Shown here piece by piece: positions 1 to 64,000 of a DNA stretch of 64,000 nt. Origin of the DNA: Candidatus Omnitrophota bacterium. Lineage in GTDB: Bacteria; Hinthialibacterota; Hinthialibacteria; Hinthialibacterales; JAKPRU01. The first letter of the stretch is position 1. Every line of letters starts with the position of its first letter. The stretch covers positions 6,323 through 70,322 of the forward strand of contig JAKQSI010000033.1 of assembly GCA_029570205.1 (NCBI GenBank), read 5' to 3'. The notes below the pieces were generated by a model. The model was not told where the DNA came from and did no database searches. It saw nothing but the letters and a program-made list of their open reading frames with translations. A program made the translations under genes and the position numbers.

Positions 1-2616
1 ATTGTAAAAGCCAACCTCGAAAATAGACTCCCTGAACGGAACAGGAAAGGCAGTCTCGTGGCCCAGCACGCAATAAAGGATATCCCTTTCCCGATGGGCA
101 CGCAGTGTGAATCCCCGCAGCTTCGTCTCCAGGCGTTTCTTTGCCAGGGGTTCCACGGAATCGCCGGTCACACGTTCCAGCAGAATCAACACATCGAACC
201 GATCCGTCCGAACAACAAACCGAACATACTCATTGGCGCACTCCTTCCGGAACGCCAATCCCGCTGTGGCTTCTGTCCGGGTCTGTTCCAGGAAAATATC
301 GCAAGCGGCGGTGAATTCCTTTGCCTCGCAGGGAATCCACAGGAACGAATCGGCCTCTGTCTGAGTGGGAACCGCAAGCCCGCCTTTCACCTCCCACGGG
401 GAAGAGGGGACATACTTCGGGCCGATCTCCGGTTTCTCCACCGGACTGTCCTTTCGGTTGAATGTATCCCGCACAACCGGTGAGACTTCTTCAACCGGAT
501 AAGGCCCCTGCGGCGATTTCTTACATAAGGCGAGGTTGAAAAGCAATCTCTTGAATATGGAAAAATGCAGAGCCGTTTTCGCGTTCGGATTCCGCCCGCA
601 TTTGAGATACCCGGCATCGGAACATTGTTTCAGAAGGGCATCGAAATTGCCTGATTCATCGAACCCGGTCAGCGTCGCCAGGATCGGCAGCGCCGTTCCC
701 CACTCTGCCCGTTTGTCGGGATTCTCTCGGAGAATCTTTGTGATCGGATCGAATCGCCCCCTCTTGGCCGGATTCTCCGCGTACTTCAGGAAAAAATTCT
801 CCAGGCATTCCAGCATTTCCGCATTGGAGAATGCCGCCTCAGAAATATAAATCCCCTGTGCATTCTGCAGCGGTACTCCCCGCGCGCCGAGCATCTGGTC
901 GATGACATGGTTCTCGGTCCCCGGCATGGCGTCGTCGAAAAACACAATGGAGCGCCCCGACTCAATCAGACCGCGCAACTGGACTTTCTCGACATCCACT
1001 TCGTGAGGTGATACCCCATCTCTTAATGCAGTATACGCGGCCATGGCACACCCCGCCCCGATCTGAAACCTCCCCGGCTCCATGCGTGGAAATGCCGAAT
1101 AGGCTTGGTGAGTGTACGCACCCGCCGAGGCCACCAGTAATCCTGTCGCTTCACTTGGTCGGGGGATGCAGACATCGAAGGGAATGCAACACACTCCGAA
1201 TCCCTGTTTCAAGAACCGGGGGATCTGCATTCCTTCCGGTCCCGATCCCTCCACAAATCGGTTTGTCACACCATGGATGTCGATATTCATGGCATTGAAA
1301 TAAAAGCTGCGGGGATGCCAGTAGGTTTTCCGGCAGTAGGCATCTGTTCCCTGGTTCTCCATGAATTTCCCGCCGAACACGCGGTCATTCACCATGCGTC
1401 TTCCCTCGCGCATGTACAACAGGGACGGCAACGGCATATCGCCCATCCGTGTGGAGGTCCCAAAATCGGCAAGTGTATATTTCGCTGGAAATCCTTCATG
1501 GAATGTCTTGGTGGACAGCCCCCATTCCGTTCTGCCGAGAACATGCTGACCGTAATACAGCGCTCCCAGGGTCCGCGCGATATGTTTCCGTTCGTTTTCC
1601 TCGCGGTCGGCGATATTCATGGATTCGAGCACATGCTTGCCGTTGGGCATTCTCCAGCCCTCAATGTACGAATACCATTGATCGGAGCTGAACCGGTAAT
1701 GATTGTCGGCCAGTGGAACGCCGCCGACTCCGCGCATCCATTGGTAGGCTCCGGGATCGTATCCGGCAGGCGGAAGAGTCAGCAGCCAGGGATTATCGGG
1801 AGATCGTTCGCCGAGTTTCTCGATGGTCAGAATGGCGCTCCAGGCCATGGTGCGGGCGACCTCATCCGCCTGGAATGTCGATTGCGGTAAAGGTTCGCCG
1901 CCTGCATGACTCCCGTGTGAGGCCGATACGTAGATTTCCCCCGCTGAGTATTCCAGGTTGCGGGTCGGATCGTCGGAGGCGACCTTGCCCTCCCGCTTCA
2001 GTGTCATCGAAACACCCGCCAGATACGCCGTGTCGCCCTCGATTTCCGCGTCGATTGTAATCTTCGGGTGAATCGTGATCGTCCGGTCGATTTCTTTGCG
2101 ATGTCGGAAAACGACAGCGGTGATTTGCTGCTCCTGTTTCCGAACGGCATCGACATAATAGTCCGCAATGATCGTGACATTGGGAAGTTTTTCAAGTTCG
2201 CTTTTGATATATCGAAACACGGTGTGCGGTGGGGCGACATATTTGGTCTCTTCAATCTGCAATCCGGTGGCAACCCGGCCCAGCACGTCCATTTCCATGG
2301 AGAAACCGCCGACGTAACGGATGAGAATGTCGCTATCGGGATTGAGACCGTTGCTTTCCAGTCCGCCCAGGTCGCGGGGAGCGCGCATGACCAGGATCGT
2401 GTCGATTCCCAATCGTCCGGCGGTCAACGCCGCAGCAGTTCCCGCCGAGCTCCCGCCGACAACCAGCAGATCGCAATGATAGATTTGCTGGTTGGCCGGG
2501 TATGGATTGGGAGCGGAGCGAAACGCCTGCGCCGATGCTTTCGATTTGCGAGATAGTCCCACTCCGGCGATGCCCAATCCGGCAACTGCGGAACGAAGAA
2601 AGTGGCGTCGGTGCAT
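1..2616 (-). CDS. FAD-dependent oxidoreductase with twin-arginine-like leader, C-terminal end beyond the window
   Basis: The reading frame is open from the ATG at 2616 to the left edge (872 codons, no stop), so the protein is truncated here. The N-terminus MHRRHFLRSAVAGLGIAGVG is a Tat-type leader. It is followed at about residues 50-65 by LLVVGGSSAGTAAAL, the dinucleotide-binding loop of the FAD_oxidored (PF12831) family. The segment RDLGGLESNGLNPDSD at about 78-93 is the usual second flavin motif of this family. The last roughly 150 visible residues (EFTAACDIFLEQTRTEATAGL and onward) look like a LamG/DUF1080-type beta-sandwich, suggesting a carbohydrate-directed enzyme. The substrate is unknown. 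Nearest upstream DNA is the inverted-repeat element at 2668-2773. Family is confident; exported location is inferred from the leader. Confidence 0.85.
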   Translation of the reverse strand, partial: MHRRHFLRSAVAGLGIAGVGLSRKSKASAQAFRSAPNPYPANQQIYHCDLLVVGGSSAGTAAALTAGRLGIDTILVMRAPRDLGGLESNGLNPDSDILIRYVGGFSMEMDVLGRVATGLQIEETKYVAPPHTVFRYIKSELEKLPNVTIIADYYVDAVRKQEQQITAVVFRHRKEIDRTITIHPKITIDAEIEGDTAYLAGVSMTLKREGKVASDDPTRNLEYSAGEIYVSASHGSHAGGEPLPQSTFQADEVARTMAWSAILTIEKLGERSPDNPWLLTLPPAGYDPGAYQWMRGVGGVPLADNHYRFSSDQWYSYIEGWRMPNGKHVLESMNIADREENERKHIARTLGALYYGQHVLGRTEWGLSTKTFHEGFPAKYTLADFGTSTRMGDMPLPSLLYMREGRRMVNDRVFGGKFMENQGTDAYCRKTYWHPRSFYFNAMNIDIHGVTNRFVEGSGPEGMQIPRFLKQGFGVCCIPFDVCIPRPSEATGLLVASAGAYTHQAYSAFPRMEPGRFQIGAGCAMAAYTALRDGVSPHEVDVEKVQLRGLIESGRSIVFFDDAMPGTENHVIDQMLGARGVPLQNAQGIYISEAAFSNAEMLECLENFFLKYAENPAKRGRFDPITKILRENPDKRAEWGTALPILATLTGFDESGNFDALLKQCSDAGYLKCGRNPNAKTALHFSIFKRLLFNLALCKKSPQGPYPVEEVSPVVRDTFNRKDSPVEKPEIGPKYVPSSPWEVKGGLAVPTQTEADSFLWIPCEAKEFTAACDIFLEQTRTEATAGLAFRKECANEYVRFVVRTDRFDVLILLERVTGDSVEPLAKKRLETKLRGFTLRAHRERDILYCVLGHETAFPVPFRESIFEVGFYN

Positions 2617-2667
2617 GGCGGACCTCTTATGGTAGTGTCTTGTAACTGAATTACCTTTGCAGAGTCA

Positions 2668-2773
2668 CGTCATCGCGAGGAGCGGCCCGGAGTCTGCGAA
2701 GGGCCGCGACGTGGCGATCTCAGGCTTACGTTCGATCCAACGGCGAGATTGCCAGGCTTCGCTCGCAATGACG
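2668..2773. repeat. C-type dispersed repeat bounded by imperfect inverted ends
   Basis: The left end CGTCATCGCGAGGAGCG and the right end CGCTCGCAATGACG are near-perfect inverted repeats of each other (CGTCATTGCGAGCG when the right end is reversed). Inside lies a core with CCCGGAGTCTGCGAAGGGC that recurs at about 19583-19620 and, reversed, at about 52737-52785. There is no coding capacity. The size (about 106 bp) and inverted ends fit a small non-autonomous element or a MITE-like repeat. Confidence 0.7.
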
Positions 2774-2809
2774 ATGTGGTAAAGACTATTCGGTTACACA
2801 ACAATAGGT

Positions 2810-3079
2810 TTAGATCAGCCTTTTTCCTTCCCTTTCAATGAGATGTGTGAAGCGACTTGGAGGAGACAGCGGGATCAAATCCAGCGGCACACGGATTTCA
2901 TCTTCGATTCGGCCACCAAGTTCATAGAATCGCCATCCGTCAACGCCGTCACATGCCAGATCCAAATCCTCGGCGGAATCCGGAGAGTGCAATGCACTGC
3001 CAAACAAGATCAGACGTTTCGCGCCGAATTGTCTGGCTATGGCAGCCGCTTTTTCAATCTGTTGCTCCGATATGGCCAT
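2810..3079 (-). CDS. Minimal nucleotidyltransferase (MNT/MntA-like), no HEPN partner
   Basis: An 89-residue protein with the nucleotidyltransferase signature at about residues 26-41 (LFGSALHSPDSAEDLDLACD): the GS pair, the DLD metal-binding aspartates, and a later acidic strand PLDLIPL at about residue 66. MNT proteins of this size usually act as antitoxins that AMPylate a HEPN RNase, or belong to antibiotic-type nucleotidyltransferases. The start at 3079 has AGGAG about 8 bases upstream on the minus strand. Neither neighbour is a HEPN protein: upstream is a membrane transferase and downstream only a repeat element. Function as half of a toxin-antitoxin pair is therefore uncertain. Confidence 0.75.
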   Translation of the reverse strand: MAISEQQIEKAAAIARQFGAKRLILFGSALHSPDSAEDLDLACDGVDGWRFYELGGRIEDEIRVPLDLIPLSPPSRFTHLIEREGKRLI

Positions 3080-3163
3080 GGCAATGTCTCCTATCCTCTT
3101 CTTATCACAGTATACCGCACATCTCTGGATTCGGCCTCGCCAGGAAAGTCCGTTGACACCGAT

Positions 3164-4702
3164 TCAGTCCATTATCCGGTAGATCGCGCCGTCTTGACAT
3201 TGTCGGATTGTCTCCAACACAAAGATATCCCGAATCTCATCCAGATTGTAGATGTAGTCTTTACGACCGGCATTGAACCACACGAGATAATTGGATCCGT
3301 CTGTAGACATCTTCGCCTTGAATTCTTCTATCGTCTCCGCGCGAAACGGACTCATGACGGCAGACTGATCGGCGAATATATACAGAACATCCGCCGCGTT
3401 GCTGAATATCTTTCCTTCGATCGGTTCTTGCCGGATCACCCGGAGCAATTCCGACTCTCTCCATGTCTTGTGGCTGTATCCCCCGGCACCGTATGTGCAA
3501 TGATAAATCGCTTTGTCATGGACCCGATAGGCCGTGTACCCTATCCAATACAACGATAATGATACAAGGAGAATCGAAATAATGGTTCTTCGGCCCCGGT
3601 TCCGATAATAATTGAACAGATCATCTACCGACTTGATAAACAGAAAGACCACAAACGGATATATCGGGGACAGGATACGATCGGCTATCCGATCAAAACA
3701 GACCATTGTGGCAAGGGCGACTACCGCAACAATATAAACACAGGTGAACAGGACGATGACAGGAACCTGCACATCGCGAACAGGCGATTCTCTGTCTTTC
3801 CATATAGAGCGCAAGACATGGAACCCGGCGGCTCCCCCGAACAGCATCAGAAGGATTTTCCTGACCCAGGAAGGAATCTCAACAGGAAAAAACCAGATAC
3901 TGATAACATTCAACATGTCATTGAGGTTCTGATAGCAGGTGTACTGCGAGGAGATGCGAAATCCCGTTAAAGTGGATGTGAGTATATAATTCCGGGCCAG
4001 ATACAGACCTAGTGGGAAACAAGAGACGACAAAAAAACCGGCGGACAGCGCCATTCTCTTTCGGAGAGATGAATTCGGCCAGTACGCAATGATGATCGCC
4101 GAAATCGCGAATGCCAGCATGACACCGATGTATCGCTGCAAGCAGGTTAGAGCGGTCAACAGGGATACTGCAAGCAGGAGCCACATACTCCGGCGACGGA
4201 AACAGGAGGGAATCAAAAGAATCGTAAGCAAGACCAGGACAATAAACAAAGACTCGCTCAGCAGCCATATCGAGGCGGAAAGCAGCGGAATCGCCCCACT
4301 CGAAACAAAAAGCGCGAGCAGAAGAAGCCATCGGGACCGACAGTGGCGGCGAATGATCTCCCCGCTGCAAAACAGAATGACCGCAAGAAGGAGCGCGTGC
4401 AGGACTCTAACTCCCGGCAGCAGGGGGATTGACGCAAGACTCAGAAGAGCCAATACGCCCGCATAAAGCGGAGGCCACAGCACAAGTGGAGAGCCGGTAT
4501 GGCAAAGAAGACCTTTCCCTTCGGCCAGGTTCCTGGCCGCAGAAATGTAATAGATTGAATCAGGATATAATCCTATGCCGTATTTGGACGTATAGAGCCA
4601 CACGAGAGCGGCTCCCACCGCGCCGAAAAGGAGATAGAACCACCATTCGATGGGGAACTCAAAGGCTCGATTTCGATCTCCTGTTTGTTCTTGCTTCTTC
4701 AT
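3164..4702 (-). CDS. PMT/ArnT-like GT-C membrane glycosyltransferase, copy 1
   Basis: 512 residues, with about 10-12 hydrophobic segments. The N-terminal region has the GT-C hallmarks: an acidic pair in the first outer loop (YPDSIYYISAARNLAEGKGL, about residues 47-66) and the downstream PPLYAGVLAL after the second segment. Such enzymes transfer a sugar from a polyprenyl-phosphate donor to a lipid or protein on the outer side of the inner membrane. The C-terminal soluble part ends in FVLETIRQCQDGAIYRIMD. It is a tandem paralogue of the gene at 4939-6481, with very similar N- and C-termini (LEL/LETIR.CQDGAIYRI). It sits among sugar-activation genes (GHMP kinase, CMP-sugar synthetase). Acceptor and donor are unknown. 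Confidence 0.85.
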   Translation of the reverse strand: MKKQEQTGDRNRAFEFPIEWWFYLLFGAVGAALVWLYTSKYGIGLYPDSIYYISAARNLAEGKGLLCHTGSPLVLWPPLYAGVLALLSLASIPLLPGVRVLHALLLAVILFCSGEIIRRHCRSRWLLLLALFVSSGAIPLLSASIWLLSESLFIVLVLLTILLIPSCFRRRSMWLLLAVSLLTALTCLQRYIGVMLAFAISAIIIAYWPNSSLRKRMALSAGFFVVSCFPLGLYLARNYILTSTLTGFRISSQYTCYQNLNDMLNVISIWFFPVEIPSWVRKILLMLFGGAAGFHVLRSIWKDRESPVRDVQVPVIVLFTCVYIVAVVALATMVCFDRIADRILSPIYPFVVFLFIKSVDDLFNYYRNRGRRTIISILLVSLSLYWIGYTAYRVHDKAIYHCTYGAGGYSHKTWRESELLRVIRQEPIEGKIFSNAADVLYIFADQSAVMSPFRAETIEEFKAKMSTDGSNYLVWFNAGRKDYIYNLDEIRDIFVLETIRQCQDGAIYRIMD

Positions 4703-4938
4703 GACAGTGTCCCTTTGATCGGTTGCTCCTCAGCAAAATGTCTCAAGACTCGATTGGCATAATCCAAATCTCCAATTCAAGAAGAAGCGAATCTTGTATG
4801 CCGCATATCCTTCGGACCGATCCGGGCAGGAGATTCTGCGTATATCGGACGGTTGTGCCGTCGGGCGTGGCCGGTTGCCGTGTGGATAGGACATGCAAAT
4901 AGACCTCAAGGAACGTTGCGGCGCCAATCGCAGGCGAT

Positions 4939-6481
4939 TCAGTCCCTGATCCGGTAGATCGCGCCATCTTGACATTCCCGGATCAACTCCAAGGCAAAAA
5001 TGCTTTGGATTTCATCCAAATTGTAGATGTAGTCTTTGCGACAGGCATCAAACCACACCAGGTAATTGGGTCCGTCTTTTGATAGTTTTTCTCTGAATTC
5101 CTCTATCGTTTCCGCACGGAATGGTCCCATGGTCGCCGGGCGATCGGTAAAAATGTACATAATATCCGCTGCATTACTGAATATCTTGCCTTGGATCGGC
5201 TCGCGTTGAATAACCCGAATCATATCCGATTCTTTCCACCTCTCGATGTTGTATTCCCCTGTGCCGCATTTGCGATGATGAACAACTTTCCCATGAATAT
5301 GGGGGATCATGTACCCCATCCAACAGAACGATAATGCCACAAGGAAGATGGAAACCACCGTCTTTTGGAGTCGGACGTGAGAGTAATGACCGAGCAGGTC
5401 GTCCGCCGACTTGACGAACAGGAACACCACAAATACGTAGATAGGCAACAAGAAACGGTTGGCTATGCGCTGGAAAGCAACCGTCGTGGAAAGGGCAACC
5501 AGCGTCAGAATGTAAATCCAGGTGAACAGTGCCATGACCGGAACCTGCACGTCTCGCGTGGGTGATCTTCGGCCTTGCCATATCTTGTAAAGGATGTGGA
5601 TTCCGGCGGCTCCCCCGAACAGCAACAGAAGGACTTCCCGAATCCATAAAGGAATCTCAACAGGTATAAACCAGATGCTGATTCCATCCAACAGGTAGTG
5701 GATGTTATCATAGAGTGTATTCGGTGATGAACCCCGATATCCGGTCAGGGTGGATGTAAGCATGTAATTTCGAATCAGATACAATACCAATGGGAAACAA
5801 GAAACGATGAGGAAACCGACCGAGAGCACGACTCTCTTTCGCCGGGATGATTCCGGCCAATACGCGAGAATGATCGCCGAAATAGTGAGAGCCAGTGTCA
5901 CACCTATATAGCGCTGCAAACAGAACAGAGCCGTCAAGAGGGATACCGCGAGCAATCGCCGGATGCTTTGTCGGCGAAAGCACGAGGGAATCAAAAGAAC
6001 CGTGAGCAACAGCAAAACAATAAAGAGAGGTTCGCTCCACATACATATCGAAATGGAGACCAGCGAATACGATACGCTCAGCATAAAAATCGCGAACAAG
6101 ACAAGCCATCGGGACCGGCAATGACGGCGGAATATCTCCCCGCTGCAGAAAAGAATCACCGCGAAAAGGATTGCGTGGATGACCCGGGCTCCCGATGGAA
6201 TGGGGATCGATGCGAGACTCAGAAGAGCCAGCAGGCACGCATAGAGCGGGGGCCATGAAACCTGCGGTATCCCGTCATACTCGACAAGACCGTTCCCATC
6301 GGCGAGGTTATTTGCTGCGGAAATGTAATGGATGGAATCCGCGGTCAATCCGATGCCGTATTTGGATGTGGAGAGCCACATTATGGTGATTCCCACCATG
6401 CCAAAGAGGAGAAAAAAAATACCACTCTATCGGGATAGCGAATATTCGCTTCCCATCTTCTGTTTTGTCTTGTTCCTTCAT
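4939..6481 (-). CDS. PMT/ArnT-like GT-C membrane glycosyltransferase, copy 2, frameshifted near the start
   Basis: From 6399 downwards the frame encodes 486 residues closely parallel to copy 1 (STSKYGIGLTADSIHYISAA). The expected first 22-23 residues (MKEQDKTEDGKRIFAIPIEW then YFF) lie upstream in another frame, beginning at the ATG at 6481. The break is a homopolymer, eight A at 6412-6419 (T on the coding strand). Removing one base gives IEWYFFLLFGMVGITIMW, which matches IEWWFYLLFGAVGAALVW of copy 1 perfectly in register. This is therefore either a one-base assembly or sequencing error, a real pseudogene, or slippage. Apart from this the gene is complete, with the acidic pair in the first loop. 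Donor and acceptor are unknown. Confidence 0.85.
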
Positions 6482-6521
6482 GGCTGCACCCCTTCGATTC
6501 GATTCTTTGCCACAGAGTTTC

Positions 6522-7589
6522 TCAATACCCAATCGGCGTGGTCCAGGTTTCCACGCCGAGGCGGTCGAATCCGAATTCAAGTATCCGTGCCCCGTTCTCT
6601 TCCAGTGCGCGGCGGACCCGATGCTCGGTCTCCGGGCGGCAGGCAAACAGCAGGCAGCCGCCGCCACCGGCTCCACAGGCTTTCCCACCGGTCGCGCCTT
6701 CCGCTTGTGCCACCGTGAACAGGCGTTCGATTTCCTCCGTCGTGATGCTTGGATGCAAGGCTTTCTGAAGCGCCCAGTTCTCCGATAACAGACCGCCGAA
6801 TTGGACAATGTCGCCCTGCAAGAGTGCATCTTTCATCTCATAAGCCGTCTTCTTCAGACCCCGAATCGCCGCCACCGTGTCGGGATTCCCATCGACAAAT
6901 CGCTGCAGCACAGAGGCATGGACATCCCCGGACAGGCGCGATTTGCCGGTATAACAGAGCACCAGGCTCCGTTCAAGCTCCAGAAAGATACTCGCGGGCA
7001 GGTTCAGTACCGATGACCGCACCGCCTCGCCTTGGAACTCCAGGAACTGGATAGACCCCAGCGCGCTGGAATACTGGTCCTGTTTGCCTCCCCGAATCCC
7101 CAACTCCTCCCGCTCAATCCGGCTGGCCTCTTCCGCGATCTGGTATTTCAAAATATGTTTGCCGGTATATCGAAACAGCGCCGCCAGCAAACAAACCCCC
7201 ATGGCGGCGGATGTTCCCAGGCCGCTGCCCGGTGGCGCTTGCGATTGCGTGATGATCGAGAGTCCACCTTTTACAGCGGCATCTTTCAGCGCCGCTTTCA
7301 CCAGATCGATATTCCCGTCGTATTCCAGCTCGCGGATGCTTTTTGCCTCCACATAGCGGTCAAAATCACTGGAATAGATCCGAACTCCTTCCTCCGGCAG
7401 TTCCCCGCGTGAACAGAGACTGACGCCCAGGTCCGCAATCCCCGGCAGCACAGTCACATACGAATAAATCGTGATCGCCGCATTGACCACGAATCCCGGT
7501 TCATCCATGCAGAACTCCGCCACATCCGTCCATCCCCCGGCGAAATCGATGCGCACCGGGGCACGTGCCCGAACCGCTTCTTTGGCCAT
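6522..7589 (-). CDS. GHMP-family sugar kinase (heptose-7-phosphate kinase / fucokinase type)
   Basis: 355 residues from the ATG at 7589, which has GGAG about 8 bases upstream; an earlier in-frame start at 7655 lacks family similarity. The N-terminus RARAPVRIDFAGGWTDVAE is the substrate loop shared by D-glycero-D-manno-heptose 7-phosphate kinase (HddA) and L-fucose kinase domains. The ATP-binding GHMP loop PPGSGLGTSAAMG is at about residue 118-130, and the C-terminal motif GATGGKACGAGGGGCLLF is at about 300-317. It phosphorylates the anomeric or nearby hydroxyl of a sugar before nucleotide activation. Adjacent GT-C, GT2 and CMP-sugar genes support a role in envelope glycan precursor supply. 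The exact sugar cannot be read from sequence. Confidence 0.88.
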   Translation of the reverse strand: MAKEAVRARAPVRIDFAGGWTDVAEFCMDEPGFVVNAAITIYSYVTVLPGIADLGVSLCSRGELPEEGVRIYSSDFDRYVEAKSIRELEYDGNIDLVKAALKDAAVKGGLSIITQSQAPPGSGLGTSAAMGVCLLAALFRYTGKHILKYQIAEEASRIEREELGIRGGKQDQYSSALGSIQFLEFQGEAVRSSVLNLPASIFLELERSLVLCYTGKSRLSGDVHASVLQRFVDGNPDTVAAIRGLKKTAYEMKDALLQGDIVQFGGLLSENWALQKALHPSITTEEIERLFTVAQAEGATGGKACGAGGGGCLLFACRPETEHRVRRALEENGARILEFGFDRLGVETWTTPIGY

Positions 7590-7687
7590 GAATCGAGTCT
7601 CCTTCTCTTCGCATTGATCTTGCGATTTTGATCCGATAAAAGGAAGATAAACCAAAGTCCATCCTATTTCAACGAGCGGGGAACACC

Positions 7688-8155
7688 ATGCTGGGTGAAG
7701 CCATCGACAAACTGATTGAAGCCAACCTGGTTCTGTGGCATCAGGAAGACCGCCGGAGAGACCGCAACCTGGCGGATTCCGAGCGCCTTGCAGCGGCCGA
7801 TGAGATTACGGTCTGGAACCGGAAACGCAACCAGGCCATTGATGAAATCAATTGCCTGATTGCAGACCGCTTCTCCGGCGCAACCCCAAAGTTGACGGGG
7901 ACAGGCGCCGCCCTGCTGACCGGCTCCATCGGCGATCTGATCGACCGACTGGCCATCGCGAAAATCCGCCGGTTTCATCTGGAGGAATCCGGCGAGACCG
8001 ACCGCCTGGCGTCTGTATCGGCGGAGATTGAGGATTTGATTTGTCAAATTAACGAGGCGTTTGCGCTGGCCTCCTCTCCTTCGGAAAAAGACCGGCAGCG
8101 CCTTTTCGGTTTCGGCAAGAACAAGGTTTACAGGAACGACGAGACCTATCGATAA
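7688..8155 (+). CDS. DUF4254 family protein
   Basis: 155 residues, mostly helical and charged. The stretch EANLVLWHQEDRRRD at about residues 11-25 followed by TVWNRKRNQAIDEIN at about 41-55 matches the pattern of DUF4254 (LWHxED...K..ID..NxxRN...D). DUF4254 proteins are often found beside lipopolysaccharide or glycosyltransferase genes, and this one is directly upstream of a GT2 gene, consistent with an envelope role. No biochemical function is known to me. The opposite strand is also open here but has no recognisable protein features. Confidence 0.75.
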   Translation: MLGEAIDKLIEANLVLWHQEDRRRDRNLADSERLAAADEITVWNRKRNQAIDEINCLIADRFSGATPKLTGTGAALLTGSIGDLIDRLAIAKIRRFHLEESGETDRLASVSAEIEDLICQINEAFALASSPSEKDRQRLFGFGKNKVYRNDETYR

Positions 8156-8209
8156 TGCCTGTCTCATTGGTCGATTCGTCAGGTGAAATGGAAACATGGG
8201 TCTGAAACG

Positions 8210-8914
8210 ATGGGTCAACCGAAACTTTCCCTCATCATCCCGATTTACAACGAAGCGGATCTATTGCCGGAGGTTCTTCGGCGTGTCCGTGCCATGCCGT
8301 GGCCTAATAAGGAGCTGGTCCTGGTGGATGATTGTTCCGAGGACGGGACACAGGAGATTCTCGAGCAGGAAAAAGGACAGCCGAATACCATTGTTCTGCG
8401 TCACGACCGCAATCAGGGCAAGGGGGCAGCCATCCGCACCGGCTTGCAACATTTCACCGGCGACATTGCCATTATTCAGGATGCCGATCTCGAGTACGAC
8501 CCGGCGGAAATTCCCCTGGTCATCGCGCCGATTGTCCGAGGGGACAGTGATGTGGCTTATGGTTCCCGGTTTCTCGGTGAGGTAAAACGGATGCGTTTGC
8601 CGAACCGGGTGGCGAATTGGATTCTGGCCCGGCTGGTGACCCTTCTGTATGGGCAGCGGATTACCGATGAGGCCACCGCATACAAGGCATTTCGACGTGA
8701 GGTGATTCAGTCGATCCCGTTGGAATGTCAACGGTTTGAGTTCTGCCCGGAAGTGACCGCCAAGGTACTCAAACGAGGCTATCGCATCATTGAGATCCCC
8801 GTGACATTTACCGCTCGTACGTTCGAGGAGGGGAAAAAAATCGGCTGGCGTGATTTTATCACGGCGGTCTGGGTGTTGTTGAAAGTCCGATTTCAGCGGG
8901 AAACCGCATGTTGA
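8210..8914 (+). CDS. GT2-family glycosyltransferase (dolichyl/polyprenyl-phosphate sugar transferase type)
   Basis: 234 residues from ATG 8210 (a GTG at 8183 in the same frame would add nine residues before the conserved strand). KLSLIIPIYNEADLL opens a GT-A fold. VDDCSEDGTQEIL gives the first nucleotide-binding aspartates and IIQDADLEYDPAEIP gives the DxD motif. This subfamily transfers a sugar from a nucleotide donor to polyprenyl phosphate on the cytoplasmic face, supplying donors for GT-C enzymes such as those at 3164-6481. There is no C-terminal membrane segment, so it should be peripheral or soluble. The link to the GT-C genes is inference. Confidence 0.88.
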   Translation: MGQPKLSLIIPIYNEADLLPEVLRRVRAMPWPNKELVLVDDCSEDGTQEILEQEKGQPNTIVLRHDRNQGKGAAIRTGLQHFTGDIAIIQDADLEYDPAEIPLVIAPIVRGDSDVAYGSRFLGEVKRMRLPNRVANWILARLVTLLYGQRITDEATAYKAFRREVIQSIPLECQRFEFCPEVTAKVLKRGYRIIEIPVTFTARTFEEGKKIGWRDFITAVWVLLKVRFQRETAC

Positions 8915-8967
8915 TGCGGATATGGCACAGGCAAACACGAACGAATACCGATAGACACCAGGAAATC

Positions 8968-9681
8968 CTACCTGTCTTTCCCGTGTTTTTCCTGTAAGAG
9001 CATTTCCGCCTTCTTGAAATCCAGATAATCGTTGATATCTACCGAGCTGACACTGTCCATCACGTAGGCCACACAGTTGTCGAAATCGCAGACCGGCGCG
9101 ACGGGGGAGATATTCCGGTAATACTCCCGTTTGGAGATGTACAGCGCGCCGTTGATCCGATAATAATAGGGAACCTCCTGGCGGCGCAGAGGGCGATCCT
9201 GAATATACATGAACGGCCGGATTTTTTTGTCTTCTTTCAATTCGAACATGTAATATGGGTGTTCGTATACCTCGGTCATGCCCATTACGGAGGTGGCCCC
9301 GCTGGACTCGAATAATTCCAGGGCCTCGTTGATATGTTTCGCGGTGCGGAACGGGGAAGTCGGTTGGAGATACACGACCGCATCGGGGAAAAATCCCTCA
9401 TGCTCTTCCATGAAATGAAGCGCATGGAGCAAAACCAGCAATGAGGCAACCGTATCGGTGGCGAATTCGGGAGGGCGCTTGAACGGGACTTCCGCTCCCC
9501 ACTTGCGCCCGATCTCGGCGATTTCGTCGTCATCGGTTGTCAGGATCACCCGGTCGATCCGGCTTTCCTTCGCGGCCTCGATGGTGTGCACAATCAATGG
9601 TTTGCCACCGAGTTCGCGGACATTTTTTCTCGGTAAACCTTTCGAACCGCCACGGGCCGGTATAATTCCCAGTGTCTTCAT
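8968..9681 (-). CDS. CMP-sugar synthetase (acylneuraminate/KDO-type cytidylyltransferase)
   Basis: 237 residues. The N-terminus MKTLGIIPARGGSKGLPRKN is the canonical CTP-binding P-loop-like signature of NeuA-type cytidylyltransferases. LQPTSPFRTAKHI at about residues 103-115 and YYRINGALYISKREYY at about 170-185 are further family motifs. It activates a nonulosonic acid or related sugar as the CMP derivative. It is NeuA-like rather than KdsB-like in its P-loop (ARGGSKGLPRKN). No sialic or pseudaminic acid synthase is in the window, so the sugar is open. Confidence 0.88.
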   Translation of the reverse strand: MKTLGIIPARGGSKGLPRKNVRELGGKPLIVHTIEAAKESRIDRVILTTDDDEIAEIGRKWGAEVPFKRPPEFATDTVASLLVLLHALHFMEEHEGFFPDAVVYLQPTSPFRTAKHINEALELFESSGATSVMGMTEVYEHPYYMFELKEDKKIRPFMYIQDRPLRRQEVPYYYRINGALYISKREYYRNISPVAPVCDFDNCVAYVMDSVSSVDINDYLDFKKAEMLLQEKHGKDR

Positions 9682-9794
9682 AGAAGAATCCTCTCCGTAA
9701 TTGAGTCGTCTTGCACAGCATTTCCGATTCAGTATCGGCAGACCCTCAATCGAGTTAAAGTATACAGCCGAGGAGGATTCCTGTCTCGGAACGA

Positions 9795-10643
9795 TCAGAA
9801 AGACGTTTGTGAAAGATACCAGTCAATCAAATTATGCCCCCACAACAGGCAGAGATAGGCGCCAAGAGCCAGGTATGGTCCAAAAGGGATTTTAATAAGC
9901 TTGTATCCATAGAAACGTGTAATTAAACCAAAGAGCGAGCCGAACAATGACCCCAGGAAGATAGTCAACAGCGCAAGGTCCCACCCAACGAACAAGCCGA
10001 TCATCAGCATCAGATCGACATCGCCCAACCCCATCGTTTCGATACGGTCTTCCTCGTTTTCTTTGTAGACACTGTAATTGCGATACTTGTTGTAGTACCA
10101 GTTCGCGATGAGTCGAACGAGGTAGATCACGCCGCCGCCGACACAGGCTCCAAGCAGGGCATCCCAAGGCGTGGCGACAATCCACTCGCCCGGCCATTTG
10201 AAGAACCAGATTAGAGTTGTCAACACAAGACCGACAATTGTTCCGGGCCTGGTCAGAAAGCGGGGGATCCAGAGATGGTCCCAGTCGATCCCCGATGCGA
10301 TGATCAAATCCAGCGCCAGAAGGCAATAGACGACAGTCGGCAGGGACGCGCCGAACCGCAGATAGATTCCTGTGAATGCGGCACAGGTCAGAAATTCGAT
10401 GAAGGGATACCGGGGGGAGATCGGCGCGGCGCACCAGCGGCATTTCCCGCGCAGCAGCGCATAAGAGAGCAGGGGGATATTATCCCGCCACAGGAGCGCC
10501 CTGCCGCAGGAAAAACAGTGGGAAGCCGGAAAGACAATGGAGAGATCCGCCGGAATGCGCAAAATACACACATTCGCAAAACTTCCCGACACCAGGCCGA
10601 TCAGCACGGTCAACACGAAAAAGAACCAATCTGATATCGACAT
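9795..10643 (-). CDS. pilD: Prepilin peptidase / N-methyltransferase (type 4 leader peptidase)
   Basis: 282 residues from ATG 10643; a TTG start 12 codons earlier is possible. An integral membrane aspartic peptidase that cleaves and methylates type IV pilins and pseudopilins at the cytoplasmic side. Seen here: GSFANVCILRIP near the N-terminus, the two CxxC pairs of the cytosolic zinc loop (CFSCGRAL and CRWCAAPI), an aspartate in the SGIDWDHLWIP segment, and the second active-site motif GLGDVDLMLMIGLF. Its likely substrates include the FTLIELL pseudopilin encoded at 18431-19048. Confidence 0.95.
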   Translation of the reverse strand: MSISDWFFFVLTVLIGLVSGSFANVCILRIPADLSIVFPASHCFSCGRALLWRDNIPLLSYALLRGKCRWCAAPISPRYPFIEFLTCAAFTGIYLRFGASLPTVVYCLLALDLIIASGIDWDHLWIPRFLTRPGTIVGLVLTTLIWFFKWPGEWIVATPWDALLGACVGGGVIYLVRLIANWYYNKYRNYSVYKENEEDRIETMGLGDVDLMLMIGLFVGWDLALLTIFLGSLFGSLFGLITRFYGYKLIKIPFGPYLALGAYLCLLWGHNLIDWYLSQTSF

Positions 10644-10810
10644 GAGGCACACTGTAGCCGGGGGGTGTGCGGGTGTCAATGAAACGAATCCCCGTTCGAA
10701 AAAATTGTTATGTCAGACAATAGACCTGATCGACCGGCCTGCACATTTTACGTTAAATACCATATAATGCAATTTCCCGTTGAATATCGGCATCTATGAG
10801 GAAATTTTTG

Positions 10811-11494
10811 ATGACCGCGAAACTGACATCCGAACTGATCGACAAACTGCTTTCTGTGGACAGCCCCACCGTGTCCAACGCCATTGAGACATTCCAGGTC
10901 CGCTCACGACGCGAGGGATATATGGGTCCGCAGATTCAATGCCGGTTCCCGGATCTCGGCCCGGTGGTGGGCTATGTCACAACCGGTACGATTGTCGAAT
11001 ACGATGAGAAATACCCCCCCGACCCGAAAGAACGCTTCAAATGGATCGAATCGATCGCCAATTCTCCCAAGCCGGTGATTTGTGTGATCAAAGACACCTG
11101 CCACCGTAAAGGCTGGTCCTCCCATTGGGGTGAGATTCTCGGCACGCAAGTGCAGGTGCTCGGCGCGGTGGGGATTATCACCGACGGCGCGGTGCGGGAC
11201 CTGGAGGCGCTGCACAGCATGGGCATGAAAGTCTGGAGCGAGCATGTCGTAGTTTCACACGGTCATATTGATCTGGGCCTGGCGAATATCCCGGTGGAGG
11301 TCGGCGGCCTGGTGGTCAAACCGGGCGATGTTCTCCATGCGGATATCAACGGTGTGGTATCCATCCCGCCGGAGGTATTGGACCGAATGCCGGAGGCCAT
11401 CGACGGCATTCTCAATAGAGAGCGTCAGATCATCGGGGAATTGCGCGAGAAAGGATATGACCTTGAAACCCACCGGAGAGAGATTGAGCATTGA
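10811..11494 (+). CDS. RraA-like / HMG aldolase-family protein
   Basis: 227 residues from ATG 10811, which has AGGA about 8 bases upstream; ATG 10796 would add five residues. The family motif IITDGAVRDLEAL (substrate arginine and metal aspartate) is followed by PGDVLHADINGVVSIP. RraA-fold proteins include the RNase E inhibitor and 4-hydroxy-4-methyl-2-oxoglutarate aldolases. Members of this subtype in soil and sediment bacteria are usually catabolic aldolase/decarboxylase-like enzymes rather than RNase E regulators. It is convergent with lpxB and has no pathway neighbours. The reaction cannot be assigned. Confidence 0.85.
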   Translation: MTAKLTSELIDKLLSVDSPTVSNAIETFQVRSRREGYMGPQIQCRFPDLGPVVGYVTTGTIVEYDEKYPPDPKERFKWIESIANSPKPVICVIKDTCHRKGWSSHWGEILGTQVQVLGAVGIITDGAVRDLEALHSMGMKVWSEHVVVSHGHIDLGLANIPVEVGGLVVKPGDVLHADINGVVSIPPEVLDRMPEAIDGILNRERQIIGELREKGYDLETHRREIEH

Positions 11495-11553
11495 GGGGTA
11501 AAGGCAGGAACTGCGCTCCCGCACTCCAAGGGGGCCTCTTGAGCGCCTTGTGG

Positions 11554-12663
11554 TTAATCCTGCAGATTGAGAATCTCCGCGGCCGCACGCTCTGATGCGC
11601 CGGTGGAACCCAGCAATTCTCTTGCCCGCAAAAGTTCCTCGTGCATGATCCGCCTGCGGTTCTCATCCGTAAAAAAATCAAGGGTCCAGGAGGCAAGCGA
11701 TTCGGCCTGAAGCCGTTCCTGCAAGAACTCCGGGCATATCTTCTCTCCGGCAACCAGGTTCACCAGACCGATGTGATGCGTTCGAATGAGCCGCCTCGCA
11801 AGGATCGCATTTACCCAGTGTGTTCGATACAGGACCGCCATGGGCACGCCCAGAATGGCATTTTCCAATGTTGCCGTGCCGGAGGTGGTCCATGCAAAAT
11901 CCATCTGCGTGCGCCTGCGATAAGCAGGGTCGCGTGTAACCTCCACCCAGGGAGGAAGCGAAAACGGCTGCAAATCGGATTCGTTTAGTGTCTCGGCAAG
12001 CGGCAAGGCAAAGGATGCCCCGGAATAACTGTCCCGGATCCGTTGCGCAGCCTCCAGCATCGTCGGGAGTATGTGTTTCAGTTCCCCCCGTCGGCTTCCG
12101 GGCAGCAGCCCGATAGTCGGATTTTCAACGGTCCCCGAATGGAATGCTTTCGGCTTTATCCTCTGCAGTATGTCCATGAGGGGATGTCCGACAAAAACGC
12201 AATCAACCTTATGTTTTTGAAAGAATCCTTCTTCAAAAGGAAGTATTACCAATAACTTCCTGACGCATTCCCGAAGCACGGCAACACGGTATTCCGCCCA
12301 TGCCCACATCTGTGGCGCAATGTAGTAAACCACCGGGATCCCCATGCGGTGCGCCAGTTTTATCAGACGCAGATGGAAACCGGGATAGTCGATCAACACA
12401 ACCACATCCGGTCGCTCGGTCTGCCAGGAGCGACGCACCAGACTCCAGACGTTCCAGATTTCCGGCAAATGGCGGAACACTCCGACAAAGCCGATTATTG
12501 CATGGCGGGGCAGGGGATACAGAATGCGAACTCCGGCGGATTCCATTCGGATCCCGCCGAGTCCGAGCAATTCGGTTTCCGGTTGAAGGCGAAGGATTTC
12601 ACGCGCCACGGCGGCCCCGTGAAGATCGCCTGATTGTTCGCCTGCGGACAGGAAGATGCGCAT
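11554..12663 (-). CDS. lpxB: Lipid-A-disaccharide synthase
   Basis: 369 residues, GT19 family. It condenses UDP-2,3-diacylglucosamine with lipid X to make the lipid A disaccharide at the inner membrane. The diagnostic start MRIFLSAGEQSGDLHGA is present. YYIAPQMWAWAEYRV at about residues 127-141, VDCVFVGHPLMDIL at about 170-183, GLLPGSRRGEL at about 205-215, and the late TSGTATLENAILGVPMAVLYR are all conserved LpxB blocks. It starts five bases after the thrB stop codon, so the two are probably co-transcribed. Its presence is the strongest evidence for an outer membrane with lipid A. Confidence 0.96.
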   Translation of the reverse strand: MRIFLSAGEQSGDLHGAAVAREILRLQPETELLGLGGIRMESAGVRILYPLPRHAIIGFVGVFRHLPEIWNVWSLVRRSWQTERPDVVVLIDYPGFHLRLIKLAHRMGIPVVYYIAPQMWAWAEYRVAVLRECVRKLLVILPFEEGFFQKHKVDCVFVGHPLMDILQRIKPKAFHSGTVENPTIGLLPGSRRGELKHILPTMLEAAQRIRDSYSGASFALPLAETLNESDLQPFSLPPWVEVTRDPAYRRRTQMDFAWTTSGTATLENAILGVPMAVLYRTHWVNAILARRLIRTHHIGLVNLVAGEKICPEFLQERLQAESLASWTLDFFTDENRRRIMHEELLRARELLGSTGASERAAAEILNLQD

Positions 12664-12668
12664 TGTGT

Positions 12669-13610
12669 TCAGGAATCCGTTCCGGTGAGGATTGTGCCGT
12701 TATTGTCGCATTGGAGATGAAGGATCCTGCAGGAATATCCGGTTCCCCGATTCTCCCGGTTGAATGTTTCCTCCATGGCTTGCCCGACTTCCCGTGCGTG
12801 TTGAAGTGTCACGGCCATCATGGTGGAGCCGGACCCGCTGAGGTATGCGCCCAGCGCGCCTGCCTCGCGGGCCGCACGGGTCACGGCTGTCAAGGCCCGC
12901 AGTTCGGGATAGTGCTTTTCGCGATGCGGCTGGTGGAACACGTCATCGAAAAGGTCTTGCAGGAGTTCATAACGCTCTTTTGCGAACGCAGTCACAATCA
13001 ATGCGAGCCGCCCGGCATTCCCGATGGCATCATCCCGGGAAATATCCTTGGGAAAAATGGAACGCGCCTCGTCGGTTGCAACCTCGCCGGTCGGTACGAG
13101 GGCCACGAATCGCAGAACACTGGAGACCGGAAATCGGACATATCGCAATCGTCCGTTCACAAATCCCGATACGGTCAGGCCACCCAGCATGGTGGCGGAG
13201 GCGTTGTCGGGACTTCCCTCCAAGTGGGCGATCAATTCCAGCAGACGTGTGGTGTCCAATGGCTCGCCGCCCAAAGTATTGAGCGCTTTCAGGACCCCGG
13301 CACGGATCACCGTGCTGCTGCCCAAACCACGCGCTACCGGCACACCGTTGTCCAAATCGTATGCAAGCGGGACCGGTTTCAACAAACTTTCCCTGTAAAA
13401 AAGATTTTCCACCGTCCGGATCATTCCCATAGCGATTTCGTCCCATCGAGAATGCCAATTCCCCCGGAAATGGCATTCCGGATGCTCGGTCCGGCGGACT
13501 GTCAGGTCGCTGTAAAGAGTCAACGCGACCCCCAATACATCGAACCCCGGTCCCAGGTTCGCTGAGGAAGCAGGAATGCGTACTGTCACTGCGGAAGAGG
13601 CCGGTGTCAT
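12669..13610 (-). CDS. thrB: Homoserine kinase
   Basis: 313 residues from ATG 13610 (AAGGA about 7 bases upstream). A GHMP kinase that phosphorylates L-homoserine for threonine synthesis. VRIPASSANLGPGFDVLGVAL near the N-terminus (first 20 residues of it) is the ThrB hallmark. PVARGLGSSTVIRAGVL at about residues 85-101 is the ATP loop, and LSGSGSTMMAVT at about 270-280 is the C-terminal GHMP motif. It is directly upstream of lpxB with a five-base gap; no other thr gene is nearby. Confidence 0.95.
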   Translation of the reverse strand: MTPASSAVTVRIPASSANLGPGFDVLGVALTLYSDLTVRRTEHPECHFRGNWHSRWDEIAMGMIRTVENLFYRESLLKPVPLAYDLDNGVPVARGLGSSTVIRAGVLKALNTLGGEPLDTTRLLELIAHLEGSPDNASATMLGGLTVSGFVNGRLRYVRFPVSSVLRFVALVPTGEVATDEARSIFPKDISRDDAIGNAGRLALIVTAFAKERYELLQDLFDDVFHQPHREKHYPELRALTAVTRAAREAGALGAYLSGSGSTMMAVTLQHAREVGQAMEETFNRENRGTGYSCRILHLQCDNNGTILTGTDS

Positions 13611-13693
13611 AAAAGGTCCTTCTGTGCGATTGCTTTTCAACGTATTGAATAGGATAATACGGGGCAACTGGAAACGGCAACTGAACCGGGACT

Positions 13694-14407
13694 ATGACAC
13701 GGAACGAATTCTATCTGGCGTGTTTGTTGGTATTCCTGATCCTTGCGGGAATCGCGTACCGGGACCGTGTCGGCGGCAACCGGGCGCAACCGGTTTTGAT
13801 TACCCCTGAATCATTGGAGGATTTGCCCGCACCTGTCGAAACTCCATCCGCCACGGAGACGGTGAATGTCAATTCGGCGGATGAAGAGCAACTCGACAAG
13901 ATTCCGGGGATTGACAGCGAACTGGCGGGGAATATCATCGCTTTCCGCGAGCGTTATGGACTGTTCAGCGATTTGCGCGAATTGATGGAGGTTCCCGGAA
14001 TCGATCGGAAACGCTACCAGGATCTGCGTCCATATATGCGCCTGGCCGATCTTCCAGAGGTTTTGATGCCACCGCCACCGGTTACCACTAATGTCATACA
14101 GGGCGTCGCACCGCCCATTGTCCGGGAAGGCGGGAAGAACCCCGTATATATTCCTTTGGTTCCCAGACAAACAATACCGACTCAGCCACGAATCCAGCCG
14201 AAACAGAGCTTGCGGGATTTGAATCAGGCTACACTTGCGGATTTGGATGCAGTCGATGGAATCGGGGGTGTTCTGGCGCAACGGATCCTGGATGCCCGGG
14301 TGAAACGAAGGGGATTCCGCTCCTGGCAGGACGTCCGCGAGGTAGAGGGTATCGGCGCGTCCCGCCTGAAAAAATTGCAGGAGCATTTTACGATTCAGGG
14401 GAGGTGA
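13694..14407 (+). CDS. Membrane-anchored helix-hairpin-helix protein with two ComEA-like domains
   Basis: 237 residues. Residues 5-19 form one membrane segment (FYLACLLVFLILAGI). Two HhH DNA-binding modules follow: VNVNSADEEQLDKIPGID at about 57-74 with a second hairpin FSDLRELMEVPGIDRKRY, and DLNQATLADLDAVDGIGGVLA at about 174-194 (first 20 residues shown in part) with a hairpin REVEGIGASRL. ComEA proteins bind incoming double-stranded DNA during natural transformation. Two modules joined by a proline-rich linker are unusual, because ComEA normally has one. No ComEC or ComF is adjacent. It could equally be a GspK-like or other HhH membrane protein. Confidence 0.75.
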   Translation: MTRNEFYLACLLVFLILAGIAYRDRVGGNRAQPVLITPESLEDLPAPVETPSATETVNVNSADEEQLDKIPGIDSELAGNIIAFRERYGLFSDLRELMEVPGIDRKRYQDLRPYMRLADLPEVLMPPPPVTTNVIQGVAPPIVREGGKNPVYIPLVPRQTIPTQPRIQPKQSLRDLNQATLADLDAVDGIGGVLAQRILDARVKRRGFRSWQDVREVEGIGASRLKKLQEHFTIQGR

Positions 14408-14684
14408 GATATTTTGCTTACGGCAGATTGAGCCGGTTATACACGCCCAGATGGCGCCGGGCAACCGGGTCGCTTCCTGGAGGCACAGGAGGGCACTCTT
14501 TCCGAGGGTCCAGTGGAAAGTCGGTGGCTTTTCCCTGGAAACACCCGTTGCCTTTGGGATTGTAAATGGAACCCGCCTTCTTTCTCTGTATACATCGCCA
14601 TACTCACATGGTAGAATCCGCTTACCGGTGGAATGGCTATTCATCGGGTCAATAATCTCGCACAGTGACGGAGAGGTTCCGAAG

Positions 14685-16580
14685 ATGGATCGTCAGACTT
14701 GTTACGGCAGGGCATGTCGGTTTTATGTAGTTTTGGTATTTGCGAGCCTGGTGTTGGTGGGGCAGGCAATGGCGCAAGAGCCGTTACGCGGACCGTCGGG
14801 GGAAATTCTCATTGGTTTGGGAACGCTTGAGTATGCGGCATACTCGCCCGACGGTAAACACATCGCGACGTGCGGTAGCGCGGGTGCGTTTCTCTGGGAT
14901 GTTGAAACCGGCACGGCGATTCGGATGTTTTCGGGAGGTATGGGTTCGGGATATTGTATAGTTTTTTCGCCGGATGGAAAGAAAGTCTTGATGGGGAGGG
15001 GGAATGGGACCTCGAGTTTATGGGATACGGGCACAGGGGCATTGATTCAGACGTTTTCGGGGCACGGGTTTAGCGTCTATTCCGTAGCGTTTTCCCCGGA
15101 CGGGACGAAGGTGTTGACGGGGAATGGGGATGGGACAGCGAGTTTGTGGGATGTGAGCACAGGGGCGGTAATCCGGACGTTTTCGGGGCACAGTGATGGG
15201 GTTCTTTCCGTAACGTTTTCGCCGGATGGGACGAAGGTGTTGACGGGGAGTTACGATAACACAGCGAAGTTGTGGGATGCGGGCACCGGGACGTTGATTC
15301 GGACGTTTTCGGGGCACGAGAGCAGTGTCAGATCTGTGGCGTTTTCCCCGGATGGGACCAAGGTGTTGACGGGGGGTTGGGATAAGACAGCGAAGTTGTG
15401 GGATGCGGACACAGGGACGTTGATTCGGACGTTTTCGGGGCACGGGTTTAGCGTCAATTCCGTAGTGTTTTCCCCGGATGGGACGAAGGTGTTAACGGGG
15501 AGCGCCGATTATACGGCGAAGTTGTGGGACGCGAGCGCGGGGGCGTTGATTCGGACGTTTTCGGGGCACGGGAGTGGCGTCAGATCCGTGGCGTTTTCCC
15601 CGGATGGGACAAAGGTGCTGACAGCGAGTTGGGATGATACGGCGAAGTTGTGGGATGCGGGCACAGGGACGGTAATCCGGGCGTTTTTGGGGCACACGGA
15701 TTGGGTTAATTCCGCGGCGTTTTCCCCGGACGGGACCAAGGTGTTGACGGGGAGTTACGATAATACAGCGAAATTGTGGGATTCGGGCACAGGGAGGTTG
15801 ATTCGAACATTTTCGGGGCACGGGAGCAGCGTCACTTCCATAGCGTTTTCCCCGGATGGGACGAAAGTCTTGACAGGGAGTGTGGATAAGACGGCAAAGA
15901 TGTGGGATGCGGAGACAGGGGCGGTAATCCGGACGTTTTCGGGGCACGAGGATGACGTCAGATCCGTAGCATTTTCCCCGGATGGGACGAAGGTCTTGAC
16001 AGGGAGCGTGGATAAGACGGCAAAGATATGGGATGCGGGCACAGAGACGGTAATCCGGACGTTTTCGGGGCACGAGAATTACGTCTATTCCGTGGCGTTT
16101 TCCCCGGATGGGACGAAGGTGTTAACGGGGAGTAAGGATAACACGGCGAAGCTGTGGGATGCGGGCACAGGGGCGGTAATTCAGACGTTTTCTGGGCATG
16201 GGATTGGCGTGTTTTCCGTAGCGTTTTCCCCGGATGGGACGAAGGTCTTGACAGGGAGTGAGGATAAGACGGCGAGTTTGTGGGATGCGGAAACGGGGGC
16301 GTTGATTCGGACTTTTTCGGGGCACGGCGAGGGTGTCAATTCCGTAGCGTTTTCCCCGGATGGGACGAAGGTGTTGACGGGGAGTTGGGATGGTACGGCG
16401 AAATTGTGGGATGTGGGCACAGGGGCGGTAATCCGGACGTTTTCGGGGTACATGGGCTACGTCGAATCCGTAGCGTTTTCCCCGGATGGGATGAAGGTGT
16501 TGACGGGAAGCGAGGATGGTACGGCCCGGATTTGGGATGTTAGTGAGTATGCGGATATTGAGCGGTGGGTAGTGTATTGA
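14685..16580 (+). CDS. Secreted WD40 protein with 14 near-identical repeats
   Basis: 631 residues from ATG 14685 (GGAGAGG upstream). A signal peptide (FYVVLVFASLVLVGQAMAQ) ends at about residue 30. Then come 14 WD40 units of 42 residues, with consensus SVAFSPDGTKVLTGS..TAKLWDAGTGAVIRTFSGH. Fourteen units fit two seven-bladed propellers. Units 3-13 are almost identical at DNA level with a period of 126 bases, which points to recent tandem duplication or conversion. Such exported propellers are protein-interaction scaffolds; no enzymatic site is seen. The C-terminus ends soon after the last blade. Long open frames on the opposite strand here are artefacts of the repeat. Confidence 0.9.
   Translation: MDRQTCYGRACRFYVVLVFASLVLVGQAMAQEPLRGPSGEILIGLGTLEYAAYSPDGKHIATCGSAGAFLWDVETGTAIRMFSGGMGSGYCIVFSPDGKKVLMGRGNGTSSLWDTGTGALIQTFSGHGFSVYSVAFSPDGTKVLTGNGDGTASLWDVSTGAVIRTFSGHSDGVLSVTFSPDGTKVLTGSYDNTAKLWDAGTGTLIRTFSGHESSVRSVAFSPDGTKVLTGGWDKTAKLWDADTGTLIRTFSGHGFSVNSVVFSPDGTKVLTGSADYTAKLWDASAGALIRTFSGHGSGVRSVAFSPDGTKVLTASWDDTAKLWDAGTGTVIRAFLGHTDWVNSAAFSPDGTKVLTGSYDNTAKLWDSGTGRLIRTFSGHGSSVTSIAFSPDGTKVLTGSVDKTAKMWDAETGAVIRTFSGHEDDVRSVAFSPDGTKVLTGSVDKTAKIWDAGTETVIRTFSGHENYVYSVAFSPDGTKVLTGSKDNTAKLWDAGTGAVIQTFSGHGIGVFSVAFSPDGTKVLTGSEDKTASLWDAETGALIRTFSGHGEGVNSVAFSPDGTKVLTGSWDGTAKLWDVGTGAVIRTFSGYMGYVESVAFSPDGMKVLTGSEDGTARIWDVSEYADIERWVVY
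15061..16500 (+). repeat. 126-bp tandem repeat encoding WD40 blades
   Basis: Starts of the GGGGCAC (Gly-His) segment recur at 126-base steps, for example at about 15060, 15186 and 15312. Each unit has the same skeleton GCGTTTTCCCCGGATGGGAC. Differences concentrate in the surface-loop codons, as expected for a protein repeat under rapid expansion and homogenisation. Confidence 0.85.
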
Positions 16581-16970
16581 TAGATATATAACCAGTTAAA
16601 ACTGAAGCGGATCGTTTTATCCTCCCGGCGTTCCCGCGAATAGCCGCATTTTCGCGCACCAGGATATTCGGACCACCGAATTACAGGGTTTGCGTTCCTC
16701 GCGTCCACAATCAGATCGTTTAGCCATGATTCTTCTTCCGGGCCGATTCGACGAGACAGAAGGATATATGGCGGGAAGCGCGCGATCAAGCAAACGGAAG
16801 TTCCTCCCCGGAGCCAGACCCAGCGCACCTGCAACCGCTCGCGCTTACCCATTGTCGGGTGAAACCATGTTGGGTTGATACATCGCGGGTTTCACGGAAT
16901 AATCCGCGATAAGTAAATCGGTTTCAACCGAATCTCCGATAATTGGGAGACACTCCGGGTTTTCAGAATC
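16581..16970. other. 390-base gap without a convincing gene
   Basis: No open frame here has family features or a good ribosome site. Two small inverted repeats lie near its right end: ATCGCGG/CCGCGAT around 16882-16910 with a 15-base loop, and TCGGTT-TC-AACCGA at 16918-16931, just upstream of the phosphoesterase gene. They may be part of its leader or a weak terminator of the WD40 gene. Confidence 0.5.
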
Positions 16971-18032
16971 ATGAAAAGCCTGTTTCGCTCAGGGGTTCGA
17001 AACGCCGTCCGTATATCGGTCTGTTTTTTGCTCTGTCTTCCGTTGCTTTTTGAAATATACACGCTGATTGTGCAGCGCGAGGGAGACGCGCCCTTACCGC
17101 CCCAATTCGGAAATTTCGAGCGTGTTCGGGATCTTCTTGCAAACAGCCCCCCCAAAGAACAGTTCGCATTTGCGGTCGCGGGCGACACAAGGAGTTTCGG
17201 GACATTCGAGGAGATAGCGGGGGAGTTGCGTTCCATCTCCCTGGATTTTGCCGTGCTGCTCGGGGACTGTGCAAACGGTGGAACGGAAGAGGATCACCGT
17301 TTCTTTCGCGCCGAAAGCGCAACGGAATGCGCCTTGCTGTTCCCCGTCTTCTATGTTGTCGGTAATCACGATGTAAGCCCCGACCGATTTCCCATTACCC
17401 GATTCGAAGAGGAATACGGACCGACTAACTTTTCATTTGAATACCAGAACTGTCTGTTCATTGTCCTCCGCATATTGGACTCCCCTTTCTCTAACGCAGA
17501 CAGCCTGGCGTTTCTCGAACAACTGGCCGAACAACCTCTGGACAACTACCGGTATCGCTTTGTGTGTATGCACATCCCGCCTTCGATTTCCGGGGAGATC
17601 GTCGCCAGAGAGTATCCGGAAAGCGATTCACTCGTTCGGCTGTTCGATCGGATGCGCATTGACTATGTTTTCGCGGGGGATTTTCACGGGTACGCACAGA
17701 TTCAGCGGAACGACACAACTTACATCGTTACAGGAGGCGGTGGAGCGCCCCTGAGTAAGAAAAAAGCCCGGCAATTTCACCATGTTGTAGTCGTAACTGT
17801 CGGGCAAAACTCGGTCTCCGAATACATTATCCCCTTTTCCGAAAGAAGAGATCCGGAAGACGTACTGGAGAATCTGGCCATCGCCAAAGTTTATCCGTGG
17901 ATGTCGCGACATCCAGTGGAGACGATTATACTGAACGGAATTCAAATTGCCGTGCTTGTCGTTATTATCATATTCGTGAGACGCTCAGAGAAATCCTCCG
18001 GTAATACGCGCTCCAGTCAGTTCCCGGCATAG
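16971..18032 (+). CDS. Membrane-anchored calcineurin-like metallophosphoesterase
   Basis: 353 residues. The metal-binding motifs appear in order: FAVAGDTRS at about residue 65-73 (DxR in place of the usual DxH), LLGDCANGG at about 96-104, VVGNHDVSP at about 126-134, MHIPP at about 201 and GDFHGY at about 236-241. One hydrophobic segment lies near the N-terminus (residues 14-30) and one near the C-terminus (about 318-336), so the catalytic domain should face one side of the membrane with both ends anchored. Substrate is unknown. It is the only gene between the WD40 protein and the pseudopilin. Confidence 0.85.
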   Translation: MKSLFRSGVRNAVRISVCFLLCLPLLFEIYTLIVQREGDAPLPPQFGNFERVRDLLANSPPKEQFAFAVAGDTRSFGTFEEIAGELRSISLDFAVLLGDCANGGTEEDHRFFRAESATECALLFPVFYVVGNHDVSPDRFPITRFEEEYGPTNFSFEYQNCLFIVLRILDSPFSNADSLAFLEQLAEQPLDNYRYRFVCMHIPPSISGEIVAREYPESDSLVRLFDRMRIDYVFAGDFHGYAQIQRNDTTYIVTGGGGAPLSKKKARQFHHVVVVTVGQNSVSEYIIPFSERRDPEDVLENLAIAKVYPWMSRHPVETIILNGIQIAVLVVIIIFVRRSEKSSGNTRSSQFPA

Positions 18033-18430
18033 CCCTTCAACGATGAAATGGCCGGAATGCTCAGATTTTCAAAACAGATCATTCCTGCTACCGACTTCCT
18101 GTCTAACCGTCTTCGGTTGAACGCGTTGGTCCTGGGCTTTCCGCCGAATTCAACCGTTGTGCTTTCTTGAGATTCTCTATGTCAATAAGATCCTGTGAAG
18201 ATCCTGTGAAGATCCTGTGGCCTGCCGCTTGTCTCTTTGGCCTGAATCAGGTCTTCCTTTGAGTTGAACGGAATCGACAATTCTCCGAATCATACTACCT
18301 CCCGGCGTGTCCACGCCGCCTCGAAAATGGCTTCCGGACCCTGTGATTGCCGGAACGCGATGTCGAACCGATCCTCCCGATCGCCGATCTTTCGATAGGA
18401 TTCGCGGATTTCTCTCATCGTTCATCCCCC
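18033..18430. other. 398-base gap without a convincing gene
   Basis: It holds three perfect tandem copies of an 11-base unit, AAGATCCTGTG, at 18187-18219, and otherwise no recognisable structure. It lies between the phosphoesterase (plus strand) and the 3' end of the pseudopilin gene (minus strand), so it is a convergent intergenic region. Confidence 0.55.
18187..18219. repeat. Three perfect 11-bp tandem copies
   Basis: AAGATCCTGTG is repeated head to tail three times at 18187, 18198 and 18209, in the intergenic region downstream of the phosphoesterase gene. Confidence 0.85.
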
Positions 18431-19048
18431 TTACCGTCGGTGGTCCTTTGCGTTATCGGAGGTCGTGCCGCCAGGGCCGTAGTAGAAAAGGTCGCCGATA
18501 CTCACGAGGCCGTTACTGGGCGTATACGGAACCCAATAGAAATCCCGCGTGGCAAATCCGGAGAACGGGGTTCCATTGAAGAACTTATCGGGACCGACGC
18601 TTGCCAGAATATACCGCAGGAGACCCACTTGATAGCAGGCGATGTCCGGATTGCTGACACCGTAATAGCACTCCGTAGGGAATGTGGCCAGCCAATACGG
18701 GTCCCACCAGCTGTCTCGTGTCCCACCGGGTGTTTCCGAGGCGCTGTCTTTCGGCAAGAAAGGGTCTCTGGGGGGCAGCGCCGACATGTAGGGCACCGGC
18801 GTTGTCAACTTGCGCAGCGGCTTGTATTCCGTCTCTGCCGTCTCGGCGGTGTAGGGATAGCGGTTGCCGTTGTCGAGAGCATACTGTTCAAGCGCAACAC
18901 CGAGGTTCCGCATGTCGGCAATCACACGCGCCACCGCGGCGCGGGTCCGCGCATTCATGAAATTCGGCACGGCGATGGCCGCCAGAATCCCGATGATCGC
19001 AACCACGATCAACAGTTCGATCAGGGTGAATCCGGTTCGTCGAGACAT
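18431..19048 (-). CDS. Type II secretion / type IV pseudopilin (GspG-like)
   Basis: 205 residues from ATG 19048, which has a perfect AGGAGG 8 bases upstream; a longer frame upstream does not look real. The N-terminus MSRRTGFTLIELLIVVAIIG is a class III prepilin leader: cleavage after G6, then the FTLIE segment with E5 of the mature protein, and one hydrophobic helix (ILAAIAVPNF continuing). The globular part is aromatic-rich (DSWWDPYWLATF, DFYWVPYTP) and ends with YYGPGG. This architecture is common in candidate-phylum and planctomycete-like genomes as a general secreted-surface pseudopilin. PilD at 9795-10643 should process it. Confidence 0.92.
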   Translation of the reverse strand: MSRRTGFTLIELLIVVAIIGILAAIAVPNFMNARTRAAVARVIADMRNLGVALEQYALDNGNRYPYTAETAETEYKPLRKLTTPVPYMSALPPRDPFLPKDSASETPGGTRDSWWDPYWLATFPTECYYGVSNPDIACYQVGLLRYILASVGPDKFFNGTPFSGFATRDFYWVPYTPSNGLVSIGDLFYYGPGGTTSDNAKDHRR

Positions 19049-19141
19049 GGTATTCCTCCTTTGGATGAATATCCGTATTTTATCAGACTTATATTTCGCT
19101 CCAACTGGTGTGACCACAAAACCGGCAATGCCCTTTCGATC

Positions 19142-19174
19142 ACCCCTCCAGCAGGACCGGTGATTTGATAAAGA
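19142..19174 (-). repeat. D module of the composite repeat
   Basis: Read on the minus strand this is CTTTATCAAATCACCGGTCC then TGCTGGAGGG. Equivalent stretches occur at 32696-32720, 47431-47455 (inside a gene), 49940-49975 and 52889-52925. In every complete copy it follows the A hairpin by about 40-60 bases. Confidence 0.6.
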
Positions 19175-19197
19175 AAGCAGGCTTCCTGCCCTTCTTT

Positions 19198-19566
19198 GCC
19201 AGGCAGAGACGCCTGGCCTACTGGGTAGCTGCCAGGCAGGGACGCCTGGCCTACTGGGTAGGACAGGCCTCCGTGCCTGTCAGGTCTTGATCTGCCAGGC
19301 AGAGACGCCTGGCCCACTGGGTAGCTGCCAGGCAGAGACGCCTGGCCCACTGGTAGGACAGGCCTCCGTGCCTGTCAGGTCTTGATCTGCCAGGCAGAGA
19401 CGCCTGGCCTACTGGGTAGCTGCCAGGCAGAGACGCCTGGCCTACTGGTAGGACAGGCCTCCGTGCCTGTCAGGTCTTGATCTGCCAGGCAGAGACGCCT
19501 GGCCTACTGGGTAGCTGCCAGGCAGAGACGCCTGGCCTACTGGTGGGACAGGCCTCCGTGCCTGTC
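19198..19566. repeat. Higher-order hairpin array: (A-A-B) repeated four times
   Basis: Twelve hairpins are present. A is GCCAGGC-AGAGAC-GCCTGGC and B is GACAGGC-CTCCGT-GCCTGTC, each with a perfect 7-bp stem. B copies start at 19262, 19357, 19452 and 19547, an exact 95-base period. Two A hairpins precede each B, separated by CTACTGGGTAGCT-type spacers. One of the first A copies has a GGGAC loop. The array lies upstream of the pseudopilin gene and has no coding signal of its own. It could act as a nucleoid-protein, gyrase or transcription-attenuation site in the manner of BIMEs, but that is inference. Confidence 0.9.
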
Positions 19567-19574
19567 GATGACCC

Positions 19575-19625
19575 GGCTTTCTCAGGAGGAGCAGCCCGGA
19601 GTCTGCGAAGGGCCGGGACATCGTG
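19575..19625 (-). repeat. C-core fragment joined to the hairpin array
   Basis: Read on the minus strand it gives CTTCGCAGACTCCGGGC then GCTCCTCCTGAGAAAGCC, leading straight into the B hairpin. The same junction is seen at 52770-52800, and in weaker form inside the coding sequence at 47308-47348. Confidence 0.65.
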
Positions 19626-19877
19626 TGCGAACCACGAGATTCCGATTCCCGCTTCGGCGTCCTTTGCAGGATTCCATTCGACTTGTATGACATTTGTGCA
19701 GCAGAAGATATGGAACACTGCAACCGGCGGACCATCGACATTTCCAGAACGTAATACCCCGGAAAAGCCCTCCGCAACCGAATGACAGGCGCCGCCAGGT
19801 TACGGCAGGTTCCGGCTCGGTGTGGAAGAAACAAAGCGCGACATTCCTCCCAAAAAATCTCGGCCTCGAAAAAAATT

Positions 19878-19906
19878 TTGGATTTGCTTAATTATTGTAG
19901 TACAAT
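19878..19906 (+). promoter_or_regulatory. Putative sigma-70 promoter for the secreted protein gene
   Basis: TTGGAT at 19878-19883 and TACAAT at 19901-19906 are separated by 17 bases in a locally AT-rich stretch. This would give a 5' leader of about 185 bases before the ATG at 20096. The leader contains a strong Shine-Dalgarno-like AGGAGGTGA at about 19937-19945 that does not serve the main gene, so a leader peptide or regulated leader is possible. Confidence 0.45.
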
Positions 19907-20095
19907 GATTACGGTATGTCAACAAGTTTAAAAGACAGGAGGTGAGACATCTGCCGGAATGTCGAGACCACACCCGCAAGAAACACACGATTTCGATCGC
20001 GGGCGCTGGAAGGAAAAAATCAGCAGGAAGTTGCGTTTCGAACAGTCTCGCGAATTGTTTCCAACGAATCTCCATACTCAGAAAGGAAGAAACAG

Positions 20096-21568
20096 ATGAG
20101 CAGAGCAAATTCATTCTTGTGGATTGTCGGGATGGCCGCATTGTTTGTCGTGCCCGCTTTTGCCCAACCCGACCTCGACCCGAATAACACGGCATCGGAA
20201 TTCAAGGTTTACTCCCCCGAATCGCAGGGGCTGACCCCGCTGTCACAGGCCATCGACGTGGACGCAGAATATCCGGTCGAAGATACTCAAGAGAGCGTGG
20301 GGGTGTTGATCACCTCCGATGAGAAAGTGGTTTTTGCGCTGGATTACAATCCGGGGATTCTGTGGTATGACATAAACATGAACCGCCTTCAGTGGCCCAG
20401 GGATTTCGAAGGTAACAACATGAGTGCGTTTTACGACGACAACGGCAACCCGCTGCCTGACGGCGGTTTCTGGGGAGCCAAGGTCAAGTCGAATGCGTAT
20501 GGCCCCGGTTTCGGACTGGGCGGAGCCTGCAACTTCGGACCGGAATCCGATGTGCAGATTGCTTCCCTCTTCGACGCCTGTGTAATGGGCGAAATCCCTT
20601 GTGTCCAGTTGTACAACAACGACGGGACTCCGATTGTTCCTGTGAAGTGCGGAATCAGTGAGACGCTCGCGAAGGATTACGAGGGCGATGTCCGCATCGG
20701 TGACTGGGATTATCTGTCGAACGGCAACATTGTGATTGCCGCTGAGTGCCGCAAAGCGCTGGCGAATAGCGAAGTCTTCGGCATTGCTCAATCCAGAGTG
20801 GTAACCTATGGAATTCTCGCGCCCGGCGAGCAATTCCCATCCGTTTTTGCCCGTGTCAGCGATTACTCCCAAGGAAATCAAGAGATGTGGCATGGGGTGG
20901 CAAGTACGAAAAATGGCTTCGCCGTGCGCTATTCTGCGGGCGGCGCCAAAATCACATTTTTCAATAACGATGGAACACGGAGATCGCCTGAAGTGGACCT
21001 AACCTCGTTGGGTACAGGCGCAATGGCAGGCGTTCTTGCCGGCGGTCGGGGCGATCATGAGGGGTGGCACAGCGATGGTGTCAGCCGTTACATCCTGGTT
21101 TCAGAGAACGGGAACCTTTTCAGTACGTTGCATCCGTTTGTCGCTATTTTCGATGAAGACGGAAACCTGATCAAAGGCCCGTTCGGAGTCGCGACCGGCC
21201 CGGACGGCTATTACTACACGACATGCGACCGCAACGATTGTGCGCTGCATCCGAGCGGCAAGTATATCGTTGTCTGGATTGAAACCGATTACCTGCAACT
21301 GTCGAGCGGTGGAATTCTCCTCGGGCGAATCTTCAACGAGGACGGCACTCCCGCCACCAAAATGTTCGTAATCGACAACGCGACCAATCCCGATGCTCCG
21401 GATTCCCAGCCCGGGCTTTCCCGACGCCCGCGTGTTGTCTGGCGTGGCAATAAAATTGCCGTAGTTTGGGTCAGCACAAACCGCGATGAGGCTGGAATCC
21501 AGCGTGTCTCCGGCCGCACTTTCCAATACGGCGAGGAAACAGGGATTGAGAACTACATGATCTACTGA
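20096..21568 (+). CDS. Secreted protein of unknown function, probably beta-propeller
   Basis: 490 residues. Signal peptide MSRANSFLWIVGMAALFVVP with cleavage after AFA at about residue 23. The rest is rich in short beta-strand segments of the kind YILVSENGNLF, PFVAIFDEDGNLI, GILLGRIFNEDGTP and NKIAVVWVSTN, typical of a six- or seven-bladed propeller. Four cysteines cluster in two regions (NFGPE..FDACVMGEIPCVQ and YTTCDRNDCALH), possibly disulfides. I do not recognise a family. It has a plausible promoter 190 bases upstream and a strong terminator downstream, so it is a single-gene unit, possibly well expressed. Confidence 0.75.
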   Translation: MSRANSFLWIVGMAALFVVPAFAQPDLDPNNTASEFKVYSPESQGLTPLSQAIDVDAEYPVEDTQESVGVLITSDEKVVFALDYNPGILWYDINMNRLQWPRDFEGNNMSAFYDDNGNPLPDGGFWGAKVKSNAYGPGFGLGGACNFGPESDVQIASLFDACVMGEIPCVQLYNNDGTPIVPVKCGISETLAKDYEGDVRIGDWDYLSNGNIVIAAECRKALANSEVFGIAQSRVVTYGILAPGEQFPSVFARVSDYSQGNQEMWHGVASTKNGFAVRYSAGGAKITFFNNDGTRRSPEVDLTSLGTGAMAGVLAGGRGDHEGWHSDGVSRYILVSENGNLFSTLHPFVAIFDEDGNLIKGPFGVATGPDGYYYTTCDRNDCALHPSGKYIVVWIETDYLQLSSGGILLGRIFNEDGTPATKMFVIDNATNPDAPDSQPGLSRRPRVVWRGNKIAVVWVSTNRDEAGIQRVSGRTFQYGEETGIENYMIY

Positions 21569-21595
21569 TACGAAACGGATATCTTACCATCTCGT

Positions 21596-21628
21596 CGGGG
21601 ATGATCGGTTACGGTCATCCCCGTTTTT
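21596..21628 (+). terminator. Rho-independent terminator
   Basis: A perfect 9-bp stem, CGGGGATGA/TCATCCCCG, with a 10-base loop is followed by TTTTT at 21624-21628, 28 bases after the stop codon of the secreted-protein gene. Confidence 0.9.
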
Positions 21629-21688
21629 ATGTTTCCCGCGACTGGAAACGGTGCGGCTTGATGAGCAGGGCAAGAACTGCAATCGCTA

Positions 21689-22390
21689 TTAGACCTCCAC
21701 GTCAATCTGTGACTTGGGGGCAGGGATGGGGTCGGTTTTCGGGAAGATGGTGACAATGGCCCGGCCACCGGCGATATGTCGTTTCCCGGTTGCCGGATCG
21801 ATCTGACTCAGAATCCGCACGGTCTGATACACCTTATGCCCGTGGAGGATGGCCTCTTCGGTCTCATGGCGCAGGTGAGTTGTTTCGTGGCTCATGACAG
21901 CCAGTGGGGCTTGAAGTTCCGTCAGGGGAGCGCCCATCTTGAATGAAATTCCGCTGTCGCTGGAGGCATCGCGGTAAATGGAGCTCTCTTGCTTACTGGG
22001 AAGCGGCTCCTGTTCCCCCTGGGATTCTTGCCTCTGGGGGACAGTCTCGGTGGTCGGCGCAGATTCATCCTCTTCCTTATCGGAAGGAACAGGAAGAATT
22101 GTTCCATCCTCATCGCGGGCCATATCCAGGGCCTGGTCAGCGAGTCGTTTGGCTTCGGGGATTTCTCCCAGGGTGGTAGAAATTTCGGCCTGGTCAATCA
22201 GGGCGCGGATACGGATGGCCTCAGCCCCTTTGATTTTACCGGTGTCGATCAGCCGCTCCGCCTCTTTGAGATCGCGTCGCAAGTGAGAATCTTGTGGGGC
22301 GGAAGACGATGTCGATGACGGCTTCCGAGCGCGCGTCTCGTCCGCAACAGGCCGAAGCGAAACCGGCGATATGGCAAATCCGTCGCCCAT
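21689..22390 (-). CDS. Putative SprA-related metalloprotease-like protein
   Basis: 233 residues, with no signal peptide. The first 100 residues are charged and helical, including a coiled-coil-like stretch LRRDLKEAERLIDTGKIKGA. The C-terminal part has VMSHETTHLRHETEEAI around residues 165-182: an HExxH motif with H168 and H172, followed three residues later by E176. Then come KVYQTVRI and DPATGKRHIAGGRAIV, which together resemble the SprA-related family (PF12118: HEQxH followed by a YxxGPDGxxYAxGG-type segment). That match is from memory and is partial. If metal-binding, the third ligand is unclear. It is divergent from the DegT gene. GGAAGG precedes the start. Confidence 0.6.
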   Translation of the reverse strand: MGDGFAISPVSLRPVADETRARKPSSTSSSAPQDSHLRRDLKEAERLIDTGKIKGAEAIRIRALIDQAEISTTLGEIPEAKRLADQALDMARDEDGTILPVPSDKEEDESAPTTETVPQRQESQGEQEPLPSKQESSIYRDASSDSGISFKMGAPLTELQAPLAVMSHETTHLRHETEEAILHGHKVYQTVRILSQIDPATGKRHIAGGRAIVTIFPKTDPIPAPKSQIDVEV

Positions 22391-22592
22391 GATGGCCCTT
22401 CCGGGGAGTCCAACTCGTTTTGTCCCTTCTCACCAACGTTTTCCAAACTCCTTTTGGATATCCGTCTTTCATGGACTCCCTCTGGTCGCAATTATCGGCA
22501 GAAGCGCGGTCGGACTTAAGTGTTCCCACAGTCCATTTCTGACTGCTTCCGAATGTGCTACGCTACGATCAAATCGCACAAAGGAGGACAAC

Positions 22593-23855
22593 ATGTCGCC
22601 TGACCGCAAACCTGACAAAACCACCGACCCCGGAAGAATCTGGGTTCAAACTGGAGTCCCCCAATTCAAGGATTTCGACCGCTGGCAGCAAGTCGGCCCG
22701 GAGGAGGCCGGAATGGTCTCTGAAATGACGCTTCGAAACGAACTTTCCGGCGGCACGCCCGTCGTTCGGGAGTTTGAGAAGGAGTGGCGCGAGTGGATCG
22801 GGGGAAAATACTCCCTGAGTGTAATGAACGGCTCTTCCGCGCTGTACAGCGCTTATTTCGGTGTGGGAGTCGGCCCCGGTGATGAGGTCATCTGCCCCAC
22901 CTACACCTGGATTTGCACCATCGCACCCGCCACGCTCCTGGGCGCAAGACCGGTGTTCGCCGAATCCAACCCTGAAACCCTTCTGGTTGACCCCGACGAT
23001 GTAAGACGTCGCATCACCAACAAAACCCGTGCCATTGTGGTGGTTCACCTCTGGGGATTCGTGGCCGATATGGACGGCTTCCTTAAACTCAGCCGGGACA
23101 CCGGCATCCCCATTATTGAGGATTGCTCTCATGTCCATGGCGGGAAATACAAAGGGCAGATGTGCGGAAATCTCGGCGCTGCCGGATGTTGGAGTTTCCA
23201 GGGAAGCAAACCGGTCAGCGGCGGCGAGGCGGGAATTATGGTAACAAATGATCAAGAGATATTTGAGCGCGCCTGTCTGCTCGGCCAGGTAAACCGCATC
23301 GCCGGGGTGGACCTGGTCACGGAACGATACGCAAAATACCAGCCCCTCGGTGTCGGCATGAAATTCCGCTCCCATCCCCTCGGTATCGGCCTTGCCAAGG
23401 TCCAATTCGGCAAACTGGATGCGTTGAACGCCCGGCGCAGGAAATATGTCGAGACCATCGAGGCAGGGTTGGAAAGCATACCCGGCCTGCACCCTGTCAA
23501 ACAGTATCCGGGTGCGGAACGGGCAGGATTTTATGGCTTCCCGATTCATCACGTGCCCGAAGAAACCCCCGGCCTCTCTACAAAACAGCTGATCGAGAAG
23601 ATTCAGGCAGAGGGAATCCCCGCAACGGCCGATCCCTACGGACTCCTCCACCTGCTCCCCATTTACGCCGAGGGATTCGACTTGTTCACACGGAACCGGG
23701 GACCGCTCTGCGGAGACTATCCGGGATACCGCCCCGGCGATTTCCCCCAAACCGAACAGATGCGGGACCGCCTGATCTTCCTGCCAATGTGCAGCGATCC
23801 CGTCCCCGGCGCGGAGGATTTCGTGCTGAAACGACTGAGCCGAAGTGTTGCATGA
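22593..23855 (+). CDS. DegT/DnrJ/EryC1/StrS-family PLP aminotransferase
   Basis: 420 residues from ATG 22593, preceded by AAGGAGG. Type I-fold PLP enzymes of this family transaminate nucleotide-linked or free keto sugars. NGSSALYSAYFGVGVGPGDE at about residues 80-100 is the cofactor phosphate region, VICPTYTWICTIAP follows, and IIEDCSHVHGGKYKG carries the cofactor-ring aspartate. The Schiff-base lysine is K206 in FQGSKPVSGGEAG. All catalytic elements are present. It opens the run of sugar-related genes up to 32544, though the following gene is 90 bases away and may be separately expressed. Confidence 0.93.
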   Translation: MSPDRKPDKTTDPGRIWVQTGVPQFKDFDRWQQVGPEEAGMVSEMTLRNELSGGTPVVREFEKEWREWIGGKYSLSVMNGSSALYSAYFGVGVGPGDEVICPTYTWICTIAPATLLGARPVFAESNPETLLVDPDDVRRRITNKTRAIVVVHLWGFVADMDGFLKLSRDTGIPIIEDCSHVHGGKYKGQMCGNLGAAGCWSFQGSKPVSGGEAGIMVTNDQEIFERACLLGQVNRIAGVDLVTERYAKYQPLGVGMKFRSHPLGIGLAKVQFGKLDALNARRRKYVETIEAGLESIPGLHPVKQYPGAERAGFYGFPIHHVPEETPGLSTKQLIEKIQAEGIPATADPYGLLHLLPIYAEGFDLFTRNRGPLCGDYPGYRPGDFPQTEQMRDRLIFLPMCSDPVPGAEDFVLKRLSRSVA

Positions 23856-23945
23856 CCGCGAGCCAACAGGCCCCGCGAGCCGGACCGGCGTGCTGTGTGA
23901 GCCAACCATCGGTATTGGAATAATCTCCTTTGAGTACTGGAAACG

Positions 23946-24989
23946 ATGAGCAGAGCCGTATCCCATAGAGGCGCCGTTCTTTATCGCGCGGTTCTCTGCG
24001 CATCCCTGCTATGCTGTTCCATGGGTTATTCTTTTTCCGCTGTTTCACAGGAGCCGGCCGACGCACGCATTGCCGGGTGGCGTGAAGCACAATTTGGCGT
24101 AATGATCCGCTGGGGACTTCATGCCCTTCCCGGCTGTGTGTGGAATGGGATTCGATTCCAAGGCCCCTCAGACTGGATTCAATTCCGCGCGCAGGTTCCC
24201 AGCTCGGAATACGCCGCTCTCGCCGCACAATTCACAGCTCCTCTCTTCAACGCGGATGAATGGGCGCAATCCGTAAAACACGCGGGCGCACAGTATCTTA
24301 TTCTCCCGGCAAAATCCTGCGACGGTTTTTGTCTCTTCGACAGCGCCCTCACCGATTTCAAGATCACCGCCACGCCTTTCGGGAGAGATTTCCTCCGCGA
24401 AATGTCGGATACCTGCCGCCGGGAAAACATCCGATTCGGCGTGTATTACTCAATCCTGGATTGGCATCACCCAGACTACCTGCCGCGCGGTCCGGACAGT
24501 CCCCGCCCGTGGGACGAAAGGCCCACCGATACGGCTAACTATGACAGGTACATTGACTATGTCAAACGGCAGATGGAGGAATTACTGACCCGCTACGGCC
24601 CGATAGATATCCTCTGGTTTGACGGCGCCTGGGAGCATACGCCGACGGAAAATCATGCGGATGAACTCATCCGATATGTCCGCACTCTCCAACCCGGCAT
24701 TCTAGTCAATAATCGCCTGGGAGTACCCGGAGACTTTGACGCGCTGGATTCCATGCCCGAACATCCTTTACCCGATCGGCCTTGGGAGATGAGCATTTCC
24801 CTCCATGACACGTATGGCTATAAACGTTATGATGTCGAATGGAAGGAGAGCCGCGAAATCATTACTCAACTTGCAACTTGTTCCGCGAAAGGGGGCAATT
24901 TACTGTTGAATATCGGGCCGGATGATTCCGGCGCATTCCCGCCGCCCGTTCGGGAACGACTGAAGCAGATCGGCGAATGGACGCGCTAA
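23946..24989 (+). CDS. GH29-like secreted alpha-L-fucosidase-type protein with altered active site
   Basis: 347 residues, signal peptide to about residue 35. The GH29 barrel is recognisable: FGVMIRWGLHALPG, DGFCLFDSALTDFKITATPF, GVYYSILDWHHPDY, and ILWFDGAWE with the expected nucleophile D226. However, three histidines that bind fucose in characterised GH29 enzymes are replaced: IHWG is MIRWG (R55) and AKHHDGF is AKSCDGF (S124, C125). A tryptophan-glutamate position is shifted to SDW. The nucleophile is intact but the fucose pocket is not, so the substrate may differ or activity may be lost. It lies between the DegT and Gfo/Idh genes. Confidence 0.85.
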   Translation: MSRAVSHRGAVLYRAVLCASLLCCSMGYSFSAVSQEPADARIAGWREAQFGVMIRWGLHALPGCVWNGIRFQGPSDWIQFRAQVPSSEYAALAAQFTAPLFNADEWAQSVKHAGAQYLILPAKSCDGFCLFDSALTDFKITATPFGRDFLREMSDTCRRENIRFGVYYSILDWHHPDYLPRGPDSPRPWDERPTDTANYDRYIDYVKRQMEELLTRYGPIDILWFDGAWEHTPTENHADELIRYVRTLQPGILVNNRLGVPGDFDALDSMPEHPLPDRPWEMSISLHDTYGYKRYDVEWKESREIITQLATCSAKGGNLLLNIGPDDSGAFPPPVRERLKQIGEWTR

Positions 24990-25032
24990 TTGAGAACCGC
25001 TTTATCTATCCACAAGATGACGAGGTGACAAG

Positions 25033-26340
25033 ATGAACAACACGCAATCCGAACTTTCGCAGTATTCGATCTGGTCTCGGCGCAGAATGCTTACGGCCCT
25101 TGGAACCGGGATTGCCATGACCGGGTTCGGCCCTTTGATTCTGCCCGGCGGCGCCTCACCCAACGCGCAGATTCACCATGCGGTCATCGGTTCCGGTCGG
25201 CAGGGGAGAAGCCATTGCAAACAATTCTCCGGTATCGGGCCGGATTGCCGCGTGGTAGCCATCTGCGATGTCGATCCCGATCAACGCCGCCTCGCGCTGG
25301 AAGCGCTCCCCCGTGACTTCCCTGTCGAAGAGCAGGAGGACTACCGGCGTATTCTGGATAATCCCGCAATTCACACGATCAGCATCGCAACCCCCGATCA
25401 TTGGCACACAAAAATAGCCGTCGAGGCCATCCTTGCCGGGAAACATGTTTATGTTGAAAAACCGTGTTGCCACAACATTTTCGAGGGAACTCTTCTGCTG
25501 CAGGCGGCGAACAAGTACGGAAAATGTGTCCAGCACGGAACACAGAATCGCAGCTCGGAAAGTGTCCGAAACGCTGTTCAATTCCTTCGTGACGGCCGGT
25601 TGGGCAAGGTGCGCATGGCCAAGGCTATCAATCACCAGCTCCGGGAGCCGATCGGCCGTGCGCCGGAGTCCGAGCCGCCCCCGGGAGTCAATTACGATTT
25701 ATGGCTGGGACCCGCACCAAAAGTAGCTTTTACCAGGAACCGCTGGCATTACAATTGGCATTGGTTCTGGGATTACGGAACGGGAGATATGGGGAATGAC
25801 GGTATTCACCAGGTAGATATTGCGCGGTGGGGGTTGGGCGTCGGCCTTCCCGACGCTGTTACCGCCGCCGGCGGCCAATTGTTCTACAATGACGACCACG
25901 AGACACCGGATACCCAGGTGGTCACCCTCGAGTATGAACATTGTTATCTGTTGTACGAAATGCGATTGTGGACAGACTACCCGCTCGAAGGCCATGATAA
26001 CGGCGTTGTATTCTACGGAGATTTGGGTAAGCTGGAGATTGGCCGAAAGGGATGCTTTGTCACCTTGGTAGACAAACGGCCGGAACAGATTCCCGGTCAG
26101 GAGGCGAGTCATGCCCGCAATTTTATCGACGCGGTGATTGCGGATGATCCGTCGAAGTTGACGGCGCCGATATCGGAAGGTTACATCTCCGCGATCCTGT
26201 GCCATCTGGGAAATGTCGGCACGAGGGTGAAACAACGTTTACCGTTCGATAAAGAGCGCCTTCAATTTCCCCGAAGTGACGATGCCAACCGTCTCTGTAG
26301 CCGTGACTATCGCGACGGATATCAACTACCTGCGCTGTGA
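25033..26340 (+). CDS. Gfo/Idh/MocA-family oxidoreductase with Tat-like leader
   Basis: 435 residues; GAGGTGA precedes the ATG. The leader SRRRMLTALGTGIAMTGFGP is a Tat signal. The Rossmann motif is AVIGSGRQGRSHCKQF, the family lysine is in HVYVEKPCCHN (EKP), and the catalytic-region block is MGNDGIHQVDIARWGLG. NAD(P)-dependent redox of sugars or polyols, or glycosidase-like NAD chemistry, is typical of exported members in planctomycete-like bacteria. Such exported proteins fold with their cofactor before Tat transport. It is followed eight bases later by the DUF6807 gene, so they form a pair. Confidence 0.93.
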   Translation: MNNTQSELSQYSIWSRRRMLTALGTGIAMTGFGPLILPGGASPNAQIHHAVIGSGRQGRSHCKQFSGIGPDCRVVAICDVDPDQRRLALEALPRDFPVEEQEDYRRILDNPAIHTISIATPDHWHTKIAVEAILAGKHVYVEKPCCHNIFEGTLLLQAANKYGKCVQHGTQNRSSESVRNAVQFLRDGRLGKVRMAKAINHQLREPIGRAPESEPPPGVNYDLWLGPAPKVAFTRNRWHYNWHWFWDYGTGDMGNDGIHQVDIARWGLGVGLPDAVTAAGGQLFYNDDHETPDTQVVTLEYEHCYLLYEMRLWTDYPLEGHDNGVVFYGDLGKLEIGRKGCFVTLVDKRPEQIPGQEASHARNFIDAVIADDPSKLTAPISEGYISAILCHLGNVGTRVKQRLPFDKERLQFPRSDDANRLCSRDYRDGYQLPAL

Positions 26341-26348
26341 GGTGAACC

Positions 26349-27335
26349 ATGCGAACAGCTCTTCATTCTGTTATTCTCATCGTGTTTTCAGTAGCCTTGT
26401 TCGCCGTGCAGTTTCCGCGGTCATCCCCCGCCGAGACCGCCCGGATTGTCGGACATGTCCAGGATGATGGGGGACTGATTATTCAAATTGACGGTAAACC
26501 GTTTGCCCGTTATGTCTTCAAGGATGAGAAGATTCTTCGGCCCTGTTTTTGCAACGTTCACGCTCCTTGTGGGGTTCAGATCACCCGGAATCATCCGCCG
26601 GTTGAGGGTGTCGACAGCACAGACCACGCCGAGATGCACCCCGGGATGTGGCTCGCATTCGGTGACATCAACGGCGAGGATTTCTGGCGCAATCGCGGGC
26701 GTGTCTTCTCTACTCTTCAAGAGCCGTTTCGCTGTGAGGCCAACAACGGCTACTTCCAAGTAAAGAATCGGTATGTGTCGAGCCGGGACGAGAATGTGAT
26801 TTGCGAAGAACTCTGTCGATATCGAATTGTTGTCGGGCCGGAGTCCTATTTCCTCGTCAGCCGCTCCTCTTTCTCCTCAGACAAGAATGATTTTGTGTTT
26901 GGAGACCAGGAGGAGATGGGCTTCGGAGTTCGTGTGGCCACACCGATTTCCGTCAAAAGCGGCGGTGTCATCCGGAACAGCGACGGGTTTACAAATGAAG
27001 CGCGGGCGTGGGGAAAACAGGCGGATTGGTGTATGTATGCAGGAATAATGGACGGCCGGCATGTCGGAGTTACAATAATACCCTCCCCGGGCAACTTCCG
27101 CCGTTCCTGGTTTCATGCGCGCGATTACGGCCTCCTGGTAGCGAATCCGTTCGGTCGGAACGCCTTTACACAAGGCGAAAGGAGCCGGGTAGTTGTCAAG
27201 AAAGGTGAACAGTTCGAGTTGGTATTCGGGGTCCTGATCCGCAGCGGGACGGAGCCGTTTCCAGGGGGAATGGATCTTCGGGACATGGATGTGTCTCTGC
27301 TCTCTATTCCAGAAGGAATGAATAGCCGGAAATGA
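26349..27335 (+). CDS. Secreted DUF6807 (PmoA-annotated) family protein
   Basis: 328 residues, signal peptide MRTALHSVILIVFSVALFAV. The block PCFCNVHAPCGVQITRN, then DHAEMHPGMWLAFGDINGED and the late VANPFGRNAF, fits DUF6807, a family often labelled PmoA by mistake: it has no link to methane oxidation. These genes regularly neighbour Gfo/Idh dehydrogenases in glycan-degrading bacteria. Function is unknown to me, but a sugar-linked role is likely. Histidines in HPGMW and HAPC could bind metal. It is only eight bases after the Gfo/Idh stop. Confidence 0.8.
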   Translation: MRTALHSVILIVFSVALFAVQFPRSSPAETARIVGHVQDDGGLIIQIDGKPFARYVFKDEKILRPCFCNVHAPCGVQITRNHPPVEGVDSTDHAEMHPGMWLAFGDINGEDFWRNRGRVFSTLQEPFRCEANNGYFQVKNRYVSSRDENVICEELCRYRIVVGPESYFLVSRSSFSSDKNDFVFGDQEEMGFGVRVATPISVKSGGVIRNSDGFTNEARAWGKQADWCMYAGIMDGRHVGVTIIPSPGNFRRSWFHARDYGLLVANPFGRNAFTQGERSRVVVKKGEQFELVFGVLIRSGTEPFPGGMDLRDMDVSLLSIPEGMNSRK

Positions 27336-27362
27336 AAACCGGTATCGTAGCCTGTAGCCTTC

Positions 27363-29441
27363 TCAGGGCACGGCCGGCGGCGGGGTTTCCAGCCATTTCT
27401 TATTGAAAGCGTAGTGCTGGCGGCTGCTGATGAGCTGAATCACCCCATCCGCCGTCTGGCAGACAGAAAGATAGCCTTTCGGCTCCGCCTTTTCATAATC
27501 CATCAGGAAAAGACGGCCGTCAAGTTGTTCTATATATCGTCCCGGTCCGTCATCGCTGATCAGGCGAATAACCGGCCAGGTTTCGCCGTCATCGTACGAA
27601 AGCGCGGCGAACAGGCCGGAAACCGGTCGCTGTTTCCCGCTCGCATCGGTGAGGAGAATTGTCCGGTCCGGTTCCCGTTCGGAACCGGCAAAAGAGGCGA
27701 AGAATAGAGGACCTTCCTGAAGTCGAATCAATACCAATCGTTGCCCTCCGGATATGGGAGGAAACGGGCTTGCGCTATAGGTCCAGGTTTTGCCCATATC
27801 CGAAGAGATACTTTTGGGCATCCGATTGTCGATATCGTTACCCCGTCCCAGAGCCATTAGCCGTCCGTCGGTCAGTTGGACAACACCGGCGTGGATTCCG
27901 GCGATCAGCGACTCGCAGGCCTCGGTCCAGGTCGCTCCGTTGTCCCGGCTCACATAGAGGGTCGAGCCGGTTTCCGTTTCGGTCCGTGCCGCATCCGAGG
28001 GAAGAAAAATCCAGCCTTCGCGCGAGCGAAAGACCGATTCGATCGGCATGTGGCTCGCGTGATGCTCCGGTAGAATAATCCGCGCTTTCGACCAGGTTGC
28101 TCCACTGTCCGTGGAAGTGCGCATGATAATAGCCAGATTCCCCCATGTCGATGCAACGGAGAGTCCGACAAAATGGTAGATCGTCTTGTCGCCGTCGAAC
28201 CACAGCGCCGGTGCATGGTCGTTTCGGTCCGGGGCATCCCAGAACGGCGAGGCCGGTTCCCATTGCTCCTGTCCATACCGAAGGCGGCTTGCGGCCAGAC
28301 CTAATTCTCTACTTTTCTCTGAGGTACACGTGTACCAGATCGCGAGTAAATCACCGTTCGGGCATTCGACTAACGCCGGATCATGGTTATGATAATAGAA
28401 CAGGGGACCGTACGATTGAGGAGGGATAATGACATATTGCCGGGGCCCTTTGAAAGACGGCTTTTCGGGATCCGGACCGTTCCGGATATCGACTGGAACC
28501 GCCTGCGTTACATTCTGTTGATTCAACGGAAGCGGCGGCGCAGGCAGAGGCGGCGACGGCGGCATTTTCCCGATCACCAGACGAAAACCGATCAACCAGT
28601 TACGCTCTTCTGGAACGGTACCCATCCGATTAGCGGAACGCAGATAATAGAGTTCTGTAGAATGGCTGCCTCCGCGCGTGACACGAAAATCGCCGTCGGC
28701 CCGCCCAACCGGATTAACCTGGTCCCCGGGTTCGTATGGCCCGTACCAATCCAGACACCACTCCTCGACATTCCCGTGCATATCAAACAGCCCCCACGGA
28801 TTCGGCGGTGTTTTCCCGACCGTAAGATCGATTTTGGCTGCTTTCTCTGTCCGGGATGGATGCGGAAACCAATCCTGACAGGGATTCTTATGAAAAACTT
28901 GGGGTAGAGAGTCGCCGGTATGGAATGGTGTCAGTGTCCCCGCTCGGCACGCATATTCCCACTCGGCTTCTGTGGGTAGACGGTACGGAATGCCCTCTTT
29001 TTTTGAAATCCACTTACAGAAATTCAGGGCATCCTGCCAGCTGACAAAAATCACCGCCTCCTCATCGCCGGATGAAAAGCCCAGTTTCCCGCGCAAGTCT
29101 CGATGGCTGGGATCGAATTGTTCGTATTGCGCGTTGGTTACTTCATGGGCGCCCAGATAGAACGGGTTGGTTATGGTGACCTTGTGACGGGGCCATTCGT
29201 CGAAATCCCCATACCGGCGGTGGACGGTCCCACCGCGTTCCTCATGGTTGTCGAACGGTTGACGCAATTCCTCCGGCAAAAGACGGTCATAGACCCCCAT
29301 CAGAAACTCCCCCGCTTCCATGCGGATAAAATGTTGCCCCAATGAGTTGGTGTACTCTTTGCCGCTTGGCTGGGACCATCCACGGCCGCTCATCAGGAGA
29401 ATCGGTCCGACAAACAGGAGCATCCGAATTGTTTGCTTCAT
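27363..29441 (-). CDS. Secreted SUMF1-domain and sialidase (BNR) fusion protein
   Basis: 692 residues, signal peptide to about residue 24. Domain 1, about residues 25-305, is an FGE/SUMF1 fold (MEAGEFLMG, YRLPTEAEWEYACRAG, GNVEEWCLDWY, RVTRGGS). It lacks the paired cysteines of formylglycine-generating enzymes, having RGGSHSTELYYL where a CxxxxC is expected, so it is probably not a sulfatase activator. Domain 2, about residues 340-680, is a BNR propeller of the sialidase superfamily with Asp-boxes STDSGATW, SRDNGATW, SSDMGKTW and SYDDGETW. A proline-rich linker (about 300-320) joins them. The pairing suggests a glycan-binding or glycan-cleaving exoprotein. Catalytic residues of a true sialidase are not evident to me. 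Confidence 0.85.
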   Translation of the reverse strand: MKQTIRMLLFVGPILLMSGRGWSQPSGKEYTNSLGQHFIRMEAGEFLMGVYDRLLPEELRQPFDNHEERGGTVHRRYGDFDEWPRHKVTITNPFYLGAHEVTNAQYEQFDPSHRDLRGKLGFSSGDEEAVIFVSWQDALNFCKWISKKEGIPYRLPTEAEWEYACRAGTLTPFHTGDSLPQVFHKNPCQDWFPHPSRTEKAAKIDLTVGKTPPNPWGLFDMHGNVEEWCLDWYGPYEPGDQVNPVGRADGDFRVTRGGSHSTELYYLRSANRMGTVPEERNWLIGFRLVIGKMPPSPPLPAPPLPLNQQNVTQAVPVDIRNGPDPEKPSFKGPRQYVIIPPQSYGPLFYYHNHDPALVECPNGDLLAIWYTCTSEKSRELGLAASRLRYGQEQWEPASPFWDAPDRNDHAPALWFDGDKTIYHFVGLSVASTWGNLAIIMRTSTDSGATWSKARIILPEHHASHMPIESVFRSREGWIFLPSDAARTETETGSTLYVSRDNGATWTEACESLIAGIHAGVVQLTDGRLMALGRGNDIDNRMPKSISSDMGKTWTYSASPFPPISGGQRLVLIRLQEGPLFFASFAGSEREPDRTILLTDASGKQRPVSGLFAALSYDDGETWPVIRLISDDGPGRYIEQLDGRLFLMDYEKAEPKGYLSVCQTADGVIQLISSRQHYAFNKKWLETPPPAVP

Positions 29442-29479
29442 TTTTCAATCCTTGTTTCTGTGGTGTCGACCGCTTTGGA

Positions 29480-29640
29480 GATCTTCCAGTCAAAAATCGA
29501 CCCTCCTTTGCTTCCTCCTGAAGACCGGGGGGAATACAAGGGGGAGATGATCCGGGACCGCAGGATTTCAGCCGGCTTTCGTGTCAACCTCCACCGGCCC
29601 AAACAGATCTTCGGGGGAGGGATTCCGCTCCTCCTTCTGT
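29480..29640. repeat. Degenerate E-family hairpin repeats between two secreted-protein genes
   Basis: Two relics: CCCTCCTTTGC with GACCGGGGGGAATACAAGGG at about 29503-29545, and CAACCTCCACCGGCCC with ATCTTCGGGGGAGGGA at about 29585-29625. The second matches the E copy at 32608-32642. They lie immediately downstream of the isomerase-like gene and upstream of the fusion gene. Confidence 0.5.
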
Positions 29641-31088
29641 CAGCATTCCTCGACAACCTTCAAGCCCAACAGGTGGGCCAAGTGGCGGACGCTTCGAGTG
29701 TGGTCACCGTAGTAAGCTACTCGGTGCAGTGAAGCAAAGTAGTCCTTCGCGCTTGCGCCAAGCGCACCGCCGCCCCAATTCTCCGATAGCTTGTCCGCAT
29801 CCCTCACTTCGGCAACGATTTCTGTTCGGCAGCCTCGCTCCGTATCTTTGGGGACCTTGGGAACCTCGATGATCTTCCCCGTGAACACCAGCAAAGTGTC
29901 GAGGTGGATCATTTTCGTGAATGTAACTTCCTGCCCGATGCGATAATGGACCTCGGTAACAGCCCCGCCACGGATCTCTGCGTGACGGCGGAGCAGATAA
30001 GGAGCCTTCGCGCTTTCGGGACCCTCCATTCGCAGCGGGGCCGAGCAGTGGGAGAGATGAAAGGCGTTCTTTGCCGTATCTACGCCCGCTGCGTTGCCCA
30101 AAAACCCGGCTCGGTTCAGTGCGTATTGGAAAATGAGCATGGTCAGCAGACAGTCCATATCCCCGTCGCAAGCGGCAGGAATCCCCCGGTCGTTCAGGCG
30201 CGAGAACCCCAGGCACGGGAAACCTCTCGGCAGCCAGCTCATGCACGTTCCGACAGAAAGTCCATGAGCGTGGTTTTCGGCGATGAGCTGATCCAATGTC
30301 AAACTCGCTCGCGCCGCTTTGATAACATCCTCCCGTGTCGGTTCGACAACGCGCTCTGCCTCTTTGATCCACTGCTCCGCCCGTTTTTCCGCGGCGTCGT
30401 TATCCACGCCTGTCATGACCTCGTCGTACCGTTCCTCGGCGAGCGGCACGAGTTCCACACCCAGCCGGTCTCTCACCAGGTCCGGCGAGGAGGAGGCTGG
30501 TGTGCCTTTGAGCGGGGGTGAGACAAGTACGCGGCTCTGTCGGAGAAGCGGGATTACTCGGAGCAACGCCGCCGCTTGCTCCAGGTCGTTATAGTCGCTG
30601 CTTTCGAACAGTGTGATCCGGTTCCCCTCTGCGCGCCATGGGTTCACCAGACACCAGTCGTGCCCGCCGACAACGGGTATGTGAAAGACCGCTGCAGGTC
30701 GGCCCTCTTTGAAGACTATCGGCATGACGCTGCGAAGCCCAAAAATGTCCGTGCTGATTGCCAGCACGGGGGCATCCGGGCCGGATTGCGCCAGCAACTG
30801 GGCGGTTTCATCGGCGTTGCACGCCTGGCCGATAACGAACTCCACATTGCCGAGGTTTTTCTCCGCCTCGGCCAGGCGCTCGCGTGCGGCCGTAACCTCG
30901 GTTTCCGATAAGGCCCAGCTGCGCTCACCCGGTTTGCCGGCAATGATCGCGCAGATTCGGACTTTCGAACCGGGCGAGGATGCCGCGCTCGACACATCCT
31001 TCGCAGCAGCCAGGTGACCGGCTGCCAGCGCTATCCCGCTTGCTGCACTTACTTCGAGAAACTGCCGACGAGTGCAATGTGTACACAT
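29640..31088 (-). CDS. Tat-exported sugar-isomerase-like protein
   Basis: 482 residues from ATG 31088 (AGGAG 8 bases upstream). The N-terminus CTHCTRRQFLEVSAASGIAL is a Tat leader. The rest resembles the L-fucose/L-arabinose isomerase fold: an N-terminal Rossmann-like part with VLAISTDIFGL, then GTCMSWLPRGFPC and RGIPAACDGDMDCLLTMLIF, where an acidic residue would bind the metal. A C-terminal beta-rich part contains FTKMIHLDTLLVFTG. The typical glutamate (CEGD) is an aspartate here (CDGD). Export of an isomerase is unusual. Assignment is by fold only; it may be a binding protein or a divergent isomerase. Confidence 0.6.
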   Translation of the reverse strand: MCTHCTRRQFLEVSAASGIALAAGHLAAAKDVSSAASSPGSKVRICAIIAGKPGERSWALSETEVTAARERLAEAEKNLGNVEFVIGQACNADETAQLLAQSGPDAPVLAISTDIFGLRSVMPIVFKEGRPAAVFHIPVVGGHDWCLVNPWRAEGNRITLFESSDYNDLEQAAALLRVIPLLRQSRVLVSPPLKGTPASSSPDLVRDRLGVELVPLAEERYDEVMTGVDNDAAEKRAEQWIKEAERVVEPTREDVIKAARASLTLDQLIAENHAHGLSVGTCMSWLPRGFPCLGFSRLNDRGIPAACDGDMDCLLTMLIFQYALNRAGFLGNAAGVDTAKNAFHLSHCSAPLRMEGPESAKAPYLLRRHAEIRGGAVTEVHYRIGQEVTFTKMIHLDTLLVFTGKIIEVPKVPKDTERGCRTEIVAEVRDADKLSENWGGGALGASAKDYFASLHRVAYYGDHTRSVRHLAHLLGLKVVEEC

Positions 31089-31204
31089 GAGTGGTTTCTC
31101 CTTATCTTCCAGCGCCTTTCCAAGTCGATTCCACCGGTGCTGGTACTCCTGTTTGCAAGCCTTGTCTAGGGCCATCTGCGAGCGGCGTCACTGGGGGAAA
31201 GGGT

Positions 31205-31250
31205 TTGTGAGTTTCTCCCCCGAAGATCGGAGGAGGTCAGGTGCGGGTTG
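31205..31250 (-). repeat. E-family repeat, single hairpin copy
   Basis: Read on the minus strand, TCAACCCGCACCTGACCTCC then TCCGATCTTCGGGGGAGA. It matches the E copy at 32608-32642 closely. Confidence 0.5.
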
Positions 31251-31350
31251 ATACGGCACATCCCGACTTCCGAAATCACCCCACGGCCTACAGAGACCGC
31301 TTTCACATCGCTAGACTGTTCCCTTGTTTGACCCCGGGGGACACAAGGCC

Positions 31351-32544
31351 ATGAATTCCGAATCCGTATCTGTCGCCAATGGCGAACACAGCGTTCGCCT
31401 CCTGAAAACGTTCATTTTCTTTCTCTATGGAATTGCCGCATTATCCGGACCGTATCTTACCCTGCATTACCGGAAGCAGGGGCTTTCCGGCAAGGAGATC
31501 GGTCTGCTTGGCACAGTGTTTCCGTTCATGGTGATTTTCCTGCCGCCGGTGTGGGGATATATCTCCGATCGCGCCAGGGACCCTCGTATGATCCAGTTCG
31601 TGGGGGTGGCGATGTCGGGTCTTGCTCTTATGCCGTGCGCATTCGGGCGCTCCTTTGCGTTCTTTCTCCCGTGCATCCTTGTTTTCTCGATTTTTAATTG
31701 CCCCCTGGCTCCCATCAGCGACAGCCAGATTTTCGCGGTGGTTGCCGCTTACGGCGGGGATTACGGGAGAATCCGGGTGTGGGGCAGTCTCGGATTTAAT
31801 TTCACGCTGTTGGTTCTTTCCATTGTCTTTCTTTTCACGTCGGAAATTCGAGTCATTTTTGTAGTCTTGTTCTTTGTCGTTGTGGCGGCCCTGCTGAGTC
31901 TCCGTGGTGTACCGAATCTTCCGTCTCGGCTGAAGCACGGCGAATATCTGCAAGGGATCAAGCTGCTTCGGAACCGGAAGTTTTTTGTGTTGATTGTGGG
32001 TGTATTTATCAACCGCCTGGCCCTGACACCGCTGTATACGTTTTTGAGTATCTATTTGCGGGAGATGAACATTTCTTTACCGGTCATCGGACTGATCTGG
32101 ATGATCGGTCCTTTCGCGGAACAGGTTTTTTTCCATTATGGAGATGTTCTGCTGAGGGTGTTTCGGATTAAGGGGTTGATTATGCTCAGCCTGGTAGCCG
32201 GGGCTGTGCGTCTGTTTCTCCTTGCCGGTCAACCGCCGACCTGGGTAATTCTCCTTTCGCAGCTGTTGCACTGTCTCACCTTTGCCGCGAATCACTTGGG
32301 CGCAGTAGTTTATGTCGATTCCTACCTGCCGCCTCAGCTGCGATCGAGCGGCCAGACCATTTTCTCGGCGATTGCCATTGGAACCGGTTGCGCCATCGGC
32401 TCTTATATCGGCGGCCTGCTCTTTGATTCGGTCGGAATCGCGGTCACCTTTGGAATCATGGGATTTGTAACCATCCTTGGAGCGGGTTTCTTCTGGTTCG
32501 CGTTCCACCCGAACGACCGGCCGCGTGGCCGTTTGGAGATATGA
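31351..32544 (+). CDS. Major facilitator transporter (MFS_1-like, LacY/nucleoside symporter type)
   Basis: 397 residues from ATG 31351, with about 12 hydrophobic helices. The loop-2 signature is degenerate but recognisable: VWGYISDRARDPRMIQ between helices 2 and 3. The sequence LTLHYRKQGLSGKEIGLLGT near helix 1-2 is typical of the MFS_1-like (PF12832) group that includes oligosaccharide/proton symporters. It is divergent from the isomerase-like gene and could import the products of the glycan genes upstream. Substrate is not readable. E-family hairpins start about 60 bases after its stop. Confidence 0.85.
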   Translation: MNSESVSVANGEHSVRLLKTFIFFLYGIAALSGPYLTLHYRKQGLSGKEIGLLGTVFPFMVIFLPPVWGYISDRARDPRMIQFVGVAMSGLALMPCAFGRSFAFFLPCILVFSIFNCPLAPISDSQIFAVVAAYGGDYGRIRVWGSLGFNFTLLVLSIVFLFTSEIRVIFVVLFFVVVAALLSLRGVPNLPSRLKHGEYLQGIKLLRNRKFFVLIVGVFINRLALTPLYTFLSIYLREMNISLPVIGLIWMIGPFAEQVFFHYGDVLLRVFRIKGLIMLSLVAGAVRLFLLAGQPPTWVILLSQLLHCLTFAANHLGAVVYVDSYLPPQLRSSGQTIFSAIAIGTGCAIGSYIGGLLFDSVGIAVTFGIMGFVTILGAGFFWFAFHPNDRPRGRLEI

Positions 32545-32599
32545 GACTGTCTCCCAAGAAGGCTCGGTCACAACCGTCACGCCGAGGAATCTTGCCCGA

Positions 32600-32830
32600 T
32601 CCGGTCAACCCCCACCTCACCTCCCCCGATCTTCGGGGGAGGAACTTCTCTCCCAAAGTTTCTGGGAGACAGAGAGGGGGTTGTGCAGATCTTCACCCCA
32701 ATCACCGGCCCCGCTGGAGAGAGGCTCCTGAGAAAGCTCAGTCATCGACAGCACGGAGGCCTGTCCCATCGGTTTTCCAGGTCATGTCTCACCAGTTGGC
32801 CAGGCATCTCTGCCCGGCAAAATCGCCGCG
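32600..32830. repeat. Composite repeat: E hairpins, D, degenerate B, A
   Basis: From left to right: E hairpin CTCCCCCGA-TCT-TCGGGGGAG around 32622-32642; a second E hairpin TCTCCCA/TGGGAGA around 32650-32670; D module AATCACCGGCCCCGCTGGAG near 32700; CCTGAGAAAGCTC; a B hairpin missing one G (about 32747-32765); then A reversed, GCCAGGC-ATCTCT-GCCCGGC at 32799-32818. It lies in the gap before the DUF2723 gene and could also end transcription of the transporter gene. The gap 32545-32916 has no other gene. Confidence 0.75.
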
Positions 32831-32916
32831 CATCTCCCAATTTCCCTTGTCGACACGCTCCATACCGTCCAGAATGTTCACCCCCGGTCCGACAGAATTG
32901 CCAACAAGAGGCAAGC

Positions 32917-34917
32917 ATGCGCCTGAAATGTCCTTTCCCGCAGATCGGTCCCTGCCTTGCGGCGCTCGGAGCCGGTGTGCTTTATCTGCGCACAATGTCT
33001 CCCGGATTCTCGTTTGGCGACAGCGGGGAGCTGATTGCCGGCGCTGCAACATTGGGAATCGTGCATCCGCCGGGGTACTCCCTGTATCTCCTGATGGCGC
33101 ATGTCTTCCTGACCCTGCCGATCCCGGGCGACATTGCCTGGCGGGTGAATCTGTTCACGGCATTGTGCGGGGTGGCTGCCGTATCGCTGCTGTGTGTATT
33201 TCTACGGCGGATGATTCTGCACTTGCCTGCCTCCGAACGCACAGCGGATTTTGCGGCTCTGACCGGCGCGTTCTTTTTTGCCGCATCGCGGACCTGGTGG
33301 TCTCAATGCGTGGTGACAGAGGTCTATACGCTCCAGATCCTTCTCGTCGTCGGTATCTTGCTGACCCTGGAGACAAAACGATTCTCCGCAGCCTGGTTCT
33401 TGAGCGGACTCTCGTTGATCGCCCATCCGTCCTCTGTTCTTGTGTTCCCGTTGAGTCTCTGGTTTACCTGTGCCTCGGTGCGCCTGTCTCGGAAGAATCT
33501 GGCCCGATTTGCCCTGCTGTTTCTTCTGGGTCTCTCTCCGTGTCTCTATGTTTATTTGCGGGCGATAGGGTCTCCCTTTCAGGACTGGGGGCAGATTCTT
33601 TCAGTCGGCGATGCGTTCCGGCATCTGACACGTGAACGTTACGGCCATTTCGAACTGCATCGCCTGTACGCCCTGGGGTGGATGCTGAAACGTTACGCCT
33701 GGAGCCTTGTACTGGAATGGCCGTTTGTGGGTCCGGTGTTGGCGGTGATCGGGTGGGCCGCTCTTCGACATTGGCAAACGTTTCTCGCGGATGTCTGGCT
33801 GGGGCAGTTCCTTTTGACCGGACCGGTTGCCGTGATTCTGATCACCGGCCTGTTGGCTCCCAGCCAGCGAACCGACTTTGAGCCGTTCTGTCTCCTTTCT
33901 TATCTGATGCTTTCGTGCCTGATCGCGATCAGTGTTACCTGGTTGGTTCAGCGATGGTCAATGTGGGGGGCGTCGATTGCTGTGCTTGTCCTTGCGCTGG
34001 TGTGTCTGGTCAACGGGCCGATTGTCTCGCAGTCGGACAACATTGTTCCCCAAGTCTATGCTCGCCTGCTTGTCTCCTCGATTCCATTCGGCGCCGTAGT
34101 GGAATCGATCAAGGACTCCACGGCGTACGCGCTGGACTACGAGATTGCGGTAAACGGAACACGTCGCGATCTCGTGATCGACCGAGGTTTTTCCGGTAAA
34201 GGTCTGGTATCGGACATCCGACACCTCGCCGAGAAAGGATATGCCGTCTTCACCGATATTGTAGTCGATACCTGGGTATTGCATGACCGAATGAAACCCT
34301 CCGGGCTGCTCGTGCAAGTCTGCCCCGAGCCGATTGAAACGCTTTCAATGGAAGAGATCGAACCGGTTCAACAAGCGCTGAAAGGATTTCAGGCTTCTGT
34401 CATACGTCGGATGGCCCGGTCTCCCCGAAGCCTGGAAGGGCGAGTGATCGGAACCCATTGGATCGATTGGGGCATGTTGCTCGGGGCGCGTGACCGCCTC
34501 GATGAAGCCGAGGCCTGCTATCTGGAAGCCCTCACATGGAATCCCAACAGCGTGGACGCTCGTCTCCAGCTGGCCGAACTGGCGATTCGCCGGGGGGACT
34601 GGGACTCTGCCTCGAGTCATCTGGCCGCCGCCGTCCAATCGGATCCTTTCTCGCCGGAGATTTACCGCATTCGGGGCCGTCTGAAATTGGTGCAACAGGA
34701 TTTGGACGGAGCAATCGCCGATTGGGAATACGCGAGGAAAATCGCCCCGGAAGAGATTCTTTCACGTGTATTATTGGCAAAGGCCTATTTGGAAATGGGG
34801 AACTCTCAAAATGCAGAGATACTTCTTCTGGAAATCCTTCAGCGCCAACCCGCCCATCCCGAAGCGATCTCTATGCTTCGGCAGATATTCGGAAAGCAGA
34901 ATATCCCCGGCCCCTGA
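32917..34917 (+). CDS. DUF2723 membrane protein with C-terminal TPR repeats
   Basis: 666 residues from ATG 32917 (AAGAGG upstream); a longer in-frame extension upstream is composed of repeat DNA and is not real coding. The N-terminus has the DUF2723 block FGDSGELIAGAATLGIVHPP then GYSLYLLMAHVFL, an acidic first-loop motif like GT-C protein O-mannosyltransferases. About 10-11 membrane segments follow to about residue 370. From about residue 520 there are three TPR-like units (AEACYLEALTWNPNSVDARL, then SHLAAAVQSDPFSPEIYRI and AEILLLEILQRQPAHPEAIS). The DUF2723 family is predicted to transfer sugars from lipid carriers, and the TPRs may bind the protein acceptor. Confidence 0.85.
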   Translation: MRLKCPFPQIGPCLAALGAGVLYLRTMSPGFSFGDSGELIAGAATLGIVHPPGYSLYLLMAHVFLTLPIPGDIAWRVNLFTALCGVAAVSLLCVFLRRMILHLPASERTADFAALTGAFFFAASRTWWSQCVVTEVYTLQILLVVGILLTLETKRFSAAWFLSGLSLIAHPSSVLVFPLSLWFTCASVRLSRKNLARFALLFLLGLSPCLYVYLRAIGSPFQDWGQILSVGDAFRHLTRERYGHFELHRLYALGWMLKRYAWSLVLEWPFVGPVLAVIGWAALRHWQTFLADVWLGQFLLTGPVAVILITGLLAPSQRTDFEPFCLLSYLMLSCLIAISVTWLVQRWSMWGASIAVLVLALVCLVNGPIVSQSDNIVPQVYARLLVSSIPFGAVVESIKDSTAYALDYEIAVNGTRRDLVIDRGFSGKGLVSDIRHLAEKGYAVFTDIVVDTWVLHDRMKPSGLLVQVCPEPIETLSMEEIEPVQQALKGFQASVIRRMARSPRSLEGRVIGTHWIDWGMLLGARDRLDEAEACYLEALTWNPNSVDARLQLAELAIRRGDWDSASSHLAAAVQSDPFSPEIYRIRGRLKLVQQDLDGAIADWEYARKIAPEEILSRVLLAKAYLEMGNSQNAEILLLEILQRQPAHPEAISMLRQIFGKQNIPGP

Positions 34918-34964
34918 CAGAGAGTTCTTATTTGGTGTCTATCTGTGCCTGTCTGCTGTTGTCC

Positions 34965-35741
34965 TCACCGGACCGGCTTGAATGTCTCATGGAAGAAATC
35001 CACCAGCAACGCCATTTCCCTGGGACGCTGGTCGTACTTGGGAGGCACATCAAATGTGAACTCTACCGGCTTCCCCCCTTTTTTGATATAGGTCAGTTTC
35101 AAGTTCAGTGTCTTGGTATCTGCAAGAATATCCGCCTTTTTTTCCGGATTTTTCTTGTTCTTTCCGACAGGAACATATCGGTCGAAACCGAGAATCATGG
35201 ATTTGTAATAGAAGTCCTGTCGAAGAGTCAAATCCCGCAACAATTCTTCCTGGAGTTTTCCCTCGACCTGAACTCCTTTCTCATTGGATAGAATCACCTT
35301 GGAGGCCATATTGCTGGGCAAGGTGTATTCCGGCCCGCCGGGCGTCCAGCGAAACACCACCACCATTTGAATAACGTCGTCCGGGATTTCTTTTTCAAAA
35401 TACTCCTTGAGGAGGTCATTGACCTCTTGAGTCTTCAGCTCGTTGAGCGGAGTCTGCTGTTTCAGCTCGCGGATCTTCCTCACAATGAAATACTCCGCGT
35501 TATGCCACCGGGCAATACATTCGACGTTATCGACCAGATAGACGCTTCGAGCAATGATTTTCTTGTTGGGATCCAACAGGTCTCCCCAGTACAGGTCCAC
35601 TGCATCGAGTTTGGATGGAGTCTGCTGCTCGACCTTTATTTGGAACACATCCTCCCGGTCGGTTTTATCCTCCGCGAGGACAGGCAGGGTCAAACAGAGA
35701 ATCCCGAATACAAAAGCGCCGATCGACGAACGAACCACCAT
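34965..35741 (-). CDS. Hypothetical exported protein
   Basis: 258 residues from ATG 35741 (AAGGAGG 8 bases upstream). N-terminal hydrophobic signal VVRSSIGAFVFGILCLTLPV ending at about residue 24 (AEDK). The mature part is charged, with a helical centre (LKTQEVNDLLKEYFEKEIPD) and beta-rich flanks (DVIQMVVVFRWTPGGPEYTL; NLKLTYIKKGGKPVEFTFDV). No family is recognised. It is convergent with the DUF2723 gene (47-base gap). The name of its partner or pathway is not evident. Confidence 0.7.
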   Translation of the reverse strand: MVVRSSIGAFVFGILCLTLPVLAEDKTDREDVFQIKVEQQTPSKLDAVDLYWGDLLDPNKKIIARSVYLVDNVECIARWHNAEYFIVRKIRELKQQTPLNELKTQEVNDLLKEYFEKEIPDDVIQMVVVFRWTPGGPEYTLPSNMASKVILSNEKGVQVEGKLQEELLRDLTLRQDFYYKSMILGFDRYVPVGKNKKNPEKKADILADTKTLNLKLTYIKKGGKPVEFTFDVPPKYDQRPREMALLVDFFHETFKPVR

Positions 35742-36105
35742 GGCAACAAACCTCCTTGGTTCCGACTGTCCCACCCACCCCATTTCCTTCCGCAAAAGTT
35801 TCCTTCCCCTTTGAGAAAACTTTCTTCTTTCACCACTGGGAAAGCCTCAAGGCTCTCTCTGCATCCGGCAAAAAGGTTGGGATGAGGGTTTTCGATTTCG
35901 AACATTTTAGGAAACGACCGACTATCGAAAAAGGTTACGATATTCGCAGACAGGCCGTCTCAACAGACTCAAAAAGTAAAAGCCTCTTTCCCTGTCCGGC
36001 AAAAAGACGACGGGTTCAACAGAAAAAAGACACTCTATCCAGTGCTGCACCCCAAAAGCGCACAGCCGTGCCCCCGCACACCTGTCAATCTCCGATTCGC
36101 GGTCG
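35742..36105. other. 364-base gap, upstream region of the exported protein gene
   Basis: No gene with a family signature. It contains the strong ribosome site of the gene at 34965-35741 and A-rich stretches, and lies downstream of the NagB-LmbE fusion gene. I see no repeat element or clear terminator. Confidence 0.4.
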
Positions 36106-38463
36106 TCAACGGTTTTCGGCGGATCGGCGCAATTCCCGACTGCACGCATAAAAAGTGTCCAAATCCAGCTCCCGCAAAAAGACCAGGCCCCGCGTGGCCC
36201 GAATTTGCGGACTGGAATGCTCCTGAAACCACTCCCGACCCAGGCAGGTTTTCATCATCTGGTACTGATCCACCTGGATTTTCTGCGCAAGTTCGCAGAA
36301 CGGCCCATCGTGTTCGTAGCTCGGAAACGACGCATCTTTCTGAGAAAGAAACATGTTCATAAACGCGCTTCGAAGAATGGCAAACATGTTGAGCGACACT
36401 GGAACATACATGTTTGCCTCGGAGGGATGGAAACGATACCAAACGTTGCGATATCCCCAAATCCGGATATCCATGCGGTTGGTTCTTTCCACATAAAGAC
36501 GCAGCGCTTCGGTGATCGCCTGAAGCGCCTTGTAGTGAGTATCCGGCCCGCTGGCTTCCGGGTCCAGGGCCACCGTGACGATATCCGCTTCGCTCTCATC
36601 GAAGACATCAAGAATCGGGGGAACATCTCGGCTTGCTGTCGGTTCCTCCGTGAAAATGTCGCCGGTGTAAAATCCGAGACGAAGGTGTCGGACACGCTCG
36701 CAGCGATAGCCGAAATAGCCCCAGAGACATTCTGCCTCCCATTCCCGGCACATCCCTTTCAGCTTCTGAATATGGGGGGGATCTTTTTTGCCCGGATAGC
36801 CGGAAGCAATACTGTGCTTGATTTCGGTGATGCGGGCTTTGATATCTTCCAGCCCGGATCGTCCGAACAGTTCGACCAGGTCTCGCAGCAGACGCCGCGC
36901 GGTTCCCTTGTCACACATCGACTGGCTGCCGCTCGCCACACCGTCCAGGTATTGCCAGACATCCCGATTGCGCGCCACCGGGTTGGCCGGATCAAAATAG
37001 CCTTCGCACATCAGCTTCGCAAACGGAAGCGTGTCGATAAAATTGCGGAGTATCTCGAACCGTTGCAGAAGATAATTGTTCGTAACCGCCGTGAATCCGC
37101 TCGTCATGGTCGCAAACAGGTGCGAATTGGAGTGGTCCCGCATACTGCGCACTACGGCCGGCAGGTATCCCAGCATAATGTCATCGTGATGCGGTTCCGT
37201 GTGAAGGAACTTCTTGTTGGAGGAGGCCCGTCCACCCTTCTCAATCCGCTGAATCAGTCGATCTCGCACAAGACCGGCGAGGACTTCAGGTTTTTCGGAC
37301 CGCTTACGCAGCAGTTCCGCGGCAAATCGGTCCGACTCGAAGTCCTCCTGGGTCAGATCCGTCAATCGCTTCTGCTTTTGCAGGGAAAGGTCGATGATGA
37401 TCCGTTCCGTTTCTTCTTCGCTCACGGATTCCGCCAGCGTCAGAAGATGGAACTTCCGTTCGTGAAGATCTTTGGCGGCTCCCTGGGTAATGAAGAATCG
37501 GGCGTTGGGCAGGCGCTGAAGCGAGGAAGCGGGGATCAGGACATCCTTTTCGCCTTCGATGGCTTTCTTGACAACGCCCGCTTTGGCATCTCCCGCCGCG
37601 ATAATGATCGCCGTGCATTGCGGATTAAACGTAATCGTGCCCAGACCGATCGTAATGACCAGCCGCTTGCGCGCAATTTCGATCCCGCCCAGATCCGAGG
37701 CCGCGGCGGCCTGCGTCATATAGTTGGTGGCACAGAGACGGGTAACCGAATGATGACTGGAACCACGCACATTGAACGCAATATGCCCATCCGGTCCGAT
37801 CCCCCCCAGGAAAAATCCGATCCCGCCCAAGCTGCGAATCTTGTCCTCGTATTCTTCACACCACTGGTCGACTCGATGCAGCAATGCTTTCTGTTCGCAT
37901 TCAAGCGGGGTCTTGCCCGGGCGGCGGCGCAAACTCAGATCAACCACGTTGTCCGGCCAGAGCGCATCAAGAGATTGGTCCGGACGAAGACCGATCTTGT
38001 AACAGTCCATCAGGAGCGTCTTGGAGGGGTCCAATCCGAACCCATCCAGATAAAAACGTCTCACGTATGCATAGAAACTGTTCTCATGCCAAGGATGAAT
38101 GGGGTAAAACTCGTCAATCTGAACAAAATGGAGGCTTTTCATGTCCGGGAATATTCCCGGGTCCAATCCATTTTCCTGAAGAATGGCCTGGGTCCGAGCC
38201 GATTTCCAGGTACTCAAAAGACGCCTGACCCACTGAATGAAATGCTCCGGCGTTTTCCCGGTCGGAAGGGAAATCACACCGCCCGGATTCTGCTGGACCC
38301 ATTCGATGAACCGCAGCGCGGCCAGTTGTCCCAAGGCCGGGAAATTGTCCACGACAATGGTCTTGATTTTCTCGACCGGTGGATACAACAGACGACAGGC
38401 GCAATTTTTCAGCGCGGCTTCCTCCACCTTGCTGACGGATTCTACAGCAGTCTCACTCATCAT
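36106..38463 (-). CDS. Glucosamine-6-phosphate deaminase (NagB-like) fused to a LmbE/PIG-L-type deacetylase domain
   Basis: 785 residues. Domain 1, about 35-360, is NagB-like: VISLPTGKTPEHFIQWVRR, VQIDEFYPIHPWHENSFYAY with the active-site aspartate, and GGIGPDGHIAFNVRGSS. Domain 2, from about residue 415, starts KFLHTEPHHDDIMLGY with the LmbE metal motif (H425, D427, D428 in PHHDD). Later HLRLGFYTGD and FDESEADIVTVALDPEASGP with THYKALQAITEAL fit the deacetylase. The combined activities would remove the acetyl group and the amino group of GlcNAc-6-phosphate or a related amino sugar, in order of use in catabolism. NagB-LmbE fusions are known in Bacteroidetes-type genomes. AGGAG precedes the start. 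Confidence 0.88.
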   Translation of the reverse strand: MMSETAVESVSKVEEAALKNCACRLLYPPVEKIKTIVVDNFPALGQLAALRFIEWVQQNPGGVISLPTGKTPEHFIQWVRRLLSTWKSARTQAILQENGLDPGIFPDMKSLHFVQIDEFYPIHPWHENSFYAYVRRFYLDGFGLDPSKTLLMDCYKIGLRPDQSLDALWPDNVVDLSLRRRPGKTPLECEQKALLHRVDQWCEEYEDKIRSLGGIGFFLGGIGPDGHIAFNVRGSSHHSVTRLCATNYMTQAAAASDLGGIEIARKRLVITIGLGTITFNPQCTAIIIAAGDAKAGVVKKAIEGEKDVLIPASSLQRLPNARFFITQGAAKDLHERKFHLLTLAESVSEEETERIIIDLSLQKQKRLTDLTQEDFESDRFAAELLRKRSEKPEVLAGLVRDRLIQRIEKGGRASSNKKFLHTEPHHDDIMLGYLPAVVRSMRDHSNSHLFATMTSGFTAVTNNYLLQRFEILRNFIDTLPFAKLMCEGYFDPANPVARNRDVWQYLDGVASGSQSMCDKGTARRLLRDLVELFGRSGLEDIKARITEIKHSIASGYPGKKDPPHIQKLKGMCREWEAECLWGYFGYRCERVRHLRLGFYTGDIFTEEPTASRDVPPILDVFDESEADIVTVALDPEASGPDTHYKALQAITEALRLYVERTNRMDIRIWGYRNVWYRFHPSEANMYVPVSLNMFAILRSAFMNMFLSQKDASFPSYEHDGPFCELAQKIQVDQYQMMKTCLGREWFQEHSSPQIRATRGLVFLRELDLDTFYACSRELRRSAENR

Positions 38464-38688
38464 TCGGATCTCCTCTGAATGAAAACAAAACGCCCGTACA
38501 CCATCTTCAACTGCGGGCGGATTGTATCGACCCGTGGGAGATGCAGAGCCAGATATTTCCCGAATTGTATCACGGTATTATCAGAGCCGTATTCGGGGCT
38601 GGAGGGCAATTTACTATGTCCTAGAAGAATAGACTGCCCTGCGGTTTTGCCCAAGCTTACCGGCCTGTTCGGGCTGCTGCCTTTCTTT

Positions 38689-38772
38689 GCCAGGCAGAGA
38701 CGCCTGGCCTACTGGTAGGACAGGCCTACTGGTAGGACAGATCTATTGGTAGGACAGGCCTCCGTGCCTGTC
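38689..38772. repeat. A and B hairpins with a truncated B between
   Basis: A (GCCAGGC-AGAGAC-GCCTGGC) at 38689-38708, then a partial GGACAGGCCTACTGGTA, a further CTATTGGTA, then full B at 38753-38772. They sit downstream of groEL, between it and the NagB-LmbE gene start. The gap 38464-38845 contains only this repeat and the terminator below. Confidence 0.8.
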
Positions 38773-38780
38773 AATAGGCA

Positions 38781-38822
38781 CAGAAACAAACCGCCCGTCC
38801 TTCGTGAGAGGGACAGGCGGTT
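38781..38822 (-). terminator. Terminator-like hairpin after groEL
   Basis: On the minus strand: AACCGCC-T-GTCC, loop of about 11 bases, GGAC-G-GGCGGTT, followed by TGTTTCTG (T-rich, interrupted). The stem ends 24 bases downstream of the groEL stop codon. Two single mismatches lower the certainty. Confidence 0.7.
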
Positions 38823-38845
38823 CATGGATTCGTGTTCAGGCCGGA

Positions 38846-40498
<1,653 letters not shown>

Positions 40499-40538
40499 CT
40501 ATTTTTCAGATTCGATTGTTCGGGGTGGAATCCTGTGT

Positions 40539-40829
40539 TCAACTGAGAATGGCCAGAACATCATCCTCTCGCAGAATCAGATGCTCTTCGCCGTTGATTT
40601 TGACTTCGGTCCCGCCGTACTTGCTGATGAGAATCCGATCGCCCTTTTTGACTTCCATTGGGATCCGTTTCCCGTTCTCATCCAGTTTACCCGGGCCTAC
40701 TTCCACCACAATAGCCTCTTGAGGCTTCTCTTTCGCCGTGTCGGGGATAATAATTCCGCCGCCACTCTTCTGCTCTTCCTGCTCAACTCGCTTGACCAGA
40801 ATTCGGTCAGCCAATGGTTTGACGGCCAT
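40539..40829 (-). CDS. groS: Co-chaperonin GroES (10 kDa)
   Basis: 96 residues from ATG 40829 (AGGAG upstream). [20 protein letters not shown] at the N-terminus, the mobile loop [16 protein letters not shown], and a C-terminal [19 protein letters not shown] are canonical. It caps the GroEL chamber. No CIRCE element (TTAGCACTC-N9-GAGTGCTAA) is visible in the 150 bases upstream, so HrcA-type heat-shock control is not supported here. Confidence 0.97.
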
Positions 40830-41122
40830 GGCAATCTCCTTTCTGTCCGTCCCAAAAATGATAGTGTAGTATTGTATTGCGAATGAATAGTTGCGAGATT
40901 CGTTCAGCAAGCCTGATGCCATAAATCATCCGGTTCCCGCTGTGACATAACTAATTCTTTCGACTGGAGTTAGATTACTCAGTGCGCTGGAGCGCGCGCC
41001 GAAATACGCAGAGTACCTGTTCAAAATGGCAAGCATCCGGTCTCCGGGTGTGCCAAAATGATTCATCCAGCCGGGTGGCAGCGGAAGGCAAAAGAGGGCT
41101 TTCTTGTCCCGATTGGCATAAG

Positions 41123-44100
41123 ATGCGGATCAGCAAAAACCAAGGCTGTATACTTTTATTCATCGCGCTGGTTCCGGCCGCGCTCGGATCATCAGTTGGA
41201 TTGTGGATTCCAAGTCCTTTGCGGCTGCTGCTCACTTTTCTCTGGGTGACTGCGCCAATGGGCGATTTTGTTCTGCGGGCGGGGCACGGCAGAATCCCCT
41301 GGACAATCCGCCGGCCGATGGCCTGTCTCCTGGGATGGTGTATCGCCTCTGTTCTGGCATTGCTCCTGGCGTGCATCGGAGCAAACTGGCTGGTGTTCGG
41401 TATTTTACTGGGCTTGGGAAATGCCGCTGTCATCCTTTTTGAGAAAGAAGGCCGGACCGCAGACTCGCAGCGGATCCATGCCGGATTCTCCGCCCTGTCT
41501 GTTTTTCTCCTCCTGCTTACCGTGATTGCGCTTCTGTATGTATTGAATATGGGCGGGTTTATGGCGCAGGATGGGCGATATCATATCGGTTACATGCTCG
41601 AAGTGATTCAGCGGGGCGGGCCGGGAACTGCCCATCCGTTTCTGGATGGCGGCGATTATGATCCCCGGTATTCCGTTTCCTCCTACCATTCCGTTCTGGC
41701 GTTTTTGTCGGTATTTGCAAAGGTTCCGCATGACGAGGTGTGGTTTTACCTTCCGGCATTTTGGGTGATTCTTGCGGTGGGGGGCTGGCGGTTTTTTGGC
41801 CTCCGGGTGTTTGAGTCACGTCCTGTGGGGGACCTGTGCGCATCGTTCTTTCTTCTGCTTTCGCTGGTGGGCTATCCGGGCGGCCCGGGATTTCACGAGT
41901 TGCGGACCCTGGCGTACCCCGGCGGCATGGCGCTCCATATCCTCTTTCCGGCGTTGATTGCCTGGTCCTGGAACGGTATGCGGTTCCGGTGGGCGCAGGT
42001 TGTTATTCTATTGATTCTTGCGATCACCCTTGCCACGACTCATGTGTTCTATCTTCTTCTTGCTGTTCTGGTTCTCTGCTCCGGTTTCCTCGGATTTTTA
42101 ATTATGGGGGCGGATCGGAGCCGATTGCGGTTCATGGGGATTGAAGTCGGGATTATTCTTCTTTCGGCGGCTCCGGCGATTCTCTGGGGGATGATTCACT
42201 TTAAGGGAATTGAGAATTCCGCCTTTCTGTTCGATATCGAGTCCGGCATTCCGAATGACTATGCGGGCCATATTCTGTTGACCGGCGGAAATCTGTTTAT
42301 TTTAAAGCCGATCCGCTGGCTTACATTGACCGGGCTGAACGCCTGCCCCACCGGTGCGCCCGCGATTGCGCTCATCTTATTTGTTTTGTTCTGGACAAAG
42401 ATTCCACGGGAACCGCGCGCTTTCTTTGCGGGTGTTTTGGTGGTTGTGATCACCCTGATGTCTGTTCCGCCGCTGTTTGTCCTGGTGACCGGCATCATTA
42501 CGCTCTACAAGAGTTTTCGCCTTTTCCAGGCCTTGCCGGTAATTCCGCTATTGGCCGCCGGGACGCTCGCGTTGTCGGACTGGATTGTTCATATTCAGTG
42601 GAAGAATTCGCGCCACCATGGAGTCACTCGCAAGGTTGCTGCGCACGCTGAACCGATCACCCCCACCCTGCCCCTCCCCAGCCATGGGGAGAGGCTCTCC
42701 CCCAACATTGCGGGAGATACAGACCTGCAAGCCTCTCCCCCAAAGATTGGGGGAGACACAGAGGGGGTTGATCTCCTTCCTTCCCCTTCCTGGCTCTCTG
42801 TCGTCGTCTGCCTTGCGCTGTTTGTGATTGCTGTTCCCACATGCCGTACGCGTCTGTTGGAAGTCTACGGAACGTGGAAAAGTGTCAAACCATGGTGGAT
42901 TGAGCCATACCGGGATTTTACCGACCCGATCACGTTCCCTGCCCTGAAAGAGATCGCGTCAAGAGGATATGGCGGAACTGTCCTGGCCGAGCCGCAACCT
43001 GCCATGGCCTATTCGGCATTGTTCGGCGGGAAGGTTGTGGCCATCCCCAGTTTTCACGCTTCTCCGTCGGCAGCCGATATACCGGAACGGCTTGATACGG
43101 TGGATGCGTTCATGCGAGGTTGGCTGGCTCCACAGGAGGCCATTCGCAAATTGCAGCAATATCGGGTAGGCATGGCTTTCTTCCGCTGGTCTCACCTCAG
43201 CCCGCTTGGCGAAGCGGTGTTAGCCTCGTGCATGGAAGAAGAAATAATCATTCCACGTCTCGAACAATCTTCCCCATCCCCCATCCCCCATCCCCCATCC
43301 GCAATCCCTGATCCGCAATCGGCCTTCGCTCTGTTTCACCGACCGGATACGGGATACAAAAATCCCACACCGGTGTTTGTGGATATGGCGATCAAAGACG
43401 GTCAATCTTATCGGCTGAATCGGAACGGGGAGATTTGGGGACCGTCGAATGAGATTGTGGTTTCCGTGGCCTCCGGACTTCTGGAAGATACTGCGGAGCG
43501 GGTCGCAGGCAAGAGTGGGACAAATGAGACAGATGGGACCAACGAAAGAGAGGAATTCGAAGAGGATGCTGCAGAGCGGTTCTTGAGTACACCGGAAGGG
43601 TGGTTGATCGCAACTCGCGCAGGACGATTGTTAAGAGAAGACGGGACCAGGATCGACTTGTCTGATGTGGAAAAAAAGAAGTGGGAGAAACCCATCGGGA
43701 TATTGCCGTCGCCGGACCGGAAAAACATCTTGTTGCTTGGAAGCAATGGATGCTGGTGGAAAACGAGGGATGGAACCCTGGAGGATATATTACCCGACTG
43801 GAGAACCGCACCATTGTGCAGTGCCTGGCGAGACCCGCGCGGAGGCATTCTCTCTCTGAATATCCACGGTGGCGTCCTCTCGTTCGGCAAGACTTTCCTG
43901 AGCGAGAAAGGCTTTTCCCAAGTTCAGGCACAGTGGGGAGCGAGGGCGGGCAGTCTCGACATGGCAACAGACCTGGCCCTGGACCCATCGGGGTCCTGTC
44001 TTTATCTTCTGACACGAACCGGGGATGTCTACCGATGTGTTCCGGGATCCCCGCCCGCAATTTTTTGGCGGGTGGATCAACCTGCCCAGTCGATATGGCT

Positions 44101-44194
44101 TGCGATGGAATGTCACGGGAATGATATGCTTTTGATGGACTGCGCGGGGTATATACTCCGTATCCCCCTATCGAACGGGAGCACAGCCGGATGA
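41123..44194 (+). CDS. Very large polytopic membrane protein with C-terminal beta-propeller-like region and in-frame repeat inserts
   Basis: 1023 residues from ATG 41123; GTG 40982 would add 47 residues. The first half has about 13 membrane segments and an outer-loop block YHIGYMLEVIQRGGPGTAHP with YDPRYSVSSYHSVLAF, reminiscent of GT-C or YfhO-type glycosyltransferases. The second half is soluble and beta-rich (GWLIATRAGRLLREDGTRI; PSGSCLYLLTRTGDVYRC). Three low-complexity insertions interrupt it in frame: about residues 510-551 (E family), 716-735 (IPHPPSAIPDPQ) and 795-808 (SGTNETDGTNERE). Its stop overlaps the next start by ATGA. It opens a three-gene operon. Function is unknown; an envelope glycan transferase is possible. 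Confidence 0.75.
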   Translation: MRISKNQGCILLFIALVPAALGSSVGLWIPSPLRLLLTFLWVTAPMGDFVLRAGHGRIPWTIRRPMACLLGWCIASVLALLLACIGANWLVFGILLGLGNAAVILFEKEGRTADSQRIHAGFSALSVFLLLLTVIALLYVLNMGGFMAQDGRYHIGYMLEVIQRGGPGTAHPFLDGGDYDPRYSVSSYHSVLAFLSVFAKVPHDEVWFYLPAFWVILAVGGWRFFGLRVFESRPVGDLCASFFLLLSLVGYPGGPGFHELRTLAYPGGMALHILFPALIAWSWNGMRFRWAQVVILLILAITLATTHVFYLLLAVLVLCSGFLGFLIMGADRSRLRFMGIEVGIILLSAAPAILWGMIHFKGIENSAFLFDIESGIPNDYAGHILLTGGNLFILKPIRWLTLTGLNACPTGAPAIALILFVLFWTKIPREPRAFFAGVLVVVITLMSVPPLFVLVTGIITLYKSFRLFQALPVIPLLAAGTLALSDWIVHIQWKNSRHHGVTRKVAAHAEPITPTLPLPSHGERLSPNIAGDTDLQASPPKIGGDTEGVDLLPSPSWLSVVVCLALFVIAVPTCRTRLLEVYGTWKSVKPWWIEPYRDFTDPITFPALKEIASRGYGGTVLAEPQPAMAYSALFGGKVVAIPSFHASPSAADIPERLDTVDAFMRGWLAPQEAIRKLQQYRVGMAFFRWSHLSPLGEAVLASCMEEEIIIPRLEQSSPSPIPHPPSAIPDPQSAFALFHRPDTGYKNPTPVFVDMAIKDGQSYRLNRNGEIWGPSNEIVVSVASGLLEDTAERVAGKSGTNETDGTNEREEFEEDAAERFLSTPEGWLIATRAGRLLREDGTRIDLSDVEKKKWEKPIGILPSPDRKNILLLGSNGCWWKTRDGTLEDILPDWRTAPLCSAWRDPRGGILSLNIHGGVLSFGKTFLSEKGFSQVQAQWGARAGSLDMATDLALDPSGSCLYLLTRTGDVYRCVPGSPPAIFWRVDQPAQSIWLAMECHGNDMLLMDCAGYILRIPLSNGSTAG
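42651..42775 (+). repeat. E-family hairpin cluster inside the coding sequence at 41123-44194
   Basis: Three hairpins: CTCCCCA-GCCA-TGGGGAG, a weaker CTCCCCCAACATTGCGGGAG, and a perfect 10-bp stem TCTCCCCCAA-AGA-TTGGGGGAGA. They translate in frame to PLPSHGERLSPNIAGDTDLQ and onward, without stops. The insert falls in a loop between two membrane segments. Same family as 32620-32670. Confidence 0.8.
43265..43325 (+). repeat. CCCCCAT-type repeat inside coding sequence 41123-44194
   Basis: Several direct repeats of CCCCAT (CCCATCCCCCATCCCCCATC), then CCGCAATCCCTGATCCGCAA; encodes SPSPIPHPPSAIPDPQSAF. It reads as low-complexity insertion in a coding frame. Confidence 0.6.
43500..43560 (+). repeat. 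F-family repeat inside coding sequence 41123-44194
   Basis: AGTGGGACAAATGAGACAGA then TGGGACCAACG, coding for SGTNETDGTNERE. A matching non-coding copy is at 56844-56872 (TGGGACGGATGAGACGAATA, GGACCAATGG). Confidence 0.6.
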
Positions 44195-47100
44195 ATCGCA
44201 AACGGAACCGGACCTGGCTGAGGCCGTTGCTGCTATTGGCGGCAGTTTGTGGTTTGTTCATCACACCCCGAGTCCTTCAGGCCGAGACCCCCATTCCTCT
44301 GAAACGAATCATCCTGGAAGGCAAGGTCGTTACCGCTGACGATCAGACTCCGCTGAACCGCGTCCACGTTGCCATTTATGCCGGTGGAGATGAACCGCTT
44401 GCGTGGGAATGGACACGAGCGGATGGATCGTTCCATTTCGGAAATGTTACGTTCATCCCCGGGATATACCAGGTCCGGCTGCGATCGGATAACCAGATCA
44501 TCAAGGACGCTACGGCGGAAATCTCGCTTCCGGAATTGGCTCCAGGAGAGACACCAGAGACTCTCCTGACTGCCAATCGATTCCTTTCGGCGCAGGGAAT
44601 CCTCAAGCAGGAGATCAATCAGGTTATTGTTGATCGCGTCGCGGAGGTCACAGAGCAGGACAAAGAAACGGTACGGAAAGTCATGACCGCCTTGATTGAT
44701 GCGGTCAATAATTTCTACATCCGTTATCCAGTGACTCTGACCATGGAAAAGGTGGAGAATCTGACCTTGCAGACAGTGGACCTGCGTGGAAGTGTGCGGG
44801 GACTGTTGGGAAAGAGCCGTTTGCGTGGCGGTGTAGTGCGATTTCTCTATAGAGATTATGTTATTGCCAATCCCCAGACCGGCGCGGATAACAAGTTTGT
44901 CTATGAAGACGTTCAGGTTCCCCTGGGAACGATCAAGGTTGTGGCAAGCGACCGATTCGGCCTGTTCCAACAGGCGGAGAAAGAATATGAGATCACACCG
45001 GAAACCACGGTGCTGGAGGTCGAAGATCTCACATGCAGTTTGCGCCTATGGGTGAAAGCGGTCGGGGCACTGATCGCCGGAGCGGTGATCTGGCTGATTG
45101 TTCATAGCCGACGGTCTCCGCCGGAGAATCACCCACCCCAGACGGGAACGCCTGCAGGCGATTCGAATTCCCCAGGGGAGCCTTTTCTATTGAAGATCGA
45201 ACGCGGGATTGATTTCCTTCGCCCGCAAGTCCGCCGGTTTCGTCAACGCGCCGCAAGGTATTGGGGGCGAAGGGAGGATGAGATAAAAGAGACACTCATT
45301 GTTTCTCCCTGGTTATGGATGCACGGCGGGATGTGTGTCGTCCTGCTGTTGTGGGCAGGGCTGCAACTATACGGTCATACCATCCAGGCCGGTGGGCCAT
45401 TGCCTGCGCCGGAGGCCGGTGCGGTGAGCCATGCTCAACAACTCCGCGATGCGTCTACGGAAAACGATGGGGAATTGTATGAAAACGCGCTTCAAGTCCC
45501 TCCCGACTTCGCCCCATTTCAAGTTCTGATCTGGTCGCGAGTTCTGGCTGCCGCTCGGTTCAACCAGACCGCTTGGCAGTGCCTCCATCTAGCTCTTTTC
45601 TGCGGGGCGGTTTTGCTCACCGGCCTGGCAGTCTGGGCCTTATCCCAACGCGCGTTTCGCTTGCCCTCCGGAGGAACAACCGCCGGGCTGTGCGCATCGG
45701 TCCTGCTTCTTCTCTGTCCGGGCGCGATTCGGTACTCATGCAGTTTGTACCCGGAGACTGTCTCATTGTTTCTAATCAGTGCGACACTTGCCGCCTGGTG
45801 TTTCGCCGGCGTGACCCCATGGCGACCGACACTCACTCTTTGCTCTTTTCTCCTGGGATTTGTTTTTCTTTTCCATCCGACACATGGGATTCTGGTTGCC
45901 GTGGTACTTGGCATCGCAACCCTGTTTCGACAGCGATTGTCCCGGAGTTCACTGAGTGATCTTCTTTTTCTTCTCCTACCGGCTGTCGTGATGGTTACGG
46001 TGGTCAGCCGGATTTTCCTTCCCGAAACCAGTCAGGTCACCCGCGCATTTCTGGAACGCGGGGAACATCTCGGCTGGTTTGCAGGTCTGGTATGGTGTTT
46101 CGAGCGGCTCGTGATGGATTACTCGCCGTACCGCGAGGCAATGGCGGCAATTCTCCTGTTGTCCGGCGCAATGGTCTGGATCAGCCCATCGCGTCGCGTA
46201 AAAGGGTTGGCGGCAGGCTGGGCAGCAGGCATTTTGACAATCACTTTAATGAGCGGGAAATACTGGTCATCCCTGCTGGCGTTGCTCCCCGTCCTGGCGC
46301 TTTTCCCTGCCTTGGCCGCCGAGGCCGCGGTCAGTATGACCGAAAACCGTCAGCGTCAGTCCTACGCCATCACCATTGCAACCCTGGTCTTTTTTGCCGC
46401 GCCGTTCACTCAGGCCGGAACATACCAATACCCGTACAGTCGCGCAGGCAAGGAATGGAAGGTTGTGTTGGAGAACCTTCTGCCGACCATCGATCTGGAG
46501 AATGGCGCATTAATCATTGGAGAAAACAGCTTTCTTAACAGCGAGATTGTGAATGTGGCCCTCGTGGAACGCTACGAGGCCAACCTTCGGAAAATCTACC
46601 GCCCTGACTTTCAGGGAACTATCGGGTCCAACGGCGCGCGAATTGCCGATGCCTCCCAGACCGCTCAGGAAATCGATCGCTGGCTCCGCAACAACCTGGT
46701 GGGAAGTGTAAGCGCCATCGAACTGCTTCCGGGACACCCGCTGCTCAACGACAACTCATTCATGCAGCAGGAGGGTTGGTCACAAACCTGGGTGAACCTT
46801 CTCAAATCACAACCATGGTGGCCTGAGACACACACAACAGTCCTCGACGTCGAGAAAGTGGCAATCCACACATATAAGAAACTTATCGAAAAGACGAACA
46901 TCGGGTATTCAAGGAGACTCGACACACCGTACGCGGGAATCACCGACTTGTCTCTCCTGGATGATCACGGCATGTATACCGTTGAGGTCCCGGCCGGTTC
47001 TCCCATAGTCGCGCAGGCCCGGATCAGTAATCTTCTGGACAGTGAATTGCGGGCCACGATCTGGTGGGTCATCTCCAAGCGGTTTTCCGATCGGCCTTAT

Positions 47101-47292
47101 GAACAGGTAATAACGGAAACAAGGCAAAAGGTTACCGTTGCGCCACTGGCATGCGAGGTTTTCAATACCACACTCCCCATGCCTTCAACAGGCGGTCGGT
47201 ACTGGGCAGTCGTCTACCTGCACGATGAGTTGGGGAACCATCTTGATGCCGCTTATCTTGCGGATGATGTTCATGTAGAGGAAACAAGATGA
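44191..47292 (+). CDS. Large membrane protein with N-terminal carboxypeptidase-regulatory-like domain
   Basis: 1033 residues; it starts on an ATGA overlap with the preceding gene and ends on an ATGA overlap with the next. Signal-anchor at about residues 10-30 (LLLLAAVCGLFITPRVLQA). Residues 38-100 form a carboxypeptidase-regulatory-like fold (LKRIILEGKVVTADDQTPLN, then GSFHFGNVTFIPGIYQVRL). A first membrane segment is at about 290-310, and a second half with about 10 further segments runs to about residue 735, including a polar loop like PETVSLFLISATLAAWCF. The C-terminal part is soluble and beta-rich, containing ENSFLNSEIVNVALVERYEA. It has GT-C-like organisation; no enzyme motif is certain. 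Confidence 0.75.
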   Translation: MNRKRNRTWLRPLLLLAAVCGLFITPRVLQAETPIPLKRIILEGKVVTADDQTPLNRVHVAIYAGGDEPLAWEWTRADGSFHFGNVTFIPGIYQVRLRSDNQIIKDATAEISLPELAPGETPETLLTANRFLSAQGILKQEINQVIVDRVAEVTEQDKETVRKVMTALIDAVNNFYIRYPVTLTMEKVENLTLQTVDLRGSVRGLLGKSRLRGGVVRFLYRDYVIANPQTGADNKFVYEDVQVPLGTIKVVASDRFGLFQQAEKEYEITPETTVLEVEDLTCSLRLWVKAVGALIAGAVIWLIVHSRRSPPENHPPQTGTPAGDSNSPGEPFLLKIERGIDFLRPQVRRFRQRAARYWGRREDEIKETLIVSPWLWMHGGMCVVLLLWAGLQLYGHTIQAGGPLPAPEAGAVSHAQQLRDASTENDGELYENALQVPPDFAPFQVLIWSRVLAAARFNQTAWQCLHLALFCGAVLLTGLAVWALSQRAFRLPSGGTTAGLCASVLLLLCPGAIRYSCSLYPETVSLFLISATLAAWCFAGVTPWRPTLTLCSFLLGFVFLFHPTHGILVAVVLGIATLFRQRLSRSSLSDLLFLLLPAVVMVTVVSRIFLPETSQVTRAFLERGEHLGWFAGLVWCFERLVMDYSPYREAMAAILLLSGAMVWISPSRRVKGLAAGWAAGILTITLMSGKYWSSLLALLPVLALFPALAAEAAVSMTENRQRQSYAITIATLVFFAAPFTQAGTYQYPYSRAGKEWKVVLENLLPTIDLENGALIIGENSFLNSEIVNVALVERYEANLRKIYRPDFQGTIGSNGARIADASQTAQEIDRWLRNNLVGSVSAIELLPGHPLLNDNSFMQQEGWSQTWVNLLKSQPWWPETHTTVLDVEKVAIHTYKKLIEKTNIGYSRRLDTPYAGITDLSLLDDHGMYTVEVPAGSPIVAQARISNLLDSELRATIWWVISKRFSDRPYEQVITETRQKVTVAPLACEVFNTTLPMPSTGGRYWAVVYLHDELGNHLDAAYLADDVHVEETR

Positions 47293-49874
47293 CCGATACT
47301 TCCCTGCAAGATCAGAGTCCCGGATCTCCTGAGAAATCTCGCCCATCGACAGGCACAGAGGCCTGTCCCACCAGTGGGCCAGGCGTCTCTGCCCGGCAAG
47401 AAAGGGCCGGAAATGCGGTTTCCCTGTCAAATCACGGGAACCGTCGGTCTGCCGCTCGAAGCATCGACCTGTTCCTGTTGGTCATGGCGGGGATTTGCAT
47501 ACTGACTCTCTTGATCGGCGGAATCGATACGCAATGGGGGCGGATTCATTTCAGAATGCATGATCCGACACCGCTTTTTGTGCCGGTTCTGTTTCTGTAT
47601 TTGTTCCGTTTTTTGTTGATTAACGAGAAGTTTCCATTCGGCATGAACCTGAGCGATGAGGGACAATGGCGCGTTCGAGCGGCCTTGTTCTTTGCGCTCC
47701 TTCCGGTCTTGCGGTACTGGGATGTGCTGGGATTCGCACGAGTCGATTCTTTCTGGTCCGATGATGCTTTCGCTCTGTTTTATCCGCTGCGTGTTCTGCA
47801 TCATCGTGAAGGAGCCTTGTCGGTGATCCAATCGTGGAATCCATACGTGTCCGGCGGGTTTCCGAATGTGTCCGATCTTTCGACAGGATTCCTGTATCCG
47901 CTCAATGTCCTTTTTAGCCTTCTTCCCTACGAAGGCGGCCGGATGCCGTTCCGCGCGTTTGCCGCGCAGACACTCCTGCATCTCAGTCTGGCCGGATGGG
48001 GAACGGCGCTGTTTGCGCGACGGCTTGGGATCCGGCGTGGCGGCGCGTTGTTCGCCGGGATTGTGGTGCTTCTTTCGGGATTCCTGTCGGGACACAAAAT
48101 CCATTCTCCGGCAATCTGCTCATTCGCCTGGCTGCCCCTTCTGCTCTATTATTGGGATATCATTCTGGAACACGGCGTTCTCTGGAGCCGTAACCTTGTC
48201 TGGGCCTGTGTTTTGTTTGCGCTGATTCTATTTGCGGGCGACCTGGAAATGGCTCTCCTGGCAGGATTTCTCGCGGTTGCATGGATGATCTTCTGTAGAG
48301 AGCCTGAGTATCTCCGCAATGCCGTCATTGCGTTCTGTTTGATCGCCATGTTAGGTAGCCTGCTCGCCGGAATTGCCGTTGCGCCCCATATCGAGTACCT
48401 CGACAATGCAGACCGACTTATTCCAAGGTTCGCCTATGTAGCAGGTGGTTCGCTTCCGGTCCGTTTGCTGGCAACCGCGTTCGTGCCTGTGCTGCCGTCG
48501 CTCATAGTGCGGGATTACCGCGAGTTTTGCATCTATCTCGGCGCTTTCACTCCGGTTCTCCTCGGCCTGGCCTGCCTGCTCCGCCTTCGCGGAGCCATGG
48601 CGGGATTGCGATGGTTGCTCGTGATCTCTGTTTTGTTGATGCTGGGTGGAGCAAGCGGACTGTGGCGTGCCATGTATGCTTTCATCCCGCCGATCCGGTG
48701 GATTCATACACCGGCGCATTTCGGCTGGGCATGGTCCCTTACCGGATCGCTCCTGGCCGCTTATGGATTGGAGCGCCTTTCGGATTTGAGCCGGGAAGGT
48801 CGCGCCATGACAAAACGGACGCTGGCCGCCACGTCGGTTCTTTTCGGGATCGTGTGTCTGGTTGGCATTGCTGTGTTTGTGGTCCGAGGCGGAACAGGCT
48901 CCGATTTTTCCATCCCGGATGAGGTGGACCACCTTGCGGCAACCGCCTTCATCCTGGGATTGAATCTCTTGATCCTGTTTTTATGGTACCGGCGGACGAT
49001 TCGACGAAGGTCTTTCATTCTCCTGATTGTCACAGTCGCTGTCCTGGACCTCTCCGGTGATTATCTCGCCTTTGATACGGCCGGTGAGCCGGAAAATGTT
49101 TTGAACAACCAGCCCGCCGTTCTCAGTTGGTTCGAAAAACAAGAGCCGCCGTTCCGCGTATGTTTGAACAAGCAGGCGTTTGAAAACCTCGGTTTCTTTC
49201 GGCCCCTGGAAACTTTGGACGGTTACGGTGTACGCAGGCCCGCATCCATCGCCCGCCTGTCTCAGCATCTCTCTCAGGATCGGCTGTTGGATTTGCTCAA
49301 TGTCAGATGGGTGGTCGGCAAAGCGATGGATGATGCTCTCGGGCCGATCGTTCACCAGAAAGGAGATGCTGTCATTCAGGAAAACCTGGGTGCGCTGCCT
49401 CGCTATCGGGTTGTCTATCAGACAAAATGGGCCACACGGGAACGCCTGTATGAAGCAATCGAATCGTCTGACCCGGAACGGGTGACCGTGATCTCGGAAA
49501 GATACCGGAATATCCTGGAACCTCTGCTGAAAGGAATAAAAGCGCCGAAAAGCTCCCCTGATGCGGAAATCAAAATCCTGCAATATGATCCGAGGCACGA
49601 GGTAAGACTTCAGGTCGGGATGCCCGCCAAAGGCATTCTGATTGCCGCCGAGCCGGACCTGCCGTGCTGGAAAGCAAAGGTGGATGGGAAGCCGGTGACC
49701 ACATTTCCCGCCGATGGCGGTCTGCGCGGCACTGTAGTTCCATCCGGGCGTCATACCGTGGTGTACCAGTACACTCCCAGGGGTCTGTGGATCGGGTTGA
49801 TGCTGACTCTTCTCGGCGGATTTGTTTTGGTAGAGATCTTCCTGAGGACCCGAAGCAGGCCGACTGAACATTGA
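47289..49874 (+). CDS. YfhO-like polytopic membrane protein with repeat-derived N-terminal tail
   Basis: 861 residues, translationally coupled by ATGA to the previous gene. The first 54 residues (from about residue 7) are made of composite-repeat DNA: TGTEACPTSGPGVSARQERA is the B-A junction translated. From about residue 62 the family starts: membrane helices, FWSDDAFALFYPLRVLHH at about 157, VISFQSW-like SWNPYVSGGFPNVSDLSTGF, IRWIHTPAHFGWAWSLTGSL, and a final DLPCWKAKVDGKP with HTVVYQYTPRGLWIGLMLTL. YfhO proteins (PF09586) are implicated in lipoteichoic acid or polysaccharide glycosylation and possess a GT-C fold. With the two upstream genes this makes a putative envelope-glycan assembly. 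Confidence 0.82.
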   Translation: MTDTSLQDQSPGSPEKSRPSTGTEACPTSGPGVSARQERAGNAVSLSNHGNRRSAARSIDLFLLVMAGICILTLLIGGIDTQWGRIHFRMHDPTPLFVPVLFLYLFRFLLINEKFPFGMNLSDEGQWRVRAALFFALLPVLRYWDVLGFARVDSFWSDDAFALFYPLRVLHHREGALSVIQSWNPYVSGGFPNVSDLSTGFLYPLNVLFSLLPYEGGRMPFRAFAAQTLLHLSLAGWGTALFARRLGIRRGGALFAGIVVLLSGFLSGHKIHSPAICSFAWLPLLLYYWDIILEHGVLWSRNLVWACVLFALILFAGDLEMALLAGFLAVAWMIFCREPEYLRNAVIAFCLIAMLGSLLAGIAVAPHIEYLDNADRLIPRFAYVAGGSLPVRLLATAFVPVLPSLIVRDYREFCIYLGAFTPVLLGLACLLRLRGAMAGLRWLLVISVLLMLGGASGLWRAMYAFIPPIRWIHTPAHFGWAWSLTGSLLAAYGLERLSDLSREGRAMTKRTLAATSVLFGIVCLVGIAVFVVRGGTGSDFSIPDEVDHLAATAFILGLNLLILFLWYRRTIRRRSFILLIVTVAVLDLSGDYLAFDTAGEPENVLNNQPAVLSWFEKQEPPFRVCLNKQAFENLGFFRPLETLDGYGVRRPASIARLSQHLSQDRLLDLLNVRWVVGKAMDDALGPIVHQKGDAVIQENLGALPRYRVVYQTKWATRERLYEAIESSDPERVTVISERYRNILEPLLKGIKAPKSSPDAEIKILQYDPRHEVRLQVGMPAKGILIAAEPDLPCWKAKVDGKPVTTFPADGGLRGTVVPSGRHTVVYQYTPRGLWIGLMLTLLGGFVLVEIFLRTRSRPTEH
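47308..47455 (+). repeat. Composite C-B-A-D repeat inside a coding sequence
   Basis: Order is C-like AGTCCCGGATCTCCTGAGAAA, then CTCGCCCATC, hairpin B (GACAGGC-ACAGAG-GCCTGTC) at 47348-47367, hairpin A reversed (GCCAGGC-GTCTCT-GCCCGGC) at 47378-47397, then GGGCCGGAAATGCGGTTTCC and a D-like CAAATCACGGGAACCG. The same order is found intergenically at 52737-52925 and, reversed, at 19142-19625. Confidence 0.8.
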
Positions 49875-49939
49875 CCTGTTTTGCAGAGACGTTATGGTAG
49901 AACTCGAGTGTCCTGTAACGGAAGCGCCTATACAGGGAT

Positions 49940-49985
49940 CGCACTTTCTTCACCCAATCACCGGCTCTGCCGGAGTCGCGTTCGT
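49940..49985 (+). repeat. D module upstream of gcvT
   Basis: GCACTTTCTTCACCCAATCA followed by CCGGCTCTGCCGGAGTCGCG. Matches the D module at 52885-52925 and reversed at 19142-19174. Confidence 0.5.
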
Positions 49986-49996
49986 GAGGCCATCCA

Positions 49997-51103
49997 ATGA
50001 ATCCCGCCTCCCCTCTGCAAACATGCCTTTCCGACCTTCACCGCAACTGCGGCGGGCGAATGGTGGATTTTGCCGGTTGGGAAATGCCGGTGCAATATGA
50101 GTCCATTCAGAAAGAACACATGGCGACACGCAGCAGCGTGGGCATTTTCGATGTCGGGCACATGGGACGGATTTGCATTCTAGGCGAGAAAGCGCTCGAT
50201 TTCGTCAATCGCCTGGTGACACGAAATGTCACTGCGCTCCAGGCGCACCAGGTCGGTTATACCCTGGTCTGCAATACCGAGGGTGGAGTACAGGATGATA
50301 TTCTGGTCTATCGCGGCGAAGGCTCTACTGTCTCCCTGGTAGTCAACGCGAGCAACCGACAGAAGATCCTCCAATGGTTCCAGGAATACAGAGACTCCCA
50401 CGGCGATGACGTTGAGATTCGCGATAACACCCTTGAAACCGGCATGATCGCCGTGCAGGGTCCCGGCGCGGAAATAGTCACCGGCCACATCCTGAGACAG
50501 GACTTGAGTAGAATGGGGTATTACCGTTGGCGCGAGGTCTCTTTGCTGGGTACGCCGGTTTGTGTATCGCGCACGGGATATACCGGCGAGGATGGATTCG
50601 AGTTGAGCGCGCCGCCGGATATGATCCGAAAAATGTGGCTGGCGCTTTTCTCGGCAGGCGCAGAGCCGTGTGGACTGGGAGCGCGCGACATTCTTCGTCT
50701 CGAAATGGGTTACCCCCTCTACGGACACGAATTGACTGAACAAACCAATCCATGGGAAATCGGCCTGGGGCGCGTGATTGACTTGGGCAAGTCCGATTTC
50801 ATCGGCAAAACCGCTCTTCAGGCAATGAAAGAGCGGGGAATTTCGAAGCGACTGACGGGCCTGGTTCTAAAGGAACGCGGCATCCCCCGTGAGGGATACC
50901 CCGTCCTCGCGGGAGATAAACACGTCGGTATCGTGACCAGCGGAGGCTATTCTCTATGCCGGAAAGCCGGAATCGCGCTCGCGCTGGTCGAGGCGGGTTG
51001 TGTGCCGGAAGCCGTCGAGATTCGCGGTCGGGCAATTCCCGCAGCGGTTGAGAAACCCCCATTCATCCCAAGTCGTGTGAAAGCGATCCCAAAACCCAAA
51101 TGA
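49997..51103 (+). CDS. gcvT: Aminomethyltransferase (glycine cleavage T protein)
   Basis: 368 residues. The T-protein transfers the methylene of aminomethyl-lipoyl-GcvH to tetrahydrofolate, releasing ammonia. FAGWEMPVQYESIQKEHMAT near residues 22-41, GIFDVGHMGRICI at about 48-60, GYTLVCNTEGGVQDDILVY with the catalytic aspartate at about 98, and SRTGYTGEDGFELSAPPD at about 194-210 are canonical. The gene for H follows 13 bases after the stop. No P-protein (gcvP) gene lies nearby, so P must be elsewhere. Confidence 0.97.
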   Translation: MNPASPLQTCLSDLHRNCGGRMVDFAGWEMPVQYESIQKEHMATRSSVGIFDVGHMGRICILGEKALDFVNRLVTRNVTALQAHQVGYTLVCNTEGGVQDDILVYRGEGSTVSLVVNASNRQKILQWFQEYRDSHGDDVEIRDNTLETGMIAVQGPGAEIVTGHILRQDLSRMGYYRWREVSLLGTPVCVSRTGYTGEDGFELSAPPDMIRKMWLALFSAGAEPCGLGARDILRLEMGYPLYGHELTEQTNPWEIGLGRVIDLGKSDFIGKTALQAMKERGISKRLTGLVLKERGIPREGYPVLAGDKHVGIVTSGGYSLCRKAGIALALVEAGCVPEAVEIRGRAIPAAVEKPPFIPSRVKAIPKPK

Positions 51104-51116
51104 GGAGATTGATCGA

Positions 51117-51503
51117 ATGAATATCCCGAAAGACCTTTTGTACACCAAAACCCATGAGTGGGTTAGAATCCAGAACGACACCGCCACGGTCGGGATCACG
51201 GATCACGCACAGGAACAACTAACCGACATTGTGTTTGTCGAAACGCCGCAGATCGGGGAAAAGGCTATTCAGAACAAAGAGATCGGCGTCGTAGAATCCT
51301 GCAAGATCGCAGCGGACATTTATTCTCCCCTTTCCGGCGAGGTCATCGCCGCGAATGACCGCCTGGCGGATGAACCTGACCTGCTGAATAAAGACCCATA
51401 CGGGGAAGGGTGGATATTTCAGATCAGGATTTCGGATGAATCCGAAGTGAAATCTCTCCTTAATGCGGAGGATTATCAGGCGTTGATAGAAAAGGAGGCA
51501 TGA
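51117..51503 (+). CDS. gcvH: Glycine cleavage H protein (lipoyl carrier)
   Basis: 128 residues. THEWVRIQNDTATVGITDHA at about residues 12-31, then IGVVESCKIAADIYSPLSGE with the lipoylation lysine K64 (VESCK, where ESVKAA is usual), and the late ADEPDLLNKDPYGEGWIFQI. It carries the aminomethyl group between P, T and L proteins. It starts 14 bases after gcvT, preceded by GAGGAG-like GAGGAGATTG. Confidence 0.97.
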   Translation: MNIPKDLLYTKTHEWVRIQNDTATVGITDHAQEQLTDIVFVETPQIGEKAIQNKEIGVVESCKIAADIYSPLSGEVIAANDRLADEPDLLNKDPYGEGWIFQIRISDESEVKSLLNAEDYQALIEKEA

Positions 51504-51538
51504 GCCGGGACTACTTTCCGGTTCTTGGTCTCTGGTTT

Positions 51539-52618
51539 TTAATTTTCATCGATCGCTGCCAATTCATACGCCCGACTTCCCAGTCCGACCTCCTCGGCGT
51601 ATTGGAGCAGGCGCGAAAAATCGGGGCAATGAAACAACTCGCGGAACGACCGCCCGATGGTTTTTTCGATCAGGTCCACCCCCGCCTGCTCCAGGGCCAC
51701 CGGATCACGGCTCGCCGCCACACCGACAGCGGGAACAATCACATCTTTTTCCTTGTTCGGCGCACAGTCGCATTCCTGTGTGATGTTCATCAGGAAGCTG
51801 AGATAGGCGATCTTGTCTTTCTTGACCCGCGACACACCCAGGGCGTGTTCTACCATCCGCTCCTGCAACGGCGGACCGCTGTTGTCCCAACTGAAAGTCG
51901 CTGCGCCGTACCGGCAGACAACAAGACACTCGCCGCATCCGATGCAGATGTCCTCCTGAATCTCGGCCTTGCGGTTCCTCTGAATAATCGCGTTGGAAGG
52001 ACAATTGGGGATGCACCGAAAATCACCGACACATTTTTTGGGATTGATATGGGGTTTCAGCGCGGCATGTTGGTGGAGCTTGCCTTTTCGACCGGCGCAT
52101 CCCATCCCGAGATTCTTGAGGACACCGCCCAAGCCGGCTGCGCAATGACCGGTCACGTGCGTAATCACCAGCAGCGCATCCGCCGCCACGATCCCCGATG
52201 CAATCCCGACACGCTCCAGATGCCGCCCGTTGATTTCCACCTCCACCTCATCAGCCCCGGCCAGCCCGTCCGCAATCAGGACCGGAATCCCTGTTTCCGC
52301 AAGGCCGAATCCATGCCTGAGAGCCAAATGAACATGGTCAACAGAATTGGACCGCATTCCGACATACAGCGTGTTCGTATCGGTAAAAAACGGCTTGGCT
52401 CCCAGTTTGTGGAGCGGCTCGATGACACGACGCAGGCGAGACGGTCGAATAAACGTCTCATTCCCCTCTTCGCCGAAATGCACCTTCAATCCGACCAGGT
52501 CTTTCTTCCTGACAATGTCGATCAGGCCCGCCGCTTCAAACAGCTTGCCGACTTTCTCTTCAATAATGGACTCCGTATCCTGCGGATGAACGGGTATGAA
52601 ATGGACCAAAGGCGTCAT
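51539..52618 (-). CDS. DUF362 iron-sulfur protein
   Basis: 359 residues from ATG 52618 (AGGAGG upstream). N-terminal DUF362 region with LVGLKVHFGEEGNETFIRP at about residues 41-59, LHKLGAKPFFTDTNTLYVG, and HVTGHCAAGLGGVLKNLGMG at about 155-175. Two ferredoxin-like clusters follow: CVGDFRCIPNCPSNAI at about 203-218 (first motif slightly irregular) and CIGCGECLVVCRYGA at about 230-244. The family is thought to be involved in electron transfer or in Fe-S-dependent anaerobic metabolism, function not settled. It is convergent with gcvH. Confidence 0.88.
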   Translation of the reverse strand: MTPLVHFIPVHPQDTESIIEEKVGKLFEAAGLIDIVRKKDLVGLKVHFGEEGNETFIRPSRLRRVIEPLHKLGAKPFFTDTNTLYVGMRSNSVDHVHLALRHGFGLAETGIPVLIADGLAGADEVEVEINGRHLERVGIASGIVAADALLVITHVTGHCAAGLGGVLKNLGMGCAGRKGKLHQHAALKPHINPKKCVGDFRCIPNCPSNAIIQRNRKAEIQEDICIGCGECLVVCRYGAATFSWDNSGPPLQERMVEHALGVSRVKKDKIAYLSFLMNITQECDCAPNKEKDVIVPAVGVAASRDPVALEQAGVDLIEKTIGRSFRELFHCPDFSRLLQYAEEVGLGSRAYELAAIDEN

Positions 52619-53200
52619 AGAGAAACCTCCTGAATGAATGAGGCGAATTGCCGATTTGTGACCTGCCGAGATTCCTCACTTCGTTCGGAATGACAACATG
52701 AATGGTGGCATTCTCTTTGTTCGAGCAAGCAAGCCTGAGATCGCCACGTCGCCGCCCTTCGCAGACTCCGGGCGGCTCCTCCTAAAAAGCTCGCCCATCG
52801 ACAGGCACAGAGGCCTGTCCCACCAGTAGGCCAGGCGTCTCTGCCTGGCAGAAAAAGCGCCTTGTCCCGTCATCGCGGTTCCGTGAGGTCATGCTTTCTT
52901 GTCCAGTCACCGGCCCCACCGGAGGAATGCTCGGAATGACACATTCCTGGCGTGTCGACCAAAGGGAGAAATCTCTTATATCTGTTCAGAAAGCCTTTCT
53001 TTGAGGCGGCTTAAATCCGATTCTCTCCCCTCATCCATCCTCAAGATCCACGGAAACCAGCCGATAACGATACTGCCACGGAGGGCCTTGTTTAATCCAG
53101 GATGGATGAATGCTATGTGGTCCGATCTGTGGCGCTCCGCATTGATCTGTGACCTCCATTGAGGTCGGTGCCCGAATCGTACCACCGATTGAGGGCTTCA
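52619..53200. other. 582-base gap holding the composite C-B-A-D element
   Basis: From left: a C-family copy reversed (CTTCGTTCGGAATGACAAC near 52679 as its right end; CGCCCTTCGCAGACTCCGG core near 52755), junction CTCCTAAAAAGCTCGCCCAT, hairpin B GACAGGC-ACAGAG-GCCTGTC at about 52799-52818, hairpin A reversed GCCAGGC-GTCTCT-GCCTGGC at about 52830-52850, and a D module near 52900-52925. The remaining bases to 53200 show no gene or strong motif. Confidence 0.7.
52660..52925. repeat. Most complete composite C-B-A-D repeat
   Basis: This copy has all four modules in order and in one orientation. It serves as the reference for the copies at 19142-19625 (reversed, with amplified A-A-B), 32696-32830 (D before B-A), 38689-38772 (A and B only) and 47308-47455 (in-frame). 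Confidence 0.75.
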
Positions 53201-54433
53201 ATGGCCGACCCGATTACCTCCCTCGAAACGCTTCTCGCCCAGCAACGTTCCATTACGTTCGAATCCAATCGTACCTCAAGCAATCCGCAGAACACCTCCA
53301 CGCGCCTGCGCTGGGATGCCGATGCTCAATCCTCGCCGGCAGTCCGGAGCGACCGGCTGGAGATCAGCCAGGATGCGGTGGCGGCCTCTCAAAATGCACC
53401 CAACGAGTCCGTGATGGTTCTCGGGAGCCATGAGATGGTGGAGATGGAACAGAATTTCCTGGATTCCCTGACCACCGAAGCAGCGGAATGGGCAAAAAGC
53501 CAGGGATTCAAGATGCGACGGACTGTCTCTGTTACCGCACAGATGACCCAGAATCAGGGCGGCCCGGTATCTTTGTTTACGAGATCGGGAGATATCAACG
53601 AAGATGCGCTCGAAGAACTGGAAAAATCGGGTGATCCGACCGTGCGGGAATACCTGGCGCTGATCCGCGCGCTGTCCAGAGACAAAGATTCAGTAGACAC
53701 CTTTCTGAAAATGATCGAGCAGTTCCAGTCGGCGGGAACGGGGGATGTAAGCACGATGGAGGAGATGGCTGACCAGGCATCTATTTCCGAGGGAACCGGC
53801 TTTACGATGCAGTCCCTGAGTTTCTCCGCGTCGATTGAATTCAAAATCGATGTCAACATTGAAGTGGAACTGAACGGGGAAATGATCTCCATGGAGGAGT
53901 TCCAGCAGCAAATCGCCGGGATGGGAGGAATGTCCGATCCGATTGTGTTCGATCTGGACGGCGATGGGATTGAGCTCACCTCCGCACAAAACGGAGTGCA
54001 ATTCGATATCACCGGCGACGGGACGAGGGAACGGACAGCTTTCGCAACCGGCAATGATGCGTTCCTGGCATTGGATAAGAACGGAAACGGACGAATTGAC
54101 AACGGACGCGAGCTGTTCGGGGATCAGAACGGCGCAAAGAACGGCATGGAAGAACTGGCCAAGTACGACACTAACGGGGACAACCGGATCGACGAGTATG
54201 ACGCAATCTATGACAGCCTGGCTCTGTTCAGTGACAGCAATGCGAACGGCGTATCGGAAGCGGGCGAGCTGCGTTCGCTTCGGGAAGCGGGAATTGCCTC
54301 GATCAACCTTGCCTATCGGAATGTCGATCAGACACTTTCCAGCGGAAATCGTGTGGCGCAGTTGGCCTCGTTCAGCACGTTCGACGGTCGAAAAGGAACG
54401 GTGGCCGATGCGCTGTTGAACTACGTTGCCTGA
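53201..54433 (+). CDS. EF-hand calcium-binding protein of unknown function
   Basis: 410 residues from ATG 53201. There is no signal peptide or membrane helix. Residues 1-240 are polar, with a helical centre. Then come four EF-hand-like loops: DLDGDG at 251-256, DKNGNGRIDNGRELF at 292-306, DTNGDNRIDEYD at 323-334 and DSNANGVSEAGE at 345-356. The C-terminus is beta-rich. The DPIVFDLDGDGIELTS and DNAFLALDKNGNGRID-type blocks occur in large RTX/adhesin-like proteins in Deltaproteobacteria and candidate phyla, where the block is usually the C-terminal part. Here the protein is short and without a leader, so secretion would be non-classical or it is cytoplasmic. Confidence 0.7.
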   Translation: MADPITSLETLLAQQRSITFESNRTSSNPQNTSTRLRWDADAQSSPAVRSDRLEISQDAVAASQNAPNESVMVLGSHEMVEMEQNFLDSLTTEAAEWAKSQGFKMRRTVSVTAQMTQNQGGPVSLFTRSGDINEDALEELEKSGDPTVREYLALIRALSRDKDSVDTFLKMIEQFQSAGTGDVSTMEEMADQASISEGTGFTMQSLSFSASIEFKIDVNIEVELNGEMISMEEFQQQIAGMGGMSDPIVFDLDGDGIELTSAQNGVQFDITGDGTRERTAFATGNDAFLALDKNGNGRIDNGRELFGDQNGAKNGMEELAKYDTNGDNRIDEYDAIYDSLALFSDSNANGVSEAGELRSLREAGIASINLAYRNVDQTLSSGNRVAQLASFSTFDGRKGTVADALLNYVA

Positions 54434-54513
54434 ATATCGGGAGGCCAAAAATCCCTGTTCGATGTGGGTTGTGGGACGCCGGCCGGAGTTCGATACAGAT
54501 TCAGCCGTGCGAA

Positions 54514-54555
54514 TTCAGCCCCGTGGTGGGAACGGATGCCAACCACGGGGCTGAA
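54514..54555. terminator. Perfect 14-bp inverted repeat after the EF-hand gene
   Basis: TTCAGCCCCGTGGT at 54514-54527 and ACCACGGGGCTGAA at 54542-54555, with a 14-base loop. The plus strand after it reads CTTTGCGCAG, not a clean T-run, so it may be a terminator for the EF-hand gene or a protein-binding palindrome. Confidence 0.6.
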
Positions 54556-54587
54556 CTTTGCGCAGAAAGAATGAAGGCTGAAAAATG

Positions 54588-54630
54588 TAAGATGAAGAGT
54601 ATAAGATGAAGAATGCAAGATGAGAGAATG
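54588..54630. repeat. Three imperfect 14-bp tandem copies
   Basis: TAAGATGAAGAGTA, TAAGATGAAGAATG and CAAGATGAGAGAATG follow head to tail just upstream of the MBL-fold gene start at 54644. Confidence 0.7.
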
Positions 54631-54643
54631 GGAGGATTTTGAT

Positions 54644-55486
54644 ATGAATACCAACCTGCGAATCACCTGCCTTGTCGATGATTGCGCGCATCAAATGGGA
54701 TTGCTTGCAGAGCATGGTCTTTCCTTCCTGGTTGAGATGGGGGGATCGCGGTTTCTGTTGGACACGGGCAGCACGGATGTCCTGCTGCGGAATACCGAAA
54801 CAATGTCGGTTAATCTTGCCGGTCTGAACGGAGTGATTCTGAGCCACGGGCATTACGATCACACCGGCGGTTTACCGGGTTTGCTTCGCAAAATCGGCCC
54901 CACACGGGTGTATTGTCACCCCGATGCGTGCAAAGAGAAGTTGGTGGTCCGAGAAGGAAGCAAGAAAGAAATCTACGCGGGACCGAACTGGAAAAAGGAT
55001 GAAATGATTTCGCTGGGAGCCGAGTTTGAATGCTCGTGCGAACCACGCGCCATTGCACCGGGAATGCGAATCAGCGGCCAGATTCCTCGCGTTCATCCCG
55101 AAGAGCCGGTTCCGGGGGTGTTTCAGCGTCGGACGAAGGTTGGGCTGGAACAGGACGATCTACCGGACGATCAGTGCCTTGTTCTGCATACCGACAAGGG
55201 ACTGGTGGTTGTCCTGGGGTGTACCCATGCGGGGATCATCAACACCCTGGATTACATTGACAAGTTGAGCGGCGGTCAACCGATTCGGGCGATGGTCGGC
55301 GGGCTTCACCTTGTGGATGCCAAGCCCGAACGGATTCGGCGGACAATCGAGCATCTCAAGAAGCGCAATATGGAGATGATCGGCCTATGCCACTGCTCCG
55401 GGTTGGATGCGTTCTGTGCCATGCGACAGGCATTCCCGGAACAAGTGCAATATGTTCCCACGGGAACCGTCCTGAATTTCGATTGA
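54644..55486 (+). CDS. Metallo-beta-lactamase-fold hydrolase of the DHPP-synthase-like group
   Basis: 280 residues from ATG 54644 (GGAGG 8 bases upstream). Metal ligands: LSHGHYDHTGGLPGLL at about residues 66-81 (HxHxDH), GCTHAGIINTLDYI at about 192-205, and a distal GGLHLVDA at about 226. This resembles the archaeal and bacterial group described around 7,8-dihydropterin-6-methyl-4-(beta-D-ribofuranosyl)-aminobenzene-5'-phosphate synthase, whose real substrates are diverse. No pterin gene is nearby. Confidence 0.85.
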   Translation: MNTNLRITCLVDDCAHQMGLLAEHGLSFLVEMGGSRFLLDTGSTDVLLRNTETMSVNLAGLNGVILSHGHYDHTGGLPGLLRKIGPTRVYCHPDACKEKLVVREGSKKEIYAGPNWKKDEMISLGAEFECSCEPRAIAPGMRISGQIPRVHPEEPVPGVFQRRTKVGLEQDDLPDDQCLVLHTDKGLVVVLGCTHAGIINTLDYIDKLSGGQPIRAMVGGLHLVDAKPERIRRTIEHLKKRNMEMIGLCHCSGLDAFCAMRQAFPEQVQYVPTGTVLNFD

Positions 55487-55566
55487 TCCGGGTCAGGGCA
55501 GGTAGACACTCGGCAACCTCGCGCCTATCCTGTTCCGATGTGATTTCTATGGAAGGATCAAAGGAA

Positions 55567-56808
55567 ATGAGAACCAGTCATGCCGCATTCATTCAAATCT
55601 TCATGATCGGGGCGATGGCGCTGTTCCCTGCTCTGACATTCAGCGAAAGTTGGGAATGTGAGGTACTGCCGCCGGAACGGAAGATTCTGACAGACCCGCT
55701 TTCGGGGGCGCCGATGGTGTTTATTACCACGGCCCCATCTGGGGATAACAATCTGTATTTTCATCAAAGATCCTTCTTGCCGAACGGGTCGATGGTGTTT
55801 TTTACAAGCGACCGAAGCGGGCATGGAGAGTTGTATGGATATCTGGACTCCACGGGTGAGCTCGTGCGCTTGCAGCGTCCGGGAGATGGAACCTCCGGTC
55901 TCGTTACGGCGGGACGGTTTGAGAATGCGCTTTATGTTGTACGCGGTCGGAATGTCTGCGAGTGGCATTTTGAGATTACGCCGCCCAAGCAGGATGGAGA
56001 GCGCTCCACGGTAAAAGTCAACGAGCGTGTCATTGCCGAACTGCCGGATAAGAATTGCATTCCCATCGGGATCAGCGATAACAGCGACGGCCGGGCGATC
56101 ATTGTCGGTGTTCGTCTCGCGGACCGTGTCTATAACCGCATTTTCCATGTCGACAAGCAATTCGGGGCCATCAAGGAGATCGCCCATACCGATTATGCCA
56201 CCACACATATTCAAGCCAGTTGGGACAAACCGGACCTGGTGATGTGGGCCAGCGAGTATACCGACCGAGCAAAAAAGATCCCCGAAGGGAAGATCCATTC
56301 CCGGATGATGATGGCGGACCTTTCGGACCGTGAACCGTGGCCTGTGTATCCGCAGGTGGAGGGAGAACTGGTGACCCACGAATGTTTCTGGGTGAACAAT
56401 CAGATCACTTTCTGCTCGGGGACCGAGTCGGACGGCCATGCGGAAGAGGCGCATGTCAAGGTTCTGAACGTCGGCGCCGGCGTGTCGCGGATCATCGGCG
56501 CGGGAGCCTGGTGGCCGGGGGGGAGTCCGCAAGAGGTTTCCCGGTTCAACTGGTGGCACGCCTCAGGTGCGCCGAGCGGACGGTGGGTTGCCGGAGATAA
56601 CTGGCACGGGGATATTGCGATATTCAGCGCAAAAACTGCGCGCAAGCGGCTGTTGACTCGCGAGCATCGCACTTATGGCCGGGGGGCGCATCCGCATGTG
56701 GGCTGGAATCCCGATGGAACAAAAGTCATTTTCGATTCCAACAAGCTGGGCAGCTCGGACGTGGTGATCTGCACAATTCCGAAGGAGTGGCAGGAGCAGG
56801 AATGGTGA
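55567..56808 (+). CDS. Secreted oligogalacturonate-lyase-like beta-propeller (PL22 type)
   Basis: 413 residues from ATG 55567; signal peptide IFMIGAMALFPALTFSES. The sequence is a seven-bladed propeller of the TolB/PL22 type with scattered active-site-like histidines: NLYFHQRSFLPNGSMVFFTS, VTHECFWVNNQITF, NWWHASGAPSGRWVAGD, and GAHPHVGWNPDGTKVIF, where HxH resembles the metal ligands of oligogalacturonate lyase. It would cleave unsaturated pectin oligomers outside or in the periplasm, but the family also contains plain propellers. No pectin genes lie nearby. Confidence 0.7.
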   Translation: MRTSHAAFIQIFMIGAMALFPALTFSESWECEVLPPERKILTDPLSGAPMVFITTAPSGDNNLYFHQRSFLPNGSMVFFTSDRSGHGELYGYLDSTGELVRLQRPGDGTSGLVTAGRFENALYVVRGRNVCEWHFEITPPKQDGERSTVKVNERVIAELPDKNCIPIGISDNSDGRAIIVGVRLADRVYNRIFHVDKQFGAIKEIAHTDYATTHIQASWDKPDLVMWASEYTDRAKKIPEGKIHSRMMMADLSDREPWPVYPQVEGELVTHECFWVNNQITFCSGTESDGHAEEAHVKVLNVGAGVSRIIGAGAWWPGGSPQEVSRFNWWHASGAPSGRWVAGDNWHGDIAIFSAKTARKRLLTREHRTYGRGAHPHVGWNPDGTKVIFDSNKLGSSDVVICTIPKEWQEQEW

Positions 56809-56839
56809 TAATCAATTAAAAGAGAGGGAGGAAGGAAAT

Positions 56840-57040
56840 AGATTGGGACGGATGAGACGAATAGGACCAATGGAGGTTGCCGGTTTTGATCGCCCTCACC
56901 CCGAGGCTCGACCGGCGAGAGCCGGAATCCAGGCCAAGGTAGATGGGTACGCAGCAGACCTCTGACAGGCAGGGACGCCTGTCCCTCCCGGACCGGAGAC
57001 CTCTGACAGGCAGGGACGCCTGTCCCTCCCGGACCGACCC
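56840..57040. repeat. F-family copy plus two 41-bp units with a hybrid hairpin
   Basis: An F copy lies at 56844-56872. Then CCCTCACCCCGAGGCT recurs at 56891 and 57039. Between them are two copies, period 41, of a unit starting GACCTCTGACAGGC at 56957 and 56998. Each has a hairpin GACAGGC-AGGGAC-GCCTGTC, which combines the B stem with an A-like loop. All this precedes the 3' end of the hydrogenase protease gene. Confidence 0.7.
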
Positions 57041-57544
57041 TCACCCCGAGGCTGTCCCGGTGGGAGAGGGAGAAGAGACGGTCATCCGGAAGGAAAGAAA
57101 TCGTTCGATTTCAGCGACGGCTCGCTCGATATCGCGCCGGGTTTCATCGCTGGGCGGATCGCCGAATTCGAATGATTTGGCGTACACGGTTATTAAATAG
57201 GCTTCCGGTTCCGACTCGTAAAGCGTCTTTGCCAGGGTAAGCAATGTTCCGGGTTCCAGGGTGTGAGTGAAATCGGATGTTCCGGGTGACGGCTCCAATG
57301 TCGCGAGAGACCGGCCCGGTGGATTCTCCCGCTCTTCGGCGTCTATGAAGATAACCAGATCGAACTGAGGAATTCGTTCCGCAACAACAATGTCCAGCTG
57401 GTGAAGGATCAAGACCTCCACCTTGTCTCCCCATCGTTTCTCGAGGATTTCTGCGACCAGCCACCCGGCGGCATCATCGCCCCGTCCGGGATTGCCGTAA
57501 CCGACAATTAAGATGCGCGGTGCATTCTGCTTCGATGAATTCAT
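57041..57544 (-). CDS. [NiFe] hydrogenase maturation endopeptidase (HoxW/HyaD-like)
   Basis: 167 residues from ATG 57544, overlapping the large-subunit stop by ATGA; an upstream in-frame start at 57577 is less likely. RILIVGYGNPGRGDDAAGWL at about residues 9-28 is the nickel-sensing motif with the first aspartate. LILHQLDIVVAERI and FDLVIFIDAEE carry further ligands. It cleaves the C-terminal tail of the large subunit after nickel insertion. The last residues SSPSPTGTASG are read from repeat-type DNA (the CCCTCACCCCGAGGCTGT segment), so the natural C-terminus has probably been replaced by a repeat insertion. Confidence 0.9.
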   Translation of the reverse strand: MNSSKQNAPRILIVGYGNPGRGDDAAGWLVAEILEKRWGDKVEVLILHQLDIVVAERIPQFDLVIFIDAEERENPPGRSLATLEPSPGTSDFTHTLEPGTLLTLAKTLYESEPEAYLITVYAKSFEFGDPPSDETRRDIERAVAEIERFLSFRMTVSSPSPTGTASG

Positions 57545-58971
57545 GAGCCACGGCGCTCCAGTCGGTCCAGCACACAACCGTCAGGCGAAATCAATTCGAT
57601 CCCGATGGGCATTTGCCCGAAGGCATGGGTACTGCACGAGAGGCAGGGGTCATAACAGCGTATGGCGGCCTCCACACGATTCAACATGCCCTCCTGGAGA
57701 GACTTGGATTTCACATACCGCCTGGCGACTTCAGTCACGGCCTTGTTCATCGCCAGGTTGTTGTGGCCGGTTGAAACGATCAGGTTGACTTTTTCAACGC
57801 AGCCTTTGCTGTCCACCCAATAGTGATGGATCAGGGTCCCGCGCGGCGCTTCGATGACCCCAACGCCCTGATGATTCCGGACATACCCAGGCTCGCAGAC
57901 ATCCGTGCCGGTGACATGGGGATCATCAAGAATCTGTTTAATATGTTCCAGCGCATAGAGAATCTCGATCAATCGAGCTGCATGATAATGAAAGGAGCCG
58001 GACTGTCCGCCCGGATACCGTTCACGCCAGGCCCGGAGCGTGGCATTGGCCTTGGGAGTGGAGATTCCATCCGCCACATTAAGGCGGGCAAGGGGGCCGA
58101 CACGGTAAATCCCGTCGGGATACCCGATCTCTTTGAGGAATGGGAATTTTAAGTACGACCACTCCTCGGAAACCTCACCGATGTATTCCAAATAATTTTC
58201 ACAGGGGATATGGTCATGGATGACTTGACGGTTTGCATCCACGAAGCGGAGTTTGCCGTTATAGTGTTCCAGTTTGCCATCCGGTCGAACCAGCCCCAGG
58301 TAACGGGTGTCGAAACGGGCGAAGTCGCGGGTTTCATCAGGATGCTCATCGAGAAAGCGGTACAAGATATCCATGCCGAGTTGGATATTCTCGAAGGCCT
58401 CCGGCAATTCCGCAAGGAGTTGCTTTCGATCGGATTCGGAGAGGGCGCGATTCATGCCGCCGGGGACAGCGGATTCCGCATGAATGCGCCTGCCGCCCAC
58501 ATGGCGAATCACTTCCTGGCCGTACCGGCGCAGGCGGATGCCTTTTCGGGCAATGTCCGGGACTTGGGCGATCATCCCCATAATGTTGCGCACGGCGGGG
58601 TCGGCATCGAAACCGATCAGCATGTCCGGGCTGCTGAGATGGAAAAACGAGAGTGCGTGGGACTGTGTAATTTGTCCCGCGTGCATCAGTTCGCGGAGTA
58701 ATTTTGCGGTTGGAGGCAGTTCAACACCGATGATCGCATCACAGGCTTTGGCCGACGCCAGGATGTGGCTGACGGGGCAAATTCCGCAAATCCGCGAGGT
58801 AATTTCCGGCAGTTCCGCGAAATACCGCCCTTCGCAGAACTTCTCAAATCCACGAAACTCGACGACATGGAAACGCGCGAAAGCAACCTCGCCGTGTTCA
58901 TCGAGATGGACGGTTATTTTTGCGTGGCCCTCGATGCGGGTCACGGGCTGAATGGTAATCATCTCAGTCAT
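57541..58971 (-). CDS. [NiFe] hydrogenase large (catalytic) subunit, HoxH-like group 3
   Basis: 476 residues from ATG 58971. The two nickel-binding cysteine pairs are present: [20 protein letters not shown] at about residues 62-80 (RxCGxCxxxH) and [19 protein letters not shown] near the end (DPCxxCxxH). [20 protein letters not shown] opens the protein. The 27-residue tail after the His of the last motif ([17 protein letters not shown]...) is the part removed by the adjacent protease. The small subunit stop overlaps this start by 8 bases. The operon composition (HoxF, U, Y, H) indicates an NAD(P)-coupled bidirectional enzyme of group 3. Confidence 0.95.
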
Positions 58972-59500
58972 AATGAATGCGCCCTTTTTCCCAGACGGGA
59001 ATACGGCCGGCCAGAAGTTCCGTAATGGCGTAATAAATTTCATCGCCGGATGGGGGACATCCGGGGATATAGGCATCCACTTTCACGATCTCCTGAATCG
59101 GCCTTGCCCTCTCAATGAGTTTCGGCAGGATTCTGTCTTCGGGGATATCGCCGAGAACCGTGCTTTCAGTCTCAATGTATGCGCGACGGAGTACCTCATG
59201 CGTGGGGAACCAATTTCGCATGGAGGAGATTCCGCCGTAAGCCGCGCAGTCACCGATAGCTACAAGAATCTTGCACTTCGACCGAAGGTCTTTTAGGGTC
59301 TCGATATTCTCATTGTTGCACACGGTCCCCTCAACGATACCTATTGTAACTTCCGGTATTTCCTTGACATCCGTGAACGGACTTGAGGTGATTTCTATGT
59401 TCTCGGCAAGTTCCATAAGGCGTTCGTCCATATCCAGGAACGACATGTGACAGCCGGAGCAGCCCCCCAACCACACGGTTGCGACAGGCACTTTACTCAT
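58964..59500 (-). CDS. [NiFe] hydrogenase small subunit, HoxY-like
   Basis: 178 residues. The proximal [4Fe-4S] ligands are in VWLGGCSGCHMSFLDM, GTVCNNENIETL, AIGDCAAYGG and YIPGCPPSGDE. This short subunit has only the proximal cluster, which is typical of group 3d HoxY or MvhG types rather than of membrane-bound uptake hydrogenases. It relays electrons to the HoxU/HoxF module. The start overlaps the HoxU-like stop by ATGA. Confidence 0.93.
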   Translation of the reverse strand: MSKVPVATVWLGGCSGCHMSFLDMDERLMELAENIEITSSPFTDVKEIPEVTIGIVEGTVCNNENIETLKDLRSKCKILVAIGDCAAYGGISSMRNWFPTHEVLRRAYIETESTVLGDIPEDRILPKLIERARPIQEIVKVDAYIPGCPPSGDEIYYAITELLAGRIPVWEKGRIHYD

Positions 59501-61401
59501 CGGGCCACCTCCTCTCTTTTGCTCCAGGTTTGTGCCAATTCTTCCCGGATAGAATCGATATTCCGTCGGGTTGCTTTAGAACCCAGGGCAACCGCAAGAG
59601 CGTGCAGAATATCCGCAAGAGGTCGTGCATCACCACGTGGCGGACCGACAGGAACAACGGGGCGAATGTTACCGATGAGATTCACAACGTGCGCGGGACC
59701 ATCCTCCCACCAAGTCATCATGGGAAGAACCGCTTGCGAAGGTTCCTCCATTTCATAGCTGGTCAGCACGAGGACAAAACCCGCTTTTTCGGTGAGGCTT
59801 TTGAGGGCGGCGGGAACCCGTTCATCCACGAGATCGCCCACCACGGCAACGACCGCGCCGAGTTCCCGGCAGAACAGGTCCTTACGATCCACAAGGCGGT
59901 CTCCCAGTAATGCCGCAATTCCCAGGGTGTTGGTTCCGACCGTGATATGGAACAGGTCCACACCGGCATTCCGCAATGCTTTCCGATGCTCATCGGCGAA
60001 CACTTTAGTTCGTCCGCGCCGGTCGGGGCGGTCGCTGGTAATAACGAGGTGTTGATGATTCCCCTGGAGGCATTCGCGGAGCAGCCGGATTGAATGTTCG
60101 TCCAGGCCGGATGGCAGGAAATCCCGATTTGTAAACAGGGCGGCCACCTCATCCGGTCCCAAGTCCAGAAGCAACTCGGCATAGCGACTCAATTCGATGG
60201 CTCTGCGGGTGCAGACAATGAGCCTAGCCTGGCGTTTCCGCACGCGGCGACGAAGCATGGATGCCAACACGGGGACATACCGGGTCGGCGCGCAATTAAC
60301 CAGCCAGATAACATCAGCCTTTTGTATTGCATCGAATCCCGGCGCGGGGACCGGCTGCGGGGGAAGGTCGGTATCCAACAAGGTGGCAATCGCGTTATCT
60401 CCCAAGGTGTCCAGGAGATTCCGTGCCTCCACGCAGGCTTCCAGTGTGGTTCGGCTGTTGAGCGCCAGGACGATTTTCTTCTGTCGATCGGCAAGGAGAT
60501 GCTGTTTGCAGAACGCGAGAGCGCTGTCCCACCCTTGTGCGGAATCGACCTGCGGATGCTCCACCCGTTTTCGACCGATCACAACGGAATCGTAACGCCC
60601 GATGCGGCAGGTGTGTCCCCTGTTGATGGGGCAATTCTCATCCCCCAGGACACGGATCACCTGGCCGTATCGGGTCTGGGCAATCAGGCCGCAGCCGACA
60701 CTGCATCCGGGGCATGTTGTAGCGACGGATTCCAGGTCCTGCGGTCGGCCACGGTAAGCAGGCAGTTTGTCATATAAAGCGCCTGTGGGACATACCTGCA
60801 CGCAGGCTCCACACAGAGTGCAGGTGCTTTCGCCGAAATCCGTGTGCAGGTCCACACCGATCATGGCCTTCCCTCCCCTGCCGGTAAGATCAAGCGTATG
60901 GACACCTTCAATCTCATCACACACGCGAATGCAGCGCGTACACAGAATACAGCGGTTGTGATCCAGTCCGAAACAGACCGAGGAGAGATCCGTGGGAAGG
61001 CGGGGAGCCAGGTACTCCACGCGCACGGATTCCATTTTGTGTTCGTATCCCAGGCGCTGCAAGTCGCACGCGCCGGATGATTCGCAAAACGGGCAGATAT
61101 GATTCCGTTCCGAAAAGAGGAACTCCAGGTTCAATCTGCGGTATTCGTGGAGATGCTCCGTATCGGTTCGGATGACCATGCCATCCGCCGCCGGGGTGGA
61201 GCAAGAGGCTTGCAGCTTGGAGTTCCCTTCCAGCTCCACCATGCACATCCGGCAGGCGGCAACAACGGATAGCCGGGGATGGTAACAGAGCGTGGGGATG
61301 TAAATCCCCGCCGCCCGGCAGATTTCCAGGATGGTTTGTCCCCGTCGTCCTTCCACCGCCTGACCGTTGACAGTCAGGTGGATTACACTCGACTCAGACA
61401 T
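59497..61401 (-). CDS. HoxU/NuoG-like iron-sulfur subunit with shortened molybdopterin-type domain
   Basis: 634 residues. N-terminal [2Fe-2S] ferredoxin ([20 protein letters not shown], later C at about 66), then His-Cys3 cluster ([20 protein letters not shown]), then two 4Fe-4S motifs [11 protein letters not shown] and [16 protein letters not shown], and at about residue 230 a further [15 protein letters not shown] with CPINRGHTC as in NuoG. A degenerate molybdopterin-oxidoreductase-like domain extends to the end. It passes electrons between the NAD(P) site and the hydrogenase. Its N-terminus overlaps the HoxF stop by 19 bases. Confidence 0.92.
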
Positions 61402-63224
61402 GACTCGTTCTCCTCAACAGGGGTTCCAACCGACTCTTTTATGACCGCCCCCACCGGGCAGACATCCATACACGCGCCACACCGGATGCAGGGCGTCTCA
61501 TCAATGACATACAGTTTCTGCCCCTCGACTTTCGAGATTACATTGACGGGACATACTTTGGCGCACAGGCCGCACCCGATGCAGGTGTCTTTTCGGATGC
61601 GGTAGGTCACCATGGCACGGCAGACCTTTGCCGGGCAACGTTTTTCCTCGATATGCGCCATGTACTCATCGCGGAAGTACCGGAGCGTGGAGAGAACCGG
61701 ATTGGGTGCGGTCTGGCCCAAACCGCAGAGGCTCATTTTCCGGATCATTGCAGCAAGTTCTTCCAGCTGGGCCAAGTCACCATGATCGGCCTCACCGCAG
61801 GAGATCTTTTCGAGAATGCGAAATATATGCTGTGTGCCGACCCGGCACGGAGGGCATTTGCCGCAGGATTCATCCAGACAGAACTCCAGGAAGAACTTGG
61901 CGACATCGACCATGCAGCTGTCTTCGTCCATGACGATCAGGCCGCCGGAACCCATCATGGACCCGATTGCGGACAGGGTGTCGTATTCCATGGAGATATC
62001 GAGATATTGTTCGGGGATGCAACCGCCGGATGGGCCGCCGGTCTGGGCGGCTTTAAATCGCTTCCCGCCGGGAATGCCGCCGCCGATCTCGAAGATAATC
62101 TCGCGCAGGGTCGTGCCCATGGGGACCTCGACCAGACCGGTGTTGTTGATTTTCCCGGCCAGCGCGAAGACTTTGGTTCCGGCGCTGCGCTCGGTTCCGA
62201 TACGGGAGAACCAGGCCCCGCCGTTCATAATGATCGGAACAATGTTGGCATACGTCTCGACGTTGTTGATGAGGGTCGGGCAATCCCAGAGGCCGCTGAT
62301 TGCCGGGAAGGGCGGACGCGGCATCGGCATTCCGCGCCTGCCGAGAATGGAGGCCATCAGCGCGGTTTCCTCCCCGCAGACAAACGCGCCCGCGCCGACA
62401 CGGACCTCCAGGTCGAAATTGAACCCGGTTTCCAGGATGTTCCTGCCCAGGAGTCCGAGTTCCCGCGCCTGGCGAATGGCCAGTTCCACACGTCGGATTG
62501 CGAGGGGGTATTCCGCGCGAATATAGAGAAAGCCTTTCTGTGCGCCGACCGTATAGCCGGCAATCGCCATGGCTTCGATAACCCGATGGGGATCACCTTC
62601 CAGGACACTGCGGTCCATAAATGCGCCCGGATCGCCCTCATCGCCGTTGCAGACCACGTATTTCGCTGCCCCTTTCGCCTGATGGACAAAGCGCCATTTC
62701 CTGCCGGTTGGGAATCCGGCGCCGCCCCGCCCGCGCAGTCGGCTGGTTTCCAGTTCCTCGATTACTTCCTCGGGTTCCATTTCGGAGAGGACTTTGCCGA
62801 GCGCCTGGTAGCCATCCCGCGCGATGTATTCGCGGATATTTTCGGGATCGATCAGCCCGCAGTTGGCGAGCACGATTTTCATCTGTTTGCGGAAAAAGGC
62901 AAAATCCGCATGGGTGGTAATCAGGTTACGGGTGTCCGGGTCCCGGATGAGATTCTTTTCGTAAATGCGGCCTTTCAGCAAATGCTCGCGGACGATCATC
63001 TCGGCATCGGCGGGTTTGACCTTTTGATAGAAGACGGAATCCGGCTCGATGATAAGGATCGGCGCGAGGTCACAGGACCCGACACAGCCGGTTCGGACGA
63101 TCTTTACCTCATCTGAGAGGCCGGTCTCCTTGATGGCTTCCTCCAGCTTGGCCTGGACGTTATCCGCACCGGAGGACAGGCAGGCCGCTCCGGCGCAGAG
63201 CAAAGCATGGGTCCGGTAGTTCAT
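61383..63224 (-). CDS. HoxF/HndC-like NAD(P)- and FMN-binding diaphorase subunit
   Basis: 613 residues. Thioredoxin-like [2Fe-2S] domain to about residue 95, with C10, C15 and [10 protein letters not shown] (C47, C51). Then the NuoF core: [16 protein letters not shown] (NADH/FMN glycine loop), [49 protein letters not shown], and the N3 cluster [18 protein letters not shown]-terminal two-cluster ferredoxin is present ([16 protein letters not shown] and [16 protein letters not shown]). It oxidises or reduces NAD(P)H. It starts 4 bases inside the stop of the Cys-less protein. Confidence 0.94.
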
Positions 63225-63613
63225 GATTTCGACTCCTCTTTTTTTGCGGAATGATCCGCCATTCCGACAATAAACTCCCTGACTCGTTCGCCGTTCTCAA
63301 TGTGTTTGCGAACAATGAGGCGTGCCTTTTCCGGGTCAAGCCGGGCATAAGTGACCTGTTCGCCATCGGCCGATTCGACCCGCATCACTACCTCCTGGTC
63401 ATCAAAGCCCAGGGAGCCGGTGATCGTGACGGGGACATTGTCAATGTCGCGTTTTGCCAGTTCGTCGATTACGGCTTTCATCACCTCGCGCGCGCCGGCT
63501 GCGATCCCGATGGTTCCCATGCTGATAGTGATTTTGTGGGAATGCTCGCCGGATCGCAGTTCCAGGTCCCGTTTCGCCTGATCCCGCATCTTTTTCAGAT
63601 CGTTGATGTCCAT
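63221..63613 (-). CDS. HndB-like thioredoxin-fold protein lacking all cluster cysteines
   Basis: 130 residues from ATG 63613 (GGAGG 5-6 bases upstream). [20 protein letters not shown] then [19 protein letters not shown] is the HndB/2Fe-2S-ferredoxin fold. The positions that carry cysteines in the family (usually MGTCGIAAGA and a later GC..GLC-type motif) are here [10 protein letters not shown] and GSLGFDDQE, and there is no cysteine in the whole protein. It cannot bind a [2Fe-2S] cluster, so it is probably a structural or regulatory subunit. It is the first visible gene of the hydrogenase operon on the minus strand; a NuoE/HoxE-like gene may lie to the right of the window. Confidence 0.8.
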
Positions 63614-63651
63614 AGCGACCTCCAGACTACCTGTCCTTCCTCTTGCCCCCT

Positions 63652-64000
63652 CATCGACAGGCACGGAGGCCTGTCCTACCGGTTACCTTCGACAGGCACG
63701 GAGGCCCGTCCTACCGGTTACCATCGACAGGCACGGAGGCCTGTCCTACCGGCTACCATCGACAGGCACGGAGGCCTGTCCTACCGGTTACCATCAACAG
63801 GCACGGAGGCCTGTCCTACCGGTTATTCCTTCCATCGACAGGCACGGAGGCCTGTCCTACCGGCTACCATCAACAGGCACGGAGGCCTGTCCTACCGGTT
63901 ACCATCAACAGGCACGGAGGCCTGTCCTACCGGCTACCATCAACAGGCACGGAGGCCTGTCCTACCGGCTACCATCAACAGGCACGGAGGCCTGTCCTAC
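63652..64000. repeat. 35-bp tandem array of B hairpins (at least ten copies, runs off the window)
   Basis: The unit is CATCGACAGGCACGGAGGCC then TGTCCTACCGGTTAC, 35 bases. Variants CATCAACAGGC and CTACCGGCTAC are interspersed, and one unit has an extra ATTCCTTC after copy five. Each unit has hairpin GACAGGC-ACGGAG-GCCTGTC (GACA or AACA in the stem). There are no unique spacers, so this is not a CRISPR array. The array starts 38 bases upstream of the HndB-like start codon, where the operon promoter would be expected. Confidence 0.9.

Follow-up and report, generated by a model that had tools for sequence, protein, structure and literature searches.

A short palindromic repeat residing in frame in a membrane-protein gene and in other genes of a Candidatus Omnitrophota genome

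Introduction

How does a single membrane-protein gene come to carry three repetitive segments in one unbroken reading frame? The gene lies at positions 41123 to 44194 of a 64,000-nucleotide stretch of Candidatus Omnitrophota DNA (contig JAKQSI010000033.1), referred to below as the window, and the initial annotation proposed that three dispersed repeats, here named E, CCCCATC and F, are translated within it. In-frame invasion of proteins by palindromic sequences is documented mainly in Rickettsia, isolated instances involving REPs being known from Opitutus, Xanthomonas and elsewhere. The source genome of the window (G000; 4.39 Mb, 131 contigs, 93% complete) was compared with those of two sister species of the same genus, G001 and G002, all three being metagenome-assembled genomes (MAGs). 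We estimate at roughly 85% the probability that E is a short, non-autonomous, REP/MITE-like palindrome that has spread through the genus and is tolerated in genes at loops and linkers. On the best reading of the data, the gene in the window is one such E host, tolerance being attributed to its inter-helix loop and to its C-terminal linkers.

Results

The repeat-bearing gene

The gene is encoded on the forward strand, as are all features located within it, and runs from an ATG at 41123 to a stop at 44194 (1023 aa), with a single open frame spanning the E, CCCCATC and F segments. The protein has about 11 transmembrane-like segments followed by a C-terminal half rich in strands. No Pfam match was obtained for the protein, and an AlphaFold model built on a three-sequence alignment was discarded because of its mean pLDDT of 31. 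Orthologues were found only in G002 (92.8% nucleotide identity) and G001 (81%), both of the same genus; no outgroup orthologue that would show an E-free state of this gene was found. A 1033-aa gene and then a YfhO-like gene follow downstream. Elsewhere in the window, twelve tandem 126-nt units (42 codons) of 64-81% identity at 14832-16580 look like WD-repeat coding sequence, and a probable tandem gene duplication at 3160-6417 comprises two long stretches of 73-76% identity at a spacing of about 1775 nt.

The E segment is an intact, in-frame composite palindrome of 119 nt (42655-42773, residues ~511-550). Its outer stem is formed by 42655-42664 (GATCA.CCCCC) and 42763-42773, which pairs with it as GGGGGTTGATC, and within it lie a hairpin (42673-42694), a degenerate E1 unit (42696-42723; model match C113:49018-49045) and an intact E1 unit, SPPKIGGDTEGVD (42732-42775; model match C113:49054-49097). 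The segment folds as a single composite palindrome (z -5.45; none of 200 shuffles was as stable), its ends pairing with each other and enclosing the inner hairpins. Hydropathy places the E region (residues 498-556) between transmembrane-like segments at 467-485 and 556-574, in agreement with the inter-helix loop position first assigned to it. The composite is common to G000 and G002, and G001 has a shorter two-hairpin version without the left end; the gain of E in this gene is therefore undatable within the genus. Going by the three sequences, E would either have entered before the genus split or have been reshaped since.

The second segment is an in-frame array of 5.3 copies of the 7-nt unit CCCCATC (43272-43308, about residues 717-729, in the segment at ~716-735). 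In both sister species, a degenerate array of 7-nt units of the CCCAATC/CCCCAGT type occupies the same place at equal length, and for this reason the CCCCATC array is not an insertion. It had also been described as a repeat found in non-coding DNA, but a genome-wide search located no second CCCCATC array, this form being confined to the one gene. A related heptamer, CC(C/G)CA(A/G)T, is dispersed in the genome (40 overlapping matches at about 25 sites), and the 30 heptamer loci examined were classified as non-coding.

The third segment, F, is a minisatellite with the 9-nt unit GGGACNNAT (GTNETDGT) and a core at 43517-43539 (residues ~797-809). It lies in a 78-nt segment (26 aa; 43474-43551) that is present in this species only and missing in G001 and G002. 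The segment is flanked by an imperfect 27-nt duplication, of which the first copy (43475-43501) is an imperfect repeat of the second (43552-43579), the latter matching the orthologues; the local alignment score of 27 was reached or exceeded by 1 of 2000 random window pairs. Genome-wide, F gives 25 matches at about 22 sites against none in the control, bearing out its recurrence outside the gene. The sole other copy in the window (56845-56867, forward strand; 0.04 expected) is intergenic, and all copies examined outside the gene were classified as non-coding. F is the only clean difference among the three orthologues and may reflect a single gain in this species or a loss in each of the two sisters. 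It may have been inserted recently, with duplication of a 27-nt target; loss in the sisters by recombination between the flanks is also possible, as the two flank copies have diverged from one another further than the orthologues have. An insert-free state in orthologues, by which gain was to be recognized, was seen for F alone, E and the 7-nt array being present in both sisters, and of the three dispersed repeats initially proposed to be in frame, E and F stand, while the CCCCATC segment is an old local array and not an insert.

The E family and its distribution

In the E1 unit the hairpin reads CTCCCCC(A)AAGATTGGGGGAG and ACACAGAGGGGGTTGA comes after it; in the E2 unit the hairpin is CTCCCCCGAAGATCGGGGGAG, with GTCAGGTGGGGGTTGA after it. 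The hairpin is perfect, 20-21 nt long and carries an GGGGGTTGA tail, the whole unit measuring 39-45 nt. Head-to-head pairing of units is frequent (TCAACCCCC...GGGGGTTGA) and gives composites of about 90-120 nt. One such composite of E2 and E1, TCAACCCCC...GGGGGTTG, is intergenic in the window (32604-32690, no strand assigned; fold z -4.08), and an E2-type hairpin lies on the forward strand at 31215-31235, upstream of an ORF starting at about 31351. No chance matches to the hairpin core are expected in the window, and the copies initially reported at 31215 and 32621 are real.

E is dispersed throughout the genome: 114 strand matches were obtained at up to two mismatches, against none in a reversed control, and a covariance-model search gave 152 matches at E≤1. 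From these, 130 matches representing 106 sites were classified in six frames with an ORF and codon model that required coding sequence on both sides in the same frame, so that the recurrence of E, proposed from the window, now extends to 106 sites genome-wide, that in the membrane-protein gene included. The codon-model filter can miss in-gene cases (one MutL unit failed it), and reads through E from upstream of a start codon (e.g., L180, L196, L198, L202, L205, L211, and L213) were not counted as in-gene. A fixed-pattern search, which is blind to the hairpin variant of 20 nt, pointed to almost no in-gene copies; the covariance model took its place. E is abundant in all three members of the genus. 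Within a second family of the order, certain genomes have it sparsely or in variant form, and at up to one mismatch it is absent from the other class members searched. In an outgroup genome with an E-free MutL linker, two E-like hairpins lie just 3' of mutL (G004:C31:49440 and 49549, L124).

E units inside genes

Fourteen of the 106 sites lie inside genes, in frame and in both orientations, and about 92 are intergenic; the unrelated host genes of this genome thus number at least 14. The 14 hosts are the membrane-protein gene of the window, mutL, an AddB-like gene, bpsA, hypF, an hpnE-like gene and eight others; the AddB-like label rests on UvrD and PD-(D/E)XK domains, that of hypF on a PDB match, and that of the hpnE-like gene on sequence motifs judged by eye. 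The proposal that dispersed palindromes are translated in frame, as in Rickettsia, proved right for E, with E-free orthologues at several of these 14 sites. Genes are strongly depleted of E, 14 of 106 sites comparing with the ~84% of the window that lies in long ORFs (binomial p ~1e-49 against 0.8). The in-gene sites are E1 in 13 of 14 cases, and E2 is found in genes at none of 23 sites (Fisher p 0.015, with type assignment being rough). Of the five open frames of E1, four or more are in use, and no case employs the frame with the built-in TGA. A peptide-only search had seen one frame and would have suggested a false preference, which the six-frame classification corrected; as to the frame preference that the initial annotation had suggested counting, no single frame is preferred, several being used. 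The in-gene copies retain the full hairpin and the GGGGGTTGA tail of the intergenic ones, and in the membrane-protein gene also the outer stem. If E-coded sequence is indeed translated, peptides spanning SPKIGGDTEGVE junctions would be expected.

Filled and E-free homologues

In several genes, E-free orthologues or homologues of solved structure reveal the insertion directly. In BpsA, the insert amounts to 42 aa in G000 and 30 aa in G002 and is absent from G001 and five outgroup genera; to either side of it the sequences align flush. Against PDB 2qm3, query residues 173 to 229 face chain residues 191 to 198, 55 query residues standing in place of 6. In the AlphaFold model, the insert (182-225) has a pLDDT of 24-31 and forms the longest low-confidence stretch, between a helix and a strand, the core being mostly at ~80; the insert is accordingly modelled as a disordered loop in an otherwise mostly confident core. 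HypF shows about 25 extra residues in the linker after the zinc fingers when compared with 3vth (query 80 to 114 vs chain 200 to 209); the outgroups are without E at this site, and G001 carries yet another repeat there. The interdomain linker of MutL holds three E units in G000, two in G002 and three in G001, and none in nine outgroup MutLs. A gene at G002:C1133 has E in G002 only, being E-free in G000, G001, G005, and G006, and in a glycosyltransferase gene G001 has several E units, G002 a single one and G000 a remnant.

The contrast between filled and empty sites bears on the improbable alternative that the inserts are local expansions or gene conversions of low-complexity linkers, their likeness to intergenic copies reflecting convergence or conversion. 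Local expansion is a good account of the 7-nt array, equal in length in the relatives, and a plausible one of F, with its always frame-neutral 9-nt unit and duplicated flanks. As an account of E it is opposed by the full hairpin and tail, and the outer stem, of the in-gene copies described above, and by the E-free state of the bpsA and G002:C1133 sites in sister species. That the inserts are artefacts of metagenome assembly or binning is hardly credible: all three genomes are MAGs, but they are independent, their samples bear different names, and despite a nucleotide divergence of 7-19% they have filled sites in common in which the frames are open.

At some sites, the repeat differs between species. 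One site in the AddB-like gene is filled by E in G000 and G002 and by a different palindrome, CTCTCCCGGAGGGAGAG, in G001. In an O-antigen-ligase-like gene, one site is occupied by E in G001 and by two other palindromes in G000, whereas G002 has almost nothing there. Judging from these alignments, some protein positions may be recurrent landing sites at which unrelated palindrome families independently occupy the same residue position across species, a suggestion to which we give slightly less than even odds. If it is correct, the membrane-protein gene, which holds two simple repeats besides E, would illustrate it in extreme form, and the turnover of repeats from many families would steadily supply the lineage with new protein loops.

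Another explanation, which we consider unlikely, is that the E peptides have been adopted as flexible linkers or interaction motifs, or that the hairpin regulates the mRNA, and that selection maintains them. Persistence at the same site across species in mutL, a 1178-aa gene and the AddB-like gene would agree with adoption, as would the still foldable hairpins of the membrane-protein gene. Against this, the copy number and sequence of E vary between sisters at each site, the AddB-like gene of G001 has a different palindrome at the E site, bpsA of G001 does without the insert, and the host proteins have no function in common.

Other palindromes and Y1 transposases

E is not the only palindrome found in frame in the window. 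A non-E palindrome, GACAGGCACAGAGGCCTGTC, lies at 47321-47403 (forward strand) near the N-terminus of the YfhO-like gene (47289-49874); the insert is common to G002, and G001 is without the palindrome (MTATPLQACNPRTRSIDLFLLV). A close copy is intergenic at 52773-52855, and related arrays occur at 19197-19572 and 63652-64000. A further family, translated as LTPTLSRRERG, is in frame in several ORFs (L317, L323, L208, L204, and L258), sometimes beside E.

Three Y1 transposase genes (PF01797) were identified, L117 (G000:C89), L116 (C51) and L118 (C48), each flanked by its own palindrome family, and these loci are candidate RAYT-REP systems. L117 is accompanied by 19 hairpins of the GACAGGCCTCCGTGCCTGTC family, which is also the family in frame in the YfhO-like gene of the window. 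E flanks none of the three Y1 genes of this 93% complete MAG, to which the search was confined, so that no transposase flanked by E was found; no target-site duplication was identified for E.

Discussion

Spread and tolerance of E

The reading of E as a tolerated mobile palindrome implies the following course. E would spread through the genomes of the genus mainly into intergenic DNA, and a copy arriving in a gene would survive only where the frame is kept and a loop or interdomain linker is hit. With only such insertions surviving, a minority of the sites (the 14 in genes) would persist as translated inserts of 10-45 aa. The F minisatellite and the 7-nt array of the membrane-protein gene would be of a different kind, simple repeats grown or captured at tolerant linkers. 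E presumably moves by transposition or by HUH/RAYT-type copying; the latter is plausible because the genome has Y1 transposases flanked by their own palindromes, albeit none linked to E. The inserts are presumably near-neutral, and the E-containing host proteins are probably made.

In-frame residence of palindromes recurs here in an uncultured lineage with many hosts, including conserved enzymes with solved homologues (BpsA and HypF) and a mismatch-repair protein. Filled and E-free orthologues lend themselves to direct comparison, which makes the neutrality of the inserts, an old question, testable enzyme by enzyme. In practical terms, the case shows how annotation and homology searches in metagenome-derived genomes can be led astray by repeats that are translated.

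Comparison with known systems

Heptamer repeats resembling those dispersed in this genome are known as the G-rich repeats GGGGA(C/T)T of Nostoc and GGGAATC of Xanthomonas (PMC4692102). The CC(C/G)CA(A/G)T arrays include the complement of GGGGATT/GGGGACT, but they are mixed with CCGCAAT units, and the CCCCATC form is restricted to the membrane-protein gene.

Among palindromes, the Rickettsia palindromic elements (RPEs) are known from intergenic DNA and, in frame, from 19 reading frames of Rickettsia (Ogata et al. 2000, reviewed in PMC2229807). Like E, they form hairpins, lie partly between genes and partly in frame within a wide range of unrelated proteins, many of these conserved, and are apparently tolerated (PMC2229807); E folds stably, as seen from the z-scores of -5.45 and -4.08 for the composites in the membrane-protein gene and at 32604-32690. 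RPEs are 105-146 bp in length, as compared to the 39-45 nt of an E unit and the roughly 90-120 nt of its composites. The host of E is a Candidatus Omnitrophota and not a Rickettsia, the E consensus is different, and genes, in some cases single sites, are shared here by several unrelated repeat families.

Intragenic REPs have been described in several genomes, many of them in repair genes, with differing REPs near the same recB site of two Xanthomonas species (PMC3733652). The intragenic GTAG/CGTC REPs of Opitutus terrae, R. conorii and Xanthomonas recB share with E hairpins of 20-40 nt, head-to-head dimers, a high copy number, a mostly intergenic location with a subset in ORFs (where the REPs encode 20-30 aa) and repair-gene hosts (PMC3733652). 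The AddB-like gene, with different palindromes at one site, likewise parallels the Xanthomonas recB case. That E itself belongs to the RPE families of Rickettsia or to the GTAG/CGTC REP superfamilies is nevertheless very improbable. The life style is the same, palindromic, mostly intergenic and sometimes in frame, with repair genes among the hosts (PMC3733652, PMC2229807), but the consensus E units are without a GTAG or CGTC end tag, the aligned copies carrying an GGGGGTTGA tail instead, and both unit and tail differ. Moreover, Rfam gave no match at gathering score for the window and two host loci, and no RAYT linked to E was found. E also resembles the BIME composites of REPs, in both of which the orientation of the hairpins alternates, but the ends of an E composite pair mutually (TCAACCCCC/GGGGGTTGA), which is more MITE-like. 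By these comparisons, E works in the manner of RPEs and intragenic REPs, the repeat family, the host lineage and the mixture of families within a gene being what is new.
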